Part shown: one piece after another, positions 1-64,000 of the stretch
Position numbering within the stretch: position 1 is the first letter of the stretch
How the letters are laid out: the number at the start of each line of letters is the position of its first letter
Source of the DNA: Caenimonas aquaedulcis
GTDB taxonomy: Bacteria > Pseudomonadota > Gammaproteobacteria > Burkholderiales > Burkholderiaceae_C
Length of the DNA stretch: 64,000 bases
Direction: 5' to 3'
NCBI RefSeq assembly: GCF_015831345.1
Contig: NZ_JADWYS010000001.1
Location: 1,312,118 to 1,376,117, forward strand
The notes under the pieces: model-generated
What the model was told of the DNA's origin: nothing
The model's input: only the letters and a program-made list of their open reading frames with translations
Database searches by the model: none
Position numbers and translations under genes: made by a program

Positions 1-193
1 GCGTCGCGCCGTCCGGGCTCAGCGCGATGCCGCGCGGCCTTCCGCCGGCGGCGAAGGTCCCCACGACGGCATCGGTGGCGGCGTCGATCACGCTCACCGT
101 ACCGGACTTCTCGTTCGGGACATAAACGGTTTGGGCGCCCGCCGCGGCCGGCAGCAACAAGGCGGCAAGAAACATCCAGGCGCAGGGTTTCAT
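1..193 (-). CDS. YVTN-type beta-propeller protein, PQQ-associated (C-terminus outside window)
   Basis: Partial gene: the first 64 codons are inside the window and the rest lies beyond position 1. It starts with a clear signal peptide (basic start, Leu/Ala-rich core, cleavage near AGA-Q). The visible mature part reads TVYVPNEKSGTVSVIDAATD followed by VVGTFAAGGRPRGIALSPDG, the typical blade repeat of secreted YVTN/NHL-like beta-propellers. Such proteins often sit beside PQQ-dependent alcohol dehydrogenase genes, and one begins 0.7 kb away here, so a periplasmic role in that pathway is a reasonable inference. Its ATG overlaps the stop of the upstream cytochrome b561 gene (ATGA), which implies co-translation. 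The exact function is unknown. Confidence 0.75.
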   Translation of the reverse strand, partial: MKPCAWMFLAALLLPAAAGAQTVYVPNEKSGTVSVIDAATDAVVGTFAAGGRPRGIALSPDGAT

Positions 194-774
194 GAGGATC
201 TCGCGTGGGAGTGGGTGCGCCACGCATGCAAACCCATGCGCTGCGCCACCCCGTCGTTGCGCCACCAGTGCCGGGCCGCCGCGGCGATGTGCAGCAGCAC
301 GAGCGCCATCAGCATCCAGACGAGGCAGTAGTGCAGCTGCGACATCCACTGCTTGGCGGCGGGCCAGTCGTGATTGCGCGGCAGTAACCGGATGCCGAAG
401 AACAGCACCGGGTACTTCGTGAACATGGACCCGAGCAGGCCCGTGACCGGTAACGCGGCGGTGCACAGGTAGAGCAGCCAGTGGCTCACGCGCGCGACGC
501 GCCGCTGCCAGACCGGCAGCCCGGGGTGCTGCCCGACAGGATGGCTGGCGCGCCATGCGAGCCGCAGCGCCACGGCCAGCGCAATGCACAGCCCGATGGA
601 CTTGTGCAGGTTGAACCACCATGCGCGCACGCCGGGCGGGTCTTTCGGAATGTCGAGCATCCACCAGCCGAGCAGGAATTGCGCGAGCAGCGCAGCGGCC
701 ACGAGCCAATGCAGCGCGACGGCAACTTTCGAATAAGTCTCCGGGGTTTGGATGGAATGGGTCTTGTAGGACAC
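190..774 (-). CDS. Cytochrome b561 family di-heme membrane protein
   Basis: Four-helix membrane cytochrome b of the bacterial b561/YodB type, expected to bind two b hemes and pass electrons between the quinone pool and periplasmic acceptors. About 194 residues with four hydrophobic segments. Conserved heme-ligand histidines are visible in ALHWLV (helix 1), NLHKSIG (helix 2), VSHWLL (helix 3) and the LHYCLVW/LLHIAAAARH helix. I place the start at a GTG (774) because homologues begin shortly before the YSK..ALHW motif; an in-frame TTG at 813 would add 13 residues. No good ribosome binding site distinguishes them. It overlaps the beta-propeller gene by 4 bp and is divergent from the xoxF-like gene, so it probably belongs to the same alcohol-oxidation locus. 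Confidence 0.8.
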   Translation of the reverse strand: MSYKTHSIQTPETYSKVAVALHWLVAAALLAQFLLGWWMLDIPKDPPGVRAWWFNLHKSIGLCIALAVALRLAWRASHPVGQHPGLPVWQRRVARVSHWLLYLCTAALPVTGLLGSMFTKYPVLFFGIRLLPRNHDWPAAKQWMSQLHYCLVWMLMALVLLHIAAAARHWWRNDGVAQRMGLHAWRTHSHARSS

Positions 775-868
775 AGTTGATATTTGCGGGCAGCCTGACG
801 GATGATGCCCCAAAAGCGGGCAGCGGTGGCTAAACTGAAATCTCCGTTTTGACAGAGGGCTTACTCTA

Positions 869-2635
869 ATGATTCGTCTTCTGTGGGGCGTCGCCGTCGC
901 GCTGCTCGCATCGGTCTGCCACGCTCAGACGCCGGACGACGGCACGTGGACGATGGCGGCGCGCAACTTCGAGGGGCACCGCTTCAGCGGCCTGGACCAG
1001 GTGACGCCGGGCAACGTGGCGCAGCTGAAGGTCGCCTTCACCTTCGACACCGGCGTGCCCAAGGGGCAGGAGTCGATCACCCTCGTCGCGGACAACACGA
1101 TGTTCATCGTGGGCCCGTTTCCGAACGTGCTGTTCGCGCTCGACCTCACGAAGCCGGGTGCGCCGCTCAAATGGAAGTTCGACCCCAAGCCCGACGCGAG
1201 TTCGCAGGGCGTCGCCTGCTGCGATTTGGTAAACCGCGGCGCCGCCTACGCCGACGGCCGCGTCTTCTTCAACACGCTGGACAACCAGACGCTGGCGGTG
1301 GATGCGAAAACCGGGGCGGAGCTGTGGCGCGCGAAGCTGGGGGACATCAAGCTCGGCGAGAGCATGACGATGGCGCCGCTGGTGGTGAAGAACAAGGTGC
1401 TGGTGGGCAACAGCGGCGGCGAATTCGGCGTGCGCGGCTGGCTCGCGGCATTGGACGCGGCCACCGGCAAGGTGCTGTGGCGCGCGTACAGCACCGGCCC
1501 GGACAAGGACGTGCTCATCGGCCCGAACTTCAAGCCCTACTACGCCTCCGACCGCGGCGCCGACCTGGGCGTGAAGACCTGGCCGCCGGACGCATGGAAG
1601 ATCGGCGGCGGGACGGTGTGGGGCTGGCTCACCTACGACCCCGTGCTGGACCTCCTGTACTACGGCACCGCCAACCCCGGCCCCTGGAACCCGGAGCAGC
1701 GCCCCGGGGACAACAAGTGGACGTCCGGCATCTTCGCGCGCAAGCCCGACACCGGCGAAGCGGTGTGGTTCTACCAGTTCAGCCCGCACGACCTGCACGA
1801 CTACGACGGGGTCAACGAGAACGTGCTCGTCGACACGCCCATCGCGGGCGCGAACCGCAAGGTCCTGCTCCACCCGGACCGCAACGGCTACATGTATGTG
1901 ATCGACCGCGCCACCGGGCAGGTGCTGTCGGCCAACCCCTTCGTGCACGTGACGACCTCCAGCGGCGTGGACCTTTCCACCGGCGCGCTGCGCTACAACC
2001 CGCAGAAGGACCCGCGCGCCGGCGAGACCGTGCGCAGCATCTGCCCCGCATCGCCGGGCGCGAAGGACTGGCAGCCTTCGGCCTGGTCGCCGCGCACGAA
2101 GCTGCTCTACGTCCCGCACCAGAACCTCTGCCAGGACACGGTGACGGGCACGGCGAGCTACATCGCGGGCACGCCCTACGTGGGCCTCGAGCAGAAGATC
2201 TACGCGGGCCCGGGCGGCCACCGCGGCCTCTTCACCGCCTGGGACCCGGTGGCCGGCAAGAAGGCCTGGCAGGTCGAGGAGCACTTCCCGGTGTGGAGCG
2301 GTGCGCTCGCGACGGCCGGCGACCTCGTCTTCTACGGCACCATGGACGGCTGGTTCAAGGCGCTCGACGCGCGCAGCGGCAAGCTGCTCTGGCGCTTCAA
2401 GACCGACTCCGGGATCATCGGCCAGCCGATGTCCTATCGCGGCCCGGACGGCAGGCAGTACATCGCGGTGATGGCGGGCGTGGGCGGCTGGGCCGGCGCC
2501 GTGGTCTCGGGCAGCATGGACACGCGCGACGCGACGGGCGCCAGCGGCTTCGCCAATGCCATGCGCGACCTGCAGGCCGCGACGAAGGCGGGCAGCAAGC
2601 TGTACGTGTTCGCGCTGCCGGAGGGCACGCGATGA
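869..2635 (+). CDS. xoxF: PQQ-dependent alcohol dehydrogenase, lanthanide-type (XoxF-like)
   Basis: Soluble periplasmic quinoprotein alcohol dehydrogenase of 588 residues with a signal peptide (cleavage near CHA-Q at 19) and no fused cytochrome domain. It has the family hallmarks: vicinal cysteines C117-C118 in VACCDLVNRG, the GNSGGEFGVRG motif (E185), TANPGPWN (N269) and the catalytic aspartate D311 in HDLHDYDG. D313, two residues after the catalytic Asp, is the residue that in XoxF, ExaF and PedH enzymes completes the lanthanide site; calcium enzymes (MxaF) have Ala there. E185/N269/D311/D313 match the SolV XoxF ligands (Glu172, Asn256, Asp299, Asp301) in order and spacing. Substrate (methanol, ethanol or another alcohol) cannot be read from sequence. 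The gene overlaps xoxJ by 4 bp and leads a cytochrome c/oxidase operon, its likely electron outlet. Confidence 0.88.
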   Translation: MIRLLWGVAVALLASVCHAQTPDDGTWTMAARNFEGHRFSGLDQVTPGNVAQLKVAFTFDTGVPKGQESITLVADNTMFIVGPFPNVLFALDLTKPGAPLKWKFDPKPDASSQGVACCDLVNRGAAYADGRVFFNTLDNQTLAVDAKTGAELWRAKLGDIKLGESMTMAPLVVKNKVLVGNSGGEFGVRGWLAALDAATGKVLWRAYSTGPDKDVLIGPNFKPYYASDRGADLGVKTWPPDAWKIGGGTVWGWLTYDPVLDLLYYGTANPGPWNPEQRPGDNKWTSGIFARKPDTGEAVWFYQFSPHDLHDYDGVNENVLVDTPIAGANRKVLLHPDRNGYMYVIDRATGQVLSANPFVHVTTSSGVDLSTGALRYNPQKDPRAGETVRSICPASPGAKDWQPSAWSPRTKLLYVPHQNLCQDTVTGTASYIAGTPYVGLEQKIYAGPGGHRGLFTAWDPVAGKKAWQVEEHFPVWSGALATAGDLVFYGTMDGWFKALDARSGKLLWRFKTDSGIIGQPMSYRGPDGRQYIAVMAGVGGWAGAVVSGSMDTRDATGASGFANAMRDLQAATKAGSKLYVFALPEGTR

Positions 2636-3432
2636 TGCGACGGCTGCTGGCCGCCGCATGCATGGCGGCGCTCGCATCGGGGGCCGCGGCCGGGGAACTG
2701 CCGGCCACCTTGCGCGTCTGCGCCGACCCCGACAACCTGCCCTACTCCCATGCGAACGGCAGCGGCTTCGAGAACCGGATCGCGCAGCTCGTGGCCGACG
2801 ACCTGAAGCTGCCGCTGGAGTACGAGTGGCTGCCAGACCGCCGCGGCTTCGTGCGCAAGACACTGGGCGCACGGCTGTGCGACGTGATCATGGGCGTGCC
2901 CGCGGGCTTCGAACGCGCGATGACCACGCGGCCCTACTACCGCTCCAGCTACGTGGTGGTGGACCATGCGGGCGGTGCCCCCATCGCATCCTTCGACGAC
3001 CCGCGCCTCGCGCGCATGCGCCTGGGCGTCCAGCTGATCGGCAACGACCTCGCGGCCTCGCCGCCCGGCCAGGCGCTCGCGCGCCACGGGCAGACGGACA
3101 ACGTGCGCGGCTTCGCCGTGCCCGGCGAGGAGCCGGCGGCGGCGCGCATCGTGCACGCGATCGAGTCGGGCGAGCTCGACGGCGCGATCGTCTGGGGGCC
3201 GCAGGCGGGCTTCTTCGCCGCGCACTCGCGCGTGCCGCTGCGCGTCCACGCCATCGCCGCGCCGGCAGGCCCGGGAAGCCAGCCCTTCGCGTACGACATC
3301 GCGATGGGCGTGCGCCGAGGCGACCGCGAGCTGCAGGCCGCGCTCGACGGTGTGATCGAGCGCCGCCAGGCGGACATCGCGCGCATCCTCGCGGACTACG
3401 CCGTGCCGCAGGTCGCAGGGGCCGCGCGATGA
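2632..3432 (+). CDS. xoxJ: XoxJ/MoxJ-like periplasmic binding protein of quinoprotein dehydrogenases
   Basis: 266-residue secreted protein of the solute-binding fold found beside PQQ methanol dehydrogenases (MxaJ/XoxJ family). A signal peptide ends near GAAAG. The mature N-terminus LRVCADPDNLPYSHANGSGF is the diagnostic motif of the family, followed by GFENRIAQLVADDL and CDVIMGVPAGFERAMTTRPYY. In XoxJ the fold is thought to help activate or mature the dehydrogenase rather than feed an ABC transporter, and no ABC permease is present here. The ATG lies inside the xoxF stop (ATGATG), giving a 4-bp overlap. The downstream cytochrome c gene overlaps in the same way, so xoxF, xoxJ and the cytochrome are translated as a set. 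Confidence 0.85.
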   Translation: MMRRLLAAACMAALASGAAAGELPATLRVCADPDNLPYSHANGSGFENRIAQLVADDLKLPLEYEWLPDRRGFVRKTLGARLCDVIMGVPAGFERAMTTRPYYRSSYVVVDHAGGAPIASFDDPRLARMRLGVQLIGNDLAASPPGQALARHGQTDNVRGFAVPGEEPAAARIVHAIESGELDGAIVWGPQAGFFAAHSRVPLRVHAIAAPAGPGSQPFAYDIAMGVRRGDRELQAALDGVIERRQADIARILADYAVPQVAGAAR

Positions 3433-4001
3433 AACGCATCGTGCTGGCCTGCCTGCTCGTGCTGCTGGCATCGGGCTGCGAGCGCGAGGCGCGGCGCTTC
3501 ACCACGCCCGCGAACAACGAGACGGCGGCCGAATCGGCGCAGCGCCTGGGAACGCTGCAGCCCGCCGTGCCGCTTGCCGGCGGCGTCAGGCAGGCCAAGG
3601 CGAACGTGAGCCCCTACGAGGAGAACGCGTTCTCCGTGAACCAGGGCAAGCGCCTGTACCGCTGGTACAACTGCAACGGCTGCCATGGCAACGGTGGCGG
3701 CGGCATCGGCCCGGCGCTCATGGACAGCCAGTGGAAATACGGCAGCGACCCGGCCTCGATCTTCGCGACCATCACGCAGGGACGTCCGCAAGGCATGCCC
3801 TCTTTCGGCGGCCACATCCCGGACGACCAGGTGTGGCAGATCGTGGCCTACGTGCGCTCGATGAGCGGCCAGCTGCGCAAGGACGTCGCGCCCAGCCGGG
3901 GCGATTCGCTGTACCCCGGCAACCCGGAGAACGCGCGGCCGAAGGAAACGCCGCAGCCCGACAAGTCGCAGCCGTCCCGGCCGCCGGGAGCGCCCTCATG
4001 A
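3429..4001 (+). CDS. Lipoprotein mono-heme cytochrome c
   Basis: 190-residue class I cytochrome c. It has a lipoprotein signal peptide with lipobox LASGC (C17), so it is probably anchored to a membrane facing the periplasm. One heme site CNGCH lies at residues 82-86, and the sixth ligand is probably M123 in RPQGMPSFGG. The C-terminus is a low-complexity Pro/Lys/Ser tail. Its position directly between the XoxF/XoxJ pair and the cytochrome oxidase genes, with 4-bp overlaps on both sides, makes it the likely electron carrier from the dehydrogenase to the oxidase (an XoxG-like role). That role is inferred from context; the sequence itself only shows a c-type cytochrome. Confidence 0.85.
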   Translation: MKRIVLACLLVLLASGCEREARRFTTPANNETAAESAQRLGTLQPAVPLAGGVRQAKANVSPYEENAFSVNQGKRLYRWYNCNGCHGNGGGGIGPALMDSQWKYGSDPASIFATITQGRPQGMPSFGGHIPDDQVWQIVAYVRSMSGQLRKDVAPSRGDSLYPGNPENARPKETPQPDKSQPSRPPGAPS

Positions 4002-5065
4002 CGCGCATGCTGGAGCGCGCGCTCTACATCGCCGCGCTCGCGCTCGCGGTGTTGTGCGTCACCTCGCTCGCGCAGTATGCGATGGCCGCGACGCCGATCC
4101 CGCAGGCGCCGCACGATGCGCTCCACGCCATGGGCCCGCAGGCGGGCCACATCGTCGACCTCTGGCGCGTCATGCTCTGGACCTGCTCGCTGGTGTTCGG
4201 CGCCATCCTCGCGGCGCTGCTCTTCGCGATCCTTCGCGCGCCGCGCGCGGACGCCACCGCCGCGCCCGACCTGTCGGCCGTCGACCGGGCCGAGCCGCGC
4301 GTGCGGCGCAGCGTGGCGAGCGCGGCGGTCGCGTCCGCGCTGCTGCTGTTCGCGCTGGCGCTCGCGAGCGTCTTCACCGACCGCGCGCTGGCGCGCCTGT
4401 CGCTCGCCGGCGCGGTGAACATCGAAGTCACCGCCCACCAGTGGTGGTGGTCGGCGCGCTACCTGGACGGCGGCCACGCGGACACCTTCGTGACGGCCAA
4501 CGAGATCCACATCCCGGTCGGCCGCCCCGTCAACCTCCAGCTCAAGGCCGACGACGTGATCCACAGCCTGTGGGTGCCCAGCCTCGCGGGCAAGAAGGAC
4601 CTCATCCCCGGCCGCAGCGCCTCGATGCAGTTCCGCGCGGACACGCCCGGCCCCTACCGCGGCCAGTGCGCGGAATTCTGCGGATTCCAGCACGCGCTGA
4701 TGGGCCTGCTCGTGGTCGCGGACCCCCCCGCGCAATACGAGGCGTGGGTGCAGGCGCAGCGCACGCCGCCCGCGCCGCCGACCGGCGCGAAGGCGATCCG
4801 CGGGCAGCAGTTGTTCCAGTCGACGAGCTGCGCGATGTGCCATGCCATCGGCGGCACGATCGCGAGCGCCCAGCATGCGCCGGACCTCACGCATCTCGCG
4901 AGCCGCTCGACCCTTGCCGCGGGGACGCTCGCGAACACGCCGGCGCAGCTGGCCGCCTGGATCGCGGACCCGCAAAAGCACAAGCCCGGCGTGAACATGC
5001 CGTCCACGCCGATCTCCAGGGACGACCTGGATGCGCTCGTTGCCTACCTGGAGACCCTGAAATGA
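3998..5065 (+). CDS. coxB: Cytochrome c oxidase subunit II with fused cytochrome c domain (caa3-type)
   Basis: 355-residue subunit II of a heme-copper oxidase. Two N-terminal membrane helices (about 53-80 and 106-125) precede the periplasmic CuA domain. CuA ligands are complete: H189 (VIHSLWVP) and C224-x-E226-x-C228-x3-H232-x2-M235. The electron-entry tryptophans are in the QWWW motif (149-151). A C-terminal cytochrome c domain carries CAMCH (278-282), so this is a caa3-type subunit able to take electrons from a small cytochrome c or directly from a dehydrogenase. A further hydrophobic stretch at residues 7-30 may be a signal peptide. It overlaps the upstream cytochrome gene and the downstream ctaD by 4 bp each. 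Confidence 0.92.
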   Translation: MTRMLERALYIAALALAVLCVTSLAQYAMAATPIPQAPHDALHAMGPQAGHIVDLWRVMLWTCSLVFGAILAALLFAILRAPRADATAAPDLSAVDRAEPRVRRSVASAAVASALLLFALALASVFTDRALARLSLAGAVNIEVTAHQWWWSARYLDGGHADTFVTANEIHIPVGRPVNLQLKADDVIHSLWVPSLAGKKDLIPGRSASMQFRADTPGPYRGQCAEFCGFQHALMGLLVVADPPAQYEAWVQAQRTPPAPPTGAKAIRGQQLFQSTSCAMCHAIGGTIASAQHAPDLTHLASRSTLAAGTLANTPAQLAAWIADPQKHKPGVNMPSTPISRDDLDALVAYLETLK

Positions 5066-7023
5066 CGCACGCCACGCTCGAAGCGTCGATGGCGGCCGAT
5101 CGCGTCCGCATGAAGGACGGCCCGCCCGCCGGGTCGCGCGAGGCGCGCGCGCTGGACGTGACCTGGGACGACCCGCCGGGCCTGCTCGGGTGGTTCTGCG
5201 CCATCAACCACAAGACGATCGCCAAGCGATTCATCGTCACCACGCTCGGGTTTTTCGCGGCGGGCGGGCTGATCGCCGCGGTGATGCGCATGCAGCTGTC
5301 CCGGCCGGAGAACACGCTGGTCGGGCCGGACATGTACAACCAGCTCTTCACGATGCACGGCACGACGATGATGTTCCTCTTCGCCGTGCCGGTGATGCAG
5401 GCCGTGGCGATCTACCTCGTGCCGCTCATGGTGGGTTCGCGCACCGTCGCCTTCCCGCGGATGAACGCCTTCGCCTACTGGATCTTCCTGTTCGGCGGGC
5501 TGATGCTGTACGCGGCCTTCTTCGTCAACTCCGGCCCCGATGCGGGGTGGTTCGCCTACGTGCCGCTCGCGGGGCCCGACTACTCGCCGGGCAAGCGGGT
5601 CGATTTCTGGGCGCAGATGATCACCTTCACCGAGCTCTCGGGGCTCATCGAGGCGATCGTGATCATCGCCACCGTCTTCAAGATGCGCGCGCCGGGCATG
5701 ACGCTCAACCGCATGCCGCTGCTGGTGTGGTCCAACCTGGTCACCTCGTTCATGGTGCTGTTCGCGATGCCCGCCGTGATGCTCGCGAGCACGGCGCTCA
5801 TCCTCGACCGGCTGGTGGGCACGCATTTCTACAACCCGGCCGAAGGCGGCGACCCGCTGCTGTGGCAGCACCTCTTCTGGTTCTTCGGCCACCCGGAGGT
5901 GTACCTGATCTTCATTCCCGGCCTGGGCTTCCTCTCCTCGGTCATCCCGACCTTCTCGCGCCGCCCGATCTACGGCTACACCGCGATGGTGCTGTCGCTG
6001 GTGGCCACCGGCTTCCTCGCCTTCGGCCTGTGGGTGCACCACATGTTCGCCACCAACCTGCCGGAACTGGGCAAGGCCTTCTTCACCGCGATGAGCATGC
6101 TGATCGCCATCCCGAGCGCGCTGCAGATCTTCTGCTGGATCGCGACGATGTGGACGGGGCGCCTGAACCTGAAGACGCCCATGCTCTTCGTGCTGGCCTT
6201 CTTCTTCATCCTCGTCCTGGGCGGCCTCACCGGCCTCATGCTCGGGGCGGTGCCGCTGGACCTGCAGGTGCACGACACCTACTTCGTCGTCGCCCACCTG
6301 CACTACGTGCTGATCGGCGGCGCAGTGTTTCCGCTGTTCGGCGCCTTCTACTACTGGTACCCGAAGATCAAGGGCCGGATGATGGGCGAGGCGCTGGGCA
6401 AGGCCTCGTTCTGGCTGATGTTCATCGGCTTCAACGCCGCGTTCTTCCCCATGCACTGGCTCGGGCTGCACGGCATGCCGCGCCGCGTGTACACCTACCA
6501 GGCCGGCATGGGCTGGGACGGGATGAACCTGCTGTCCACCCTCGGCGCCTTCACCTTCGCCGCCGGCGTGTTCCTCTCGCTGGTGAACGCGGTCGCCAGC
6601 GCGCGGCGCGGCGCGGTCGCGGGCGCCGACCCCTGGGGCGCCGGCACGCTGGAATGGTCGATCGCGTCGCCGCCCCCGCCCTGCAACTTCCACGCGATCC
6701 CCACCGTGCACGGGCGGGACCCGCTCTGGCAGCCCGCGCCCGGGGGCGCGCCTGCGCGCGTGAGCGGGCTGGCCGTGAACGTGCGCGAAGTGCTGGTCAC
6801 CAGCGTCATCGATGCGCTGCCCGACCACCGCATGACATCGCCCAATCCGTCGCCGTGGCCCTTCCTCACCGCCTTGGCGACCACCGTGCTGTTCATCGGC
6901 TCGATCTTCACGCCCTGGGCCGTGGTGTGGGCCGCGATTCCCGCGACGATCGCCACCATCCTCTGGTTCTGGCCCAAGCACAAGGACAACTCCGAGGACC
7001 TCGCACTGGAGAAGGCGCCATGA
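5062..7023 (+). CDS. ctaD: Cytochrome c oxidase subunit I, divergent proton channels
   Basis: 653-residue catalytic subunit with about 12 core helices plus two C-terminal ones. Redox ligands are intact: heme a H99 and H414, heme a3 H412, CuB H277, H326 and H327, with the cross-linked tyrosine Y281 and E279 in FGHPEVY. The proton channels are unusual. The D-channel entrance aspartate of classical A-type oxidases (the Asp before MAFPR) is T128 here (TVAFPRMN), the second Asn of the PRxNN motif is A136, and the K-channel lysine (GIK in classical enzymes) is Q355 (PSALQIF). This suggests altered proton pumping while O2 reduction is retained. The gene sits between coxB and ctaE with 4-bp overlaps. 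Confidence 0.93.
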   Translation: MTHATLEASMAADRVRMKDGPPAGSREARALDVTWDDPPGLLGWFCAINHKTIAKRFIVTTLGFFAAGGLIAAVMRMQLSRPENTLVGPDMYNQLFTMHGTTMMFLFAVPVMQAVAIYLVPLMVGSRTVAFPRMNAFAYWIFLFGGLMLYAAFFVNSGPDAGWFAYVPLAGPDYSPGKRVDFWAQMITFTELSGLIEAIVIIATVFKMRAPGMTLNRMPLLVWSNLVTSFMVLFAMPAVMLASTALILDRLVGTHFYNPAEGGDPLLWQHLFWFFGHPEVYLIFIPGLGFLSSVIPTFSRRPIYGYTAMVLSLVATGFLAFGLWVHHMFATNLPELGKAFFTAMSMLIAIPSALQIFCWIATMWTGRLNLKTPMLFVLAFFFILVLGGLTGLMLGAVPLDLQVHDTYFVVAHLHYVLIGGAVFPLFGAFYYWYPKIKGRMMGEALGKASFWLMFIGFNAAFFPMHWLGLHGMPRRVYTYQAGMGWDGMNLLSTLGAFTFAAGVFLSLVNAVASARRGAVAGADPWGAGTLEWSIASPPPPCNFHAIPTVHGRDPLWQPAPGGAPARVSGLAVNVREVLVTSVIDALPDHRMTSPNPSPWPFLTALATTVLFIGSIFTPWAVVWAAIPATIATILWFWPKHKDNSEDLALEKAP

Positions 7024-7652
7024 CGACCGCCGCCACGCCCGCCTCCCGCAGCGACGCCACGCTGGACGTCTCGGGGCTGCCCAGCTTCCGCTTCTCGCAC
7101 CACAGCCCGATGTGGTGGGGCACGCTGGGCATGATCGCGATCGAAGGAACCGTCTTCGCGCTCGCGATCGCGAGCTACTTCTACCTGCGCATGCACTCGA
7201 ACACGTGGCCGATGTTCGCGCTGCCGCCCGATCTCTTCTGGGGCACGCTCAACACCGCCGTGATGCTGGGCAGCCTTGTTCCCAACCAGCTCGCCAAGAG
7301 CGCGAGCGAACGGCTCGACCTGCCGGCCGTGCGGCTCTGGCTGTCGGTGGCCCTCGTCTTCGCTTTCCTCTTCCTCGGCGTGCGCGTGATGGAGTTCGCC
7401 TCCCTGAACGTGCGCTGGGACAGCAACGCGTACGGCTCCATCGTCTGGACCCTGCTCGGCCTGCACACCACGCACCTCATCACCGACACGATCGACACGA
7501 CGGTGCTCGACGTCCTGTTCTTCACCGGACCGCTGGACGGGCGCCGCTTCGTGGACGTGAGCGAGAACTGCTTCTACTGGTACTTCGTCGTGGGCTCCTG
7601 GCTGCCCATCTACCTCGTCATCTACTGGGGCGCGCGCCCCTGGCCGTCATGA
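7020..7652 (+). CDS. ctaE: Cytochrome c oxidase subunit III family protein
   Basis: 210-residue membrane protein of the subunit III (CtaE/CyoC) family. About five hydrophobic segments are visible, starting after an N-terminal polar leader of about 30 residues: WWGTLGMIAIEGTVFALAIA, the AVMLGSLVP region, LWLSVALVFAFLFLGV, IVWTLLGLHTTHLITD and FVVGSWLPIYLVIYW. The GLHTTHLI and EFASLNVRWDSNAYGS segments resemble the conserved subunit III helices. It is shorter than the seven-helix mitochondrial type, as is common in bacterial caa3 clusters. It overlaps ctaD upstream and a small membrane protein gene downstream by 4 bp each, consistent with a single oxidase operon. Confidence 0.85.
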   Translation: MTTAATPASRSDATLDVSGLPSFRFSHHSPMWWGTLGMIAIEGTVFALAIASYFYLRMHSNTWPMFALPPDLFWGTLNTAVMLGSLVPNQLAKSASERLDLPAVRLWLSVALVFAFLFLGVRVMEFASLNVRWDSNAYGSIVWTLLGLHTTHLITDTIDTTVLDVLFFTGPLDGRRFVDVSENCFYWYFVVGSWLPIYLVIYWGARPWPS

Positions 7653-7990
7653 GGATCTGGCTCGGCCTCCTCGCGGCGCCAAGCGTCGCGCTCGCGTGCC
7701 AGGCGATCCTGTTCGCGCTGGCGACGCCCGCGTGCAGCAGCCAGTCGCGCGTCGAGCTGCACGCCGTCGCCGCGGCAAGCCTCGCGCTCACCCTCGCCTT
7801 CACCGTCATCGCGCGCGGCGGCTGGGCCTCGCACGGCGGGGGCATGACCCAGGCCGAGGTCGACCATGCCGACGGCGGCACGGTCCGGGCGTTCCTCGCC
7901 GCGGCCGCCACGGCGGTCGCCGCCATCTCCGCCTTCACCGTGCTCGCCATGTGGGCCGTCGTCGGAGTCCTCTCGCCGTGCGCGCAATAG
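7649..7990 (+). CDS. Small three-helix membrane protein in oxidase operon
   Basis: 113 residues, not recognised as a named family. Three hydrophobic stretches are visible: an N-terminal one (LGLLAAPSVALACQAILFAL), a second around residues 41-56 (ASLALTLAFTVI), and a third near the C-terminus (FLAAAATAVAAISAFTVLAMWAVVGVL). A short polar loop (GGGMTQAEVDHADGG) separates the last two. It lies between ctaE and ctaG, overlapping ctaE by 4 bp and ctaG by 13 bp, so it is probably an accessory or small subunit of this oxidase. That assignment rests only on context. Confidence 0.7.
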   Translation: MRIWLGLLAAPSVALACQAILFALATPACSSQSRVELHAVAAASLALTLAFTVIARGGWASHGGGMTQAEVDHADGGTVRAFLAAAATAVAAISAFTVLAMWAVVGVLSPCAQ

Positions 7991-8865
7991 CGGCCGCATG
8001 CCTGCTCGCGCCGGTGGGCGCCTGGGCGCATGCGCCGGAATCGCCCGCCGCCGGCCCCTCGTGGACGGCATGGAATACGCAGCCCTGGCTGCTGTTCCTC
8101 CTGGCCGTCTCGCTGCTCTTCTACGCCGCCGGTTTGCTTCGCCTGTGGCGCCACGCGGGCGCGGGCCATGGCATCCCCGTTCGGCAGGCCGCCTCGTTCG
8201 CGGCCGGCTGGCTCGCGCTCGTCGCCGCGCTCGTGTCGCCGCTCGACGCGATGGGCTCGCTGCTCTTTTCCGCGCACATGGTGCAGCACGAGATGCTCAT
8301 GATCGTTGCCGCGCCGCTGCTTGTGCTCGGCCGGCCGCTCGCCGCGTGGACCTGGGCGCTGCCCGCGGTGTACCGGATGCGGCTGCCGGCCCTCGTTCGC
8401 TCGCGCTCGCTCGCCTGGGCGTGGGACGCGATCACGCAGCCCGTCTCCGCCTGGGCGCTGCACGCGATCGCACTGTGGGCGTGGCACGCCCCGCAGCTGT
8501 TCGAGGCCGCCTTGCGCAGCGAAGGGCTGCACGTGCTGCAGCACGCGTCCTTCTTCGTCACGGCCCTGCTCTTCTGGTGGGCGGTGCTGGGACCCGATGC
8601 GCGGTCCCGCCGCGCGGGCCTCGCGATGGTGCTGCTGTTCACGACCATGATGCACACCGGCGCGCTGGGTGCGCTACTCGCGCTTGCACCGACTCCGTGG
8701 TATCCGCCCTACGTGGACGCCGCGGTGGCGCTGGGCATCGACCCGGTGCAGGACCAGCAGCTCGGCGGCCTCGTGATGTGGGTGCCCGGCAGCGTGGCGT
8801 ACCTCGTGGTGGGCCTGCAGGTGATCGCGAACCTCCTCGGGCGCCGCGCGAAGGCGATGGCATGA
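7978..8865 (+). CDS. ctaG: CtaG-family cytochrome c oxidase assembly membrane protein (caa3_CtaG)
   Basis: About 295-residue polytopic protein of the caa3 CtaG family, needed in Bacillus for formation of active caa3 oxidase. I start it at GTG 7978, which gives a signal-like N-terminus (AACLLAPVGAWAHAPE) and overlaps the preceding gene by 13 bp; an earlier in-frame start would run deep into that gene. Six to seven helices follow. Conserved features include HMVQHEMLMIVAAPLLVLGRP, WAWHAPQLFEAAL with HVLQHASFF, and TPWYPPY near the C-terminus, with the repeated His residues expected for copper handling. It follows coxB-ctaD-ctaE as in other caa3 clusters. Confidence 0.88.
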   Translation: MRAIAAACLLAPVGAWAHAPESPAAGPSWTAWNTQPWLLFLLAVSLLFYAAGLLRLWRHAGAGHGIPVRQAASFAAGWLALVAALVSPLDAMGSLLFSAHMVQHEMLMIVAAPLLVLGRPLAAWTWALPAVYRMRLPALVRSRSLAWAWDAITQPVSAWALHAIALWAWHAPQLFEAALRSEGLHVLQHASFFVTALLFWWAVLGPDARSRRAGLAMVLLFTTMMHTGALGALLALAPTPWYPPYVDAAVALGIDPVQDQQLGGLVMWVPGSVAYLVVGLQVIANLLGRRAKAMA

Positions 8866-9278
8866 AAACCGCTGGCGTCGGCCTCGCCCTGGCGCTCGCG
8901 CTCGCGGGCTGCCATTCGCCGAAGAAACTGGCCGGGGCCGACGATCTGCACCGCGCCGCCCGCGACACCGCGAGCATCGCCCGCGAAAGCGCGCTCCTTG
9001 TCGACCAGGTCCAGCGCGGCCATGTCGGCGCCGACTACGTATGGGTCCATCAGCAGGCCCTGCAGGAGGACGCCCGGCGCGCGGCCGAGCCTTTGCACCG
9101 CGCGGCGCCGGACGCGCTGCGCGGGCTCCAGCAGCAGGTGGAGGCCGCGAGCGCCCGCCTGTCGGCCGGGCTGGAGCACACGCCGCTGGCCACTGCGGGC
9201 CCGGACGAACTCGCGCGGCTCGCGCAGGTTTTCGCGCAGGCCGGTGCGCAGGCCGCCGCACTGCGGGGGGACAAGTGA
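8862..9278 (+). CDS. Small lipoprotein of unknown function
   Basis: 138 residues with a lipoprotein signal peptide (LALAGC, lipid-attachment C17) and a mature part that is almost entirely charged/Ala-rich and predicted helical (RAARDTASIARESALLVDQV, then QLQQQVEAASARL-like segments), possibly a helical bundle or coiled coil. No named domain recognised. It overlaps ctaG by 4 bp and the NRAMP-like transporter by 4 bp, so it is translated with them. A periplasmic, membrane-anchored accessory to the oxidase or the metal transporter is possible but unproven. Confidence 0.7.
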   Translation: MKTAGVGLALALALAGCHSPKKLAGADDLHRAARDTASIARESALLVDQVQRGHVGADYVWVHQQALQEDARRAAEPLHRAAPDALRGLQQQVEAASARLSAGLEHTPLATAGPDELARLAQVFAQAGAQAAALRGDK

Positions 9279-10507
9279 ACATCGGCGAGCTCGCGCTGGG
9301 CATCATGACCGCGCTCGGCGGCTTCGTGGACATCGGCGAGCTGGTGTTCGCGATCGAGGCGGGCGCGAAGTTCGGCTTCGCGCTGCTGTGGGTCGTCGTG
9401 CTCGGGACGGTGGGCATCGCGATCTTCGGGGAGATGTCGGGCCGCATCGCGGCCGTCCTGAAAAAGCCCGCCTTCGAGGCCGTGCGCGACCGCTTCGGTT
9501 TCGGCCCGTCGCTGGGCGTGCTGGTCGCGTCCAACCTCGTCAACATCCTCACCTGCGCTGCGGAGGTGGGCGGCCTCGCGATCATCCTGCAGCTCGTCTT
9601 CGGCGCCAACTACCGGCTCATGCTGCTCGCGGCCGCGGGCCTCCTGCTGCTCACCGTGTTCCTGCTGCCCTTCCGCTGGATCGAGCGCGTCTTCGGCCTG
9701 GCGGGCCTCACCTTGCTGGTCTACGCGGTCGCGGCGGTGAAAGCGGGGCCCGACTGGGGCGACGTGGCGCGGGGGCTCGTGCCGCAGCTGCCCGCACCCG
9801 GGATGCCGGGCCTGCCGGTCTACGCCTACTACATCGTGGGCCTGCTCAGCTCGATCCTCATGCCCTACGAGATCTACTTCTATTCCTCCGGCGGAATCGA
9901 GGACAAGTGGACGCCGAAGGACCTGCCCGTCAACAAGCTCACGGCGGGCGTCGGCTTCACGCTGGGCGGCCTGCTCACGATGGCGCTCATCGTCGTCGGC
10001 GCCGCCGTATTCCTGCCGCAGCAGGTCGATCCGCAGCGCCTCAGTTCGGTGGTGATGGGCGCATCGGTCCCGCTCGGCCACGTCGGGTTTCTCTTCGCCC
10101 TGGCCGGCATCTTCTTCGCGGTGGGCGGCGCGGCGGTGGAGACGGCGCTCTCCGCCGGCTACAACGTCGCGCAGTTCTTCGGCTTGCCCTGGGGCAAGAG
10201 CCACCAGGCGCGCGAAGTGCCGCTCTTCACCGTCTGCTGGATGGCCGCGATCGTGCTGGGAACGGCCATCGCGATGGGCGGCGCGAATCCCATCCAGGTC
10301 GTCGAATATTCGGTGATCTTCGCCGTCGTGGTGCTGCCGTTCACCTACTACCCGATCCTCAAGCTCGCGGACGACCGGGACGTCATGGGCCGGCACGTCA
10401 ACTCGCCCGTGATCCGCGTGCTGGGCTGGGCCTACTTCGCGCTCATCTGCGCGGTCGCGCTCGCGGCCATCCCGCTGCTCATCGCGACGCACATGGGTCA
10501 GGCCTGA
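9275..10507 (+). CDS. NRAMP-family divalent metal transporter, divergent metal-site motifs
   Basis: 410-residue polytopic protein (about 11 helices) of the NRAMP/SLC11 fold, beginning at a GTG that overlaps the lipoprotein stop (GTGA). In classical NRAMPs the metal sits between DPGN in helix 1 and MPHN in helix 6. Here helix 1 reads GGFVDIGELVFA (D19, E22) and helix 6 reads SSILMPYEIYFYSS (M196, E199). The Asp and the metal-selecting Met are kept, but both Asn positions are Glu and the His is Tyr. This gives a site with three carboxylates. Classical substrates are Mn2+ and Fe2+. Its place at the end of an operon headed by a lanthanide-type dehydrogenase raises other options (see findings). 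It converges with the DUF1275 gene, overlapping by 10 bp. Confidence 0.8.
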   Translation: MNIGELALGIMTALGGFVDIGELVFAIEAGAKFGFALLWVVVLGTVGIAIFGEMSGRIAAVLKKPAFEAVRDRFGFGPSLGVLVASNLVNILTCAAEVGGLAIILQLVFGANYRLMLLAAAGLLLLTVFLLPFRWIERVFGLAGLTLLVYAVAAVKAGPDWGDVARGLVPQLPAPGMPGLPVYAYYIVGLLSSILMPYEIYFYSSGGIEDKWTPKDLPVNKLTAGVGFTLGGLLTMALIVVGAAVFLPQQVDPQRLSSVVMGASVPLGHVGFLFALAGIFFAVGGAAVETALSAGYNVAQFFGLPWGKSHQAREVPLFTVCWMAAIVLGTAIAMGGANPIQVVEYSVIFAVVVLPFTYYPILKLADDRDVMGRHVNSPVIRVLGWAYFALICAVALAAIPLLIATHMGQA

Positions 10508-11241
10508 AGCTTGCGCAGGTCGGCCAGCAGCGGCATCGCGGAAATCGCCAGCAGCACGAGGACAACCGGGAGCACGGCGGCATAGCCGATGGACTTGAAC
10601 GCCAGCGCGCCGGCCACCGCGCCACCCAGGAAGAGGCCGAGGATGATGGCGAGCACGGCCAGGCGCTCGCGATCGGCGCGCACCGGCCCCGCCACGGCAT
10701 GACCGCGGTTCACATACAGCAACCTGCCCAGCTCGATGCCGAGGTCGGTGACGACACCGGTCATGTGCGTGGTGCGGATCTCCGCCCGCGAGATCTTGGT
10801 GACGATCGCGTTCTGCAAGCCCATGGTGAAGCAGAGCAGGAGCACGGTGCTCGGGACGAACAGTTCGACGAGCGTGTCGAGGTGCGCGCCCAGCACCCCG
10901 AAGGCGAGCAGCAGCAGGGCCTCGACGAACACCGGCAGCGCGAACTCGCCGTGCATGCCGCGCCGCCGGGCCCAGTTGACCAGCAGGGCCGTGGTGGCCG
11001 CGCCGGCGATGAAGGCGGCGAGAAAGGCGACGCCCGCGAGCACCAGCCCGATGCGGCCCAGCACGAGGTCGTCGGCCATGGCCGAGACGATGCCCGTCAT
11101 GTGGGAGGTGTAGCGCTGGACGGCGAGGAACCCGCCCGCGTTGATCGCGCCGGCCACGAATGCCAGCAGGCCCCCCAGTTGCCGGTTGGTGCGCTGGGTG
11201 CGCTGCCGGCCGGTGAGGTTGGCGAGGAACACATGGGGCAT
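10498..11241 (-). CDS. DUF1275 (YoaK family) membrane protein
   Basis: 247-residue membrane protein with about six helices. The N-terminus (LGGLLAFVAGAINAGGFLAV, then RYTSHMTGIVS) and the later GLQNAIVTKIS...RTTHMTGVVTDLGIELG are the two diagnostic halves of DUF1275/YoaK proteins, whose transport substrate is unknown. I chose ATG 11241 (MPHVFLANLTG) as start; the frame stays open upstream but without family similarity. It is convergent with, and overlaps by 10 bp, the NRAMP-like gene, and is divergent from the GH2 gene. I see no link to either operon. Confidence 0.85.
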   Translation of the reverse strand: MPHVFLANLTGRQRTQRTNRQLGGLLAFVAGAINAGGFLAVQRYTSHMTGIVSAMADDLVLGRIGLVLAGVAFLAAFIAGAATTALLVNWARRRGMHGEFALPVFVEALLLLAFGVLGAHLDTLVELFVPSTVLLLCFTMGLQNAIVTKISRAEIRTTHMTGVVTDLGIELGRLLYVNRGHAVAGPVRADRERLAVLAIILGLFLGGAVAGALAFKSIGYAAVLPVVLVLLAISAMPLLADLRKLQA

Positions 11242-11261
11242 GGAAGGCTTATTGTGCTCCC

Positions 11262-11281
11262 CCTGCGGCGCGCGCCGCAGG
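11262..11281. repeat. Perfect 20-bp palindrome between divergent genes
   Basis: The sequence from 11262 to 11281 (left half CCTGCGGCGC) is its own exact reverse complement. It lies 20 bp upstream of the DUF1275 start and 31 bp upstream of the GH2 start, the only intergenic space between these divergent genes. It could be a dimeric regulator operator or a stem-loop. It is pure GC/CG-rich apart from one A/T pair, so chance in this high-GC genome is not negligible. Confidence 0.5.
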
Positions 11282-11312
11282 ACAGGACCACGGCCTACAC
11301 GTCCACCCGGCC

Positions 11313-13175
11313 ATGCTGCATACGATGGTCCGAGCACCCACTCCACATCCCGGAACCAATTTGCAAATCCCCCCCGAGCAGCGCGACGCGTCCGCTGCGC
11401 ACGCCTACCCCCGGCCGCAACTGGAGCGCGAACACTGGCAGTCGCTCAATGGTTCGTGGCGCTTCCATTTCGACGACGCGTGCGAATTCACGTCTGCCGC
11501 AGAGCCGCACGAGTGGCCGTTGGACATCACCGTGCCGTTCCCGCCCGAATCGGCGGCCAGCGGCATCGGCGACACCGGATTCCATCCTCGATGCTGGTAC
11601 CAGCGCGACTTCGAGCTGATGCCGGCGGACGACCGCGTGATCCTGCGCTTCGGCGCGGTGGACTATGCGGCGCACGTGTGGGTCAACGGGCATCTCGTCG
11701 CCGCCCACGAAGGCGGGCACACGCCGTTCTGGGCGGACATCACGGACGTGCTCGACCCCTCGGGCCGGCAGACCGTCACCGTGCGCGCCGATGACGACCC
11801 GCACGAGCTGAACAAGCCGCGCGGCAAGCAGGACTGGCAGCTGGAGCCGCACCTCATCTGGTATCCGCGCACGAGCGGCATCTGGCAGACCGTCTGGATA
11901 GAGCGCGTCGGGCACACCTACATCGACAAGATCCGCTGGACGCCGAAGCTCGAGGGCTTCGCCATCGGGCTGGAAGCGCGCCTGCGCGGCGACTTGGGCG
12001 GCGACCTGTCGCTGGAGCTCGAACTGCGGCACGGGGAGCGCCTGCTCGCGCGCGACCGCTACCAGGTGGTCGACGGCGAAGTCGACCGCTCCATCGCGCT
12101 GTCCGACCCCGGCATCGACGACTTCCGCAACGAGCTCCTGTGGAGCCCGGAGCGTCCGACGCTGCTGGACGTGGAGCTGAAGCTGCTGCGCGACGGGAAG
12201 GTGGTGGACCGGGCGAAGTCGTACACCGCGCTGCGCTCGGCCGCGGTGCTGCGCGACCGCTTCATGCTCAACGGGCGCCCCTACGTGCTGCGCATGGTGC
12301 TCGACCAGGGCTACTGGCCCGACACCCTACTCGCCGCGCCGAGCGACGAGGCGCTCAGGCGCGACGTCGAGCTGGCCAAGGCGATGGGCTTCAACGGCGT
12401 GCGCAAGCACCAGAAGATCGAAGACCCCCGCTACCTCTACTGGGCCGACAAACTGGGGCTCATGGTGTGGGAGGAAATGCCCTCCGCCTATCGCTTCACG
12501 CGCACCGCGATCAAGCGCACCGTGCGCGAGTGGACCGAGGCGATCGACCGCGACTACAGCCACCCCTGCATCATCGTGTGGGTTCCCTTCAACGAGTCCT
12601 GGGGCGTGCCCGAGCTGCCCGTCGTGCAGGCGCACCGCCACGCCGTCGAGGCGCTCTACCACCTCACCAAGACGCTCGACCAGACCCGCGCGGTGATCGG
12701 CAACGACGGGTGGGAATCGTCCGCCACCGACATCATCGGCATTCACGATTACGACTCGAACCTGGAGCACATCCGCGAGCGCTACGGCGCGGGCGTGGAC
12801 CCCGAGAAGCTCTTCGACCGCCGCCGCCCGGGGGGGCGGGTGCTGACGCTGGACGGCCATCCGCACCGCGGCCAGCCGATCATCCTCACCGAATTCGGCG
12901 GCATCGCCTTCCAGAAGGAGCCGCAGCCCGGCGACGCGAAGATCTGGGGCTACACCCAGGTGACCGACGACGAAACCTTCGCCCAGCTCTACGAGCAGCT
13001 GCTGCGGGCCATCATCGACACCGCTCTCTTCAGCGGCTTTTGCTACACGCAGTTCGCCGACACCTTCCAGGAGGCCAACGGCCTGCTCTATGCCGACCGC
13101 ACGCCCAAGATCCCCCTGCAGCGGATCAAGGCCGCCACGTCGCGCTCGCGCAACTGGATTCCCGGCGGCGTGTGA
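11313..13175 (+). CDS. Glycoside hydrolase family 2 protein (beta-galactosidase/glucuronidase-like)
   Basis: 620-residue cytoplasmic (no signal peptide) GH2 enzyme with the jelly-roll sugar-binding domain (about 25-190, [10 protein letters not shown] and [20 protein letters not shown]), an immunoglobulin-like domain (about 190-300) and the TIM barrel. Catalytic residues are visible: acid/base E428 in VPFNESWGV and nucleophile E527 in [11 protein letters not shown]2 enzymes cleave beta-galactosides, glucuronides or mannosides; the linked galT and galK favour galactose release. The start at 11313 is uncertain: M5 is also possible and no clear ribosome binding site is visible. The stop overlaps the galT start (TGATG), so the three genes form one operon. 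Confidence 0.88.
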
Positions 13176-14260
13176 TGTACACGCTCGAACTCACCAAGCC
13201 CGACGGCCGCAGGATGTCCCTGTACTCGCGCGCGCCGATCGATCCGTCGCTGGTCGCGCCCAGCCCGGCGGGGGACGCGCCGGCCGGCACGTCGCACCTG
13301 CGCTGGCATCCGCTGCGCGGCGAATGGATCACCTACGCCGCGCACCGGCAGAACCGCACCTTCCTGCCCCCGCCCGAATACAACCCGTTGCGGCCGACTT
13401 CGCCCGGCCAGCCGCCGAGCGAAGTGCCGCAAGGCGCCTGGGACGTCGCGGTGTTCGACAACCGGTTTCCGTCGCTGGGCGGCGACGCCGGAGAGCCGCC
13501 GGCGCTCATCGTGCCGACGGCGCGGGCCGACGGGCACTGCGAAGTCGTCGTGTTCACTCAGGATGCGAACGCATCGCTGGGGTCCCTGCCGCTGTCGCAC
13601 GTGGAGTTGCTGCTGCAGGTCTGGGGCGATCGCACCGCGCGCCTCGGGGCGCGCGAGGACATCCGCTATGTGCTGCCGTTCGAGAACCGCGGCGCGGAAG
13701 TGGGCGTGACGCTGCATCATCCGCACGGCCAGATCTACGCCTATCCTGTGGTGCCCCCGGTGCCCGCGCGCATGCTCGCCCTGGCTGCGCAGCACTTCGC
13801 ACGCGAAGGGTGTGGACCGCTCGAACAGCACATCGAAGCCGAACGCCGCGACGGCCGGCGCATGTTGTACGAGGGCGAGCACGCGGTGGCGTTCGTGCCC
13901 ATCTGCGCGCGCTATCCCTACGAAGCCTGGGTGGCGCCCATCCGTGCGTGCGCGAGTTTCAACGATCTCGGCGACGCCGAGCGGCGCGACCTCGCACGGG
14001 CCCTCAAAACCGTGCTGCTCAAGTACGACGGGCTGTGGGAGCGGCCCCTTCCCTACCTCATGGCGTGGTACCAGGCGCCCACCGACGGCGCGGCGCATCC
14101 GGAATCTCACCTGCACGCCGAGCTCTGGCCGCCGTACCGGACGCGCGACCGGCTCAAGTACCTCGCGGGCACGGAACTCGCCGCGGGCTTTTACGCCATG
14201 GATGCGTTGCCGGAAGACAAGGCGCGCGAATTGCAGCAGGTGGACGTGGTGCTGGCATGA
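13175..14260 (+). CDS. galT: Galactose-1-phosphate uridylyltransferase
   Basis: 361 residues. GalT exchanges UMP between UDP-glucose and galactose-1-phosphate, giving UDP-galactose and glucose-1-phosphate (Leloir pathway, cytoplasm). The active-site triad His-Pro-His is at 182-184 in [15 protein letters not shown], where H184 is the nucleophile that becomes uridylylated. The N-terminal half has [21 protein letters not shown] and FDNRFPSL. The C-terminal half has YPYEAWVAP and the second His cluster in [11 protein letters not shown]. Zn-binding residues are less clear. It is flanked by the GH2 gene (1-bp overlap) and galK (4-bp overlap). The UDP-galactose it makes is the substrate of the UDP-galactopyranose mutase 3 kb away. 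Confidence 0.93.
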
Positions 14261-15330
14261 GCGCGCACCCCATGGAGGCGGCGGCACAGGCGCCCGGGCG
14301 TGTGAACCTGCTGGGCGAGCACACCGACTACAACGACGGCTTCGTGCTGCCCATCGCGATCTCGCAGGCCACGCACGTGCGGATGCGCCGCAACGGCACG
14401 TCGCGCTTCCACCTGCATTCCGCGGAGCTCGGCGCGCGTGCGGCGTTCACGCTGGGCGAAGCGCCGGCGGAGCATTTCGCGAGCTACGTGTATGGCTGTG
14501 TCATGCTCGCGGCCGCCCCGGGGGGCGAAGTGCCCGGCCTCGACATCGAAGTGAGTTCGCAGGTGCCGATGGGCGTGGGCCTGTCCTCCAGTGCCGCGCT
14601 CGAAGTCGCCACCCTGCGGTGCCTGCGCGAACTGCTGGGACTCTCCCTGGACGACGTCGAGATCGCGCAGCTCGCGCAGCGCGTGGAGATCGAATTCGCG
14701 CACGTGCGCTGCGGCATCATGGACCAGATGGCGTCCAGCCTGGCCGCCACCGATCGCGCCGTGCTCATCGACACGCGCTCGCTGGAGCGGCGCGACGTGC
14801 CCCTGCCCGCCGGCGCGTCGGTGCTGGTGCTCGATAGCGGCGTGGCGCGCAAGTTGGCGGCCAGCGGCTACAACCAGCGGCGCGCCGAATGCGAAGCCGC
14901 GGCGGCGCAACTGGGCGTTGCATCGCTTCGCGACGTGCGCTCCGTGAGCGATGCCGCCGCGCTGCCCGATCCCTTGTGCCGCCGCGTGCACCACGTCGTG
15001 ACGGAGAACGCCCGCGTGATGCAGGCCGCGCGAACAAGGGACCCCGTTCTTTTCGGCGAATTGATGAATGCGTCGCACGCGAGCCAGCGCGACGACTACG
15101 AAGTGTCGACGCCGGAAGTCGACATGCTCGTCCGGCTGCTGCAAGACGAGCCGGGCGTGTACGGCGCGCGGCTCACGGGCGGTGGATTCGGCGGCGCCTG
15201 CGTCGCGCTGTGCCGCAGCGACCGCATGGCGGACATCTCGGCGTCCGTACTCGCGCACTACGCGGCCGCCGGGCTCTCGGGCCGGCAGCTCGTGCCTGCT
15301 CAGGCCGCCTCTTCGACCTCGGCGAGATAG
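14257..15330 (+). CDS. galK: Galactokinase
   Basis: 357-residue GHMP-family kinase that phosphorylates galactose at C1 with ATP. The galactokinase signature [19 protein letters not shown] is at about 14-32 (E20, H21, D23 sugar contacts), the GHMP ATP loop [11 protein letters not shown] follows near residue 110, and the C-terminal [14 protein letters not shown] motif is present. The catalytic Asp is probably in the GIMDQMAS segment. The ATG overlaps the galT stop by 4 bp. The 3' end overlaps the convergent GH1-RmlD gene by 31 bp, so the two opposing transcripts share their 3' coding ends. Confidence 0.93.
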
Positions 15331-17459
15331 CGCACCAGTCCTTCGTCCAGCGTCGGCATGACCAGCCCGCGCTCGCTCGCCAACGCGGAAAAGCGCGGCC
15401 GCGGTGCGCGCTGCCCCAATGTGGCGGCCGGCACCGGCAACACGAGGCCGGTGTCCAGCCGCGCGGCTTCCGCCGCCTTGCACGCCAGCTCCGACCACGT
15501 CGCGCGGCCGCGGTTCGCCAGGTGCCAGATGCCGTGCTCGCCATCGATCAACAGGTCGAGCGCGGCATGCACGAGATCGGGAACGTAGGTGGGCGATACG
15601 CACTGGTCGTTCGCGGCACGCCAGGGTTCGCCGCGCCGCAGCGCGCCGAGCCCGGCCGTGATGAAGTTGTGCGCGTCCCACGGGCCGAAGAACGCGGCAC
15701 TGCGCACGACGAGCGCGCCGGGGTCGGCGGCCAGCATGGTGCGCTCCGCCTCGTGCTTGGCGCGGCCGTAGGCGTTGAGGGGCAGCGGCGTGTCGAACTC
15801 CACATAGGGCTGGTCCTTCGCGCCGTCGAACACCAGGTCGCTCGAAAAGCCCAGCAGGCGCACGCCCAGCCGGGCGCACGCGGCCGCCAGCACTTCCGGG
15901 CCGACGGCGTTCTCGCGCCACTGCGCCTCGCCTTCCTGCTCCGCGTCGTCCACGCGCACGAAGCCCGCGGTGTTGATCACGCCCCAGGGATGGAAGCGCA
16001 GCAAGGCCGCGTCCACCGACGCCGGGTCGGCGATGTCCATGTCCGTGCGGCGCAGCAGGCGATAAGGCAACCCGCGCGATTCGCAGATGCGGCCGAAGGC
16101 GCGGCCCAGCGTACCGGTGGCGCCGGTGATGAGCAGCGGCCGTCCCGCAGCGGGCAGGGCCTGCATCTCGCCGAAGGCCGGATAGTGCAGGCGGTCGGCG
16201 CGCTGCCACCAGCCCGGGCCCTCCAGCACCGTGTGGTGCGGCTCGCCCATCGCGCCTTCACGCGCGAGCTGGCGCGCGAGCGTCACGAGCGCGGTCGGCC
16301 GCGGCGGGCAGGACCGCACGTCCCACAGGCCGGGCTCGTAGTGGCCGGCGCGCTGGGTCACCAGGCTGTCCCAGTCGAAGGTGCCGAATGCGGCCCAGAC
16401 CGTCACGGCGCGCACGTCCGCGCCTTCGGCCTGCACCGTTTCCGCCGCGCGCCACGCGTTGCGCAGCCAGCGCAACTGCTCTTCGCGCGTGCAGCCCAGG
16501 TGCACTTCGGTGATGGCGACCGGCAGGCCGTAGCGCGCCCAGGTCTCGCGCAGGCGCGTCTCGAAGCCGCCCGTGCCCGCGCCATGTACGCGGATCGCGT
16601 CCACGTCCGCATAGACATGCTGTCCATTGCCTCCTGCAAGGTGCGGCGGGTAGTGCTCCACGCGCTCGTCCAGGTGCCGCTCGCTCGTGAGGTAGCTGTT
16701 GATGCCGATGATGTCCGGCGGCAGCGGGTCGTCCCGCATCGACTGGAGTTCCTCCTGCGACGCCCCGTACTTGCGCAGGTACTTCCACATGCGGTCGCTG
16801 GGCGCGAGGTTGCCGGCGAGCAGGTCGAAGCCGAGCCAGCGGCGCAGGTTCTCGTGCTCCACCTGGTACTGCAGCCGGGGAGAGCTCGTCGTCGTGAAGC
16901 CGAGGTCGTCGGTCTGCACCAGCCGCGCCGCGGGGTTGCAGGTGCGGATGGCGCGCATGGCCAGCTTGGTGGCGCGCACCTGGTTCAGCAACGCACGCAC
17001 GAACGCCGGGTCGCTGCGCTGGTGCGGATACCAATGCCCGTACAGCGCCGAAAAGCGCGCAGTGGTCAGGGGCTCGTTGATGGGCGTCCAGTCGTCGACC
17101 TGCGGATAGCGCCGCGCGACGGCCAGCGCGTACGCGGCGAACTTCTCCGGGAAGGAGGCGTCGAGCAGGTCCGTCCAGCGCGGCCCGCTGCCGTGATGCA
17201 GCAGCCCGGCGATGGGCGCCACCTTCAATTCCGCCAGCCGCGCGAGTCCCGCGTCCGCCCATTGCCAGTCGTAGCGGCCGGGTCCGGTTTCGGTGAGCTC
17301 CCACACGAGCGGGAAGCGCATGCGCGTGATGCCCACGCTCGCGAGCCGGTCGAAATCCTGCAGGCGCCGCCCGAACCCGCTGAAGGCGAGCTGCGAATGG
17401 AAGGTGTCGCCGACACGGTTGACCGTGCATTCCGGCCCGGCCCAGAGCTCCAGCGCCAT
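15300..17459 (-). CDS. Fusion of GH1-type glycosidase domain and RmlD-type sugar-nucleotide reductase
   Basis: 719-residue two-domain protein. Residues 1-400 resemble a family 1 glycosidase: WTPINEP (E129, acid/base position) and VAITEVH (E318, nucleophile position) are both kept, together with a [10 protein letters not shown] strand, so the glycosidase site looks intact although the domain is short for GH1. Residues 440-719 form an NAD(P)-binding extended SDR of the RmlD type: [12 protein letters not shown] (G446, G449, G452), [10 protein letters not shown] and the catalytic Y564-x3-K568 in [11 protein letters not shown]. RmlD reduces dTDP-4-keto-rhamnose; the substrate here is unknown. The ATG overlaps the stop of glf (TGATG). 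I know such fusions only vaguely and give no gene name. Confidence 0.8.
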
Positions 17460-18661
17460 CAGAGGGGCTGCGGCGATGTCAGCACCGCGGACGAAGTGGC
17501 GGACTGCGCGTCGTGCGCGGTCCTCAACTTGCGGTACGCCGCGAGCGACTGGCCGACGACCTGGTCCATGTTGTAGTACCGGTAGGTGGCGAGACGGCCG
17601 ACGAAGACGACGTGCGGCGTGGCCTCGGCCTCCGCTTCGTAGCGCTTGTACAGCGCCGCGTTCTCGGGGCGTGGCACCGGGTAGTACGGGTCGCCTTCGG
17701 CGCACGGGTATTCGCGCACGACCGAAGTGCTGGCGTGGGTCTGCCCCGTGATGTGCTTGAACTCGCTGATGCGGGTGTAGGCGTAGTCGTTGGGGTAGTT
17801 CACCGTGCCGACGTCCTGGAATTTCTCCTGGTGGATCGTCGTGTGCTCGAAGCGCAGGCTGCGATACGGCAGCTTGCCGTACTTGTGGTCGAAGAACGCA
17901 TCGATGGGGCCGGTGTAGACCATGCGCCGCCAGGGCATGATCTCCTCGATCTCGCGGTAGTCGGTATTGAGCATCACCTTGATGTTCGGGTGGTCCAGCA
18001 TCCGCTCGAACATGCGCGTGTAGCCGTGCAGCGGCATCGCCTGGAACTTGTCCGCGAAGTAGCGGTCGTCGCGGTTGGTGCGCGTCGGCACGCGCGCGGT
18101 GACGCTCGAGTCGAGCTCCGACGGGTCGAGCGCCCACTGCTTGCGGGTGTAGCCGCGAAAGAACTTGTTGTACAGCTCGCGGCCGATCTTGCTCACCACG
18201 ACGTCCTCGGAGGTCTTGATCTCGTCCTTCTTCTCGGCGACCGATTCGAAGAACTTCTCGACTTCGAACGAGGTCAGCGACAGGCCGTAGAGCTTGTTGA
18301 TCGTGTCGAGGTTGATCGGCATCGGCACGAGCTGCCCGTCCACGCTCGCCAGCACCCGGTGCTGGTAGGGGCGCCACTGCGTGAAGCGCGACAGGTAGTC
18401 GAAGACATCCTCGGAGTTGGTGTGGAAGATGTGCGGGCCGTACGGGTGGATGAGTACACCCGCGTCGTCGTAGCGGTCGTAGGCGTTGCCGCCGATGTGG
18501 GGGCGTTTGTCCACGACGAGGACGCGCTGGCCCATGTCGTTGGCCAGCCGCTCCGCGAGCACACTGCCCGCAAAGCCGGCGCCCACGATGAGGTAGTCGA
18601 ATCCGCCGCCGCCCGGCGTGGCCGCGGCGTCCCGCACGTAGTCTTGGCTGTTCCTGTCCAT
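17459..18661 (-). CDS. glf: UDP-galactopyranose mutase
   Basis: 400-residue flavoenzyme that interconverts UDP-galactopyranose and UDP-galactofuranose. The FAD-binding motif YLIVGAGFAGSVLAERLA is at about 24-40, followed by VVDKRPHIGGNAYD and the substrate-site signature YGPHIFHTNSEDVFDYLSRF. NKFFRGYTRKQW and the C-terminal GRLATYRYYNMDQVV (YRYYxMD, a mutase hallmark) are present. The N-terminal 20 residues (a Gly-rich leader) are longer than usual. It is translationally coupled to the downstream GH1-RmlD gene (1-bp overlap) and sits 11 bp after a glycosyltransferase gene. This arrangement suggests synthesis of a galactofuranose-containing glycan. Confidence 0.94.
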   Translation of the reverse strand: MDRNSQDYVRDAAATPGGGGFDYLIVGAGFAGSVLAERLANDMGQRVLVVDKRPHIGGNAYDRYDDAGVLIHPYGPHIFHTNSEDVFDYLSRFTQWRPYQHRVLASVDGQLVPMPINLDTINKLYGLSLTSFEVEKFFESVAEKKDEIKTSEDVVVSKIGRELYNKFFRGYTRKQWALDPSELDSSVTARVPTRTNRDDRYFADKFQAMPLHGYTRMFERMLDHPNIKVMLNTDYREIEEIMPWRRMVYTGPIDAFFDHKYGKLPYRSLRFEHTTIHQEKFQDVGTVNYPNDYAYTRISEFKHITGQTHASTSVVREYPCAEGDPYYPVPRPENAALYKRYEAEAEATPHVVFVGRLATYRYYNMDQVVGQSLAAYRKLRTAHDAQSATSSAVLTSPQPL

Positions 18662-18672
18662 GGCCGCCACCT

Positions 18673-19869
18673 TCACGAGGCGGCCACGCCGGCTGCGGCC
18701 GGGCGCGCACGCATCGAGCCCGCGGCGCGCCGCAGTTCGGCGGCGATGTCCGGGCTCGCGAGATCGCTGGCCTCCCGCGTGGCCTCGGCCTCGACGATCA
18801 GCTCGGCGATGGCCTGCGCCGTCGCGTCCCACGAGGTCCGGGCGATGATGCGCGCGATGGCCTCGTCGTGGTCCCTGCGCTCCTGCGGGCTGCGCGCGAG
18901 GATCGCGTCGCAGGCCTCGACGAAGCCGGCGGCGTCGGAGCGGATCGGCACCACATGGCCGTAGGGCTCGACCACGTCGCGAATCGCCGTGCTCACCGAC
19001 GGCTTGCCGCAGGCCATGTATTCCAGCGTCTTGGTCGGGCTGATGAAGCGTGTCGCGTCGTTGATCGCGAAGGGCAGCAGGCAGACATCCCAGCCGTTGA
19101 TGAACGCGGGCAGGTCCTGGTAGCTCTGCTGGCCCAGCCAGTGGATGTTCGGGAGTTGCGGCAGCGACGCGGGGTCGATCTTCGCCGTCGGGCCGACCAT
19201 CACGAGCTCCCAATGCGGGCGGGCCCGCGCGATGCCCGCGATGAGCTCGATGTCGATGCGCTCGTCGATCACGCCGCAATAGCCGATGCGCGGATGAGGA
19301 AGCGCGGCCTGCAGAGGGTGGTCCTGCACGCCTGCGCGAAAGTGCAGCGCATCGACGCTGCTCGGGAAGCAGTGCACGTTCGCGTGGCGGTCGCGCTTGG
19401 CGTTGTAGAGGCTGCGGCCCCCGGTGAACACGACGTCGGCCGCGCGAAAGAGCGCGGTCTCCTGTTCGAGCAGCTCCGGCGGCGCGCCGCGGAACAGGGA
19501 CAACTCGTCCATGCAATCGTGGATGACGCCCCCCGGCTCTAGCTTCTCGGCGATCGGCATCGCCATCGGCGTGTAGAACCAGATCCAGTAGTCGCGCACC
19601 TTGCGGCTCTGGATGGCCTGGCCGATGAGCTTCTGCAGCACCGCCTTGTGCGCGGGGTGCATGCCCTGCTCCGTGCCGCGCACGTGCGGGCGCCACACCT
19701 CGACCCCTTCGGCGGCGGCGATGAACTCGATGCGGTCCGAGTCGGCGCCGGGAACAGGCTCCTCGATGAAGATGACGGGCCATCGCATCGCGAGGCGCGA
19801 CAGCAGGTGTTGCGGGCGCTGGTACACGAAGTTCCAGCGAAGGTGTGAAAAGACGATAAGCGTGTTCAT
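18673..19869 (-). CDS. Glycosyltransferase, GT4-like
   Basis: 398-residue GT-B-fold transferase. The N-terminal domain begins LIVFSHLRWNFVYQRPQHLLSRLA, typical of bacterial family 1/GT4-like enzymes next to UDP-galactopyranose mutase. The C-terminal nucleotide-sugar domain has PRIGYCGVIDERIDIELIAG and the donor-site segment ISPTKTLEYMACGKPSVST, with E in KTLEYM as the expected phosphate/ribose ligand. I start at ATG 19869 (MNTLIVF); an ATG 9 bp upstream is possible. It is first gene of the minus-strand operon GT-glf-GH1/RmlD. UDP-galactofuranose is the obvious candidate donor but this is inferred from context. Confidence 0.87.
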   Translation of the reverse strand: MNTLIVFSHLRWNFVYQRPQHLLSRLAMRWPVIFIEEPVPGADSDRIEFIAAAEGVEVWRPHVRGTEQGMHPAHKAVLQKLIGQAIQSRKVRDYWIWFYTPMAMPIAEKLEPGGVIHDCMDELSLFRGAPPELLEQETALFRAADVVFTGGRSLYNAKRDRHANVHCFPSSVDALHFRAGVQDHPLQAALPHPRIGYCGVIDERIDIELIAGIARARPHWELVMVGPTAKIDPASLPQLPNIHWLGQQSYQDLPAFINGWDVCLLPFAINDATRFISPTKTLEYMACGKPSVSTAIRDVVEPYGHVVPIRSDAAGFVEACDAILARSPQERRDHDEAIARIIARTSWDATAQAIAELIVEAEATREASDLASPDIAAELRRAAGSMRARPAAAGVAAS

Positions 19870-19899
19870 GCGACCCATTCTGCAGACCACATGCGCGGC

Positions 19900-19938
19900 T
19901 GTAGGAGGCCTCTTGCACAAAATGGCTCTCTTCCTACA
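19900..19938. promoter_or_regulatory. Inverted repeat TGTAGGA...TCCTACA around a -35-like element
   Basis: TGTAGGA at 19900-19906 and its exact reverse complement TCCTACA at 19932-19938 are separated by 25 bp in the 145-bp gap between the divergent glycosyltransferase and alcohol dehydrogenase genes. TTGCAC (19913-19918) lies between the arms and TACACC (19935-19940) follows after 16 bp, so the repeat would bracket a weak promoter reading toward the dehydrogenase. It looks like an operator or a paired activator site. Confidence 0.4.
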
Positions 19939-20014
19939 CCGCCGACTGAGCGGACACTACACGGCCCATGCGGCGCGCGCGCGGACAGTGAACCTTCCAT
20001 TGAAAGGACCGCGA

Positions 20015-21169
20015 ATGCTCGCCATGAACTACCGCGGGCCCTACCGCGTGCGCCCCGTGCACAAGGAGGAGCCCGAGATCGAACACCCCAACGACGCGAT
20101 CGTGCGCGTCACGCGCTCGTGCATCTGCGGCTCCGACCTGCACCTGTACCACGGCCTCGTGCCCGACACGCGCGTGGGCTCCACCTTCGGCCACGAATTC
20201 ACGGGCATCGTGGAGGCCGTGGGCCCGTCCGTGCGCAACCTGAAAGTCGGCGACTCGGTGCTCGTGCCGTTCAACATCTTCTGCGGCAGCTGCTACTTCT
20301 GCCAGAAGGAGCTGTACAGCAACTGCCACAACGTCAACCCCGAGGCCACGGCCGTCGGCGGCATCTACGGTTACTCGCACACCACGGGCGGCTACGACGG
20401 CGGGCAGGCGGAATTCGTGCGCGTCCCGATGGCGGACGTCGGCCCCACCGTGATCCCCTCGGACATGGACCTCGACGACGCTGTGCTGTGCACGGATGCG
20501 TACCCCACCGGCTACCAGGCCGCGGAGATGGGCGGCATCCAGGAAGGCGACACGGTCGTCGTGTTCGGTGCAGGCCCCGTCGGCCTGTTCGCCGCGAAGT
20601 CCGCGTGGCTGCTCGGCGCGGGCCGCGTGATCGTGGTGGACCAGCTCGAATACCGCCTCGAGTTCGCCAAGCGCTTCGCGCAGTGCGAGACGGTGGACTT
20701 CAAGTCCGTCGGCGACATGGCAATCCACCTGAAGGCGATGACGGATGGCCTCGGCCCCGACATCTGCATCGACTGCGTCGGGTGCGAGGCGGCGGGCAAT
20801 TTCGCGCAGAGCCTCACGGGCATCAAGCTCAAGTTGCAGGCCGGCGCGGCGACGGTGCTGCACTGGTGCATCAACTCCGTGCGCAAGGGCGGCACGGTGT
20901 CTATCGTGGGCGTGTACGGCCCCACCTTCAACTTCGTGCCCATCGGCAACGCGATCAACAAGGGCCTCACGATGCGCATGAACCAGGCTTCGGTGAAGCG
21001 TCACCTGCCGCGCCTGATCGAGCACATCCAGGCGGGGCGCATCAAGCCCTCCGAGATCATCACGCACCGCTTCCGCCTCGAAGACATCGCCGACGCGTAC
21101 CACATCTTCTCCAGCAAGCTGGACAACTGCATCAAACCGGTGCTGCTGCCCTCCGCGGCGCATCAATGA
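20015..21169 (+). CDS. Zinc-dependent alcohol/formaldehyde dehydrogenase-like protein (MDR family)
   Basis: 384-residue medium-chain dehydrogenase. The catalytic zinc ligands are C38 (SCICGSDLH), H60 and E61 (FGHEFTG). Structural zinc cysteines C90, C93, C96 and C104 form the CGSCYFCQKELYSNC loop. The Rossmann motif is VVFGAGPVGLFAAKSA. The long insertion and DLDDAVLCTDAYPTGYQ resemble the glutathione-independent formaldehyde dehydrogenase/threonine dehydrogenase branch. ATG 20015 is preferred because AAAGGA (20003-20008) lies 6 bp upstream; an in-frame GTG at 19988 lacks one. It forms a two-gene unit with the following orphan protein (9-bp gap). The substrate is unknown. Confidence 0.87.
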   Translation: MLAMNYRGPYRVRPVHKEEPEIEHPNDAIVRVTRSCICGSDLHLYHGLVPDTRVGSTFGHEFTGIVEAVGPSVRNLKVGDSVLVPFNIFCGSCYFCQKELYSNCHNVNPEATAVGGIYGYSHTTGGYDGGQAEFVRVPMADVGPTVIPSDMDLDDAVLCTDAYPTGYQAAEMGGIQEGDTVVVFGAGPVGLFAAKSAWLLGAGRVIVVDQLEYRLEFAKRFAQCETVDFKSVGDMAIHLKAMTDGLGPDICIDCVGCEAAGNFAQSLTGIKLKLQAGAATVLHWCINSVRKGGTVSIVGVYGPTFNFVPIGNAINKGLTMRMNQASVKRHLPRLIEHIQAGRIKPSEIITHRFRLEDIADAYHIFSSKLDNCIKPVLLPSAAHQ

Positions 21170-21178
21170 GGAGCCGGC

Positions 21179-21748
21179 ATGGACACATCCATCAAGGAAA
21201 TTTCGGACGGCGCGCTCGCGCCGGATGCGAACGGCGTCTTCATCGAGAAGACCGATCCCGCCGTGCGGCAGGGCAGACACCGGCCCGAGGGCATCGTCGG
21301 TTGGGGCGTGGACCTCGCGGACAAGGACCGGCCCGCGGTGCCGAAGGAGCGCACGCCACCGCGCCTTGCGCATGTGCCGCACCTGGAGGAGCAGCACTCG
21401 AGCGTACGTGTACTCCATTCCAACGAGCGGCCCGGCCTCACGCCGGTGTACGGCACCACGGTGCCGCCTTCCGGCCTGTCCGGCGGCATGCGCGAGCTCG
21501 CGTTCCGCTACAGCGAGAACGACATCCGCCACTGGCTCATCCTGCTGGCGGCCGACCGCGTCAACGTGGGTGAAGGGCTGCTCGCGGACCTCGCGCACGG
21601 GCACATCCCCAACATCTTCGCGGAGATGGGCGCGGCCTCGGAGTGGAAGTACAACCGCGCGGGCTTCGTGAAGAAGGCCGTGATCGCCTCGGCCCTCGTC
21701 GGCACGGCCGTCTACCTGATGCGCCGCAAGCGCGGGCTTCGGGGTTGA
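21179..21748 (+). CDS. Conserved-looking orphan protein with C-terminal membrane anchor
   Basis: 189 residues, no named domain recognised. A polar N-terminal half contains a stretch with several charged residues and prolines (VDLADKDRPAVPKERTPPR), then a compact region FRYSENDIRHWLILLAADRVNVGEGLLADLAHGHIPNIFAEMG. It ends in a hydrophobic segment (VIASALVGTAVYLM) followed by RRKRG, a likely tail anchor with a cytoplasmic basic end. A strong ribosome binding site (GAGGAG, 21171-21176 region) precedes the ATG, and the gene follows the alcohol dehydrogenase by 9 bp, so the two are probably made together. Confidence 0.75.
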   Translation: MDTSIKEISDGALAPDANGVFIEKTDPAVRQGRHRPEGIVGWGVDLADKDRPAVPKERTPPRLAHVPHLEEQHSSVRVLHSNERPGLTPVYGTTVPPSGLSGGMRELAFRYSENDIRHWLILLAADRVNVGEGLLADLAHGHIPNIFAEMGAASEWKYNRAGFVKKAVIASALVGTAVYLMRRKRGLRG

Positions 21749-21763
21749 GGGGAAGCCTGGCCG

Positions 21764-23152
21764 TCAGGCCGGCGATGACGCGGGGCGGACCCGGAGCAGG
21801 CTGAACACGGCGGCGGTCGCGGCAAGTCCCGCGGCCAGTGCGAAGGCGATCGCGGGCCCCGTGCCGTCGCGCACCCCCGTCAAACTGAAGATCACCCCCG
21901 CCATCACCGCGCCCAGCGACTGTCCGGTGAGGCGGGCGGAACCCAGCATGCCGCTCGCCGCGCCCGCGCGTGCGATGGGCGCGCTCGTCACGATGGTGTG
22001 GTTGTTGGGCGACTGGAACAGGCCGAAGCCCGCGCCGCACAGCGCGAGGCGCCAGCCCATGTCCAGCGCGGACGCGTGCGCCGGCAACAGGCCGAGCGCA
22101 GCCAGCCCGAGCGCCATCACGGCCAGTCCGATGCCGCCCAGCAGGCCGCCCGGGTGACGCGCGATCAGTCGTCCCGCGAACGGCGCGACGCACACCGTCG
22201 CCACCGGCCACATGGTGATGACGAAGCCCGCCTGCATGTGGCCGCGGCCCTGGCTTTCCAGCAGCAGGAAGGGCAACGCGACGAAGGCGAGCGTCTGCGC
22301 GGCGAACGCGGAGACCGAAGTGCACATCGACAGCGCGAAGATGCGGATGCGCAGCAGGTCCACGGGCAGCAGCGGCCGCTCCTGGTGCAGCTGCCGGCGC
22401 ACATAGACGATGCCCACCGCGACACCGGCGGCGAGCAGACCGGCGGCCGCGGGCAAGGGCATGCCTGAGCGGTCCAGCCCGGCCCGCGCGCCGATCGCAT
22501 CGGCGCCGAGGAACACGAGGGAGAACATCAGGATGTTCAGCAGGGTATCGAAGAGGCGCAGCGGCCCGGCCGGGCGCGGCTCGGCGTGCGGCAGCGACTT
22601 GCGTGCGAGCCAGAGCACGACGACGCCCAACGGGAGGTTGATCGCGAAGATCCATTGCCACGGGGCGACGGAGAGCACCGCTGCGGCGATGGTCGGGCCG
22701 GCGACGGACGAAGTCGCGACCACGACCGAATTGAGCGCGATGCCGCGCCCGAGCATCTCCGGCGGATAGGTCATGCGCACCAGCGCCGCATTGACGGCCA
22801 TCATCCCCGCCGCACCAATGCCCTGCACCACGCGCGCGCCCGCGAGCATCGGCAGGCTTCCCGCCGCGATGCAACCCAGCGAGGACACGGTGAAGAGGGA
22901 GAGTCCCCAGAGGTACACGCGCCGGTAGCCCAGGCGTTCGCCGAGGCTCGCGAACGGCAGCAGCAAGCCGAGGATCGCGAGCTGGTAGGCCGTCACCACC
23001 CACACCGACGCCGATGCGGACGCGCCCAGGTCGCGCGCGATGTCCGGCAGCGCGAGGTTGGCAATGCTCGCGTCCATCACGGACAGCGCGATGCCCAGCG
23101 AGATCGCCGTCATCGCCCAGTAGCGTTCGGGAGTGGGGAGGCCTTCGGACAT
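21764..23152 (-). CDS. MFS drug/solute exporter, DHA2 (EmrB/QacA-like) family
   Basis: 462-residue transporter with 14 predicted helices. Helix 1 contains the DHA-family motif ALSVMDASIANLALPDIARDL, motif A is ASLGERLGYRRVYLWG after helix 2, and motif C-like glycines are in VVQGIGAAGMMAVNAALVR and SSVAGPTIAAAVL. These features place it with proton-coupled multidrug exporters of the DHA2 type, but the substrate cannot be predicted. It is a single gene on the minus strand with its own promoter-like sequence 110 bp upstream. It is downstream of, and codirectional with, the LysR regulator gene. No fusion-protein partner (EmrA) lies nearby. Confidence 0.9.
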   Translation of the reverse strand: MSEGLPTPERYWAMTAISLGIALSVMDASIANLALPDIARDLGASASASVWVVTAYQLAILGLLLPFASLGERLGYRRVYLWGLSLFTVSSLGCIAAGSLPMLAGARVVQGIGAAGMMAVNAALVRMTYPPEMLGRGIALNSVVVATSSVAGPTIAAAVLSVAPWQWIFAINLPLGVVVLWLARKSLPHAEPRPAGPLRLFDTLLNILMFSLVFLGADAIGARAGLDRSGMPLPAAAGLLAAGVAVGIVYVRRQLHQERPLLPVDLLRIRIFALSMCTSVSAFAAQTLAFVALPFLLLESQGRGHMQAGFVITMWPVATVCVAPFAGRLIARHPGGLLGGIGLAVMALGLAALGLLPAHASALDMGWRLALCGAGFGLFQSPNNHTIVTSAPIARAGAASGMLGSARLTGQSLGAVMAGVIFSLTGVRDGTGPAIAFALAAGLAATAAVFSLLRVRPASSPA

Positions 23153-23263
23153 TCGCGCCGATCGCCGCCCTCAGACCGGCATCACGGCACGATGGGATAC
23201 GCCGCATGCAGGGGACATGACACGCCATGCGTGAAGGAAGCGGATTCGCGACATTGACCTTGC

Positions 23264-23292
23264 ATCCTAGCGCCAGGGGAATAGCCAGACAA
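23264..23292 (-). promoter_or_regulatory. Sigma-70-like promoter for the MFS exporter gene
   Basis: Reading the minus strand, TTGTCT (23292-23287) and TAGGAT (23269-23264) are separated by exactly 17 bp, in the 199-bp gap between the LysR gene end and the MFS start. The leader would be about 105 bp. The remainder of this gap shows no other feature I can support. Confidence 0.5.
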
Positions 23293-23351
23293 CCCGTGAT
23301 CCTTTGAGGCCGATTCCTGCCGGGTTCGCGGGCCTGGCCTCCGTTCCCGCT

Positions 23352-24269
23352 TCAAGCCGAATCCAGGCCCAGCCTTCCCACCAGGAAGTCCGTGAATGCC
23401 CGCACGGCAGGCAGGACCGCACGCTCGGGCGGACGCACGATCCACACCGTGCTGCCGAAACGCCCTTTCACTCGCCAGTCGGGCAGGAGCGAAATGATCT
23501 TGCGCCGCCGGATCAATTCCTGCGCAATGTAGTCCGGCACGACGGCCACCCCCAGGCCATCCGCCACGAGCGTCGCGAGGCTTTCGCTGTTGTTCACCGA
23601 GACCCGCCCACGCATGCGCAACACGACCGCCTCCTCGTTCCGCACGAATGTCCACTGGGTGTCGCGCATGTCGCGCGAGTAGCTGAGGACCTCGACGTCC
23701 TGCAGGTCGGAGGGATGGAGGATTCGGCGCGCCAGGTCGCTGCCGGCACGCGCCACGAGCACGTAATGGATCGGCCGCAGCGACTTCGCGATGGAAAGGT
23801 CCGGCGGGGTATCCACCAGCCGGATCGCGACGTCGATACGCTCCTCCGTGAAATCGACCATGCGGTCCATGAGCACCAGGTCCACTTCCACTTCGGGATA
23901 GCTGCGGACGAACTCGGAGACCAGTGGGAGCAGAACCGCCTTTCCGTAAGCCACCGACGTCGTCACGCGCAACAGGCCCCGCGGCTCGCTGGTGAGCGAG
24001 GCCACGGCGGCCCGCGCCGCCTGCGCACTGCGGGCCACCTGCTCCGCATGCTCGAGCGCAAGACGGCCGGGCTCGGTCAGCGACAACGCGCGAGTCGTGC
24101 GATGCAGCAAGCGCGCGCCCAATCGCTCTTCCAATCGCTGAACCTGCTTGCTCAGCGCGGACTTCGACGTGCCCATGCGTCGCGCCGCTTCGCTAAAGGT
24201 GCCCGCGTCGGCGACGGCGCCGAAGGCCACCAGCGCGCCGAGGAAGTCCGAATCCCAGTCCTTGCTCAT
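23352..24269 (-). CDS. LysR-family transcriptional regulator
   Basis: 305 residues. The N-terminal winged helix-turn-helix is clear (DAGTFSEAARRMGTSKSALSKQVQRLEERLGARLLHR, about 21-57), with TRALSLTEPG following. The rest is the periplasmic-binding-protein-like effector domain, of the DsbM/PA0477-like class that often recognises aromatic or quinone compounds (RVTTSVAYGKAVLLPLVSEF, VDVAIRLV-type strand). It is transcribed divergently from the tautomerase gene with a 98-bp gap, the usual arrangement for a LysR regulator and its target. The MFS exporter downstream may also be a target. Confidence 0.9.
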   Translation of the reverse strand: MSKDWDSDFLGALVAFGAVADAGTFSEAARRMGTSKSALSKQVQRLEERLGARLLHRTTRALSLTEPGRLALEHAEQVARSAQAARAAVASLTSEPRGLLRVTTSVAYGKAVLLPLVSEFVRSYPEVEVDLVLMDRMVDFTEERIDVAIRLVDTPPDLSIAKSLRPIHYVLVARAGSDLARRILHPSDLQDVEVLSYSRDMRDTQWTFVRNEEAVVLRMRGRVSVNNSESLATLVADGLGVAVVPDYIAQELIRRRKIISLLPDWRVKGRFGSTVWIVRPPERAVLPAVRAFTDFLVGRLGLDSA

Positions 24270-24367
24270 GTTGTCTCCTCAGCGGACACAGTAAGTATCC
24301 CGCCCTGCATATTGTGCTTCGGGACATGACACCAGACCATCGAGCCTTCACCCACAAGGAGCCACAC

Positions 24368-24775
24368 ATGCCCTTCGTCGACCTGACACTCCATCACTCC
24401 AAGCCGACCAGCGAGGGCTTGAAAGCCGTCCGCGAAGGCCTCACCCGACTGATGTCAGACGTGCTGCGCAAGCGCGCGGACCTCACGGTCGTCGCAATCA
24501 CCGTCGAAAGCCCTTCGGGGATCGCGATGGGCGGCACGCCGCTGGAGCCCGGCGCATGGTCGGGGCGGCTCGTCGCGTTCGTCACGGCAGGCACCAACTC
24601 CGAGGGGGAAAAGGCGCGCTTTCTGGCCGAGGCCTACCGCCTCCTGGCGCAGCACTTGTCTCCCCCCGCCTCCCCGTTCTATATCGTCGTGCAGGAGGTG
24701 CCGGCCGGTGCGTGGGGTTACGACGGGCGCAGCCAGGCGGGCCGCGCCCAGGCGAGCGTGCCGGTCGCTGCGTGA
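24368..24775 (+). CDS. Tautomerase superfamily protein (4-oxalocrotonate tautomerase-like)
   Basis: 135-residue cytoplasmic protein whose sequence begins Met-Pro, so removal of Met would expose the catalytic Pro1 of tautomerases (PFVDLTLHHSK). LTRLMSDVLRKRADLTVVAITVES is a typical beta-alpha-beta element. At 135 residues it is about twice the length of 4-OT (about 62), consistent with a two-subdomain, YusQ/malonate semialdehyde decarboxylase-like member. A good ribosome binding site (AAGGAG, about 24355-24361) sits upstream of the ATG. Divergent from the LysR gene and 42 bp before a thioesterase gene, which suggests a small catabolic or detoxification unit. The substrate is unknown. Confidence 0.85.
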   Translation: MPFVDLTLHHSKPTSEGLKAVREGLTRLMSDVLRKRADLTVVAITVESPSGIAMGGTPLEPGAWSGRLVAFVTAGTNSEGEKARFLAEAYRLLAQHLSPPASPFYIVVQEVPAGAWGYDGRSQAGRAQASVPVAA

Positions 24776-24817
24776 CACGCCCAGCCACCACTTGCGCCGT
24801 CACCCACACGCAGCGCC

Positions 24818-25303
24818 ATGGAAATGCCTCCTATCCCGTTCCGGCTTTGCGCCGATGCGCGCAAGGACAAGCTGCAATCGTTCAACGACAGGGCGGAAAT
24901 TCGCTGGTTCGGCTTCAGGGGCTCGTTCGCAGAGCCCGCCTGGGCCGAGATCGAATTCGAGCGGGTGGAGACGGGTGCACTCGGGGGCGGCGGTACCGCC
25001 GCCATCAATGGCGGCGCGATCGCCGCGGGCTTCGACGCTGCTTTCGTGCTGGCTGGCCTGGGTCACTACGACTGTGGCACCGTCGTGACGCTGGAACTGG
25101 CCGTGCAGTTCCTGTCCCTGGCGCGCGCGGCCCAGCCGCTCGTTTTTCGCGCCGGGGTGCTGCGCTCTTCCCGCGGATTTGCATTCGCCCGGGGCGCGCT
25201 GATCGCACAAGGAACCGCCGGCGCCGCGTTCGCGACCGCCACGGCGATGATCGCACCGTCACAATCTTCGGGCCGGGCGCCCCACGCTGTGCGCAATACT
25301 TGA
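24818..25303 (+). CDS. PaaI-like hotdog-fold thioesterase
   Basis: 161 residues. The central part (AAINGGAIAAGFDAAFVLAG then VTLELAVQFLSLARAAQPLVFRAGVLRSSRGFAFARGALIAQG and FATATAMI) matches the 4HBT/PaaI hotdog fold: the helix followed by five antiparallel strands, with Asn-Gly-Gly at the start of the helix where the catalytic region lies. Such enzymes hydrolyse acyl- or aryl-CoA thioesters. The N-terminal 45 residues are unusual for the family. It follows the tautomerase gene in the same direction. The C-terminus is a short polar tail. Confidence 0.75.
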   Translation: MEMPPIPFRLCADARKDKLQSFNDRAEIRWFGFRGSFAEPAWAEIEFERVETGALGGGGTAAINGGAIAAGFDAAFVLAGLGHYDCGTVVTLELAVQFLSLARAAQPLVFRAGVLRSSRGFAFARGALIAQGTAGAAFATATAMIAPSQSSGRAPHAVRNT

Positions 25304-25388
25304 GTCATGGACCAAACCGGCCGAGGCGCGCTGCGCGTAGTAGCGGGCCGTGAGCGGTCCCACGCAGAGGACCCCTTGTCGGGACCAA

Positions 25389-25425
25389 GAAAAAAGCCGC
25401 CCACTGGATTCAGTTGGGCGGCTTT
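25389..25425 (-). terminator. Rho-independent terminator of the tmRNA gene
   Basis: Read on the minus strand, an 11-bp G+C-rich stem (AAAGCCGCCCA / TGGGCGGCTTT, arms 25415-25425 and 25393-25403) with an 11-nt loop is followed by a run of T (complement of the A-run at 25389-25395). It lies 12 bp past the tmRNA 3' end. The upstream gap 25304-25388 contains nothing else I can support. Confidence 0.8.
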
Positions 25426-25436
25426 GGAGGGAGAGT

Positions 25437-25812
25437 TGGTGGAGCTGGCGGGAATTGAACCCGCGTCCGCAAGCCTTCTTCGTACAGTTCTACATGCGTA
25501 GCCGTCTGGTTTGGATCTCGCTTCCTGTGCCGCGCAGCGGCACGCTGCACAGGACGCCAGTCACCTATTGTCTCGTTCCCCGCCAAGTGACCCGGCGGGA
25601 AACCAGCCTATGAAGGTTTCTTTGCAGCTCGGCCCCCCGAAGGGAACCTCACCCAGCCCATAGGCCTGCTGTTGCAAAGCTCACCGGCAATTAAGCGGCG
25701 AGTGCGAACGTAGAGTCGTTTGCAGTTACTTTTTTGAATCAGTTTTACGAGCACATTCAGCTCGGCATGCCCTGCCACGCGTCCGAACCCACGTCGAAAC
25801 CAGTGCAGCCCC
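25437..25812 (-). ncRNA. ssrA: Transfer-messenger RNA (tmRNA)
   Basis: 376-nt tmRNA, which rescues ribosomes stalled on broken mRNAs. The 5' end GGGGCUG (from 25812) pairs with CAGCUCC before the 3' terminal ACCA (ending 25437) to form the alanine-tRNA-like acceptor arm, with the G-U pair expected for alanylation. The T-arm GGGUUCAAUUCCC is near the 3' end and the D-like 5' region reads CUGGUUUCGACGUGGG. The tag reading frame is at 25723-25691. Sequence outside this core contains the expected pseudoknot stems. It follows gph on the same strand. Confidence 0.95.
25691..25723 (-). other. tmRNA proteolysis-tag reading frame
   Basis: On the minus strand the resume codon GCA (25723) opens the frame Ala-Asn-Asp-Ser-Thr-Phe-Ala-Leu-Ala-Ala-stop (TAA, 25693-25691). 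The charged alanine precedes it. The C-terminal ALAA is the signal read by ClpXP/ClpAP proteases. The GUAACUGCA context just upstream agrees with the usual resume-site determinant. Confidence 0.92.
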
Positions 25813-25823
25813 GGGTCACCCTT

Positions 25824-25850
25824 ATTTTAGGCGCTTCGGCGGGTTTGCAA
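25824..25850 (-). promoter_or_regulatory. Promoter of tmRNA, overlapping the gph stop codon
   Basis: On the minus strand TAAAAT (25829-25824) is a good -10 element 11 bp before the tmRNA 5' end, with TTGCAA (25850-25845) 15 bp upstream as a -35 (16 bp if read as CTTGCA). The first three bases of the -10 are the gph stop codon TAA, so the tmRNA promoter is partly inside gph. Confidence 0.6.
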
Positions 25851-26501
25851 GAGCGCTATCAGCTCCAGCGGCGAATCTATTCGCGCGTCCGCGTTCCACA
25901 AGTAGGTGTCCGCGTTGCTGCCGAGGTAGCCGTAGGTGGCCGCCACCGTGCGCATGCCGGCCGCGCGGCCGGCGATGATGTCGCGCTCGTCGTCGCCCAC
26001 GTACACGCAGTGCTCGGGCGCGATGCCCATGCGCCGGGCGGCTTCGTAGAGCGGTTCGGGATGCGGCTTCGCGTGCGGCGTGCTGTCGCCGCCCACCACG
26101 GCCGCAGCGCGGGCGAAGAGCGGCATCTGCTGGGTGAGCGGGCCGGTGAACCGCATCGACTTGTTCGTCACCACGCCCCACGGCAAGGGGCGCGACTCCA
26201 GCTGGGCCAGGAGTTCGGGGACGCCATCGAACGCGTAGGTGAGCTGCGTCATGCGGCGCTCGTAGTTGGCGAAGAACTCCTCCCGCATCGCCGCGTAGTC
26301 GGCATGGTCCGGCGTCATCCCGAACGCGATGCCGAGCATTCCACGCGCACCGGCGCCCGCCATGTGGCGATAGCCCTCCAGCGGTAACGAGGGGAGCCCG
26401 CGAGACAGACGCATCTGGTCCGCGGCGGCGCCAAGGTCCGGCGCACTGTCGATCAAGGTGCCGTCCAGGTCGAACAGCACGGCGCGCACGTCATCGAACA
26501 T
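25827..26501 (-). CDS. gph: Phosphoglycolate phosphatase (HAD family)
   Basis: 224-residue HAD hydrolase. Motif I FDLDGTLIDSAPDL gives nucleophile D11 and D13; motif II is the VVTNKS threonine/asparagine segment; motif III/IV are KPHPEPLYEAA and VGDDERDIIAGRAAGM. It hydrolyses 2-phosphoglycolate formed, for example, during DNA end repair. The ATG overlaps the stop of ubiG (TGATG), the usual ubiG-gph order of Burkholderiales. The tmRNA follows directly; its promoter shares the gph stop codon. Confidence 0.9.
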   Translation of the reverse strand: MFDDVRAVLFDLDGTLIDSAPDLGAAADQMRLSRGLPSLPLEGYRHMAGAGARGMLGIAFGMTPDHADYAAMREEFFANYERRMTQLTYAFDGVPELLAQLESRPLPWGVVTNKSMRFTGPLTQQMPLFARAAAVVGGDSTPHAKPHPEPLYEAARRMGIAPEHCVYVGDDERDIIAGRAAGMRTVAATYGYLGSNADTYLWNADARIDSPLELIALLQTRRSA

Positions 26502-27214
26502 CAGGTCTTCCGTGTGGCGATCATGTAATTCACGCTGGTGTCCGCGGACAGCCAGTAGCGGCGCGTGATCGGGTTGTATTCCATGCCGCGCGTATCCGCG
26601 ACGTGCAGCCCGGCCGCGCGGCAATGGCCGGCCAGCTCGCTCGGCCGGATGAACTTGAGGTATTCGTGCGTGCCCTTGGGCAGCAGGCTCAGCACGTACT
26701 CGGCGCCGACGATCGCGAAGAGAAAGGACTTCGGGTTGCGGTTGATGGTGGAGAAGAACACCCAGCCGCCGGGTTTGACCAGCGCATGGCAGGCGCGAAC
26801 GATCGACGACGGGTCGGGCACGTGCTCCAGCATTTCCATGCAGGTGATCGCGTCGAAGCTTCCGGGCTGCTCGGCCGCGAGGGCTTCGGCGCTCACTTCC
26901 CGGTACTCCACGCCTTTCGTCTGCGCTTCGAGCGCATGCAGCTGCGCGACCTTCAATGCCTTGCCTGCGAGATCGATGCCGAGGACGCTCGCACCCTTGC
27001 GCGCCATCGAATCGGCCAGGATGCCGCCGCCGCACCCCACGTCCAGCACACGCTTGCCCGCGAGCGGCACGTGCCCTTCGATCCATGCCAGGCGCAGCGG
27101 GTTGATCTGGTGCAGCGGGCGGAATTCGCTTTCCGGGTCCCACCAGCGGTGGGCCAGGTCGGAGAACTTGGCGAGCTCGGCGGGGTCGGCGTTGACGGGG
27201 GCATCGGTGGTCAT
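26501..27214 (-). CDS. ubiG: Ubiquinone biosynthesis O-methyltransferase
   Basis: 237-residue SAM-dependent methyltransferase that performs both O-methylations of ubiquinone synthesis. The SAM motif I is [18 protein letters not shown] (about 54-71). [27 protein letters not shown] at the N-terminus and the [13 protein letters not shown] and [12 protein letters not shown] segments are UbiG hallmarks. I start at ATG 27214 (MTTDAPVN), as in homologues; the frame stays open 42 bp further to another ATG. It overlaps gph by 1 bp. An ompA-type gene lies upstream on the same strand behind a strong terminator. Confidence 0.93.
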
Positions 27215-27257
27215 GAGGGGACGATTGTGCTTCATGGCCACAAAGCGCGGGCCCATG

Positions 27258-27286
27258 AAAAAGGCCCCGCGAGCGGGGCCTTTTGC
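27258..27286 (-). terminator. Terminator downstream of the ompA-type gene
   Basis: A 12-bp perfect hairpin (AAAAGGCCCCGC, 2-nt loop, GCGGGGCCTTTT) with A- and T-runs on both sides, 17 bp past the ompA-type stop. On the minus strand it ends in a T-run and separates this gene from ubiG-gph. Confidence 0.85.
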
Positions 27287-27302
27287 GCAATCCGGGAAGG
27301 GA

Positions 27303-27992
27303 TTACTTGTTGGCGCGGGTGCCGACCACTTCGATTTCCACTCGGCGGTTCTTCGCGCGGCCTTCGGAGGTCTTGTTGTCGGCGACAGGCTGCTTCTCGC
27401 CCTTGCCTTCGGTGTACACGCGGTTCTTCTCGATGCCCTTGGACACGAGATAGGCCTTCACGGCTTCAGCGCGGCGGACCGACAGCTTCTGGTTGTAACC
27501 GTCGGTGCCCACGGAGTCGGTGTGGCCGACGGCGATGATCACTTCCAGGTTGATGTCCTTGACCTTGCCGACGAGGTCGTCGAGCTTGGCCTTGCCTTCG
27601 GGCTTCAGGACAGCCTTGTCGAAGTCGAAGAAGGCGTCAGCGGCGTACGTCACCTTGGTGGCTGCGGGCGGCTGGGGTGCCGGGGCGGGCGCGGGAGCGG
27701 CGGCGCGCGGGGCGGCGGGGGCCGGGGCGGCAGCAGGTGCGGGGGCCGGAGCCGGGACGACGACCGGTGCCAGGGCGCCATCGCAGCCCTTGGCGGCGGT
27801 AGCCGGCGTCCAGTTGGCATCACGCCAGCACAGTTCACGGGTGCCGTTCATCCAGACCAGCTCGCCGTTGCCGTTCTGCCAGTTGTCGATGCGGTTTCCG
27901 CCATCAGCAGCGGTCACTCGCGTTTGCGCGCCGGCAACGGTGGACAGCGCAGCAACGGCAAACAACATCGCCACTTTGTTCAGTTTCTTCAT
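27303..27992 (-). CDS. OmpA-family outer-membrane/peptidoglycan-binding protein
   Basis: 229 residues with a signal peptide (cleavage near VAGAQ, 22). A short N-terminal domain with two Cys (about 23-75, [21 protein letters not shown]) is joined by a Pro/Ala-rich linker (about 76-112) to a C-terminal OmpA domain. The latter has [18 protein letters not shown] and the peptidoglycan-binding signature [23 protein letters not shown]. There is no room for an eight-strand barrel, so this is the small OmpA form common in Burkholderiales. A strong ribosome binding site (AGAGGAG) precedes the ATG; a promoter 80 bp upstream and a terminator frame it as a single gene. Confidence 0.9.
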
Positions 27993-28074
27993 GGTTCTCC
28001 TCTTGGGGGAAAAAGCCGCAGCCGCGCTGCGTGAATACGACGATTAAGGTGACCATCACCAAAAGCGTGAAATG

Positions 28075-28102
28075 ATTGTGCCACACGTCCTTACACACGC
28101 AA
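28075..28102 (-). promoter_or_regulatory. Sigma-70-like promoter of the ompA-type gene
   Basis: On the minus strand TTGCGT (28102-28097) and CACAAT (28080-28075) are spaced by 16 bp, giving a leader of about 75 nt before the start at 27992. It lies in the 230-bp gap shared with the divergent gyrA gene. Confidence 0.5.
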
Positions 28103-28183
28103 CGGATATCCCGTTCGGGCCCCGTAGGACAAAACCTCAACACCCACTTCTGTTGCGGGTTCGCGACAGGGCTGCCTTAGCCC

Positions 28184-28189
28184 TAAAAT
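28184..28189 (+). promoter_or_regulatory. -10-like element for gyrA
   Basis: TAAAAT at 28184-28189 lies 34 bp before the gyrA ATG in the divergent gap. No convincing -35 is seen 16-18 bp upstream (the region reads TCGCGA), so the call is tentative. Confidence 0.3.
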
Positions 28190-28222
28190 CAAAGGTTTCG
28201 CGGGCCCCCATTCCCCTTCCTC

Positions 28223-30870
<2,648 letters not shown>

Positions 30871-30871
<1 letters not shown>

Positions 30872-31953
30872 TGGCGCGGGACCTCGCGAGCCTGCGCGTC
30901 GAGATCGACGCCGCCGACCGCGAACTGCTCGCCATCCTCAACCGACGCGCCGCGCTGGCCAACGAGGTGGGCGAGCTCAAGCGCGCCGAAGGCTCGCCCG
31001 TGTTCCGGCCCGAGCGCGAGGCGCAGGTCATCAACGGGTTGCAGGCTGCCAATCCGGGGCCCCTGAAGGCGGAAAACGTCGCGACCATCTGGCGCGAGAT
31101 CATGTCCGCCTGCCGCGCGCTGGAAGCGCCGCAGCGCGTGGCCTACCTCGGGCCGGTCGGCACTTTCAGCGAACAGGCGGCCGTCCAGTTCTTCGGCTCC
31201 AGCATCGAGCACGTGCCTTGCGTGAGCTTCGACGAGGTGTTCCATGCGGCAACCGCGGGCACGGCGCAGTTCGGCGTGGTCCCGGTCGAAAACAACAGCG
31301 AAGGCGTGGTCACCCGCTCGCTCGACCTGCTGCTCAATTCGCCGCTGCACATCGTCGGGGAAATCAGCCTCCTCATCCGCCACCACCTGCTGCGCTCGTC
31401 GAATTCGCTCGAAGGCATCGAAGTCGTGCTCGCGCATCCGCAGGCGCTGGCGCAGTGCCAGGGCTGGCTCAACAAGCACCTGCCCAAGGCGGAGCGCCGC
31501 GCAGTCTCCAGCAATGCCGAAGGCGCGCGGCTCGCGGCGACGAACCCCGCCTGGGCCGGCATCGCGAGCGAGCGCGCCGGCAGCGAATTCGGGTTGCACG
31601 TCGCGGCCCACGCGATCCAGGACGACGCCTTCAACCGCACGCGCTTCGCCGTGGTGTGCCTGCCCCAGGTGCTGCAGGCGCCGCAGGCTTCGGGGCGCGA
31701 CTGCGTGAGCCTGGTGGTGTCCGTGCCCAACAAGCCGGGCGCGGTGCACGACATCCTCGTGCCGCTCAAGCGACACGGCGTGTCCATGACGCGTTTCGAG
31801 TCGCGCCCCGCGCGCTCGGGCCAATGGGAATATTATTTCTACATCGACGTGCAGGGCCACCCGTCGCAGCCGCATGTCGCGGCGGCACTGGCGGACCTGC
31901 AATCGCTGTGTGCCTTCTACAAGGTGCTGGGCACCTACCCTGTGTCCGATTAG
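30871..31953 (+). CDS. pheA: Chorismate mutase / prephenate dehydratase (P-protein)
   Basis: 360-residue bifunctional enzyme for phenylalanine synthesis. Residues 1-85 are an AroQ-type chorismate mutase (LASLRVEIDAADRELLAILN, then FRPEREAQVI). The dehydratase domain begins at VAYLGPVGTFSEQAA (about 90) and includes the FGVVPVENNSEGVVTRSLD catalytic segment. The C-terminal ACT domain has NKPGAVHDILVPL and the E310-S-R-P motif where phenylalanine feedback acts. In many Burkholderiales serC lies between gyrA and pheA; here gyrA and pheA overlap directly. The next gene is tyrA, 22 bp downstream. Confidence 0.94.
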
Positions 31954-31975
31954 GGACGGAAACCAGACCAAGACG

Positions 31976-32851
31976 ATGTTCGAACAACTGGGATTGATCG
32001 GCTGCGGCCTGATGGGTGGGTCCTTCGCGCTCGCGATGAAGCGGGCGGGGCTCGTCAAGCGCGTCGTCGGCTACAGCAAGTCGCCCTCGACCACCGAACG
32101 CGCGCGCGCCATGGGCGTCATCGACGTGGAGGCGCCCTCCGCGCTGCTGGCCGTGTCCGGCGCGGACATCGTGCTCCTGGCGGTGCCCGTCGCGGCGACC
32201 GAGGCCACGCTCAAGGCGATCAAGCACCTGGTGACCAAGGACATGTTGATCATGGACGTCGGCTCGACCAAGCGCGACGTGATCGACGCCGGGCGCCGCG
32301 TGCTGCGCGACCACATCGGCTCCTTCGTGCCCTGCCACCCGATCACCGGCAAGGAAGTCTCGGGCGTCGAACACGCCGACCCCGACCTCTACGCCGGACG
32401 GCAGATCATCCTGACCCCGATCGACCGGACGAACCCCGCGCACGTGCAGAAAGCCGTGACGCTGTGGGAGCGGCTGGGCTGCAATGTGCTGAAGATGGCG
32501 CCGGACGCGCACGACGCCGCGTTCGCCGCCGTGAGCCACCTGCCCCACCTCGTGGCGTTCGCCCTCATCAACGGCATCACGGCGCAGGACGCCGGCAAGG
32601 AATTCCTCGCGCTCGCCGGGCCGGGGTTCCGCGATTTCACGCGCATCGCCGCGAGCGACTCCAAGATGTGGCGCGACATCATGCTCGCCAACCGGCACGA
32701 ACTGCTCGAGCAGTCCAAGATCTTCCGCAACACGCTGGAGGCCATGGAGGCCATGATCGAAAGCGGCGACGGCGAAGCGCTGGAGAACCTGATCGAGCAG
32801 GCGAGCCAGGCCCGCGCGCACTGGCGCATGGCCAGCAACGTCAAGAAGTGA
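31976..32851 (+). CDS. tyrA: Prephenate dehydrogenase
   Basis: 291-residue NAD(P)-dependent dehydrogenase of tyrosine synthesis. The dinucleotide motif [22 protein letters not shown] is at residues 5-26; [21 protein letters not shown] and the [27 protein letters not shown] segment are family hallmarks, with H in PCHPI and the catalytic H/arginine loop visible. ATG 31976 is the only start compatible with the N-terminal beta strand. It sits between pheA and the aroA-cmk fusion, completing an aromatic amino acid cluster. Confidence 0.93.
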
Positions 32852-32879
32852 CCGCGCCCTGACGCGCGCCGGGGCCGCC

Positions 32880-34868
32880 ATGTACGCCACCGCATTCCTG
32901 GATATCCCCCCGCTGGACAGCGCGGGCGGCAGCGTCACGCTGCCCGGCTCCAAGAGCATCTCCAACCGGGTGCTGCTGCTGTCTGCCTTGTGCGCCGGCA
33001 CGACCCTCGTGCAGGACCTCCTCGATTCCGACGACACGCGCGTGATGCTCGACGCCCTGCGCCTGCTCGGTTGCGGGGTGAAGCATTCGGCCGCCGATGT
33101 CGAGATCACCGGCTTCGGCGGCAAGCCTCCCGCCGCCCACGCCCGCCTCTTCCTCGGGAATGCCGGCACGGCGATGCGCCCCCTCGCCGCGGCGCTGGCC
33201 GTCATCGGCGGCGATTTCGAATTGAGCGGCGTCGCGCGCATGCACGAGCGGCCCATCGGGGACCTGGTCGATGCGCTGCGCCAGCTCGGTTGCGACATCG
33301 CCTACCTGGGCGTGGACGGCTATCCCCCGCTGCGCATCGGCCGTCCACAGCTGAAGCTCGACGCGCCGATCCGGGTGCGTGGGGACGTCTCCAGCCAGTT
33401 CCTCACCGCCCTTCTGATGGCACTGCCCCTGGTAGCGCAGCGCGATATCGTGATCGAAGTCGTCGGGGAGCTCATCTCCCGGCCGTACATCGAGATCACG
33501 CTGAACCTGCTCGCCCGCTTCGGCATCGCGGTCGAGCGCGAAGGCTGGCAGCGCTTCACGATCCCCGCGGGCTCGCGCTACCAGTCGCCTGGCAGCATCC
33601 ACGTGGAGGCGGACGCCTCGTCGGCGAGCTATTTCATCGCGCTCGGCGCCATCGCGGCGGATGCGTCGATGCCCGTGACCATCCACGGCGTCGGCGAAGC
33701 CTCGATCCAGGGCGACATCCGGTTCATCGAGGCGGCGCGCCTGATGGGCGCCGAGGTCCAGGGCGGGCCCAATCACCTCGAGGTCAGCCGCGGAGCATGG
33801 CCCCTGCGGGCGATCGACCTGGACTGCAACCACATCCCCGACGCAGCCATGACGCTCGCGGTGATGGCGCTATTCGCGGACGGCACGACCCGCCTCGCCA
33901 ACATCGCGAGCTGGCGGGTGAAGGAAACGGACCGACTGGCCGCGATGGCCACCGAACTGCGCAAGCTGGGCGCCACGGTGAACGAAGGTGCGGACTTCCT
34001 GGAGGTCACCCCGCCCGCGCGATGGCAGGCGGCGTCCATCCATACCTACGACGACCATCGCATCGCGATGTGCTTCTCGCTCGCGGCCTTCAACCCGGCT
34101 GGCGTCCGGGTGACGATCGAAGACCCGAAATGCGTCGCGAAGACCTTCCCGGACTACTTCGAAGCCCTTTTCTCCGTGGTCCGGACAGCGGCGCCGCACA
34201 TCCCCGTGATCTGCGTCGACGGGCCCACCGCCTCCGGCAAGGGCACCCTCGCCTCGCAGGTCGCGCACGCGCTGGGCTACCACTACCTCGATTCCGGCGC
34301 GCTCTACCGGATCGCGGCTTTCGCGGCGATTCGGGCCGGCCTGTCGCTGGACGCCGCGCACGAACACACCATCGCGAAGATGGCCGAGACACTGCCGGTG
34401 CGCTTTTCCGGCGGACATGTTTTCCTGGCCGAGCTGGACGTCACGGACGCCATCCGGACCGAAGAGGCCGGCATGAACGCCTCCAAAGTGTCCGCCCTGC
34501 CCTCGGTGCGCACGGCCCTGGTCGCCCTGCAGCACGGCTTCCGGCGCCTGCCGGGGCTGGTGGCCGACGGCCGGGACATGGGCACGGTCATCTTCCCGGA
34601 CGCCCCCCTGAAGGTCTACCTCACGGCCAGCGCAGCCCACCGAGCCGAGCGGCGCCATAAGCAGTTGATTTCAAAGGGGATTTCCACTACAATCGATAGT
34701 CTTCGCCAGGACCTGGAGGCGCGCGATGCCCGCGACATGAATCGCGCCACCGCCCCTTTGAAACCTGCCGGGGATGCGCTCCTTCTGGATAACTCCCATC
34801 AATCGGTTGAAGAATCGGTTGCCCAGGTTCTCCGATGGTGGGAGAGCAGGAAGCAGCAGACGCAGTAA
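32880..34868 (+). CDS. aroA: Fusion of EPSP synthase (AroA) and cytidylate kinase (Cmk)
   Basis: 662-residue bifunctional protein. Residues 1-440 are class I EPSP synthase (shikimate pathway): [10 protein letters not shown] gives K25, S26 and R30, and [10 protein letters not shown] (92-101) is the glyphosate-sensitive motif. Residues 441-662 are CMP kinase with the P-loop [11 protein letters not shown] (K454), [11 protein letters not shown] and [13 protein letters not shown]. No start codon or stop lies at the junction, so it is a true fusion; aroA and cmk are adjacent separate genes in most betaproteobacteria, while fused forms are known in Comamonadaceae. The cmk half contains the rpsA promoter. 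Confidence 0.95.
34665..34693 (+). promoter_or_regulatory. Sigma-70 promoter for rpsA, inside the cmk coding half
   Basis: TTGATT (34665-34670) and TACAAT (34688-34693) are separated by exactly 17 bp in an AT-rich patch that stands out in this GC-rich gene. It lies about 350 bp upstream of rpsA, as in E. coli where rpsA promoters are within cmk. The 34869-35038 gap holds a GCGGCC...GGCCGC hairpin and the rpsA ribosome binding site. Confidence 0.75.
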
Positions 34869-35038
34869 GCAACAGGCCCGCACAGCCCCTCTCGCGCGAC
34901 AGCGCACCGGCCGTGCGGTTCATCAACCTAACCCGCGGCCCCAGGCCGCAAAAACCGCCGTCCCAGTCCTAACAACAGCCGCGTTGAAGCGATTTTGCTT
35001 TTGCGTCTGGAAACCTGTGCGACGTGCAAGGAAACCGA

Positions 35039-36733
35039 ATGTCTGAATCCATGGAATCTTTTGCCTCGATGTTCGAGGAATCGCTGCAGCGCTCCGAAAT
35101 GCGCACCGGCGAAGTCATCACCTCGGAAGTGATCCGCATCGAGCACAGCTTCGTCGTCGTGAACGCCGGCCTCAAGTCCGAAGCCTACGTCCCGATCGAC
35201 GAATTCAAGAACGACAAGGGCGAAATCGAAGTCCAGGTCGGCGATTTCGTCTCGGTGGCCATCGACGCCATCGAAAACGGCTACGGCGACACCATCCTGT
35301 CGCGCGACAAGGCCAAGCGCCTCGCCTCGTGGATGAGCCTCGAGAAGGCCCTCGAGTCCGGCGAATTCGTCACCGGCACCACCAGCGGCAAGGTCAAGGG
35401 CGGCCTCACGGTGCTCGTGAACGGCATCCGTGCCTTCCTGCCCGGCTCGCTGATCGACACGCGTCCCATCAAGGACCTGTCCCCCTACGAAAACAAGACC
35501 CTGGAATTCAAGGTCATCAAGCTGGACCGCAAGCGCAACAACGTGGTGCTGAGCCGCCGCGCCGTCGTGGAAGCCTCCATGGGCGAAGAGCGCGCCAAGC
35601 TGATGGAAACGCTGAAGGAAGGCTCCGTCGTGCGCGGCGTCGTCAAGAACATCACCGAATACGGTGCGTTCGTGGACCTCGGCGGCATCGACGGCCTGCT
35701 GCACATCACCGACATGGCCTGGCGCCGTGTCCGCCACCCGAGCGAAGTCGTCCAGGCCGGCCAGGAAATCACCGCCAAGATCCTCAAGTTCGACACGGAA
35801 AAGAACCGCGTCTCGCTGGGCCTCAAGCAGATGGGCGACGACCCGTGGATGGGCGTCAACCGCCGCTACCCGCAGGGCACGCGCATGTTCGGCAAGATCA
35901 CCAACATCGCCGACTACGGCGCGTTCGTGGAACTCGAGCCCGGCATCGAAGGCCTGGTGCACGTGTCCGAGATGGACTGGACCAACAAGAACGTCGCGCC
36001 TTCCAAGATCGTCTCCCTGGGCGACGAAGTCGAAGTCATGGTCCTGGAGATCGACGAAGACAAGCGCCGCATCAGCCTGGGCATGAAGCAGTGCAAGGCC
36101 AACCCGTGGCAGGAATTCGCGCAGAACACCAAGCGCGGCGACCGCGTCAAGGGCCCGATCAAGTCGATCACCGACTTCGGCGTGTTCGTGGGCCTGGCTG
36201 CCGGTATCGACGGCCTGGTGCACCTGTCCGACCTCTCGTGGAACGAGCCGGGCGAGCAGGCGGTGCGCAACTACAAGAAGGGCCAGGAAGTCGACGCGAT
36301 CGTGCTGGCCGTGGACGTGGACCGCGAGCGCATCTCCCTGGGCATCAAGCAGCTGGACGGCGACCCGTTCGCGACGTTCACCTCGGTGCACGACAAGGGC
36401 TCGGTCGTCAGCGGCAAGGTCAAGACGGTGGACCCGAAGGGCGCCGAGATCGACCTGGGCGAAGACATCATCGGCTACCTGCGCGCCTCGGAAATCTCCC
36501 GCGACCGCGTGGAAGATGCCCGCAACGTGCTCAAGGAAGGCGACGAAGTGTCGGCCGTGATCGTGAACATCGATCGCAAGACGCGCAACATCCAGCTGTC
36601 CGTCAAGTCCAAGGACATGGCCGACGAGCAGGGCGCGATGGCCAACCTGAGCCAGCAGTCCTCGCGCGAGAACGCCGGCACGACCAGCCTGGGCGCGCTG
36701 CTGCGTGCCAAGCTGGACAACCCGAAGGAGTAA
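35039..36733 (+). CDS. rpsA: 30S ribosomal protein S1
   Basis: 564-residue protein with six S1 (OB-fold) repeats: each contains the pattern G.V..I..YGAFV.L..G..GL.H.S..., for example [21 protein letters not shown] and [22 protein letters not shown]. It binds mRNA and lets ribosomes initiate on weak or structured leaders, which matters for the many overlapping genes here. ATG 35039 follows AAGGA (35028-35033); an in-frame ATG 15 bp upstream has no site. It lies between the aroA-cmk fusion and ihfB, the conserved order. Confidence 0.97.
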
Positions 36734-36790
36734 GGCGGCACATGCGCGGGCGGGACTTCGGTCCTGCTCGCGTCGTTGCGCCCTCGCCGT

Positions 36791-37099
36791 ATGACCCGAA
36801 GTGATCTCGTCGAAGAACTGGCCGCCCGTTTCGGCCAGCTCACGCACCGCGACGCCGAATATGCCGTCAAGACCATTCTTGACGCGATGAGCGAAGCGCT
36901 GGTGCGGGGCCACCGGATCGAGATCCGGGGCTTCGGCAGCTTCTCGATCAACCGCCGCCCGCCGCGCATGGGCCGCAACCCACGCAGCGGCGAGAGCGTG
37001 CATATTCCTGAAAAGCGCGTCCCCCACTTCAAGCCGGGAAAGGCCCTTCGCGAAGCGGTCGACGAACGCACCGCGCAGCTCGAAGGCAAAAAAACCTGA
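36791..37099 (+). CDS. ihfB: Integration host factor subunit beta
   Basis: 102-residue DNA-bending protein (HU/IHF fold). [11 protein letters not shown] and [16 protein letters not shown] form the helical body; [26 protein letters not shown] is the beta-arm with the proline that intercalates into DNA (NPRSG). The C-terminus ([19 protein letters not shown]) matches IHF-beta. I start at ATG 36791 (MTRSDL), as in homologues. It follows rpsA by 57 bp and precedes lapA, the standard order in this lineage. A short GGGGC...GCCCC hairpin (37107-37124) lies between ihfB and lapA without a T-run. Confidence 0.95.
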
Positions 37100-37154
37100 G
37101 CTCGCCGGGGGCCATGCAAGCCCCTAGAATCGGCTTCTCCACTGAGGGGCACGA

Positions 37155-37427
37155 TTGAAATACCTCATGTGGCTGCTCAAGGCAGCCATTTTTTTTACGC
37201 TGTTCGCCTTCGCGCTGAACAACCAGCAGGACACGACCGTCCACTTCTTCTTCGGCACGGCGTGGCGCGCGCCGCTGGTGCTCGTGGTGCTGGCGTCCTT
37301 CGCCCTGGGCCTGGCCATCGGCGCCCTGGGCATGGTGCCGCGCTGGTGGAAGCATCGTGTCGCGGCGCGTCGCGCACTCGCCACCCCTTCCATGCTCGAA
37401 TCCAGCACCACGCAACATGGACTTTGA
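37155..37427 (+). CDS. lapA: LapA/DUF1049-family inner-membrane protein, TTG start
   Basis: 90-residue membrane protein with two helices: WLLKAAIFFTLFAFALN (about 6-22) and APLVLVVLASFALGLAIGALGM (about 39-60), joined by the family motif NNQQDTTVHFF. A basic tail follows. LapA works with LapB in controlling lipopolysaccharide synthesis. Homologues begin exactly at the KYLMWLL residues, where the codon is TTG; GAGGGG (37144-37149) lies 5 bp upstream and supports that start. An ATG at 37167 would remove part of helix 1. The gene overlaps lapB by 11 bp. Confidence 0.85.
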   Translation: MKYLMWLLKAAIFFTLFAFALNNQQDTTVHFFFGTAWRAPLVLVVLASFALGLAIGALGMVPRWWKHRVAARRALATPSMLESSTTQHGL

Positions 37428-38550
37428 CCTGAGCTGGGTCTTGTGGGGCCTGCCCATCGCTTTCGTGCTGGGCTGGCTGGCGTCGCGCCTGGACCTGCGC
37501 CAGCTGCGCATCGAGAACCGCCAGGCGCCCAAGGCGTACTTCCGCGGCCTGAACTTCCTGCTCAACGAACAGCAGGACCAGGCGATCGACGCGTTCATCG
37601 AGGCCGTCCAGAAGGACCCGGACACCACCGAACTGCACTTCGCCCTGGGCAACCTGTTTCGCCGGCGCGGCGAGTACGAGCGCGCGGTGCGCGTTCACGA
37701 ACACCTGTTGTCACGCGCGGACCTGAGCCGCGCCGAACGTCATCGGGCGCAGCACGCGCTGGCGCTCGACTTCCTCAAGGCCGGCCTGCTGGATCGCGCC
37801 GAGGAAGCGCTGCGCAAGCTCGAAGGCACGGCGTACGAGGGTCAGGCGCTGCTCGCCCTGCTGGCCATCTACGAGCGCTCGCGCGACTGGCCCCAGGCTT
37901 CCGAGATCGCCCACAAGCTCGACGCATCCGGGCAGGGCAATTTCAGCGGGCGCCAGGCCCACTACCTGTGCGAGCAGGCTGCGGCCGCGCCGCCGGAACG
38001 GGCCGAACAGCTGCTGCGCGAGGCCATGCAGGCCGCACCCGGCTCCCCGCGTCCCGCCATCGACCTCGCGGCCCTGCAGCGTCGCGCGGGCGATGCACAG
38101 GCGGCCTTCAAGACCTTGACCCGCGCGATCGAGGAAGCCCCGCCGGCCGTGCCGCTGATCGCCAAGCCCCTCACCGACGCCGCCATCGCCTCCGGCAGCC
38201 AGGCGCAGGCCCTGGAGCTCCTGCAGAAGAACTACCGTGCCTCTCCTTCGCTGGACGTCCTCGAGGCCATCGTGGCGCTGGAGCCGGACACCGATGCGGC
38301 GCGCGCCCTCTACGTGAAGCACCTGGAGCGCGAACCTTCGCTCGTGGCCGCCAGCAAGTGGCTCGCGCAGGAAAAGCTGGAGCACGAGCAGTTCCACCCG
38401 CTGGTTCAGGGCGCGCTGGACCACGCGGTCAAGCCGCTCACCCGCTACCGCTGCGCCGCGTGCGGCTTCGAGGCGAAGCAACATTTCTGGCAATGCCCGG
38501 GCTGCCAGGCCTGGGACAGCTATCCCGCGCGTCGGGTCGAGGAACTATGA
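37417..38550 (+). CDS. lapB: Lipopolysaccharide assembly protein B (TPR protein with zinc ribbon)
   Basis: 377 residues. One N-terminal membrane helix (WVLWGLPIAFVLGWLASRL) anchors a cytoplasmic array of TPR repeats (about 45-340, for example AKAYFRGLNFLLNEQQDQAIDAF and LHFALGNLFRRRGEYERAVRV). A C-terminal rubredoxin-like zinc ribbon holds CAACGF and CPGCQAW (four Cys). In E. coli LapB presents LpxC to FtsH and so limits lipid A synthesis. The start at ATG 37417 overlaps lapA. The stop overlaps hldA (ATGA), linking LPS control with heptose synthesis. Confidence 0.93.
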   Translation: MDFDLSWVLWGLPIAFVLGWLASRLDLRQLRIENRQAPKAYFRGLNFLLNEQQDQAIDAFIEAVQKDPDTTELHFALGNLFRRRGEYERAVRVHEHLLSRADLSRAERHRAQHALALDFLKAGLLDRAEEALRKLEGTAYEGQALLALLAIYERSRDWPQASEIAHKLDASGQGNFSGRQAHYLCEQAAAAPPERAEQLLREAMQAAPGSPRPAIDLAALQRRAGDAQAAFKTLTRAIEEAPPAVPLIAKPLTDAAIASGSQAQALELLQKNYRASPSLDVLEAIVALEPDTDAARALYVKHLEREPSLVAASKWLAQEKLEHEQFHPLVQGALDHAVKPLTRYRCAACGFEAKQHFWQCPGCQAWDSYPARRVEEL

Positions 38551-39476
38551 ATCCCAGCAAGCAGCAACTCGCCAAGGCGCGCGTGCTCGTGGTCGGCGAC
38601 GCCATGCTCGACCGCTATTGGCACGGCGCGGTCGACCGCATCTCGCCCGAGGCGCCCGTGCCGGTGGTGAAGGTGACGCGCGAGGAGGAGCGCATCGGCG
38701 CCGCCGCGAACGTCGCGTACAACGTGGCGACGCTGGGGGCGCAGGCGAGCTTCCTCGGCGTGGTCGGCGACGACGAACCGGGCCACCGGCTCGAGCAGCT
38801 GCTGCGCGACACCGGCATCGCCGCACACCTCAAACGGGACCCGGGCTTGCGCACCACGGTGAAGCTTCGCGTGATCGGCCGCCACCAGCAGCTCCTGCGC
38901 ATGGACTTCGAGAACGAACCCGACCACGAAGCCCTCGCCTCGCAGACGGAGGAGTTCGCGCGGCTCGCGCCGGTGCACGACGCCGTGCTCTTCTCCGACT
39001 ACGGCAAGGGCGGCCTCGCCCACATCCCCTCGATGATCGCCGCCGCGCGCGCCGCGGGAAAGTCCGTGCTGGTCGACCCGAAGGGCTCCGACTATTCGCG
39101 CTACGCGGGCGCCTCGCTCATCACGCCCAACCGGCTGGAGCTGCAGCAGGTCGTCGGCTCGTGGCGGAGCGACGACGAGTTGCGCGAGAAGGCGCAGGCC
39201 CTGCGCGCCACGCTGCGGCTGGACGCCGTGCTCGTCACGCTCGGCGAAGACGGGATGACCCTGTTCGACGCCACCGGCGACTCGCATGTGCAGGCGCAGG
39301 CGCGCGAAGTGTTCGACGTGACGGGCGCGGGCGACACCGTGATCGCCACCTTCGCCGCCCTGGTCGCGACGGGCATGGCGCCGCGCGACGCCATGCCGCT
39401 CGCCAACAAGGCCGGCGGCATCGTGGTGGGCAAGTTCGGCACCGCCACCGTTTCCTACGAGGAGCTCTTCTCATGA
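38547..39476 (+). CDS. rfaE1: D-glycero-beta-D-manno-heptose-7-phosphate kinase (HldA/RfaE domain I)
   Basis: 309-residue PfkB/ribokinase-family enzyme that makes heptose-1,7-bisphosphate for the LPS inner core. [29 protein letters not shown] is the RfaE N-terminal signature, [20 protein letters not shown] follows, and the anion-hole motif GAGDT is at 260-264 with catalytic D263. Only the kinase domain is present; the adenylyltransferase that E. coli has fused in HldE is encoded elsewhere (not in this window). It overlaps lapB (ATGA), and a short coupling frame links it to hldD. Confidence 0.93.
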
Positions 39477-39559
39477 GCGCAGCGCAGAACCGCTTCAAGC
39501 AAGCGAGCACCCCCTCGGGGGGCAGCCCGGTTTTATCGGGCGTGGGGGCAAACGAATGA
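39473..39559 (+). repeat. Intergenic repeat forming a 28-codon linker frame between rfaE1 and hldD
   Basis: The 79-bp space between rfaE1 and hldD holds a C-run/G-run element (AAGCGAGCACCCCCTCGGGG, 39500-39519, then GGCAG) with two small hairpins (CCCC/GGGG at 39511-39522; CCCG/CGGG at 39526-39540) ending CGTGGGGGC. I recall variants of this element between genes of Comamonadaceae. It is also an open frame: ATG 39473 overlaps the rfaE1 stop (ATGA) and its TGA overlaps the hldD ATG (ATGA). Whether the 28-residue peptide is made is unknown. Confidence 0.55.
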
Positions 39560-40551
39560 CCCGTGTCGTCGTCACCGGAGCCGCGGGCTTCATCGGCAGC
39601 AACATCGTCAAGGGGCTCAACGCGCGCGGGATCGACGACATCATCGCCGTGGACGACCTGACGCAGGGCGACAAGTTCCGCAACCTCGCGGACCTGCGCA
39701 TCGCCGATTACGCCGATGCCGACCTCTTCTACGACCTCTTCGCCGAAGGCTACTTCGGCAAGGTCGAAGCCGTCTTCCACGAGGGCGCGTGCAGCGACAC
39801 GATGGAGACCGACGGCAAGTACATGATGGACAACAACTACACCTTGTCGGTGGGCTTGTTCAACGCATGCCGGGAACGCGGCACGCGCCTGCTCTACGCG
39901 TCGTCGGCGGCGACCTACGGCGGCTCCGAGACGTTCCGGGAATCGCCGGAGTTCGAGCTCCCGCTCAACGTCTACGGCTACTCCAAGCTCCTGTTCGACC
40001 AGCGCATGCGGCGCGAGTGCGGCGAGGATTTCAGGAAGACCCAGCGCCAGGTCGCGGGCTTCCGGTACTTCAACGTCTACGGCCCGCGCGAGCAGCACAA
40101 GGGCCGGATGGCGAGCGTGGCCTTCCACCAGTTCAACCAGTTCAGGGCCGAGGGCAAGGTGAAGCTCTTCGGTGAGTACGGGGGTTACGGCCCCGGCGAG
40201 CAGATGCGGGACTTCGTCTTCGTCGACGACGTGGTCGCGGTGAACCTGTGGTTCTTCGACCATCCGGACAAGTCCGGCATCTTCAACCTCGGCACCGGTC
40301 GCGCGCAGCCCTTCAACGACGTGGCGGTGGCGGTCGTCAACGCACTGGCGTCGCCGGCCCAGCCGCTCGACGCCGCAGGCGCGGCCGCGAAGGGATTGAT
40401 TGAATACGTGCAATTCCCCGATGCGCTGCGCGGCAAGTACCAGTGCTTCACGCAGGCCGACCTCACGGCCTTGCGCGCCGCCGGCTGCGACCACGCGTTC
40501 GCCGATGTAGCCACGGGTGTCGCCAGCTATATGGCCTCGCTCGCCCGCTGA
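39556..40551 (+). CDS. rfaD: ADP-L-glycero-D-manno-heptose 6-epimerase
   Basis: 331-residue extended SDR that inverts C6 of ADP-heptose for the LPS inner core. NADP motif [16 protein letters not shown] (G8, G11, G14), catalytic Y140-x3-K144 in [11 protein letters not shown], and [22 protein letters not shown] and [14 protein letters not shown] are HldD hallmarks. It follows rfaE1 via a repeat-containing linker with ATGA junctions on both sides. Together with LapAB this groups LPS core and lipid A control genes. Confidence 0.95.
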
Positions 40552-40560
40552 GCGCAGGCT

Positions 40561-40609
40561 GACCCGGTCAACCTCCCGCGCCGCAGGGCGTTAGAGGGGC
40601 GTCCGGGTC
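40561..40609 (+). terminator. Hairpin after rfaD, possible weak terminator
   Basis: GACCCGG (40561-40567) pairs with CCGGGTC (40603-40609), and inner CCTC/GAGG bases can also pair. Only CTTTG follows, so termination would be weak. The rest of the 95-bp gap holds the GAGGAG ribosome binding site of the next gene. Confidence 0.3.
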
Positions 40610-40646
40610 CTTTGCCCGCTCATCCATTCACCCCGAGGAGTTCCTC

Positions 40647-41177
40647 ATGCTCAAGAAAATCCTGGCCGTGCTGGCCATGCTCTACGCCTTCGCCGCCTTT
40701 GCAGCCACCGACGTGAACAAGGCCTCCGCCGCCGAGCTGGACGGCATCAAGGGCATCGGCCCGGGCATCTCCACCAAGATCCTGGACGAGCGCAAGAAGG
40801 GCGCCTTCAAGGACTGGCAGGACTTCATCGACCGCGTGAAGGGCGTGGGAGAGAACAACGCGGCGAAATTCTCCGCCGAGGGCCTGACGGTCAATGGCGC
40901 CACCTTCAAGGGTGTGGCCGCTTCGCCCACCGCGAAGAAGGACGACAAGCCCGCCGCCAAGGCCGAGGAGAAGAAGGCCGCAGCCTCCGCGGCGATGAAG
41001 GAAGAGAAGAAAGACGCCAAGGCCGATGCGAAGGCGCAAGCCAAGGCGAAGAAGGAAGCCGACAAGAAGGCCAAGGCGGAGGCCAAGGCAGAAGCAAAGG
41101 CCCAAAAGGCCGACGCGGCCAAGCCCGCCGCGAGCGCTGCCAAGCCTGCTGCCAGCGCCGCCAGCGCGAAGAAGTAA
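40647..41177 (+). CDS. Secreted helix-hairpin-helix protein with Lys/Ala-rich tail (ComEA-like)
   Basis: 176 residues. A signal peptide (cleavage near AFA-A, about 20) is followed by a ComEA-type helix-hairpin-helix domain (DVNKASAAELDGIKGIGPGI and RVKGVGENNAAKF, two HhH motifs with GIG and GVG turns), the non-specific DNA-binding module of competence protein ComEA. From about residue 90 to the end it is an almost pure Lys/Ala/Glu/Asp tail (for example AKKEADKKAKAEAKAEAKAQ, then KPAASAAKPAASAAS), like a histone H1 tail. A GAGGAG site precedes the ATG. It is a single gene between rfaD and a strong terminator. Confidence 0.85.
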   Translation: MLKKILAVLAMLYAFAAFAATDVNKASAAELDGIKGIGPGISTKILDERKKGAFKDWQDFIDRVKGVGENNAAKFSAEGLTVNGATFKGVAASPTAKKDDKPAAKAEEKKAAASAAMKEEKKDAKADAKAQAKAKKEADKKAKAEAKAEAKAQKADAAKPAASAAKPAASAASAKK

Positions 41178-41194
41178 GCAACTCGCCAGCGGAC

Positions 41195-41224
41195 AAAAAA
41201 AACCCGCCTCGGCGGGTTTTTTTA
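41195..41224. terminator. Bidirectional rho-independent terminator
   Basis: AAAACCCGCC (stem) TC loop GGCGGGTTTT with an A-run on one side and a T-run on the other, in the gap between the helix-hairpin-helix gene and the convergent oxoprolinase gene. It can stop transcription from both sides. Confidence 0.88.
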
Positions 41225-41247
41225 TTGCATGGATTTCGCGCGGGCGA

Positions 41248-44861
<3,614 letters not shown>

Positions 44862-44865
<4 letters not shown>

Positions 44866-45578
44866 CCGCGAATCATAGGTTCAGCGGCCCAGGATTTCAG
44901 TGCCGGGACGTCGGCCAGGCTCAGCACTTCGAATCCCGTCGCGTCACGGATGGCTTGCGCGTAAGGCGGCATGTTGGTGCATTCGAGCACGACAGTGCGC
45001 AGCCGCGGCGCCCTGCCGCGCAACGCCCGCGCCGCCGCGACGACGTCCCGCCCGGCACGGGCGAGGTCCATCGCCGCGTCGTTGCCGAGGATCGCGCGGG
45101 CGAACTCGCCTCCCGGGTCGACGCCCTCGACCATCACGTCCGCCAGCTGGCCCGGCGGCACGCCCGCCTGCCGCAGGTGGGCATCGCCCAGGTGCCGGGC
45201 GTCGATGGTGAGCACGCCCACCTGCGGCTCGCGCGCGAGCAGGGCCGGGAGGAGCAGCAGGCTGGACGTCACCACGGGCACCTTCACGGCGTCCTGCAGG
45301 GCCTCCTGCAGCAGCACCAGAAATCCGCAGCTCGTGGTGATCGCACCCACCCCGTTCGCCTCGAGCTCGCGTGCCGCCGCACTGAACGCCGCCAGCACCG
45401 GCCCTTCCCGCAGGCCCGCGGCATCGCGCACGGCGTCTCGTGGCCCCGCGCCCTCCACCACCCGGAACTCGGTGTCGCCGCGCCAGCTGCCCGGGTGGCC
45501 CACGTCGCCCGGCGGGCGGGGAAAGCGCGTGGACAGCATCAGGATGCCCAGGCGCCGGGCGGGGTCCGGGGGAAACAC
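44862..45578 (-). CDS. Aspartate/glutamate/hydantoin racemase family protein
   Basis: About 238 residues, two-domain racemase fold. Both catalytic cysteines are present: C84 in [11 protein letters not shown] and C200 in [11 protein letters not shown], so a two-base (PLP-independent) racemase or a related decarboxylase is likely. [16 protein letters not shown] at the N-terminus fits maleate isomerase/hydantoin-racemase relatives. I use GTG 45578 as start; ATG 45635 would add 19 residues without improving similarity. It is translationally coupled to the oxoprolinase and divergent from dctP, so a hydantoin or oxoproline racemase role is plausible. Confidence 0.75.
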
Positions 45579-45659
45579 CCGAGATGCTGGCGCAATACTT
45601 GCATTTATGCTGGCTGCTCTCGACAACTCGTCCATCCCCCGCATTCTCACGGAGCGACC

Positions 45660-46625
45660 ATGAATTTCAAACCCGCCCTGATCGCCGCCGCGCTGATCGC
45701 GTCCGGCTCCGCCTTCGCCCAGACCAAGTGGGACCTGCCCGCCGCCTACCCCGCGACGAATTTCCATACCGAAAACCTCGTGCAGTTCGCGAGCGACGTG
45801 GACAAGGCTTCCGGTGGCAAGCTCAAGATCACCGTGCACGCCAACGCGTCGCTCTTCAAGGCCAACGAGATCAAGCGCGCCGTGCAGGGCGGGCAGGCCC
45901 CGATCGGCGAGGTGCTTCTCGTCAACTTCGAAAACGAAAACCCGATCTACGGCGCCGACGGCATCCCCTTCCTGGCCACCGGGTACGGCGACGCGAAGAA
46001 GCTCGCCGCGGCGCAAAAGCCCGTACTCGACAAGCTGCTCGGCGCCCAAGGCATGAAGCTGCTCTACACGGTGGCGTGGCCGCCCCAGGGCATCTACACC
46101 AACAAGGAACTGAACAACGTCGGCGACATGAAGGGCCTGAAGTGGCGCGCCTACAGCCCGGCCACGGCCAAGATCGCGGAACTGGTCGGCGCGGTGCCCG
46201 TCACCATCCAGGCCGCCGAACTCTCGCAGGCGCTCGCCACCGGCGTGGTCAACAGCTACATGAGCTCGGGCTCCACCGGCTACGACTCGAAGACCTACGA
46301 GAGCATCAAGATGTGGTACGACACGCAGGCCTGGCTGCCGAAGAACGCGGTCATCGTGAACACCGCCGCCTTCAATGCGCTGGACAAGCCCACGCAGGAC
46401 GCCGTCCTCAAGGCCGCCGCCGACGCGGAAACCCGCGGCTGGAAGCTCAGCGAGGAAAAAAACCAGTGGTACGTGAACGCGCTGCAGGAAAAGGGCATGA
46501 AGATCATGAAGCCCTCGCCGCAGCTGATGGCCGACCTGAAGAAGGTGGGCGCCGTGATGCTGACGGAGTGGGAAGCCAAGGCCGGCCCGGACGGCACCGC
46601 CGTCATCACCAACTTCCGCAAGTAA
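45660..46625 (+). CDS. dctP: TRAP transporter substrate-binding protein
   Basis: 321-residue periplasmic receptor of a TRAP transporter. Signal peptide cleavage is near AFAQ (22). The mature protein shows the DctP fold with GKLKITVHANASLFKANEIKRAVQGGQAPIGEVLL and WRAYSPATAKIAELVGAVPVTI, the region containing the conserved carboxylate-binding Arg (R in LKWRAYS). The substrate should be an organic acid; the downstream hydantoinase and carbamoylase suggest a hydantoin, ureido acid or oxoproline. A GGAG site lies before the ATG. It is the first gene of the operon dctP-dctQ-dctM-hydantoinase-carbamoylase. Confidence 0.92.
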   Translation: MNFKPALIAAALIASGSAFAQTKWDLPAAYPATNFHTENLVQFASDVDKASGGKLKITVHANASLFKANEIKRAVQGGQAPIGEVLLVNFENENPIYGADGIPFLATGYGDAKKLAAAQKPVLDKLLGAQGMKLLYTVAWPPQGIYTNKELNNVGDMKGLKWRAYSPATAKIAELVGAVPVTIQAAELSQALATGVVNSYMSSGSTGYDSKTYESIKMWYDTQAWLPKNAVIVNTAAFNALDKPTQDAVLKAAADAETRGWKLSEEKNQWYVNALQEKGMKIMKPSPQLMADLKKVGAVMLTEWEAKAGPDGTAVITNFRK

Positions 46626-46635
46626 GCGCGGGAGC

Positions 46636-47169
46636 ATGCGCCGCTTCCTCGACCGGCTCTACCTGGCCTCCGGCGCGGTCGGCGCCGCCTTCATCGCCTT
46701 CATCTGCATCGTGATGATCGCGCAGAGCATCCTGCGCGAATTCGGGGTGCGCACGGGCGCGGCCAACGACGTGGTGGCGTGGTCCTGCGCCGCCGCGTCC
46801 TTCTTCGCGATGGCGCATGCCTTCAAGCACGGCGACTTCGTGCGGGTGACGCTGCTGCTGGAGAAGATGTCGCCGCCGGTGCGCCGCGTGATGGAGATCA
46901 TCTGCCTGGCGATCGCGGCCCTGTCGGTCGGCTACCTGGCCTTCTGGGCCAACAAGTTCACCTACGACAGCTGGCGCTTCCACGAGGTGGCGCAGGGGCT
47001 GCTGCCGATCCCGATCTGGATCCCGCAGGCGAGCTTCGCGCTCGGCTCCATCCTGCTGCTGGTGGCGGTGGTGGACGAACTGGTCATCGTCATCCGGGGC
47101 GCCACACCCACCTACGTGGCGGCGGTCGAGGAGCGCCACGCCAAGGGCGACTTCTCCTCCGACGTGTAG
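46636..47169 (+). CDS. dctQ: TRAP transporter small membrane subunit
   Basis: 177 residues with four predicted helices (for example AFIAFICIVMIAQSIL, AWSCAAASFFAMAHAF, EIICLAIAALSVGYLAFWA and FALGSILLLVAVVDELVIVI) and the short KHGDFVRVTLLLEKM loop, typical of DctQ. It pairs with DctM to form the membrane part driven by a sodium or proton gradient. It sits 10 bp after dctP and 27 bp before dctM, so the three-gene TRAP order is complete. The C-terminus is a cytoplasmic charged tail. Confidence 0.88.
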   Translation: MRRFLDRLYLASGAVGAAFIAFICIVMIAQSILREFGVRTGAANDVVAWSCAAASFFAMAHAFKHGDFVRVTLLLEKMSPPVRRVMEIICLAIAALSVGYLAFWANKFTYDSWRFHEVAQGLLPIPIWIPQASFALGSILLLVAVVDELVIVIRGATPTYVAAVEERHAKGDFSSDV

Positions 47170-47196
47170 CCACCTCCCACAAGAAGAAGAATTTCC

Positions 47197-48507
47197 ATGG
47201 ATATCCTGCTCGTCGGCGGCCTGTTGCTGCTGATCATGATGGTGCTGCTCTCGGGCGGCGTGTGGATCGCGATGACGCTCGCGATCTGCGGCTGGGTCGG
47301 CCAGGCGTTCTTCACGACCACCGCGACGGGCAACAACCTCTTCTCTTCCTTCTGGGAGTCGAATGCCTCCTGGGAGCTCGCCGCGCTGCCGCTCTTCATC
47401 TGGATGGGCGAGATCCTGTTTCGCAGCAAGCTGTCCGAGGAGATGTTCGAAGGCCTGCGCCCGTGGCTCAACAAGGTGCCCGGCCGGCTGATGCACACGA
47501 CCATCCTGGGCTGCGGCATCTTCGGTTCGGTGTCCGGCTCGTCGGCCGCGACCTGCGCGACGATCTCCAAGGTCGCCCTGCCCGAACTCCTCAAGCGCGG
47601 CTACAGCGAGAAGATCACGCTCGGCTCGCTCGCGACCGCCGGCACGCTCGGCATCCTGATCCCGCCCTCGATCACCATGGTGGTGTACGCCGTGGCGGCG
47701 GACGCATCGATCATCCGCATCTTCCTCGCCGGCTTCCTGCCGGGCTTCCTGCTCATGGCGCTTTTCTCGGGCTACATCATCTGGTGGAGCCTGCGCAACC
47801 CCGACCAAGTGCCGCCGGCCGACCCGCCGACCACCTTCATGGAGAAGATCCGCCTCTCGGGCAACCTCATCCCCTGCGCGGCGCTCATCATCTTCATCGT
47901 CTGGGTGCTGATCGCGGGCTACGCCACCGCCACCGAATGCGCGGCCTACGGCGTCGCCGGTTCGCTGGGCCTCGCGTGGTGGAGCAAGTCGCTCACCTGG
48001 AAGACCTTCTGCGAGGGCCTGATGGGCACCACGCGCACCAGCTGCATGATCATGTTCATCCTGGCGGGGGCGTCCTTCCTCACCAAGACCATGGCCTTCA
48101 CCGGCATCCCGCGCGAACTCGCGCAGTGGGTCGACGCCATGCACCTGTCCCCCTACATGCTGATCACCGTCCTCACCGTCGTGTACCTGATCCTGGGCAC
48201 GGCGCTGGACGGGATCAGCATGATCGTGCTCACGAGCGCGGTGGTGCTGCCGATGATCCAGAAGGCCGGGTTCGACCTCATCTGGTTCGGCATCTTCATC
48301 GTGCTGCTCGTGGAAATCGCGGAGGTCACGCCGCCCGTGGGCTTCAACCTCTTCGTGCTGCAGAACATGACCGGCAAGGACAGCAACACCATCGCGCGCG
48401 CCGCCCTGCCCTTCTTCGGCTGCCTGGTGCTGTGCATCGTGCTCATCACGGTCTTTCCGCAGATCGTCACCATCCTGCCGGACGTGGTGATGGGCAAGGA
48501 CAAATAG
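47197..48507 (+). CDS. dctM: TRAP transporter large membrane subunit
   Basis: 436-residue DctM/ion-transporter superfamily permease with about 12 helices. GCGIFGSVSGSSAATCATISKVALPELLKRGY is the first conserved re-entrant segment, TLGILIPPSITMVVYAV follows, and LEIAEVTPPVGFNLFVLQNM (in VEIAEVTPPVGFN form) is the second. These regions host the substrate and Na+ sites. It lies between dctQ and the hydantoinase gene, and no extra fusions or truncation are visible. Confidence 0.93.
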   Translation: MDILLVGGLLLLIMMVLLSGGVWIAMTLAICGWVGQAFFTTTATGNNLFSSFWESNASWELAALPLFIWMGEILFRSKLSEEMFEGLRPWLNKVPGRLMHTTILGCGIFGSVSGSSAATCATISKVALPELLKRGYSEKITLGSLATAGTLGILIPPSITMVVYAVAADASIIRIFLAGFLPGFLLMALFSGYIIWWSLRNPDQVPPADPPTTFMEKIRLSGNLIPCAALIIFIVWVLIAGYATATECAAYGVAGSLGLAWWSKSLTWKTFCEGLMGTTRTSCMIMFILAGASFLTKTMAFTGIPRELAQWVDAMHLSPYMLITVLTVVYLILGTALDGISMIVLTSAVVLPMIQKAGFDLIWFGIFIVLLVEIAEVTPPVGFNLFVLQNMTGKDSNTIARAALPFFGCLVLCIVLITVFPQIVTILPDVVMGKDK

Positions 48508-48537
48508 GCAACTGGCGCGAGGCGGTAGAGTGGGGAC

Positions 48538-50016
48538 ATGAGCGACTTCGACCTCACCGTGCGCAACGCGCGCATCGTCACCGCCGACAGCGAAGTCACC
48601 GGCGACATCGGCGTGCGCGGCGAGACGATCGCGCAGGTCGGCCAAGGACTCGCCCCCGGAAGGATCGACATCGACGCGCAAGGCGGCTTCGTCATCCCCG
48701 GCGGCATCGACAGCCACTGCCACATCGAGCAGCTCTCCAGCATGGGCGTGATGTGCGCGGACAACTGGCTCACCGCGACGCAGTCCGCCGCGTTCGGCGG
48801 CACCACCACGGTGATGCCGTTCGCGGCGCAGCACCGTGGCGATTCGCTGCGCACGGTCACGCGCGACTACCTCGCGAGCGCCGCGCGGCAAGCCGTCATC
48901 GACTACAGCCCGCACCTCATCCTGTCGGAGACCGATGCGCAGACGCTGGGCGAGGACCTGCCCGCGTTGATCCGCGAGGGCATCACCTCGTTCAAGGTCT
49001 TCATGACCTACGACAGGCTGAAACTCGACGACGCGCAGCTGCTCGACGTCTTCGCCGTGGCCGCGCGGGAAGGCGCGCTGACGATGGTGCACGCGGAGAA
49101 CAACGACGTGATCTCGTGGATCGCGCGGCACCTCATCGCCGCGGGCCACGTTGCCCCGAAGTTCCACGCGGTGGCGCACGCGCCCGCTGCGGAAATCGAG
49201 GCCGCGCATCGCGCGATCCAGCTCGCGTCCGTGTGCGACGCGCCGGTGCTGATCGTCCACGTGTCCACCGCGGGCGCCGCCTCCGCGATCGCCTCCGCGC
49301 AGATGCTCGGCGCGCCCGTGCTCGGCGAAACCTGCCCGCACTACCTGCTGCTCACCGCGGACGACCTCGACCTGCCGGGCACGGAAGGCGCGAAGTACTG
49401 CTGCAGCCCGCCGCCGCGCGATGCCGCGTCCCAGGAAGCCCTGTGGGACGCCATCCGGCGTGGCGTCCTCAAGCTGTACTCCTCCGACCACGCCCCCTAT
49501 CGCTACGACGCGAGCGGCAAGCTGCCGCATGGGGACGCCACCACGTTCAAGCAGGTCGCCAACGGCTTGCCCGGGCTCGAGTTGCGCATGCCGCTGCTGT
49601 ATTCCGAAGGCGTGCGCAAGGGCCGCATCGACATGCGGCAATTCGTCGCGCTCACGTCCACGAACCACGCGAAGACCTACGGCATGTACCCGCGCAAGGG
49701 CGCGATCCAGCCGGGCAGCGACGCGGACCTCGTGATCTGGGACGCGGACCGCACGCGCCGCGTCACGTATTCGATGCTGCACGATGCCGCCGGCTACACG
49801 CCCTATGAGGGACGCGAGGTGACGGGCTGGCCTGGCGTGGTGATCAATCGCGGCCGCGTCGTGGTGGAGAACGGCGCGCTTCACGCCGGCAGCGGCGCAG
49901 GACGATTCATTCCGCGCGGCGCGCCCGCCCCGGTGCTGGAGCGGCGCGCGCCCAGCGAGCGCGCACAATGGATGCGGTCGATCTTCTCTCTCGCATCGCA
50001 CAGGAAAAATTCATGA
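48538..50016 (+). CDS. D-hydantoinase / dihydropyrimidinase-type amidohydrolase
   Basis: 492-residue cyclic amidase with the complete binuclear-metal site of the family: H60 and H62 (DSHCHIEQ), the carboxylated lysine K153 (SFKVFMTY), H185 (MVHAEN), H241 (VHVST) and D317 (SSDHAPY). It opens hydantoin or dihydropyrimidine rings to N-carbamoyl amino acids. The carbamoylase gene overlapping it by 4 bp (ATGA) takes the next step, so D-hydantoinase is the best reading rather than a pyrimidine-only role. It lies 31 bp after dctM in the same operon. Confidence 0.93.
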   Translation: MSDFDLTVRNARIVTADSEVTGDIGVRGETIAQVGQGLAPGRIDIDAQGGFVIPGGIDSHCHIEQLSSMGVMCADNWLTATQSAAFGGTTTVMPFAAQHRGDSLRTVTRDYLASAARQAVIDYSPHLILSETDAQTLGEDLPALIREGITSFKVFMTYDRLKLDDAQLLDVFAVAAREGALTMVHAENNDVISWIARHLIAAGHVAPKFHAVAHAPAAEIEAAHRAIQLASVCDAPVLIVHVSTAGAASAIASAQMLGAPVLGETCPHYLLLTADDLDLPGTEGAKYCCSPPPRDAASQEALWDAIRRGVLKLYSSDHAPYRYDASGKLPHGDATTFKQVANGLPGLELRMPLLYSEGVRKGRIDMRQFVALTSTNHAKTYGMYPRKGAIQPGSDADLVIWDADRTRRVTYSMLHDAAGYTPYEGREVTGWPGVVINRGRVVVENGALHAGSGAGRFIPRGAPAPVLERRAPSERAQWMRSIFSLASHRKNS

Positions 50017-50966
50017 GCAGTACCCGCAAAATCGGACTCGCCGTCGCCCAGCTGGGGCCCATTCACCTCGCCGATTCGCGAGAGTCCGTGGTGCAGCGGC
50101 TGCTGGCGATGATGCGCGAGGCGAAGGCGCGCCAGGCGGACTTCGTCGTCTTCCCCGAGCTCGCGCTCACCACCTTCTTTCCGCGCTACTGGATGGAAGA
50201 AGCCGAAGCAGTGGACCGTTTCTTCGAAAAGACCATGCCCGGCCCCGCGACGCAGCCGCTCTTCGACGAAGCGAAGAAACTCGGCATCGGCTTCTACCTG
50301 GGCTATGCGGAACTCACGCCCAAGGGCCGCCGCTTCAACACGGCGATCCTCGTCGACCCGTCCGCCAACATCGTGGGCAAGTACCGCAAGGTGCACCTTC
50401 CCGGCCACAGCGACCACAAGCCCGACGCGCCTTTCCAGCACCTGGAAAAGAAATTCTTCGAGGTCGGCAACCTCGGCTTCGGCGTGTGGGACACGACGGG
50501 CGTCAAGATGGGCATGTGCATCTGCAACGACAGGCGCTGGCCCGAGACCTACCGCGTGATGGCGCTGCAAAGCGCGGAGATCGTGGTGCTGGGCTACAAC
50601 ACGCCGTCGCACAACATCCACTGGGACGAGCCGGCGCACCTGCGCACCAGCACGCACTTGATTTCGCTGCAGGCGAATGCGTACCAGAACGGGCTGTGGG
50701 TCGCGGCCGCCGCGAAGTGCGGACGCGAGGACGGCTTCCACATGATCGGCAATTCGGTGATCGTCGCGCCGACGGGGGAGATCGTGGCGCGCACGCTGAC
50801 CGAAGCGGACGAGGTGATCGCGACGGTGGCGGATCTGGGGATCGGGGAGCTCTTCCGCCAGCACGTGTTCAACTTCGCGAAGCACCGGCGGCCGGAGCAT
50901 TACGGGCTCATCACGGAGCGCACCGGGGCGGGGGAGCCGTTGCCTCGGCCTGTAGGTGACGATTGA
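50013..50966 (+). CDS. N-carbamoyl-D-amino acid hydrolase
   Basis: 317-residue nitrilase-superfamily enzyme that hydrolyses N-carbamoyl-D-amino acids to D-amino acid, CO2 and ammonia. Catalytic triad: E49 (VFPELALTTFFPRYW), K126 (YRKVHLPGH) and C171 (CICNDRRWPE). The sequence closely resembles the Agrobacterium D-carbamoylase along its whole length, including FNTAILVD, HLPGHSDHK and NSVIVAPTGEIVA. ATG 50013 has AGGAAA upstream and overlaps the hydantoinase stop by 4 bp. With the racemase and hydantoinase this gives the classic three-enzyme route from racemic hydantoins to D-amino acids. Confidence 0.93.
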   Translation: MSSTRKIGLAVAQLGPIHLADSRESVVQRLLAMMREAKARQADFVVFPELALTTFFPRYWMEEAEAVDRFFEKTMPGPATQPLFDEAKKLGIGFYLGYAELTPKGRRFNTAILVDPSANIVGKYRKVHLPGHSDHKPDAPFQHLEKKFFEVGNLGFGVWDTTGVKMGMCICNDRRWPETYRVMALQSAEIVVLGYNTPSHNIHWDEPAHLRTSTHLISLQANAYQNGLWVAAAAKCGREDGFHMIGNSVIVAPTGEIVARTLTEADEVIATVADLGIGELFRQHVFNFAKHRRPEHYGLITERTGAGEPLPRPVGDD

Positions 50967-50983
50967 GTCGGCTTTGAATCCAG

Positions 50984-51093
50984 GGACGCAGAATTCGCGG
51001 AAGTGACGCAGAATTTCGCGGAAGAAATCCAAAGAAATTCCTGCTGGATTTTTTCTGGCTTCCTTCTGCGTAACCTCTGCGAATTCTGCGTCC
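50984..51093. repeat. Long imperfect inverted repeat between convergent genes
   Basis: A left arm GGACGCAGAATTCGCGGAAG (starting 50984, running to ATCCA at about 51031) matches the reverse complement of 51045-51093 over about 48 bp with several mismatches, with a short loop (AAGAAATTCCTGC). The arms themselves contain near-tandem copies of ACGCAGAATT(T)CGCGG. Such ACGCAGA-type palindromic repeats occur in many bacterial genomes. It is the only content of the 156-bp gap and could also terminate both convergent operons. Confidence 0.7.
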
Positions 51094-51121
51094 TTGACTC
51101 AGGAAGCCGCAGGCAAGCCCG

Positions 51122-52516
51122 TCACCTCCCCGAAGGCTCCACCCACCCGCCGCCCAGCGCCTTGTACAGCTGCACTTGGTTCTGCAACTGCGCCGCCCGC
51201 GTCTGGATCAGCGCCTGCTGCGCCGCGAAGAGCGAGCGCTGCGCATCCAGCAGGTCGAGGTAGCTCGACACGCCGTTGTCGTAACGCAGCTTCGACAGCC
51301 GCATCCGCACCGACTCCGCTTCCACCACGTTGCGCTGCGCCTGCAGCTGCTCGCCGAGCAGGGCGCGGCCCGCGAGCGCGTCCGACACTTCGCGGAAGGC
51401 CGACTGGATCGCCTTTTCGTATTGCGCCAACGCGATGTCGCGCGCCACGTTGGCCGAGCGCAAGCCCGCCGCGTTGCGGCCCGCATCGAAGATCGGCAGC
51501 AACAGCGAAGGCGCGACGGTGAAGCCCCAGGAGCCCCCCTTGAAAAGGCCCGACAGTTCCGTGCTCGCGGTGCCGATGCCCGCCGTGAGGGAAATGCGCG
51601 GGAAGAACGCGGCGCGTGCGGCGCCGATGTTGGCGTTGGCCGCGATCAACTGCTGCTCGGCCTGACGCACGTCCGGGCGACGCACGAGGACGTCGGATGG
51701 CGTCGCAGCCGGCAGGTCCGGCAACGCGATGGATTCGCTCGTCACACCTGCGCGGAAGTCCGGTGCGACCGGCTCGCCCACCAGCAGCGCCAGGGTGTCG
51801 AGGTCGATCGCGCGCTGGCGCTGCGTTTGTGCGTTCGCCACACGCGCGCCTTCATAGAGCGACTGCGCCTGGCGGAAGTCCAGCTCGGACGCCGCGCCGT
51901 TGTCGAAGCGCAGCTTGGTGAGACGCAGCGAATCCTCGCGCGTGATGAGCGTCTGGCGCGTCAGCTCCAGCAATTCCTCGTCGGCGATCAGCGACAGCCA
52001 GGTCGTCGCGACACTCGCGATGAGCGAGGTCTGTGCCGCCTTGCGGCCTTCTTCGCTCGCGAAGTACTGCGCCAGCGCGGCGTCGCTCAGGCTCGCGATG
52101 CGGCCGAAAAGGTCGATCTCCCATGCTGTCGCGGCGAGGCCCGCCGTGTACACCGAGGACGTCGAACCATTGGCGCCCGGCGTGCGCGAACCCGCCACCG
52201 ACAGGCCGACATTGGGCACGCGGTCGGCGCGGCGGATGTCGTACTGCGCGCGCGCCGCTTCGATGTTCAGCACCGCGATGCGCAGGTCGCGGTTGTTGCG
52301 CAGCGCCGAGGCGATCAGCTCCTTCAGCCGCGCATCGGCGAAGAAGTTCTGCCAGTCGAGGTCGGCAGCCGCGGTACCCGAGGTGGCGCCCGGGTAGGCG
52401 AAGGCGCCCGCCACCGGCGCCACGGGGCGCTCGTACTTGGGCGCCATCGAGCAGGCGGCCAACAGTGAGGCCGCCGCGACGACGGACAGCGATGTCTTCA
52501 AGAGGCGGGCGTTCAT
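51122..52516 (-). CDS. RND efflux outer-membrane factor (NodT/OprM family)
   Basis: 464-residue outer-membrane channel of the TolC/OprM type with a lipoprotein signal (LLAAC, C22). The two duplicated halves are visible: ARLKELIASALRNNRDLRIAVLNIEAARAQYDIRRAD and the FLDLLDAQRSLFAAQQALIQTRAAQLQNQVQLYKALGG-type repeat near the C-terminus (EPxRxALGGGW). It forms the outer-membrane duct of the tripartite pump with the two genes downstream on this strand. The start overlaps the RND pump stop by 4 bp (ATGA), so the three are one operon. Confidence 0.92.
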   Translation of the reverse strand: MNARLLKTSLSVVAAASLLAACSMAPKYERPVAPVAGAFAYPGATSGTAAADLDWQNFFADARLKELIASALRNNRDLRIAVLNIEAARAQYDIRRADRVPNVGLSVAGSRTPGANGSTSSVYTAGLAATAWEIDLFGRIASLSDAALAQYFASEEGRKAAQTSLIASVATTWLSLIADEELLELTRQTLITREDSLRLTKLRFDNGAASELDFRQAQSLYEGARVANAQTQRQRAIDLDTLALLVGEPVAPDFRAGVTSESIALPDLPAATPSDVLVRRPDVRQAEQQLIAANANIGAARAAFFPRISLTAGIGTASTELSGLFKGGSWGFTVAPSLLLPIFDAGRNAAGLRSANVARDIALAQYEKAIQSAFREVSDALAGRALLGEQLQAQRNVVEAESVRMRLSKLRYDNGVSSYLDLLDAQRSLFAAQQALIQTRAAQLQNQVQLYKALGGGWVEPSGR

Positions 52517-55500
52517 ACCTGGTCCCCCGCCTTCGCGCCCGGGGGCAACTCGTGTTCCAGCTCGTGCGCATACAGCTTGCGCTGGCGCTCGCTGTCCTTG
52601 AAGAAGCCGCGCACGACGACGAAGAAGACGGGCACGAAGAGCACCGCGAGGCTGGTCGCGGTGATCATGCCGCCCATCACGCCGGTGCCGATCGCGCGCT
52701 GGCTGGCCGAGCCCGCGCCGCTCGCGACGACCAGCGGCAATACTCCAAGAATGAAGGCCAGCGAGGTCATGATGATGGGGCGGAACCGCAGGTGGCAGGC
52801 CATCAGCGCCGCCTCCACGAGGCTCTTGCCCTGCGCCTGCAGGTCCTTCGCGTACTCGATGATCAGCACCGCGTTCTTCGCGGACAGGCCGATGATCGTG
52901 ATCAGGCCGACCTTGAAGTACACGTCGTTCGGGAAGTCGCGCAGCGTGGCGCCCAGCAGCGCGCCGACGATGCCCAGCGGCACCACCAGGATCACCGACA
53001 TCGGGATCGACCAGCTCTCGTACAGCGCCGCCAGGCACAGGAACACCGCCAGCAGCGAGAAGCCCAGCAGGATGGTGGCCTGCGCGCCCGAGAGCTTTTC
53101 CTCGCGCGACTGGCCCGTCCATTCGTAGGCGAAGCCGGCGGGCAGCTGCGCCGCGAGCCGCTCCATCTCGTCCATCGCATCGCCCGTGCTCTTGCCCGGC
53201 GCGGCGTCGCCGGAGATGCGCATCGACGGGTAGCCGTTGTAGCGCACCGTCTGCATCGGGCCCGTCACCCAGCGCGTTGTCGCGAACGCGGACAGCGGCA
53301 CGGCAACGCCCTTGTTGTTGGTTGCGGTGATGCGCAGCAGGTCGCCCGGCTGCATGCGGCCCGTCGCGTCGGCCTGCACGACCACGCGCTGCAGGCGCCC
53401 GCGGTTCGGGAAGTCGTTGATGTAGGACGAGCCGAGCGCCGTCGACATGGCACTGTTGATGGAATCGAAGGTCACGCCCAGGGCGTTGGCCTTGTCGCGG
53501 TCGATGTCGACCTGCAACTGCGGCGCATCCTCCAGGCCGTCCGGCCGGACGCCTGCGACGATCTTGCTTTGCCCCGCGAGCCCGAGCAACTGGTTGCGCG
53601 CGGCGACCAGCGCTTCGTGCCCGTTGCCGCCGCGGTCCTGCAGGCGGAAGTTGAAGCCTGTCGCGGTACCCAGCTCCGGAATGGCCGGCGGGCTGAGCGC
53701 GAAGATGAACGCATCGCGGATGCCCGACAGCGCGCCGAACGCGCGCCCGGCGATCGCGGATGCCGAATGCTCCGCGCCCTTGCGCTCGGACCAGTCCTTG
53801 AGCGTCACGAAGGCGAGGCCCGCGTTCTGCCCCTGGCCCGAGAACGAGAAGCCCAGCACGCCCACCATGCTCTGCACTTCCGGCTGCTTGAGGATGAAGT
53901 TCTCCACGCCTTCCATGACCTTGGTCGTGCGCTCGATCGTGGCGCCCGGCGGCAGTTGCACGTTCACGAGCATGTAGCCCTGGTCCTCGCTCGGCAGGAA
54001 GGACGTGGGCAGGCGCATGAACAGCACCGCCACCGCCGCGATCACGGCGAGGTACACGATCAAGGCGCGGCCGGTGCGGCGCAGGATGCGCGCGACGAAG
54101 CCTTCGTAGCCCTTGGCCGTGCGCGAGAAGCCGCGGTTGAAGCGCCCGAAGAAGCCGCGCTTTTCCAGGTGGTGGCCCGCCTCCATGGGCTTGAGGAGCG
54201 TCGCGCACAGCGCGGGCGTGAGCGACAGCGCCATGAACGCGGAAAAGCAGATCGACGCGAGCATCACCGCGGAGAACTGCTTGTAGATGTTGCCCACCGC
54301 GCCGCCGAAGAACGCGAGCGGCACGAACACCGACACCAGCACCACCGTCACCCCGACGATCGCGCCCTGGATCTGGCTCATCGCCTTCACGGTCGCTTCG
54401 CGCGGCGGCAGGCCCTCCTCGCTCATGATCCGTTCGACGTTCTCCACCACGACGATCGCGTCGTCCACGACGATGCCGATCACCAGCACCATGCCGAACA
54501 TCGTGAGCACGTTGATGGAGAAGCCGAGCGCGAGCAGCACGGCGAAGGTGCCCAGCAGCGACACCGGCACCACGATGGCGGGGATCGCGGTGTAGCGAAG
54601 GTTCTGCAGGAAGAGGTACATCACGAGGAACACCAGCACCATCGCCTCGACCAGCGTCTCCACCACCTGCTTGATGGAGATGTTGACGAAGCGCGAGCTG
54701 TCGTAGGGGATCGCCCACTTCATGCCCTGCGGGAAGAACTTCGAGAGCTCCTCCATGCGCTTGCGGATCGCGGTGGCGGTGGCCAGCGCATTGCCGCTGG
54801 GCGCGAGCTGCACGCCGATGCCGGTGGACGGCTTGCCGTTCAGGCGCGCGGAGACCGCGTAGCCCTGCGCGCCGAGCTCCAGCCGCGCGACGTCGCGCAG
54901 GCGCACGGCCGAACCGTCCGTGTTCGCGCGCAGCACGATGTTGCCGAACTGTTCCACCGTGGTGAGCTGCCCGTTGACGACGACCGTGGCGAATGTGCCC
55001 TGCCCCGGCACGTTGGGCATGTCGCCGATGGCGCCCGCGGACACCTGCGCGTTCTGCGCGCGGATCGCGGCATTCACTTCGGCACTCGACAGGTTGAAGC
55101 TCTCCAGCTTGGCCTGGTCGATCCAGATGCGCATCGCGCGTTCCGTGCCGAAGAGCTGCGCCTGGCCGACGCCGGGAATGCGCTGGATTTCCGGCAGCAC
55201 CGCGCGCGACGCGTAGTCGCCGAGCGCCACCGGGTCCCACGCGGGGTCGTCCGAGGAGAGGATCGTGAAGAGCAGGAAATTCGAGCGCGACTTGTCCACG
55301 CGCACGCCTTGCTGCGTCACCGCCGCGGGCAGCCGCGGGCCGGCGCGCGAAAGTCGGTTCTGCACGTCCACCTGCGCGAGGTCGGGGTTCGTGCCCGACT
55401 CGAAGCTGAGCGTGATCGAGCCGCTGCCGTTGGCCTGCGCCACCGACTCCATGTAGATGAGGCCGGGCGAGCCGTTCATCTCCTGCTCGATGATGGACAG

Positions 55501-55683
55501 GACGCTGTCTTCCAGCGTCTGCGCGGAGGCGCCGGGGTACACCGCCTGGATGACGATGCTGGGCGGCGCGACCGAGGGGTACTGCGCGACCGGCAGCTTG
55601 ACGACCGCCACAGCGCCGAGCACCAGCACGAAGAGCGCGATCACCCAGGCGAAGACCGGCCGGTCGATGAAAAACTTGGCCAT
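52513..55683 (-). CDS. RND multidrug efflux pump (HAE-1 family)
   Basis: 1056-residue inner-membrane pump of the AcrB/MexF type. The proton-relay aspartates D407 and D408 (GIVVDDAIVVVEN) occupy the same numbers as in AcrB, and the lysine of helix 10 is in GLSAKNAVLIIEYAKDL. The two large periplasmic porter/docking domains, the RFVNISIKQVVETLVEAMVL helix region and the DISxxRG-type funnel segments are present. HAE-1 pumps export hydrophobic compounds, but the substrate range cannot be predicted. It lies between the outer-membrane factor (4-bp overlap) and the periplasmic adaptor gene. Confidence 0.94.
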   Translation of the reverse strand: MAKFFIDRPVFAWVIALFVLVLGAVAVVKLPVAQYPSVAPPSIVIQAVYPGASAQTLEDSVLSIIEQEMNGSPGLIYMESVAQANGSGSITLSFESGTNPDLAQVDVQNRLSRAGPRLPAAVTQQGVRVDKSRSNFLLFTILSSDDPAWDPVALGDYASRAVLPEIQRIPGVGQAQLFGTERAMRIWIDQAKLESFNLSSAEVNAAIRAQNAQVSAGAIGDMPNVPGQGTFATVVVNGQLTTVEQFGNIVLRANTDGSAVRLRDVARLELGAQGYAVSARLNGKPSTGIGVQLAPSGNALATATAIRKRMEELSKFFPQGMKWAIPYDSSRFVNISIKQVVETLVEAMVLVFLVMYLFLQNLRYTAIPAIVVPVSLLGTFAVLLALGFSINVLTMFGMVLVIGIVVDDAIVVVENVERIMSEEGLPPREATVKAMSQIQGAIVGVTVVLVSVFVPLAFFGGAVGNIYKQFSAVMLASICFSAFMALSLTPALCATLLKPMEAGHHLEKRGFFGRFNRGFSRTAKGYEGFVARILRRTGRALIVYLAVIAAVAVLFMRLPTSFLPSEDQGYMLVNVQLPPGATIERTTKVMEGVENFILKQPEVQSMVGVLGFSFSGQGQNAGLAFVTLKDWSERKGAEHSASAIAGRAFGALSGIRDAFIFALSPPAIPELGTATGFNFRLQDRGGNGHEALVAARNQLLGLAGQSKIVAGVRPDGLEDAPQLQVDIDRDKANALGVTFDSINSAMSTALGSSYINDFPNRGRLQRVVVQADATGRMQPGDLLRITATNNKGVAVPLSAFATTRWVTGPMQTVRYNGYPSMRISGDAAPGKSTGDAMDEMERLAAQLPAGFAYEWTGQSREEKLSGAQATILLGFSLLAVFLCLAALYESWSIPMSVILVVPLGIVGALLGATLRDFPNDVYFKVGLITIIGLSAKNAVLIIEYAKDLQAQGKSLVEAALMACHLRFRPIIMTSLAFILGVLPLVVASGAGSASQRAIGTGVMGGMITATSLAVLFVPVFFVVVRGFFKDSERQRKLYAHELEHELPPGAKAGDQV

Positions 55684-55693
55684 GCTGCTGCCT

Positions 55694-56923
55694 TCAGGAC
55701 TTCGCGGATGCGGGACGGGATGCGGGCGATGCGGAGGGCGCGCCGCCTGGCGGCGTGGCGGACCACGGCACGGGCTTGACCGGGGAGCCCGGGCGCAGCT
55801 TCTGGAAGCCGTCGACCATCACCTGCTCGCCGGCCTTCAGGCCGTCGGTGACGACCCACTGGCCGTTCTGCTCGCCGCTCACCTTGATGGTGCGCGGGGC
55901 GACCTTGCCTTCCTTGTCGACGACCATGACCGTGTCGCCCTGGGTCGCACGGGTGACCGCCTGCTGCGGCAGCAGCACGGCATTGCCGGCCTTGGCCTGC
56001 TCCAGCCGCACGCGCACGTACAGGCCCGGCAGCAGCGTCCCGTTCGGGTTGGGCACTTCCGCGCGCAGCGTGATCTGCCCGCTGGTCGCGTCCACCGTGA
56101 GGTCGGAGAAGAGCAGGCGACCCGGGTTCGGGTGTTCGCTGCCGTCTTCCAGCACCACGCGCACCAACGCGCCTTCCGCGCCCGCGGCACGCCTGAGCTT
56201 GCCCTCCGCCAGCGCCTTGCGCATCTTGAGCACTTCGGCGGCGGACTGCGTGAAGTTGACGTACATCGGGTTGATCTGCTGGATCACCGCGAGCGGCGTC
56301 GCCTCGCCCTGGCCGACGAGCGCGCCTTCGGTCACGAGGGCGCGGCCGATGCGTCCGGAGATCGGCGCCGTGACGGAGGCGTATCCCACGTTGATCTGCG
56401 CGGTCTGCACCGCGGCCTTGCCGGCCGCGACATCGGCCTGCGCCTGCTGCTGCGCCGCCACGGCGTTCGCGTAGTCCTGCTTGCTGATCGCGTTGGCTTC
56501 CACCAGCGGCTTGTAGCGTTCCGCGAGCGCCGTGGCCTGCCCGAGATTGGCCTGGGCGCGCGCCATGGTGGCCTGCGCGCTCGCCAGCTGCGCGGCATAG
56601 GGCGCGGCGTCGATGGAAAAGAGCGGCTGGCCGGCGCGGACGTCCGAGCCTTCGGTGAATAGGCGCCTTTGCACGATGCCGGCGGCGCGCGCGCGCACCT
56701 GGGCGACGCGCGAAGGCTCCAGGCGGCCGGGCAGTTCGGTGACGAGGCCCACCTCGCCGGGGGCGACGGTGACGACACCGACTTCCGGTGGCGGCATCCC
56801 GCCGCCGGGGCCGCCTGCGGGCTGGGCGTTGCCGCCGGGGCCGCAAGCCGCCAGCAGCGTGGCGGCGAGGAGGGAGATCAGGGAAAGAGGTCTTGACGCG
56901 AAACGCTGGCGCAAGGCGGGCAT
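55694..56923 (-). CDS. RND efflux periplasmic adaptor (membrane fusion protein)
   Basis: 409-residue MFP with a lipoprotein signal (LLAAC, C27) and a Gly/Pro-rich linker. Its hairpin, lipoyl and beta-barrel parts are recognisable: PPEVGVVTVAPGEVGLVTELPGRLEPSRVAQVRARAAGIVQ and the coiled hairpin ending in APISGRIGRALVTEGALV. Barrel and membrane-proximal domains follow, with GLYVRVRLEQ. It starts the operon adaptor-pump-outer-membrane factor on the minus strand; ATG 56923 is the only start that keeps the lipobox. The 166-bp gap to the divergent regulator gene contains two GGGATCGC copies (57059 and 57069) but no clear promoter. Confidence 0.92.
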   Translation of the reverse strand: MPALRQRFASRPLSLISLLAATLLAACGPGGNAQPAGGPGGGMPPPEVGVVTVAPGEVGLVTELPGRLEPSRVAQVRARAAGIVQRRLFTEGSDVRAGQPLFSIDAAPYAAQLASAQATMARAQANLGQATALAERYKPLVEANAISKQDYANAVAAQQQAQADVAAGKAAVQTAQINVGYASVTAPISGRIGRALVTEGALVGQGEATPLAVIQQINPMYVNFTQSAAEVLKMRKALAEGKLRRAAGAEGALVRVVLEDGSEHPNPGRLLFSDLTVDATSGQITLRAEVPNPNGTLLPGLYVRVRLEQAKAGNAVLLPQQAVTRATQGDTVMVVDKEGKVAPRTIKVSGEQNGQWVVTDGLKAGEQVMVDGFQKLRPGSPVKPVPWSATPPGGAPSASPASRPASAKS

Positions 56924-57089
56924 TGCAATCCTTGTGGGAACGGGATCGGCGCCGCCGGGCGGGGTGGGCGCGGCGTGACGACGGATTTCGGGAACCACAG
57001 AGTATGCCGCGACTGGATGTCGAATGCTTTCAGCAGGATTAGCGCGGTGCAGCTCTGCGGGATCGCGCGGGATCGCACACAATGAGGGC

Positions 57090-58953
<1,864 letters not shown>

Positions 58954-58958
58954 TCCGC

Positions 58959-59645
58959 ATGCCCGCCTTCAGCGCCGCCGACTTCGATGCGATCTGGCTG
59001 ACGCTGAAGCTGGCGACCCTCACCACCGCCCTCCTGCTGCTGCTCGCGACGCCGCTCGCGTGGTGGCTCGCGCGAACCGCGTCGGGCTGGCGCGCGCCCG
59101 TCGCCGCCGTCGTGGCCTTGCCGCTCGTGCTGCCGCCCACGGTTTTGGGCTTCTACCTCCTGGTCACCATGGGCCCCCACGGACCCGTGGGGCAGGCCAC
59201 GCAGATGCTCGGCCTGGGCACCCTGCCCTTCACCTTCGCCGGCCTCCTCGTGGGCTCGGTGATCTATTCGCTGCCCTTTGCCGTGCAGCCGCTGCAGCAT
59301 GCCTTCGAGGCCGTGGGCCGCCGGCCGATGGAAGTGGCGGCGACCCTGCGTGCGCGTCCCCTGGATGCCTTCCTTTCCGTGGCCGTCCCGCTCGCACGGC
59401 CCGGGTTCGTGACCGCCGCGATCCTCAGCTTTGCGCACACGGTCGGCGAATTCGGCGTCGTGCTCATGATCGGCGGCAACATCCCGCAGCAGACGCGCGT
59501 CGTGTCCACGCAGATCTACGGGCACGTCGAGGCGCTGGAGTACACGCAGGCGCACTGGCTCGCGGGCGGCATGGTGCTGTTCTCGTTCGCGGTGCTGCTG
59601 GCGCTGTCCCTCACGAGCCGGCGCAGCCTGCGGGTGCTCGGATGA
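58959..59645 (+). CDS. modB: Molybdate ABC transporter permease
   Basis: 228-residue permease with about five helices. [28 protein letters not shown] at the start, the [12 protein letters not shown] segment, and the EAA-type loop [31 protein letters not shown] and [19 protein letters not shown] are ModB hallmarks. It pairs with the ModC ATPase. It is 5 bp from modA and overlaps modC by 4 bp (ATGA). Confidence 0.93.
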
Positions 59646-60724
59646 GCGCGCAGGACATGCTGCTGCGCCTCGCGCTCGCGCGAAAGACGTTCCGCCTCGA
59701 CGTGGATTGCGCGCTGCCGGCGCACGGCATCACCTGCGTGTTCGGCCCGTCCGGGTCCGGCAAGACCAGCCTGCTGCGGTGCATCGCCGGGCTGGAGCGC
59801 GCCGCCGGCACCGTTCGCATCGCCGATGCGGTCTGGCAGGACGACGCGCAAGGGGTCTTCGTGCCCACGTGGAAGCGCCCGCTGGGCTATGTGTTCCAGG
59901 AGGCGAGCCTCTTCGACCACCTCGATGTGCGCGGCAACCTCGACTACGGCGCGCAACGCGCGGGCGCCGCGGAGCGCCGGATCGCGCTCGCCGCGGCGAT
60001 CGAGCTCCTGGGCATCGGCGACCTGCTCGCGCGGCCCACGCACGAACTCTCGGGCGGCGAGCGCCAGCGCGTCGCGATCGCGCGCGCCCTCGCCGCGCAG
60101 CCGCGCGTGCTCCTGCTGGACGAGCCGCTGGCATCGATCGACATCGCGCGCAAGCAGGACATCCTTCCGTGGCTGGAGCGCCTGCGCGACGAGCTCGCGC
60201 TGCCGATGGTCTACGTCACGCACTCGGCCGACGAGGTCGCGCGGCTCGCGGACACGCTCGTCGTGCTGGAGCGCGGACGTGTCGCTTCCACGGGCCCCGC
60301 GGCGCGCGTGCTGGCGCGCACCGACGACGCGGCGCTGTGGGGCGACGACCCGGGCGCGCTGATCGACGGCACGCTCGCCCTGCGGGACGGGCGCTGGCAC
60401 CTGGCGCGCGTCGACTTCCCGGGCGGCAGCCTCTGGCTGCGCGACGACGGCGTCGCCGCCGGCCAGCGCGCCCGCCTTCGCGTGCTCGCGCGCGACGTGA
60501 GCATTGCGACACGGGAGCCGGAGGGCACGTCGATCCAGAACCTGCTGCCCTGCACCGTACAGCACATCGCGGCGGATGCACATCCTTCGCAGCTGCTCGT
60601 GCGCCTCGCGTGCGGCGAGACGACGCTGCTCGCGCGGATCACCGCGCGCGCGGCCGATTCGCTGGGCCTCGCCACGGGCATGCCCGTGTGGGCGCAGGTC
60701 AAGTCGGTGGCGCTGGTGCAGTGA
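59642..60724 (+). CDS. modC: Molybdate ABC transporter ATP-binding protein
   Basis: 360-residue ATPase. Walker [10 protein letters not shown] (K41), Q-loop YVFQEASLF, signature [15 protein letters not shown] and Walker [13 protein letters not shown] are all present. The last about 70 residues contain a MOP/TOBE domain that binds molybdate and can lower transport when the oxyanion is abundant ([15 protein letters not shown]). It overlaps modB by 4 bp and its 3' end overlaps the convergent tupA by 26 bp, so mod and tup transcripts face each other. Confidence 0.94.
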
Positions 60725-61517
60725 GTTTCGCGGCGTTCGGGAAGAACAGCTGCTCGCCGCCGATGCGGTAGTTCGCGATCACGCCCTGCCCCGCCGGCGA
60801 GGTGATCCAGTCGACGAACTTCTGCGCCCCGGCCGCGTTCAGTTTCGGGTACTTCGCGGGATTCACCACCATCACGCCGTACTGGTTGAAGAGCCGCTTG
60901 TCGCCTTCGACGAGCACCGCGAGGTCGCCGCGATTGCCGAAGCTCAGCCAGGTGCCGCGGTCCGTGAGCACATAGGCGTTCGAGGAACTTCCGATGTTCA
61001 GGGCCGGCCCCATGCCGCAGCCGCATTCCCGGTAGCCCGCGCCCTTGCCGGCCGCTCCCGCCTGCGACCAGTAGCGCAGCTCGGCGGCATGGGTGCCGCT
61101 CTTGTCGCCGCGGGAGATGAAGGGCGCGTTGGCGGCGGCGATCTTCTTCAGCGCCGCGAGGATGTCCCTGCCGCGCACGCCGGCCGGGTCGGGTTTCGGG
61201 CCGACCACGACGAAATCGTTATACATGACCGGGTAGCGCTTGCGCGAGCCTCCCTCCGCGACGAACTTCTCCTCCGCCGCCTGGTCGTGCACGAAGAGCA
61301 CGTCCGCATCGCCGCGCCTCGCGATGTCGATGGCCTGCCCGGTTCCGACGGAGACCACCTTGATGTCCAGGCCGGTCGCCTTCTTCGCCTCGGGAATCAG
61401 GTGCCCGAACAGGCCCGACTGTTCGGTGGACGTGGTGGACGCCACGGTGATCGTCTCCGCGCGCGCCGCGGCGGCGAACCACAGGGCTGCGGCCATCCAG
61501 GCCAGGGGGTACTTCAC
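60699..61517 (-). CDS. tupA: Tungstate ABC transporter substrate-binding protein, GTG start
   Basis: 272-residue periplasmic receptor. The signal peptide (near ARA-E) is followed by ITVASTTSTEQSGLFGHLIPEAKK, the TTST signature by which TupA proteins hold tungstate, then VVSVGTGQAIDIARRGDADVLFVHD and FISRGDKSGTH. TupA proteins distinguish tungstate from molybdate strongly. The start is GTG 61517, with GGAGAG upstream, overlapping the tupC stop (GTGA). The gene is last in the operon tupB-tupC-tupA and convergent with modC. Confidence 0.92.
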   Translation of the reverse strand: MKYPLAWMAAALWFAAAARAETITVASTTSTEQSGLFGHLIPEAKKATGLDIKVVSVGTGQAIDIARRGDADVLFVHDQAAEEKFVAEGGSRKRYPVMYNDFVVVGPKPDPAGVRGRDILAALKKIAAANAPFISRGDKSGTHAAELRYWSQAGAAGKGAGYRECGCGMGPALNIGSSSNAYVLTDRGTWLSFGNRGDLAVLVEGDKRLFNQYGVMVVNPAKYPKLNAAGAQKFVDWITSPAGQGVIANYRIGGEQLFFPNAAKLTAPAPPT

Positions 61518-62212
61518 GCCAGCTCTCCCTTGAGGAACAGATCGGCCGCGCGGGAGCTCTCGCGCAGGCGCGTGCGATCGAAAAAATCCTGCACCGGCAG
61601 GTCCGCGAGGATGCGGCCCTGCTCCAGGTACACCACGCGCGTGGCCAGGCGCTTGACCTGGCCCAGGTTGTGGCTCGCGAACACGAGCGTCATGCCGCCC
61701 TGCGCGAAATCCGCCATCAGCGCCTCGACCTCGCGCTTGGCATGCGGATCGAGGCTGGAAGTCGGCTCGTCGAGGAACAGGACGCCCGGCTTCAGTGCCC
61801 AGGCGCGCGCGAGCGCGAGGCGCTGCTGCTGCCCGCCCGACAGTTCGCGCGCGCCGCGCAGCGCCACCTCGAACAGCCCGACCCGGCCGAGCGCGAGCAA
61901 GGCGGCCTCCCGCGCCTTCTTCCACGGCGTGCCGCGAATCCACAACCCCAGCGCGACGTTGTTCACGGCGGTGGTGCGCAGCATGTAGGGCCGCTGGAAC
62001 AGCATGGCCTGGGGCGTGCCGCTGTCGTGCAGCACCGAGCCGCGCGTGGGCGCGAGCAGGCCGTGCAGGAGGCGCAGCAGCGTGCTCTTGCCGCTGCCGT
62101 TGGCGCCGATGAGCGCGAGGCGCTCGCCGCGCGCCACGCGCAGGTCGATGCCGTGCAGCGCCTGCACGCTGCCGAAGTGCAGGTCCACCGCCTCGAGCTG
62201 GATGAGGCTCAT
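61514..62212 (-). CDS. tupC: Tungstate ABC transporter ATP-binding protein
   Basis: 232-residue ATPase. Walker A GANGSGKST, Q-loop LFQRPYMLRTT, signature LSGGQQQRLALARAW and Walker B VLFLDEPTSSLDP are complete. Unlike ModC there is no MOP domain at the C-terminus. It overlaps tupA (GTGA) and tupB (ATGA), so the three genes are translated as a chain. The assignment to tungstate rests on tupA; the ATPase itself is generic. Confidence 0.92.
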   Translation of the reverse strand: MSLIQLEAVDLHFGSVQALHGIDLRVARGERLALIGANGSGKSTLLRLLHGLLAPTRGSVLHDSGTPQAMLFQRPYMLRTTAVNNVALGLWIRGTPWKKAREAALLALGRVGLFEVALRGARELSGGQQQRLALARAWALKPGVLFLDEPTSSLDPHAKREVEALMADFAQGGMTLVFASHNLGQVKRLATRVVYLEQGRILADLPVQDFFDRTRLRESSRAADLFLKGELA

Positions 62213-62943
62213 ACGGGGGCGCCTTCGAGCACCGCGGGCCTGCCGCCGTGCCCCACGCGCCAGCGGCGCAGCAGCGCGATCAGCGCGTTGAGCGCCAGCA
62301 CCACCGCCAGCAGCACGATGCCCAGCGCGAGCGCGAGCGGCAGGTCGCCCTTGCTCGTCTCGAGCGCGATCGCGGTCGTCATCACCCGCGTGAAGCCGTC
62401 AATGTTGCCGCCGACGATCATCACGGCGCCGACTTCCGAGATGGCGCGGCCGAAGGACGCGATCGTCACCGTGAGCAGCGCGTACCGCTCGTCCCACGCG
62501 AGCAGGATGCCGCGCAGCATCGTGCCCGCGCCCATCGAGCGGAGCTGCTCGCCCTGCGCGCGGTCCACGTCTTCCACCACCTGCCGCGTGAGTGCGGTGA
62601 CCACGGGCAGCACGAGCACGGTCTGCGCGAGCACCATCGCCTTGAAGGAAAACAGCCAGCCGAGGAACCCGAGCGGCCCCGAGCGCGACAGCAGCAGGTA
62701 GACCACCAGTCCCACGACCACGGACGGCAGTGCGAGCGTCGTGTTGAGCACGGTGAGCAGCGCGCCGCGCCCCGGGAACCGCGCCACCGCGAGCCATGCG
62801 CCCAGGAGCAGGCCGACGCCGCACGCGATGGCGCAGGCCGCCGCGCTCACGGCCAGGGAGCGCAGGACGATGGAAAAGAGGTCGGGGTCCGCGCCCGCGA
62901 TGAGACCCATCGCGGTGGCGATGCTGTCGGAAAACGTGTTCAT
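62209..62943 (-). CDS. tupB: Tungstate ABC transporter permease
   Basis: 244-residue permease with about five helices, similar in fold to ModB. The conserved cytoplasmic loop is GEQLRSMGAGTMLRGILLAWDERYALLTVTIASFGRAISEVGAVMIVGGN, and ALPSVVVGLVVYLLLSRSGPLG matches TupB. It is first gene of the tupB-tupC-tupA operon. The usual order in other bacteria is tupA first; here the receptor is last. It is divergent from the ModE-like regulator with a 96-bp gap. Confidence 0.9.
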   Translation of the reverse strand: MNTFSDSIATAMGLIAGADPDLFSIVLRSLAVSAAACAIACGVGLLLGAWLAVARFPGRGALLTVLNTTLALPSVVVGLVVYLLLSRSGPLGFLGWLFSFKAMVLAQTVLVLPVVTALTRQVVEDVDRAQGEQLRSMGAGTMLRGILLAWDERYALLTVTIASFGRAISEVGAVMIVGGNIDGFTRVMTTAIALETSKGDLPLALALGIVLLAVVLALNALIALLRRWRVGHGGRPAVLEGAPV

Positions 62944-62995
62944 GCCTGGACCGGATGGTACGTGTGCATGCCAACGGGCGCATCGGGATTCGCGA

Positions 62996-63017
62996 GCTAT
63001 GAAGCCGGGTGCATAGC
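62996..63017. promoter_or_regulatory. Possible operator: GCTATG...CATAGC inverted repeat
   Basis: GCTATG (62996-63001) and CATAGC (63012-63017) form a perfect 6-bp inverted repeat with a 10-bp spacer, in the 96-bp gap between tupB and the divergent ModE-like regulator. E. coli ModE sites are CGCTATA..TATAGCG-type dyads, so the resemblance is suggestive. No other element is clear in this gap. Confidence 0.45.
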
Positions 63018-63039
63018 GGGGTCGCGCATACTCCCGGCC

Positions 63040-64000
63040 ATGCGCACCGTCGAGATCTCCTACAGCCTCGCCACGCGCCGCGAGGGCGGGGCCCGCATCC
63101 GCAATCCGCTCATGGACCTCCTGCATGCGGTGCGCGACCACGGGTCGATCTCCGCCGCGGCGAAGGCGCTCGGGTTTTCCTACCGGCATGTGTGGGGCGA
63201 ACTCAAGCGCTGGGAGGCCGAGCTCGGCAGGCCGCTCGTCATCTGGGAGAAGGGGCAGCCCGCCGTCCTTTCCGGATTCGGCGACAAGCTGCTGTGGGCC
63301 GAGCGCCAGGCGCAGGCGCGGCTCGCGCCGCAGGTGGAGGCGCTGCACGCGGACCTGGAGCGCGCCTTCGCCGTCGCCTTCGACGACGCCGCGCAGGTGC
63401 TGACCCTCTTCGCGAGCCACGACGACGCGTTGCCGCTGCTGCGCGAGCATGCGGCGCGATTCGCGCGCCTGCACCTGGACGTGCGCTTTTGCGGCAGCGT
63501 GGACGCGATCGCCGCGCTCAACGAGGGCCGCTGCGTGATGGCGGGCTTCCACACCCCGCGGCTGCCCGGCGGCGGCGAACTCGCGCGCCGCGCCTACCAG
63601 CCGCTGCTGCAGCCCGGCCTGCACAAGCTGATCGGCTTCGCGCAGCGCACGCAGGGGCTCATCGTGGCGCCGGGCAACCCGATGGCGCTCGCCTCCCTGG
63701 ACGACATCCGGGCCAAGGGGGCGCGCTTCGTCAACCGCGCGCTCGGCACCGGCACGCGCGTGCTGCTGGACGAGCTGCTCGCCCGGGACGGCATCGCCGC
63801 CGGCGCCATCGAGGGCTACGGGCGCTCCGAGCCTTCGCACGAAGCCGTGGCGCAGGCCGTCGCCTCCGGCGCGGTGGACGCGGGCCTGGGGATCGAGGCG
63901 GCGGCGCGCTCGCGCGGACTCGGGTTCGTGCCGCTGGTGCGGGAGGACTACTTCCTCGTGTGCCTCAAATCGGCGCTGGAGCAGCCGCCCGTCGCGGCGT
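63040..64000 (+). CDS. ModE-like HTH regulator fused to a periplasmic-binding-like domain (3' end cut)
   Basis: Partial gene, at least 320 codons, running off the window end. Residues about 20-110 are a ModE/LysR-type winged helix-turn-helix (MDLLHAVRDHGSISAAAKALGFSYRHVWGELKRWEAELG, with the SISAAAKALGFSYRHVW recognition helices). From about residue 115 a PBP-like ligand domain follows (VLTLFASHDDALPLLREHA, LIVAPGNPMALASLDDI and GTGTRVLLDELLARDG). Such proteins often regulate molybdate or tungstate genes. Divergent placement beside tupBCA makes tungstate/molybdate the likely signal, but ligand identity is inferred. The start ATG 63040 has CCCGGCC upstream, not a strong ribosome site. Confidence 0.85.
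   Translation, partial: MRTVEISYSLATRREGGARIRNPLMDLLHAVRDHGSISAAAKALGFSYRHVWGELKRWEAELGRPLVIWEKGQPAVLSGFGDKLLWAERQAQARLAPQVEALHADLERAFAVAFDDAAQVLTLFASHDDALPLLREHAARFARLHLDVRFCGSVDAIAALNEGRCVMAGFHTPRLPGGGELARRAYQPLLQPGLHKLIGFAQRTQGLIVAPGNPMALASLDDIRAKGARFVNRALGTGTRVLLDELLARDGIAAGAIEGYGRSEPSHEAVAQAVASGAVDAGLGIEAAARSRGLGFVPLVREDYFLVCLKSALEQPPVAA

Follow-up and report, generated by a model that had tools for sequence, protein, structure and literature searches.

An Nramp-related transporter with an altered metal site at the end of a XoxF/caa3-oxidase operon in Caenimonas aquaedulcis

Which metal is carried by the transporter that closes a XoxF operon, and do its added carboxylates point to rare-earth ions, as a sequence-only reading of this locus had suggested? 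We addressed this question in a window of 64,000 nucleotides (the whole stretch of DNA analysed; contig NZ_JADWYS010000001.1) through translation, profile searches, a structure model, a tree and comparisons of gene neighbourhoods.

The operon and the predicted site of its transporter

From XoxF through NRAMP, adjacent genes of the operon share a few bases at their ends (Table 1). The best PDB matches of the head enzyme were Ln-type methanol dehydrogenases, whose DYDG or DFDG aligned with its DYDG; the second Asp of the DxD motif and the nearest relatives listed in Table 1 place the enzyme in XoxF, bearing out the description of an operon headed by a lanthanide-type enzyme with the NRAMP gene at its end. 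Beyond the operon, the ORFs at 11313-15330 presumably encode proteins resembling glycoside hydrolase family 2, galactose-1-phosphate uridylyltransferase and galactokinase (by eye, from motifs). Relatives of the 113-aa membrane protein were seen in the same slot of the other operons read, and a protein of ~110 aa before CtaG is described in this slot in passages of PMC10875860.

Table 1 Genes of the operon and its downstream bound (window coordinates).
Feature	Coordinates	Strand	Basis
XoxF-type PQQ-dependent methanol/ethanol dehydrogenase, DYDG motif	869-2635	+	NCBIfam TIGR03075, 633 bits; PDB matches 4mae, 6oc5, 6dam
XoxJ-like quinoprotein-associated periplasmic binding protein	2635-3432	+	TIGR03871, 278 bits, cut-off 212 (scanned from 2638)
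c-type cytochrome, probable lipoprotein, XoxG-like position	3429-4001	+	Pfam Cytochrome_CBB3
Cytochrome c oxidase subunit II with C-terminal cytochrome c (caa3 type)	3998-5065	+	Pfam COX2, Cytochrom_C
Cytochrome c oxidase subunit I	5062-7023	+	TIGR02891, 700 bits, cut-off 671
Cytochrome c oxidase subunit III	7020-7652	+	Pfam COX3
113-aa membrane protein between CoxIII and CtaG	7649-7990	+	Position; no Pfam or NCBIfam match
Caa3_CtaG oxidase assembly protein	7978-8865	+	Pfam Caa3_CtaG, 212 bits (scanned from 7990)
Small lipoprotein, 138 aa, lipobox ALAGC	8862-9278	+	Lipobox; 4-nt GTGA overlap with NRAMP start
Nramp-related transporter, 410 aa	9275-10507	+	ORF translation, Pfam Nramp, phmmer, AlphaFold2 model
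DUF1275 gene, convergent, downstream bound of the operon	10498-11346	-	Pfam DUF1275

The host genome (G000), rated 100% complete and carrying the XoxF operon, held a second NRAMP of type GAADDDPSGIATYS/SPYLFFWQ. The sequence-only reading had seen no other lanthanide transporter; in agreement, no PedB/Lut-type ABC ATPase exceeded the family cut-off in this genome (best 186/302 bits), a cut-off that 0/14 control genomes passed either. Similarly, no PqqE exceeded the NCBIfam cut-off there (best 53.7/381 bits), nor in any control genome; the host may be dependent on PQQ from outside.

The transporter gene translated with zero internal stops, and its product matched Pfam Nramp at 174.2 bits (cut-off 29.8, E 5e-51). 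We built an AlphaFold2 model from 7 sequences (mean pLDDT 71.9, moderate quality), and VIA-align of this model against solved structures established the NRAMP fold assigned earlier. The helix breaks fell at about 15-19 in helix 1 and at 196-199 in helix 6; pLDDT fell below 50 at residues 1-18 and 197-202, and because the model was weakest at the site itself, the site residues were read from the sequence alignment. Translation and phmmer alignment with the D. radiodurans chain confirmed the altered site, DIGE at residues 19-22 and MPYE at 196-199: D19 aligned with the D and E22 with the N of DPGN, M196, Y198 and E199 with the M, H and V of MPHV, and E97 with the conserved TM3 Glu, while Y198 and Y203 replaced the TM6b histidines (H232 and H237 in DraNramp) and C94 the TM3 Asp of the canonical proton path. 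We take the DraNramp site numbering to be D56, N59, M230, H232, V233 and E134 (in part from literature passages). In this layout D19 and E22 lie at the helix 1 break, M196 and E199 at the helix 6 break and E97 on helix 3; by alignment, D19 and E22 occupy known coordinating positions, and E199 is possibly an ion-facing residue. In alignment A1 (7 NRAMP sequences, 44-100% identity), D19, I20 and M196-G206 (MPYEIYFYSSG) were invariant in all 7 rows and position 22 was E or D in 7/7, so the unusual site is more than chance. The original observation on the sequence holds, and this is an unusual transporter.

We compared the protein with characterised systems. It shares with canonical Nramp/MntH (DraNramp, BfraNramp) the fold, the Asp of the DPGN position, the Met of the MPH position and the TM3 Glu, but has N replaced by E, both TM6b histidines by Tyr and the TM3 Asp by Cys; the canonical helix 6 Met (M196) is thus present, whereas DPGN and the proton path are not. 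The nearest solved structure by sequence and by fold was EleNRMT, an Nramp-related Mg2+ transporter (7qia/7qji), with canonical Nramps and NRAT close behind. EleNRMT likewise has no canonical proton-path histidines, but at 24% identity its site, DxxG-TxxA/T, the NRMT signature (passages of PMC8806188), differs from the DxxE-SxxM of the window protein, in which E22 and M196 stand instead. With the plant Al3+ transporter NRAT (8ont) the common idea is extra negative charge for a trivalent ion; the NRAT signature, DxxN-AxxT plus an Asp on TM3 (passages of PMC8806188 and PMC10115441), is absent from the window protein (E22, M196, T93); the Actinobacterial TPYE relatives have AxxT. The loss of the TM6b histidines to Tyr, Tyr and of the TM3 Asp to Cys suggests a probably proton-independent carrier. 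According to passages of PMC8806188, transport by EleNRMT, also without the histidines, is not proton-coupled, and passages of PMC12873925 describe BfraNramp as binding Mn2+ through its TM3 Glu and transporting without proton coupling. The general description of Nramp-related proteins in the latter passages (no canonical site or proton path) fits our protein at the level of description, for the class as a whole rather than for any one of its G-motif groups.

An Nramp-related branch and its association with XoxF

One scan of named genome contigs gave 6 relatives. The A1 profile at E 1e-60 revealed members in 16/249 Gemmatimonadota-type and 11/296 Actinobacteria-type genomes (labels taken from L002 and L005, respectively), and in 6/398 genomes of the window's phylum (the host genome plus 5 from a single genus). 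A plasmid collection yielded 311 records at 1e-5, mostly below 30% identity among the matches listed, and loci were inspected in 14 of the top 22 records; the viral contigs searched contained zero relatives. In a tree of 53 rows, a branch of 38 (support 100/99) consisted of 18 xPYE rows (100/99) and 20 SPYL rows (100/100), with canonical, NRMT-like and DDDPSG groups outside. These 38 rows leave out the duplicates L008-L010, L012, L036, L053 and L123, the two-frame fragment L063 and the plasmid loci. The window NRAMP carries the helix 1 motif of the branch, GG[FI]x[DE]xG, and falls inside xPYE, within a subclade of 9 rows (100/100) that all keep Met at position 196; this position is mostly Thr in other xPYE rows and Ser in SPYL rows. 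One MAG of the window's genus is labelled Ramlibacter, and in Paraburkholderia sabiae (L164, 13917-15196) the NRAMP reading frame is in two pieces.

One relative, L002 (JAQBPX010000019.1, 85% identity), is filed under Gemmatimonadetes, and we doubted it as an independent Gemmatimonadota occurrence on tetranucleotide composition: its operon correlated at 0.82-0.89 with the window's genus versus 0.70-0.75 with the other contigs of its own MAG. Because its composition is nearer to the window's genus, L002 may be a mis-binned betaproteobacterial contig. Gemmatimonadota NRAMP loci were XoxF-linked in 8/17 cases with L002 and in 7/16 without it.

We then assessed the link to XoxF. XoxF-operon members accounted for 10/38 rows, a state that requires at least 7 changes on the tree. 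Among Gemmatimonadota, a XoxF-like gene was present in 15/16 branch carriers versus 50/233 non-carriers (Fisher p 6e-9, relatedness ignored). Across 59 genomes of the window's genus, XoxF of at least 71% identity occurred in 15 and a close NRAMP relative in 4, and all 4/4 NRAMP carriers were among the 15 (p 0.003, relatedness ignored); 11/15 had no close NRAMP relative. In five XoxF operons from other species of the genus, the 4-5 kb that follow CtaG contained no NRAMP, and G045 and G001 have the lipoprotein-NRAMP pair on a different contig from the XoxF operon. XoxF at 1e-20 was found in 0/14 further carrier genomes (11 Actinobacteria-type, L004 of Saccharibacteria, L006 and G198), 13 of which have xPYE members and several of which are incomplete MAGs; the same query does match in other genome sets, serving as a positive control. 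The XoxF cut-offs differed between searches (1e-60, 1e-150, 1e-120, 1e-20, 1e-100), and matches at 46-57% identity may include proteins that are not true XoxF.

The site itself did not follow XoxF. The 10 XoxF-linked rows comprised 3 with the three-carboxylate site (the window, L001 and L002), 1 with DLGQ/MEYE (L037, Gemmatimonadota) and 6 with E-x-G-S/SPYL. XoxF was detected for 5/16 rows with D19, [DE]22 and E199 versus 16/22 other branch rows (Fisher p 0.02, in the opposite direction; with only 2 phylogenetically independent pairs, we claim no significance). The sequence-only reading had offered, as one speculative possibility, that three carboxylates point to lanthanides, an idea that would fall if such homologues were common away from xoxF. 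It failed on these terms, since 11/16 three-carboxylate rows were in genomes without a XoxF match, and 7/10 XoxF-linked rows carried another site; we rejected the site as a lanthanide marker. M196 is kept here, whereas Al3+-type NRATs and Mg2+-type NRMTs have both replaced the site Met (passages of PMC8806188), which argues against a purely hard-ion substrate and for a transition metal. Of the expected co-occurrence with XoxF, the link at the level of the branch thus stood, and the tie to the three-carboxylate site did not.

This branch-level association is real, and was published first by others: passages of PMC10875860 (2024) report NRAMP genes in XoxF3 clusters of Acidobacteria and Gemmatimonadetes and suggest a lanthanide role for the clustered transporter. 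Those clusters, like the window, contain XoxF, XoxG/J, CoxI-III, the ~110-aa protein, CtaG, NRAMP and small proteins around NRAMP; the agreement with the XoxF3 subclade is one of gene order. The window differs in coming from a betaproteobacterium and in its acidic xPYE site, and the passages of that paper covered here include neither an analysis of the site nor a naming of the small proteins.

Lipoprotein and PRC-like partners, oxidase genes and plasmid islands

The GTGA overlap between the lipoprotein gene and the NRAMP start upholds the coupling reported earlier. A 4-nt RTGA overlap was present in 51/51 rows with the helix 1 motif, one locus being counted twice (L001 = L064); we set it aside as partner evidence, since start codons are often followed by A and several rows (e.g. 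L068, L071, L073, L150-L152, L154) have no lipoprotein-like ORF ending there. Partners were instead counted by the lipoprotein ORF: a pattern search detected a small upstream ORF with a lipobox in 33/51 rows, and inspection by eye added a few rows that the pattern missed through start or offset (L001, L065, L067, L079, L080, L083). The lipoproteins were diverse. In profile comparison the Actinobacterial group was linked at 96% to the alpha/Gemmatimonadota group, and at 92% to the window group only with L005 and L006 (36% without them); without these two, window-type and alpha/Gemmatimonadota lipoproteins matched at 63-77% probability.

Downstream, a PRC-barrel-like gene lay within 1.5 kb in 44/53 rows, 4 of them query sources; the 9 rows (8 loci) without one all belong to the window's subclade, and the whole window contained no PRC-like ORF at E<=1. 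Two consecutive genes on this side are paralogous to each other (hhalign 94%), and Pfam PRC exceeded its cut-off in two of the downstream genes scanned. Plasmids of Streptomyces, Mesorhizobium, Caballeronia and Rhizobium showed the order small protein, NRAMP, two small proteins, with one downstream protein annotated as PRC-barrel in three of these four. We propose that the three small hypothetical proteins noted around NRAMP in passages of PMC10875860 are the lipoprotein and the PRC-barrel-like pair; no paper on a lipoprotein-NRAMP-PRC set was found in the open-access literature searched, where a single paper came up for XoxF3 together with NRAMP. DUF892 ferritin-like genes recur near branch members (L080, L071, L153, L161, L163, L166), as do DUF421 genes (L071, L080), which looks like a general-stress-like setting.

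Cox genes were present in the fetched flanks of 14/37 rows and absent from 23/37, some of these flanks being short. Four of the 14 had no XoxF there (L042 and three of 5 alphaproteobacterial-type genomes), and XoxF at 1e-100 was found in only 1/5 alphaproteobacterial-type genomes. Among the plasmid loci, Cox genes stood near 4/14, two of the 4 being mutual close relatives in which an FdhF/YdeP oxidoreductase takes XoxF's usual place; in L162 (4313-6733) and L165 (4415-6835), FdhF/YdeP heads a cluster of cytochrome c, Cox and CtaG genes next to the NRAMP set. CoxI is in two pieces in Rhizobium sp. T1473 (L165, 8279-10315), and two Rhizobium plasmids encode CorA close to the module. The Mesorhizobium sp. 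B1-1-8 plasmid (L163, NZ_CP083957.1 443549-472667) carries pqqBCDE, the NRAMP set, ABC genes (a substrate-binding protein with a PQQ-associated beta-propeller, an ATPase and a permease) and XoxF with the oxidase within 30 kb, and looks like a transferable lanthanide-methylotrophy package. Since this island has both, the NRAMP and a Ped/Lut-like transporter can occur together, and the former need not replace the latter.

Candidate substrates and role

We tentatively favour, at somewhat less than an even chance, a metal importer of the inner membrane that belongs to an uncharacterised branch of Nramp-related proteins, is produced along with a small extracytoplasmic lipoprotein and, in this lineage, stands at the end of a XoxF/caa3-oxidase operon, with a divalent transition metal as its most likely substrate. 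The ion, e.g. Mn2+ or Fe2+, would bind between the helix 1 and helix 6 breaks, with D19, E22, M196 and possibly E97 and E199 as ligands; import would probably not be proton-coupled, as in EleNRMT and BfraNramp; and the lipoprotein may deliver or gate the metal on the outer side. The transporter would support not XoxF alone but an oxidative respiratory module rich in metals (XoxF, cytochromes c, caa3 oxidase). The Mn2+/Fe2+-like substrate is proposed from one kept Met and the context, and service of a stress- or respiration-related module by a divalent, probably transition-metal importer is the most likely role. However, the SPYL sister clade has no Met there, so the branch may not have one substrate, and three added carboxylates are unusual among Mn2+/Fe2+ carriers; the 23/37 rows without Cox genes in their flanks, some short, and the 36% match between window-type and Actinobacterial lipoproteins without L005 and L006 also weigh against it.

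Lanthanide import is an unlikely but live minority reading: the protein would take the place of a Lut/Ped ABC transporter and move La-Nd out of the periplasm into the cytoplasm, for use in sensing, in storage or in the maturation of XoxF. It gains from the XoxF-operon position in both clades (10/38 rows, at least 7 changes), from the associations in Gemmatimonadota (15/16 versus 50/233, relatedness ignored) and in the genus (4/4 carriers with XoxF versus 15/59 overall, p 0.003), and from the lack of a PedB-type ATPase over cut-off in the host genome (0/14 control genomes pass either); the same idea appears in passages of PMC10875860. It is hard to reconcile with the 11/15 XoxF genomes of the genus without a close NRAMP, the five operons without one after CtaG, the 14/14 other genomes (13 with xPYE members) in which XoxF was not found, the Ped/Lut-like ABC set beside the NRAMP in B1-1-8, and the retained site Met. 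A Met at this position is reported, in the literature passages covered, to select against alkaline-earth ions, and thus also speaks against an EleNRMT-like importer of alkaline-earth ions (Mg2+ or another), with acidic residues binding the hydrated ion. We consider that quite improbable: among solved structures EleNRMT is nearest in both sequence and fold, the site is acidic and polar, and CorA neighbours the module in two Rhizobium plasmids, but DxxG-TxxA/T is replaced here (E22, M196). It is just as improbable that the lipoprotein-NRAMP pair is a passenger, recently inserted behind CtaG and without a functional tie to XoxF; its separate contig in G045 and G001 and the ending of most XoxF operons read in the genus without the pair fit an insertion, but the operon genes overlap by a few bases up to NRAMP, and the same neighbourhood recurs in two clades and, according to passages of PMC10875860, in Acidobacteria.

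As a long shot, lipoprotein-NRAMP(-PRC) would be a distinct lipoprotein-fed secondary metal importer of soil bacteria, and the XoxF-linked members of both clades would be the first known non-ABC rare-earth importers. These results show that the acidic NRAMP site is unusable as a lanthanide marker. They bear on how XoxF bacteria that have no Lut/Ped ABC transporter move lanthanides across the inner membrane, and provide a sharper target: the lipoprotein-NRAMP pair of Actinobacteria, Gemmatimonadota and Proteobacteria. This pair spans two clades whose sites differ, and in each clade some members are linked to XoxF and others are free of it.

Follow-up and report, generated by a model that had tools for sequence, protein, structure and literature searches.

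Which metal is carried by an NRAMP-fold transporter whose gene closes an operon headed by a lanthanide-type methanol dehydrogenase? We addressed this question in a 64,000-nucleotide stretch of the Caenimonas aquaedulcis genome (hereafter, the window), to which all positions refer. The first gene of the operon (869-2635, + strand) encodes a XoxF-type (lanthanide-type) PQQ methanol dehydrogenase (TIGR03075, 633 bits). Its three closest solved sequences (PDB 4mae, 6oc5, and 6dam) are lanthanide-type XoxF enzymes (4mae is one that we take to be lanthanide-type), and the XoxF metal ligands are present as D311-Y-D313, E185, and N269. The claim of an earlier, sequence-only reading that a lanthanide-type enzyme heads this operon was therefore borne out. 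The D-x-D motif by itself is not specific to XoxF, as it also occurred in three of five remote PQQ enzymes inspected.

Downstream on the same strand are genes for a XoxJ-type periplasmic binding protein (2635-3432; TIGR03871, 278 bits, cut-off 212), a c-type cytochrome that is XoxG-like by position (3432-4001; PF13442, 63.6 bits), and three cytochrome c oxidase subunits: subunit II with a cytochrome c domain (3998-5065; PF00116 and PF00034), subunit I (5062-7023; TIGR02891, 700 bits, over the cut-off), and subunit III (7020-7652; PF00510, 32.4 bits, cut-off 23.8). A small membrane protein of 113 amino acids with no Pfam or NCBIfam match (7649-7990) lies between coxIII and ctaG, and has homologues at the same place in two other loci (L003 and L004). 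It is followed by CtaG, a caa3-type oxidase assembly factor whose start is uncertain (8062-8865; PF09678, 213 bits), and by a small lipoprotein of 138 amino acids with an LAGC lipobox (8862-9278), for which no Pfam family scored over its cut-off. The end of the lipoprotein gene shares 4 bases with the beginning of the transporter gene; the coupled lipoprotein gene reported in the sequence-only reading is real. The operon is flanked by a cytochrome b561 gene (190-813, - strand), divergent from xoxF, and a DUF1275 membrane protein gene (10498-11346, - strand), convergent with the transporter gene, the last 10 bases of which it overlaps. A small membrane gene is also divergent from xoxF in L003 and L004. 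A search against PHROGs gave no match.

Voutsinos et al. 2024 (PMC10875860) described XoxF3 clusters of Acidobacteria and Gemmatimonadetes that contain, as in the window, XoxF, XoxJ, XoxG, CoxI-III, CtaG, small proteins, and an NRAMP. Because the available part of that article already places NRAMP genes inside XoxF3-CoxI-III-CtaG clusters and proposes lanthanide transport, neither the co-localization nor the lanthanide idea is new here. The protein at 7649-7990 is perhaps one of the small proteins intervening between CoxIII and CtaG mentioned there. In that same part of the text, supplements and figures aside, we found no residue-level analysis of the metal site, no analysis of partner families, and no test of genomes devoid of XoxF.

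The transporter ORF (9275-10507, + strand) starts with GTG and encodes 410 amino acids with the site DIGE...S-x-x-MPYE. It was assigned to the SLC11/NRAMP superfamily by its match to PF01566 (174.2 bits, gathering cut-off 29.8) and by a predicted model with the LeuT-type fold, in which TM1 and TM6 are broken. Both MntH models scored below their cut-offs (TIGR01197, 38.6 versus 272.5; NF001923, 102.7 versus 430), and the DPGN and MPH motifs of canonical MntH are replaced by DIGE and MPYE. This NRAMP-fold assignment, with DIGE/MPYE for DPGN/MPHN, had been made from the sequence and is upheld by the family score and by conservation in 121 sequences.

In comparison with the canonical MntH DraNramp, the transporter has in common the fold, the site position, and the equivalents of D56 and M230. 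In the alignment, the TM1 stretch GGFVDIGELVF places D19 (codon 9329-9331) at the D56 position, at the TM1 break, and E22 (9338-9340) at the N59 position, which puts E22 at a known ligand position. The TM6 stretch SSILMPYEIYFYSSGGIE contains S193, M196 (9860-9862; M230 position, at the TM6 break), and E199 (9869-9871; V233 position, in TM6b), which sits one turn below M196. A further acid absent from the earlier list, E344 (10304-10306), lies in TM10 three residues before the Q378 position, which is occupied by V347, and was found in all 121 near homologues. Relative to DraNramp, N59 is thus replaced by E22, V233 by E199, Q378 by V347, and both TM6b histidines by tyrosine, and the TM9 arginine pair is absent. 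The canonical set of proton-path residues is likewise not retained: H232, H237, D131, R352, and R353 read as Y198, Y203, C94, V320, and C321, and only E134 is kept, as E97. Of the three carboxylates proposed earlier, E199 falls at a position (V233) that does not serve as a ligand in the DraNramp structures described in the parts of the literature available. The transporter belongs to a little-studied NRAMP branch and has extra acidic residues at its predicted metal site.

Among the query and the best 120 of 4,076 homologues found, all with at least 61% identity, D19 was kept in 120 of 120 (one row was gapped), E22 in 116 of 120, M196 in 121 of 121, and E199 in 117 of 121. The four remaining residues at both glutamate positions were glutamine, and Gln22 and Gln199 occurred in the same four sequences of one clade (P0030, P0032, P0037, and P0046). 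Such near-complete conservation argues that the DIGE/MPYE signature is not due to chance. We then searched genome contigs with 28 diverse homologues, which gave 140 relatives, of which 80 were kept. According to the record labels, the hosts include Burkholderiales, Novimethylophilus, Sphingomonas, Mesorhizobium, Acidobacteria, Gemmatimonadetes, Actinobacteria, and Chloroflexi, as well as a cyanobacterium, a planctomycete, a deltaproteobacterium, and others; the relatives span at least seven phyla by these labels, which can be wrong for MAGs, and many come from soil MAGs. The site is DIGE/MPYE near the window, D[LF]GQ/M[EVA]YE in Acidobacteria gp1 and L008, D[IV]SE/FPYE in Sphingomonas (once DISQ), DIG[DE]/[TSAVIM]PYE in most Actinomycetota (DTGG/TPYQ in two rows), EIGE/LPYE in gp4, and EVGS/SPYL, with variants, in a distant Mesorhizobium group. 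Positions 19, 97, and 289 were acidic in all 64 family rows of the tree described below. In Acidobacteria gp1, Gln22 is accompanied by Asn (once Asp) instead of E344; L047 combines Gln22 with Gly344. We rejected covariation of E22 with E199 or with E344 as proof of a shared site, because at most three independent pairs change acidity together and a sign test was not significant. In a Chloroflexi MAG contig (L079:8610-9784), the transporter is split into two ORFs by a frameshift or an assembly error.

These residues bear on a first alternative, namely that the protein is an importer of Mn2+ or Fe2+ with an altered site, recruited to C1-oxidizing soil bacteria for general metal supply. The invariance of M196 in the 121 near sequences fits such a role, as do a score over the cut-off with the NCBIfam divalent-metal model Nramp_1 (NF037982, 58.9 versus 50) and the observation that the one other Nramp of the window genome is not of the MPHN type. 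However, other subclades have Phe, Thr, Ala, Val, Leu, Ser, or Ile in place of Met. In addition, a preprint (PMC13060092, in the part available) reports that Mn2+ import by DraNramp survives replacement of N59 by other polar residues or by Gly but not by Glu, and that many changes of Q378 harm this import, whereas the transporter has E22 and V347 at these positions. It is also too rare in relatives (1 of 349 genomes of the order) for a housekeeping manganese importer. We therefore regard import of Mn2+ or Fe2+ as unlikely, while keeping it in view. Even if the protein is no lanthanide importer, its clade is an SLC11 branch in which one site residue is incompatible with Mn2+ import when placed in DraNramp.

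To place the family, we built a quick tree of 79 rows, comprising 64 family members (48 from loci and 16 database proteins) and 15 outgroup sequences. The 64 family rows formed one clade relative to the outgroup (SH-aLRT 100, stem 1.27), separate from MntH, and this clade joined NRMT-like rows with a support of 82 on long branches. The closest PDB sequence is the Mg2+ transporter EleNRMT (PDB 7qia; PMC8806188), at 172.7 bits versus 122.6 for DraNramp, and in searches with the predicted model EleNRMT also ranked first by fold, tied with DraNramp. By sequence, the family thus appears to be a distinct NRAMP clade with EleNRMT as its nearest PDB entry, a placement that is new here.

This proximity suggests a second alternative, a transporter of Mg2+ or another hard divalent ion of the NRMT type, and the loss of the proton-path residues, which EleNRMT likewise lacks (PMC8806188), points the same way. 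Nevertheless, the DxxG-TxxA/T site that defines NRMTs (PMC8806188) is replaced: EleNRMT has DxxG-TxxA, whereas the window transporter has DxxE-SxxM together with E199 and E344; the 64-row family forms a clade of its own, which joins NRMT-like rows at 82% support across long branches. An M-box riboswitch or an MgtE-N-like partner is a feature of NRMTs, though not of every one (PMC4072509); neither the window nor any of 30 family loci contained a riboswitch scoring above the Rfam gathering threshold, and no MgtE-type domain was present in the window neighbor genes scanned. Taken together, we consider transport of Mg2+ rather improbable.

Two further NRAMPs with unusual cargo provide comparisons. 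The site of the aluminum transporter SiNRAT (PDB 8ont), as described in the available part of PMC10115441, is likewise remodeled with an extra acid, which together with hard ligands is thought to hold trivalent Al3+. The extra Asp of SiNRAT lies in TM3 at the DraNramp T130 position, where the window transporter has T93, and SiNRAT belongs to a plant clade with a DxxN-AxxT site in contrast to DxxE-SxxM; the combination of DxxN-AxxT and a TM3 acid that marks NRATs is thus absent here. NREET1 of the fern Dicranopteris linearis is an NRAMP reported as a rare-earth uptake protein (Zheng et al. 2023, as cited in the part available of PMC11982783), and this plant protein can be likened to the window transporter by description alone. 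An assay of any member of this clade was not found in the literature searched.

The genes adjacent to the transporter are also recurrent. A profile built from 18 coupled upstream ORFs found a same-strand match immediately before the transporter in 56 of 81 loci; leaving out the loci that had contributed to the profile and the window itself, 38 remain. This upstream partner is short and has a lipobox-like sequence in 40 of the 56 cases; in the alignment, conserved polar residues are few and a metal motif is not evident. A second profile, built from 29 downstream ORFs, gave a match just behind the transporter in 54 of 81 loci, of which 25 had not contributed to the profile. These matches correspond to a PRC-barrel-type protein of about 110-125 amino acids found in several phyla (e.g., L024:11221-11565, L044:11206-11559, and L068:11203-11565). 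Homologues carry PRC-barrel as their database name, and among six of the small proteins compared with the Pfam PRC family, one scored over the cut-off, four scored below it, and one had no match. The profile had no match in the window locus, in L003-L008, or in the gp1-labeled loci. The PRC-barrel partner may be a cytosolic regulator; a search of the literature gave no report of a PRC-barrel protein together with an NRAMP. The association of the transporter with a lipoprotein upstream and a PRC-barrel protein downstream is new here.

We further investigated whether the transporter occurs together with XoxF, using samples each drawn around a carrier genome as centre, with kinship inside families uncorrected and with the two families named by us after the record titles of L045 and L029. 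Of 150 genomes from the Terriglobus albidus family (centre G026; XoxF counted at E up to 1e-150), 9 had the transporter, 21 had XoxF, and 7 had both. XoxF3-like enzymes were thus present in 7 of 9 carriers versus 14 of 141 non-carriers (Fisher p = 1.2e-5; 6.6e-5 without the centre, and 0.033 without the six previously known carriers), and 14 of the 21 XoxF genomes had no transporter. FdhF/YdeP, equally prevalent (9 of 150) and taken as a control, overlapped XoxF in 2 genomes (p = 0.37) and the transporter in none. In the family of Sphingomonas changbaiensis (149 genomes around G034), numbers were thin: 2 genomes carried the transporter, 4 carried XoxF, and 2 carried both, so that XoxF3-like enzymes occurred in 2 of 2 carriers versus 2 of 147 non-carriers (p = 5.4e-4; 0.020 without the centre). 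In the order of the window genome, XoxF was found in 31 of 349 genomes (4 at 60% identity or more, including that of the window) and the transporter in one, which also had XoxF; since this sole carrier is the window genome, nothing independent is gained from the order sample. Compared with those 4 of 349 genomes at 60% or more, XoxF is present at 73-78% identity in every one of L003-L006, the closest named carriers apart from the window genome. The association of the transporter with XoxF3 within the Terriglobus family and, on thin numbers, the Sphingomonas family is new here.

A third alternative is that the transporter is an accessory gene of soil oligotrophs, its association with XoxF3 reflecting shared habitat, relatedness, or co-transfer rather than function. 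The spread over at least seven labeled phyla, the many soil MAGs, and the many carriers without XoxF agree with this. On the other hand, the association holds inside one family of adequate numbers, albeit with kinship uncorrected, and the control gene of equal prevalence shows no such association. Moreover, transporter and XoxF were on different contigs in 5 of 7 Terriglobus and 2 of 2 Sphingomonas co-carriers, although these are drafts and distance is not proven by them. Mere hitch-hiking therefore seems to us improbable.

The association does not hold for every carrier. Of 80 genome loci, many of them shortened by contig ends, 8 also encode XoxF of at least 58% identity, and the gene order varies among these. 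In 50 of the genomes behind these loci, many of them incomplete MAGs, XoxF of at least 52% identity was searched for and found in 25 (one a 77-residue fragment). It was found in none of 14 Actinomycetota carriers, two of which have a remote PQQ enzyme, one with D-x-D, in none of three carriers labeled Chloroflexi (L009), cyanobacterial (L063), and Saccharibacteria, and in 25 of the remaining 33. Of 42 dehydrogenases listed, the 37 with at least 52% identity all contain D-x-D together with the Glu and Asn ligands. Members acidic at positions 19, 22, and 199 came with XoxF in 11 of 30 genomes, versus 14 of 20 for members without this signature; the difference (two-sided p = 0.04, kinship uncorrected) is in the wrong direction. 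The expectation that the acid signature accompanies XoxF thus failed, as 19 of 30 signature genomes had no XoxF of at least 52% identity, and we rejected the three-carboxylate signature as a mark of XoxF hosts. XoxF is predicted not by the signature but by membership of the family at large, and this solely outside Actinomycetota. The sequence-only reading had named frequent homologues away from xoxF as evidence against itself, and this is partly what the survey found. Its rare-earth proposal gains from the co-occurrence in the Terriglobus family and, weakly, in the Sphingomonas family, and loses from the 14 Actinomycetota carriers without XoxF.

Two loci (L019:11882-19545 and L065:1568-8747, both - strand) have an XoxF3-type cytochrome c-coxII-I-III-ctaG cluster beside the transporter and a formate-dehydrogenase-like FdhF/YdeP molybdopterin oxidoreductase (TIGR01701) where XoxF stands in L024; neither genome has an XoxF match at E up to 1e-20, and the layout of L082 is similar (locus only). 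These loci would suit a transporter that supplies metal to the dedicated aa3-type oxidase/CtaG module for oxidase assembly rather than to XoxF, a role we consider very unlikely, since no Actinomycetota locus, several on short contigs, has a nearby match to oxidase genes and we know of no SLC11 copper importer.

The explanation that we prefer, if tentatively, is an SLC11-fold metal importer that works with the lipoprotein and serves the XoxF3 module, Ln3+ being its most likely cargo there. As the cargo in XoxF3 hosts, Ln3+ is our leading guess, held in the knowledge that such a guess would fail more often than succeed. The protein would act as an inner-membrane secondary importer of a separate clade, paired with a dedicated extracytoplasmic lipoprotein, and in XoxF3 bacteria it would serve the lanthanide-dependent methanol-oxidation module by moving Ln3+ from the periplasm to the cytoplasm. 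The ion may be bound between the TM1 and TM6 breaks by D19, E22, M196, and backbone carbonyls, and E199 and E344 may add negative charge compensating for the third charge of the ion. From the lost proton path we infer that import is probably not proton-coupled by the classical route. The fold (as a predicted model), the conserved residues, the partner genes, and the co-occurrence with XoxF are observations; the direction of transport, its coupling, the geometry of the site, and the substrate are inferred from them. The fuller proposal of an SLC11-type lanthanide importer, in which a lipoprotein-NRAMP pair supplies XoxF3 methanol oxidizers through a charge-rich, trivalent-tuned site (D19, E22, E199, and E344), is more doubtful.

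We count in favor of the Ln3+ reading the co-occurrence with XoxF, the four close carriers L003-L006, the effect of Glu at DraNramp N59, the extra acid of SiNRAT, the lost proton path, and the host of L007 (site DMGN/TPYE), Novimethylophilus kurashikiensis La2-4, which the available part of PMC7104280 counts among lanthanide-dependent strains. Against it we count the failure of the signature to track XoxF, the carriers without XoxF, L019 and L065, and two XoxF-linked members (L062 and L081) in which E22, E199, and E344 are all absent. M196, kept in the clade of the window, is moreover a soft ligand. Because the periplasm is where XoxF works (PMC10875860, in the part available), cytoplasmic import of lanthanides is not obviously needed. 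Since relatives live in genomes in which no XoxF was found, the ancestral cargo of the family was probably another metal.

Finally, we asked how the transporter relates to known lanthanide import. According to the available part of the 2024 article (PMC10875860), lanthanide transport had been verified by experiment for two systems, one a TonB receptor and the other an ABC importer. The sequence-only reading that no other lanthanide transporter is present was supported for one type: no PedC/LutF-type permease scored over the model cut-off in the window genome, in a search confined to that permease. Among 46 XoxF genomes, none of known Lut function, this permease was over the cut-off in 3 and absent at that level from 43. 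All three also carry the transporter, so there was no anti-correlation between the two and the transporter does not seem to be a plain substitute for the PedC/LutF permease. If the preferred lanthanide reading is true, an NRAMP-fold importer would explain the passage of lanthanides through the inner membrane in XoxF3 bacteria and would offer a structure-ready model for trivalent selectivity.

A genome search found only two Nramps in the window genome. The second (L001; G000:C1:718025-719122) has the site DPSG/SPYLFFWQAS, groups with L153, L154, and L156, and is neither an MntH nor a member of the window family. The window also contains a tmRNA gene at 25437-25812 on the - strand.
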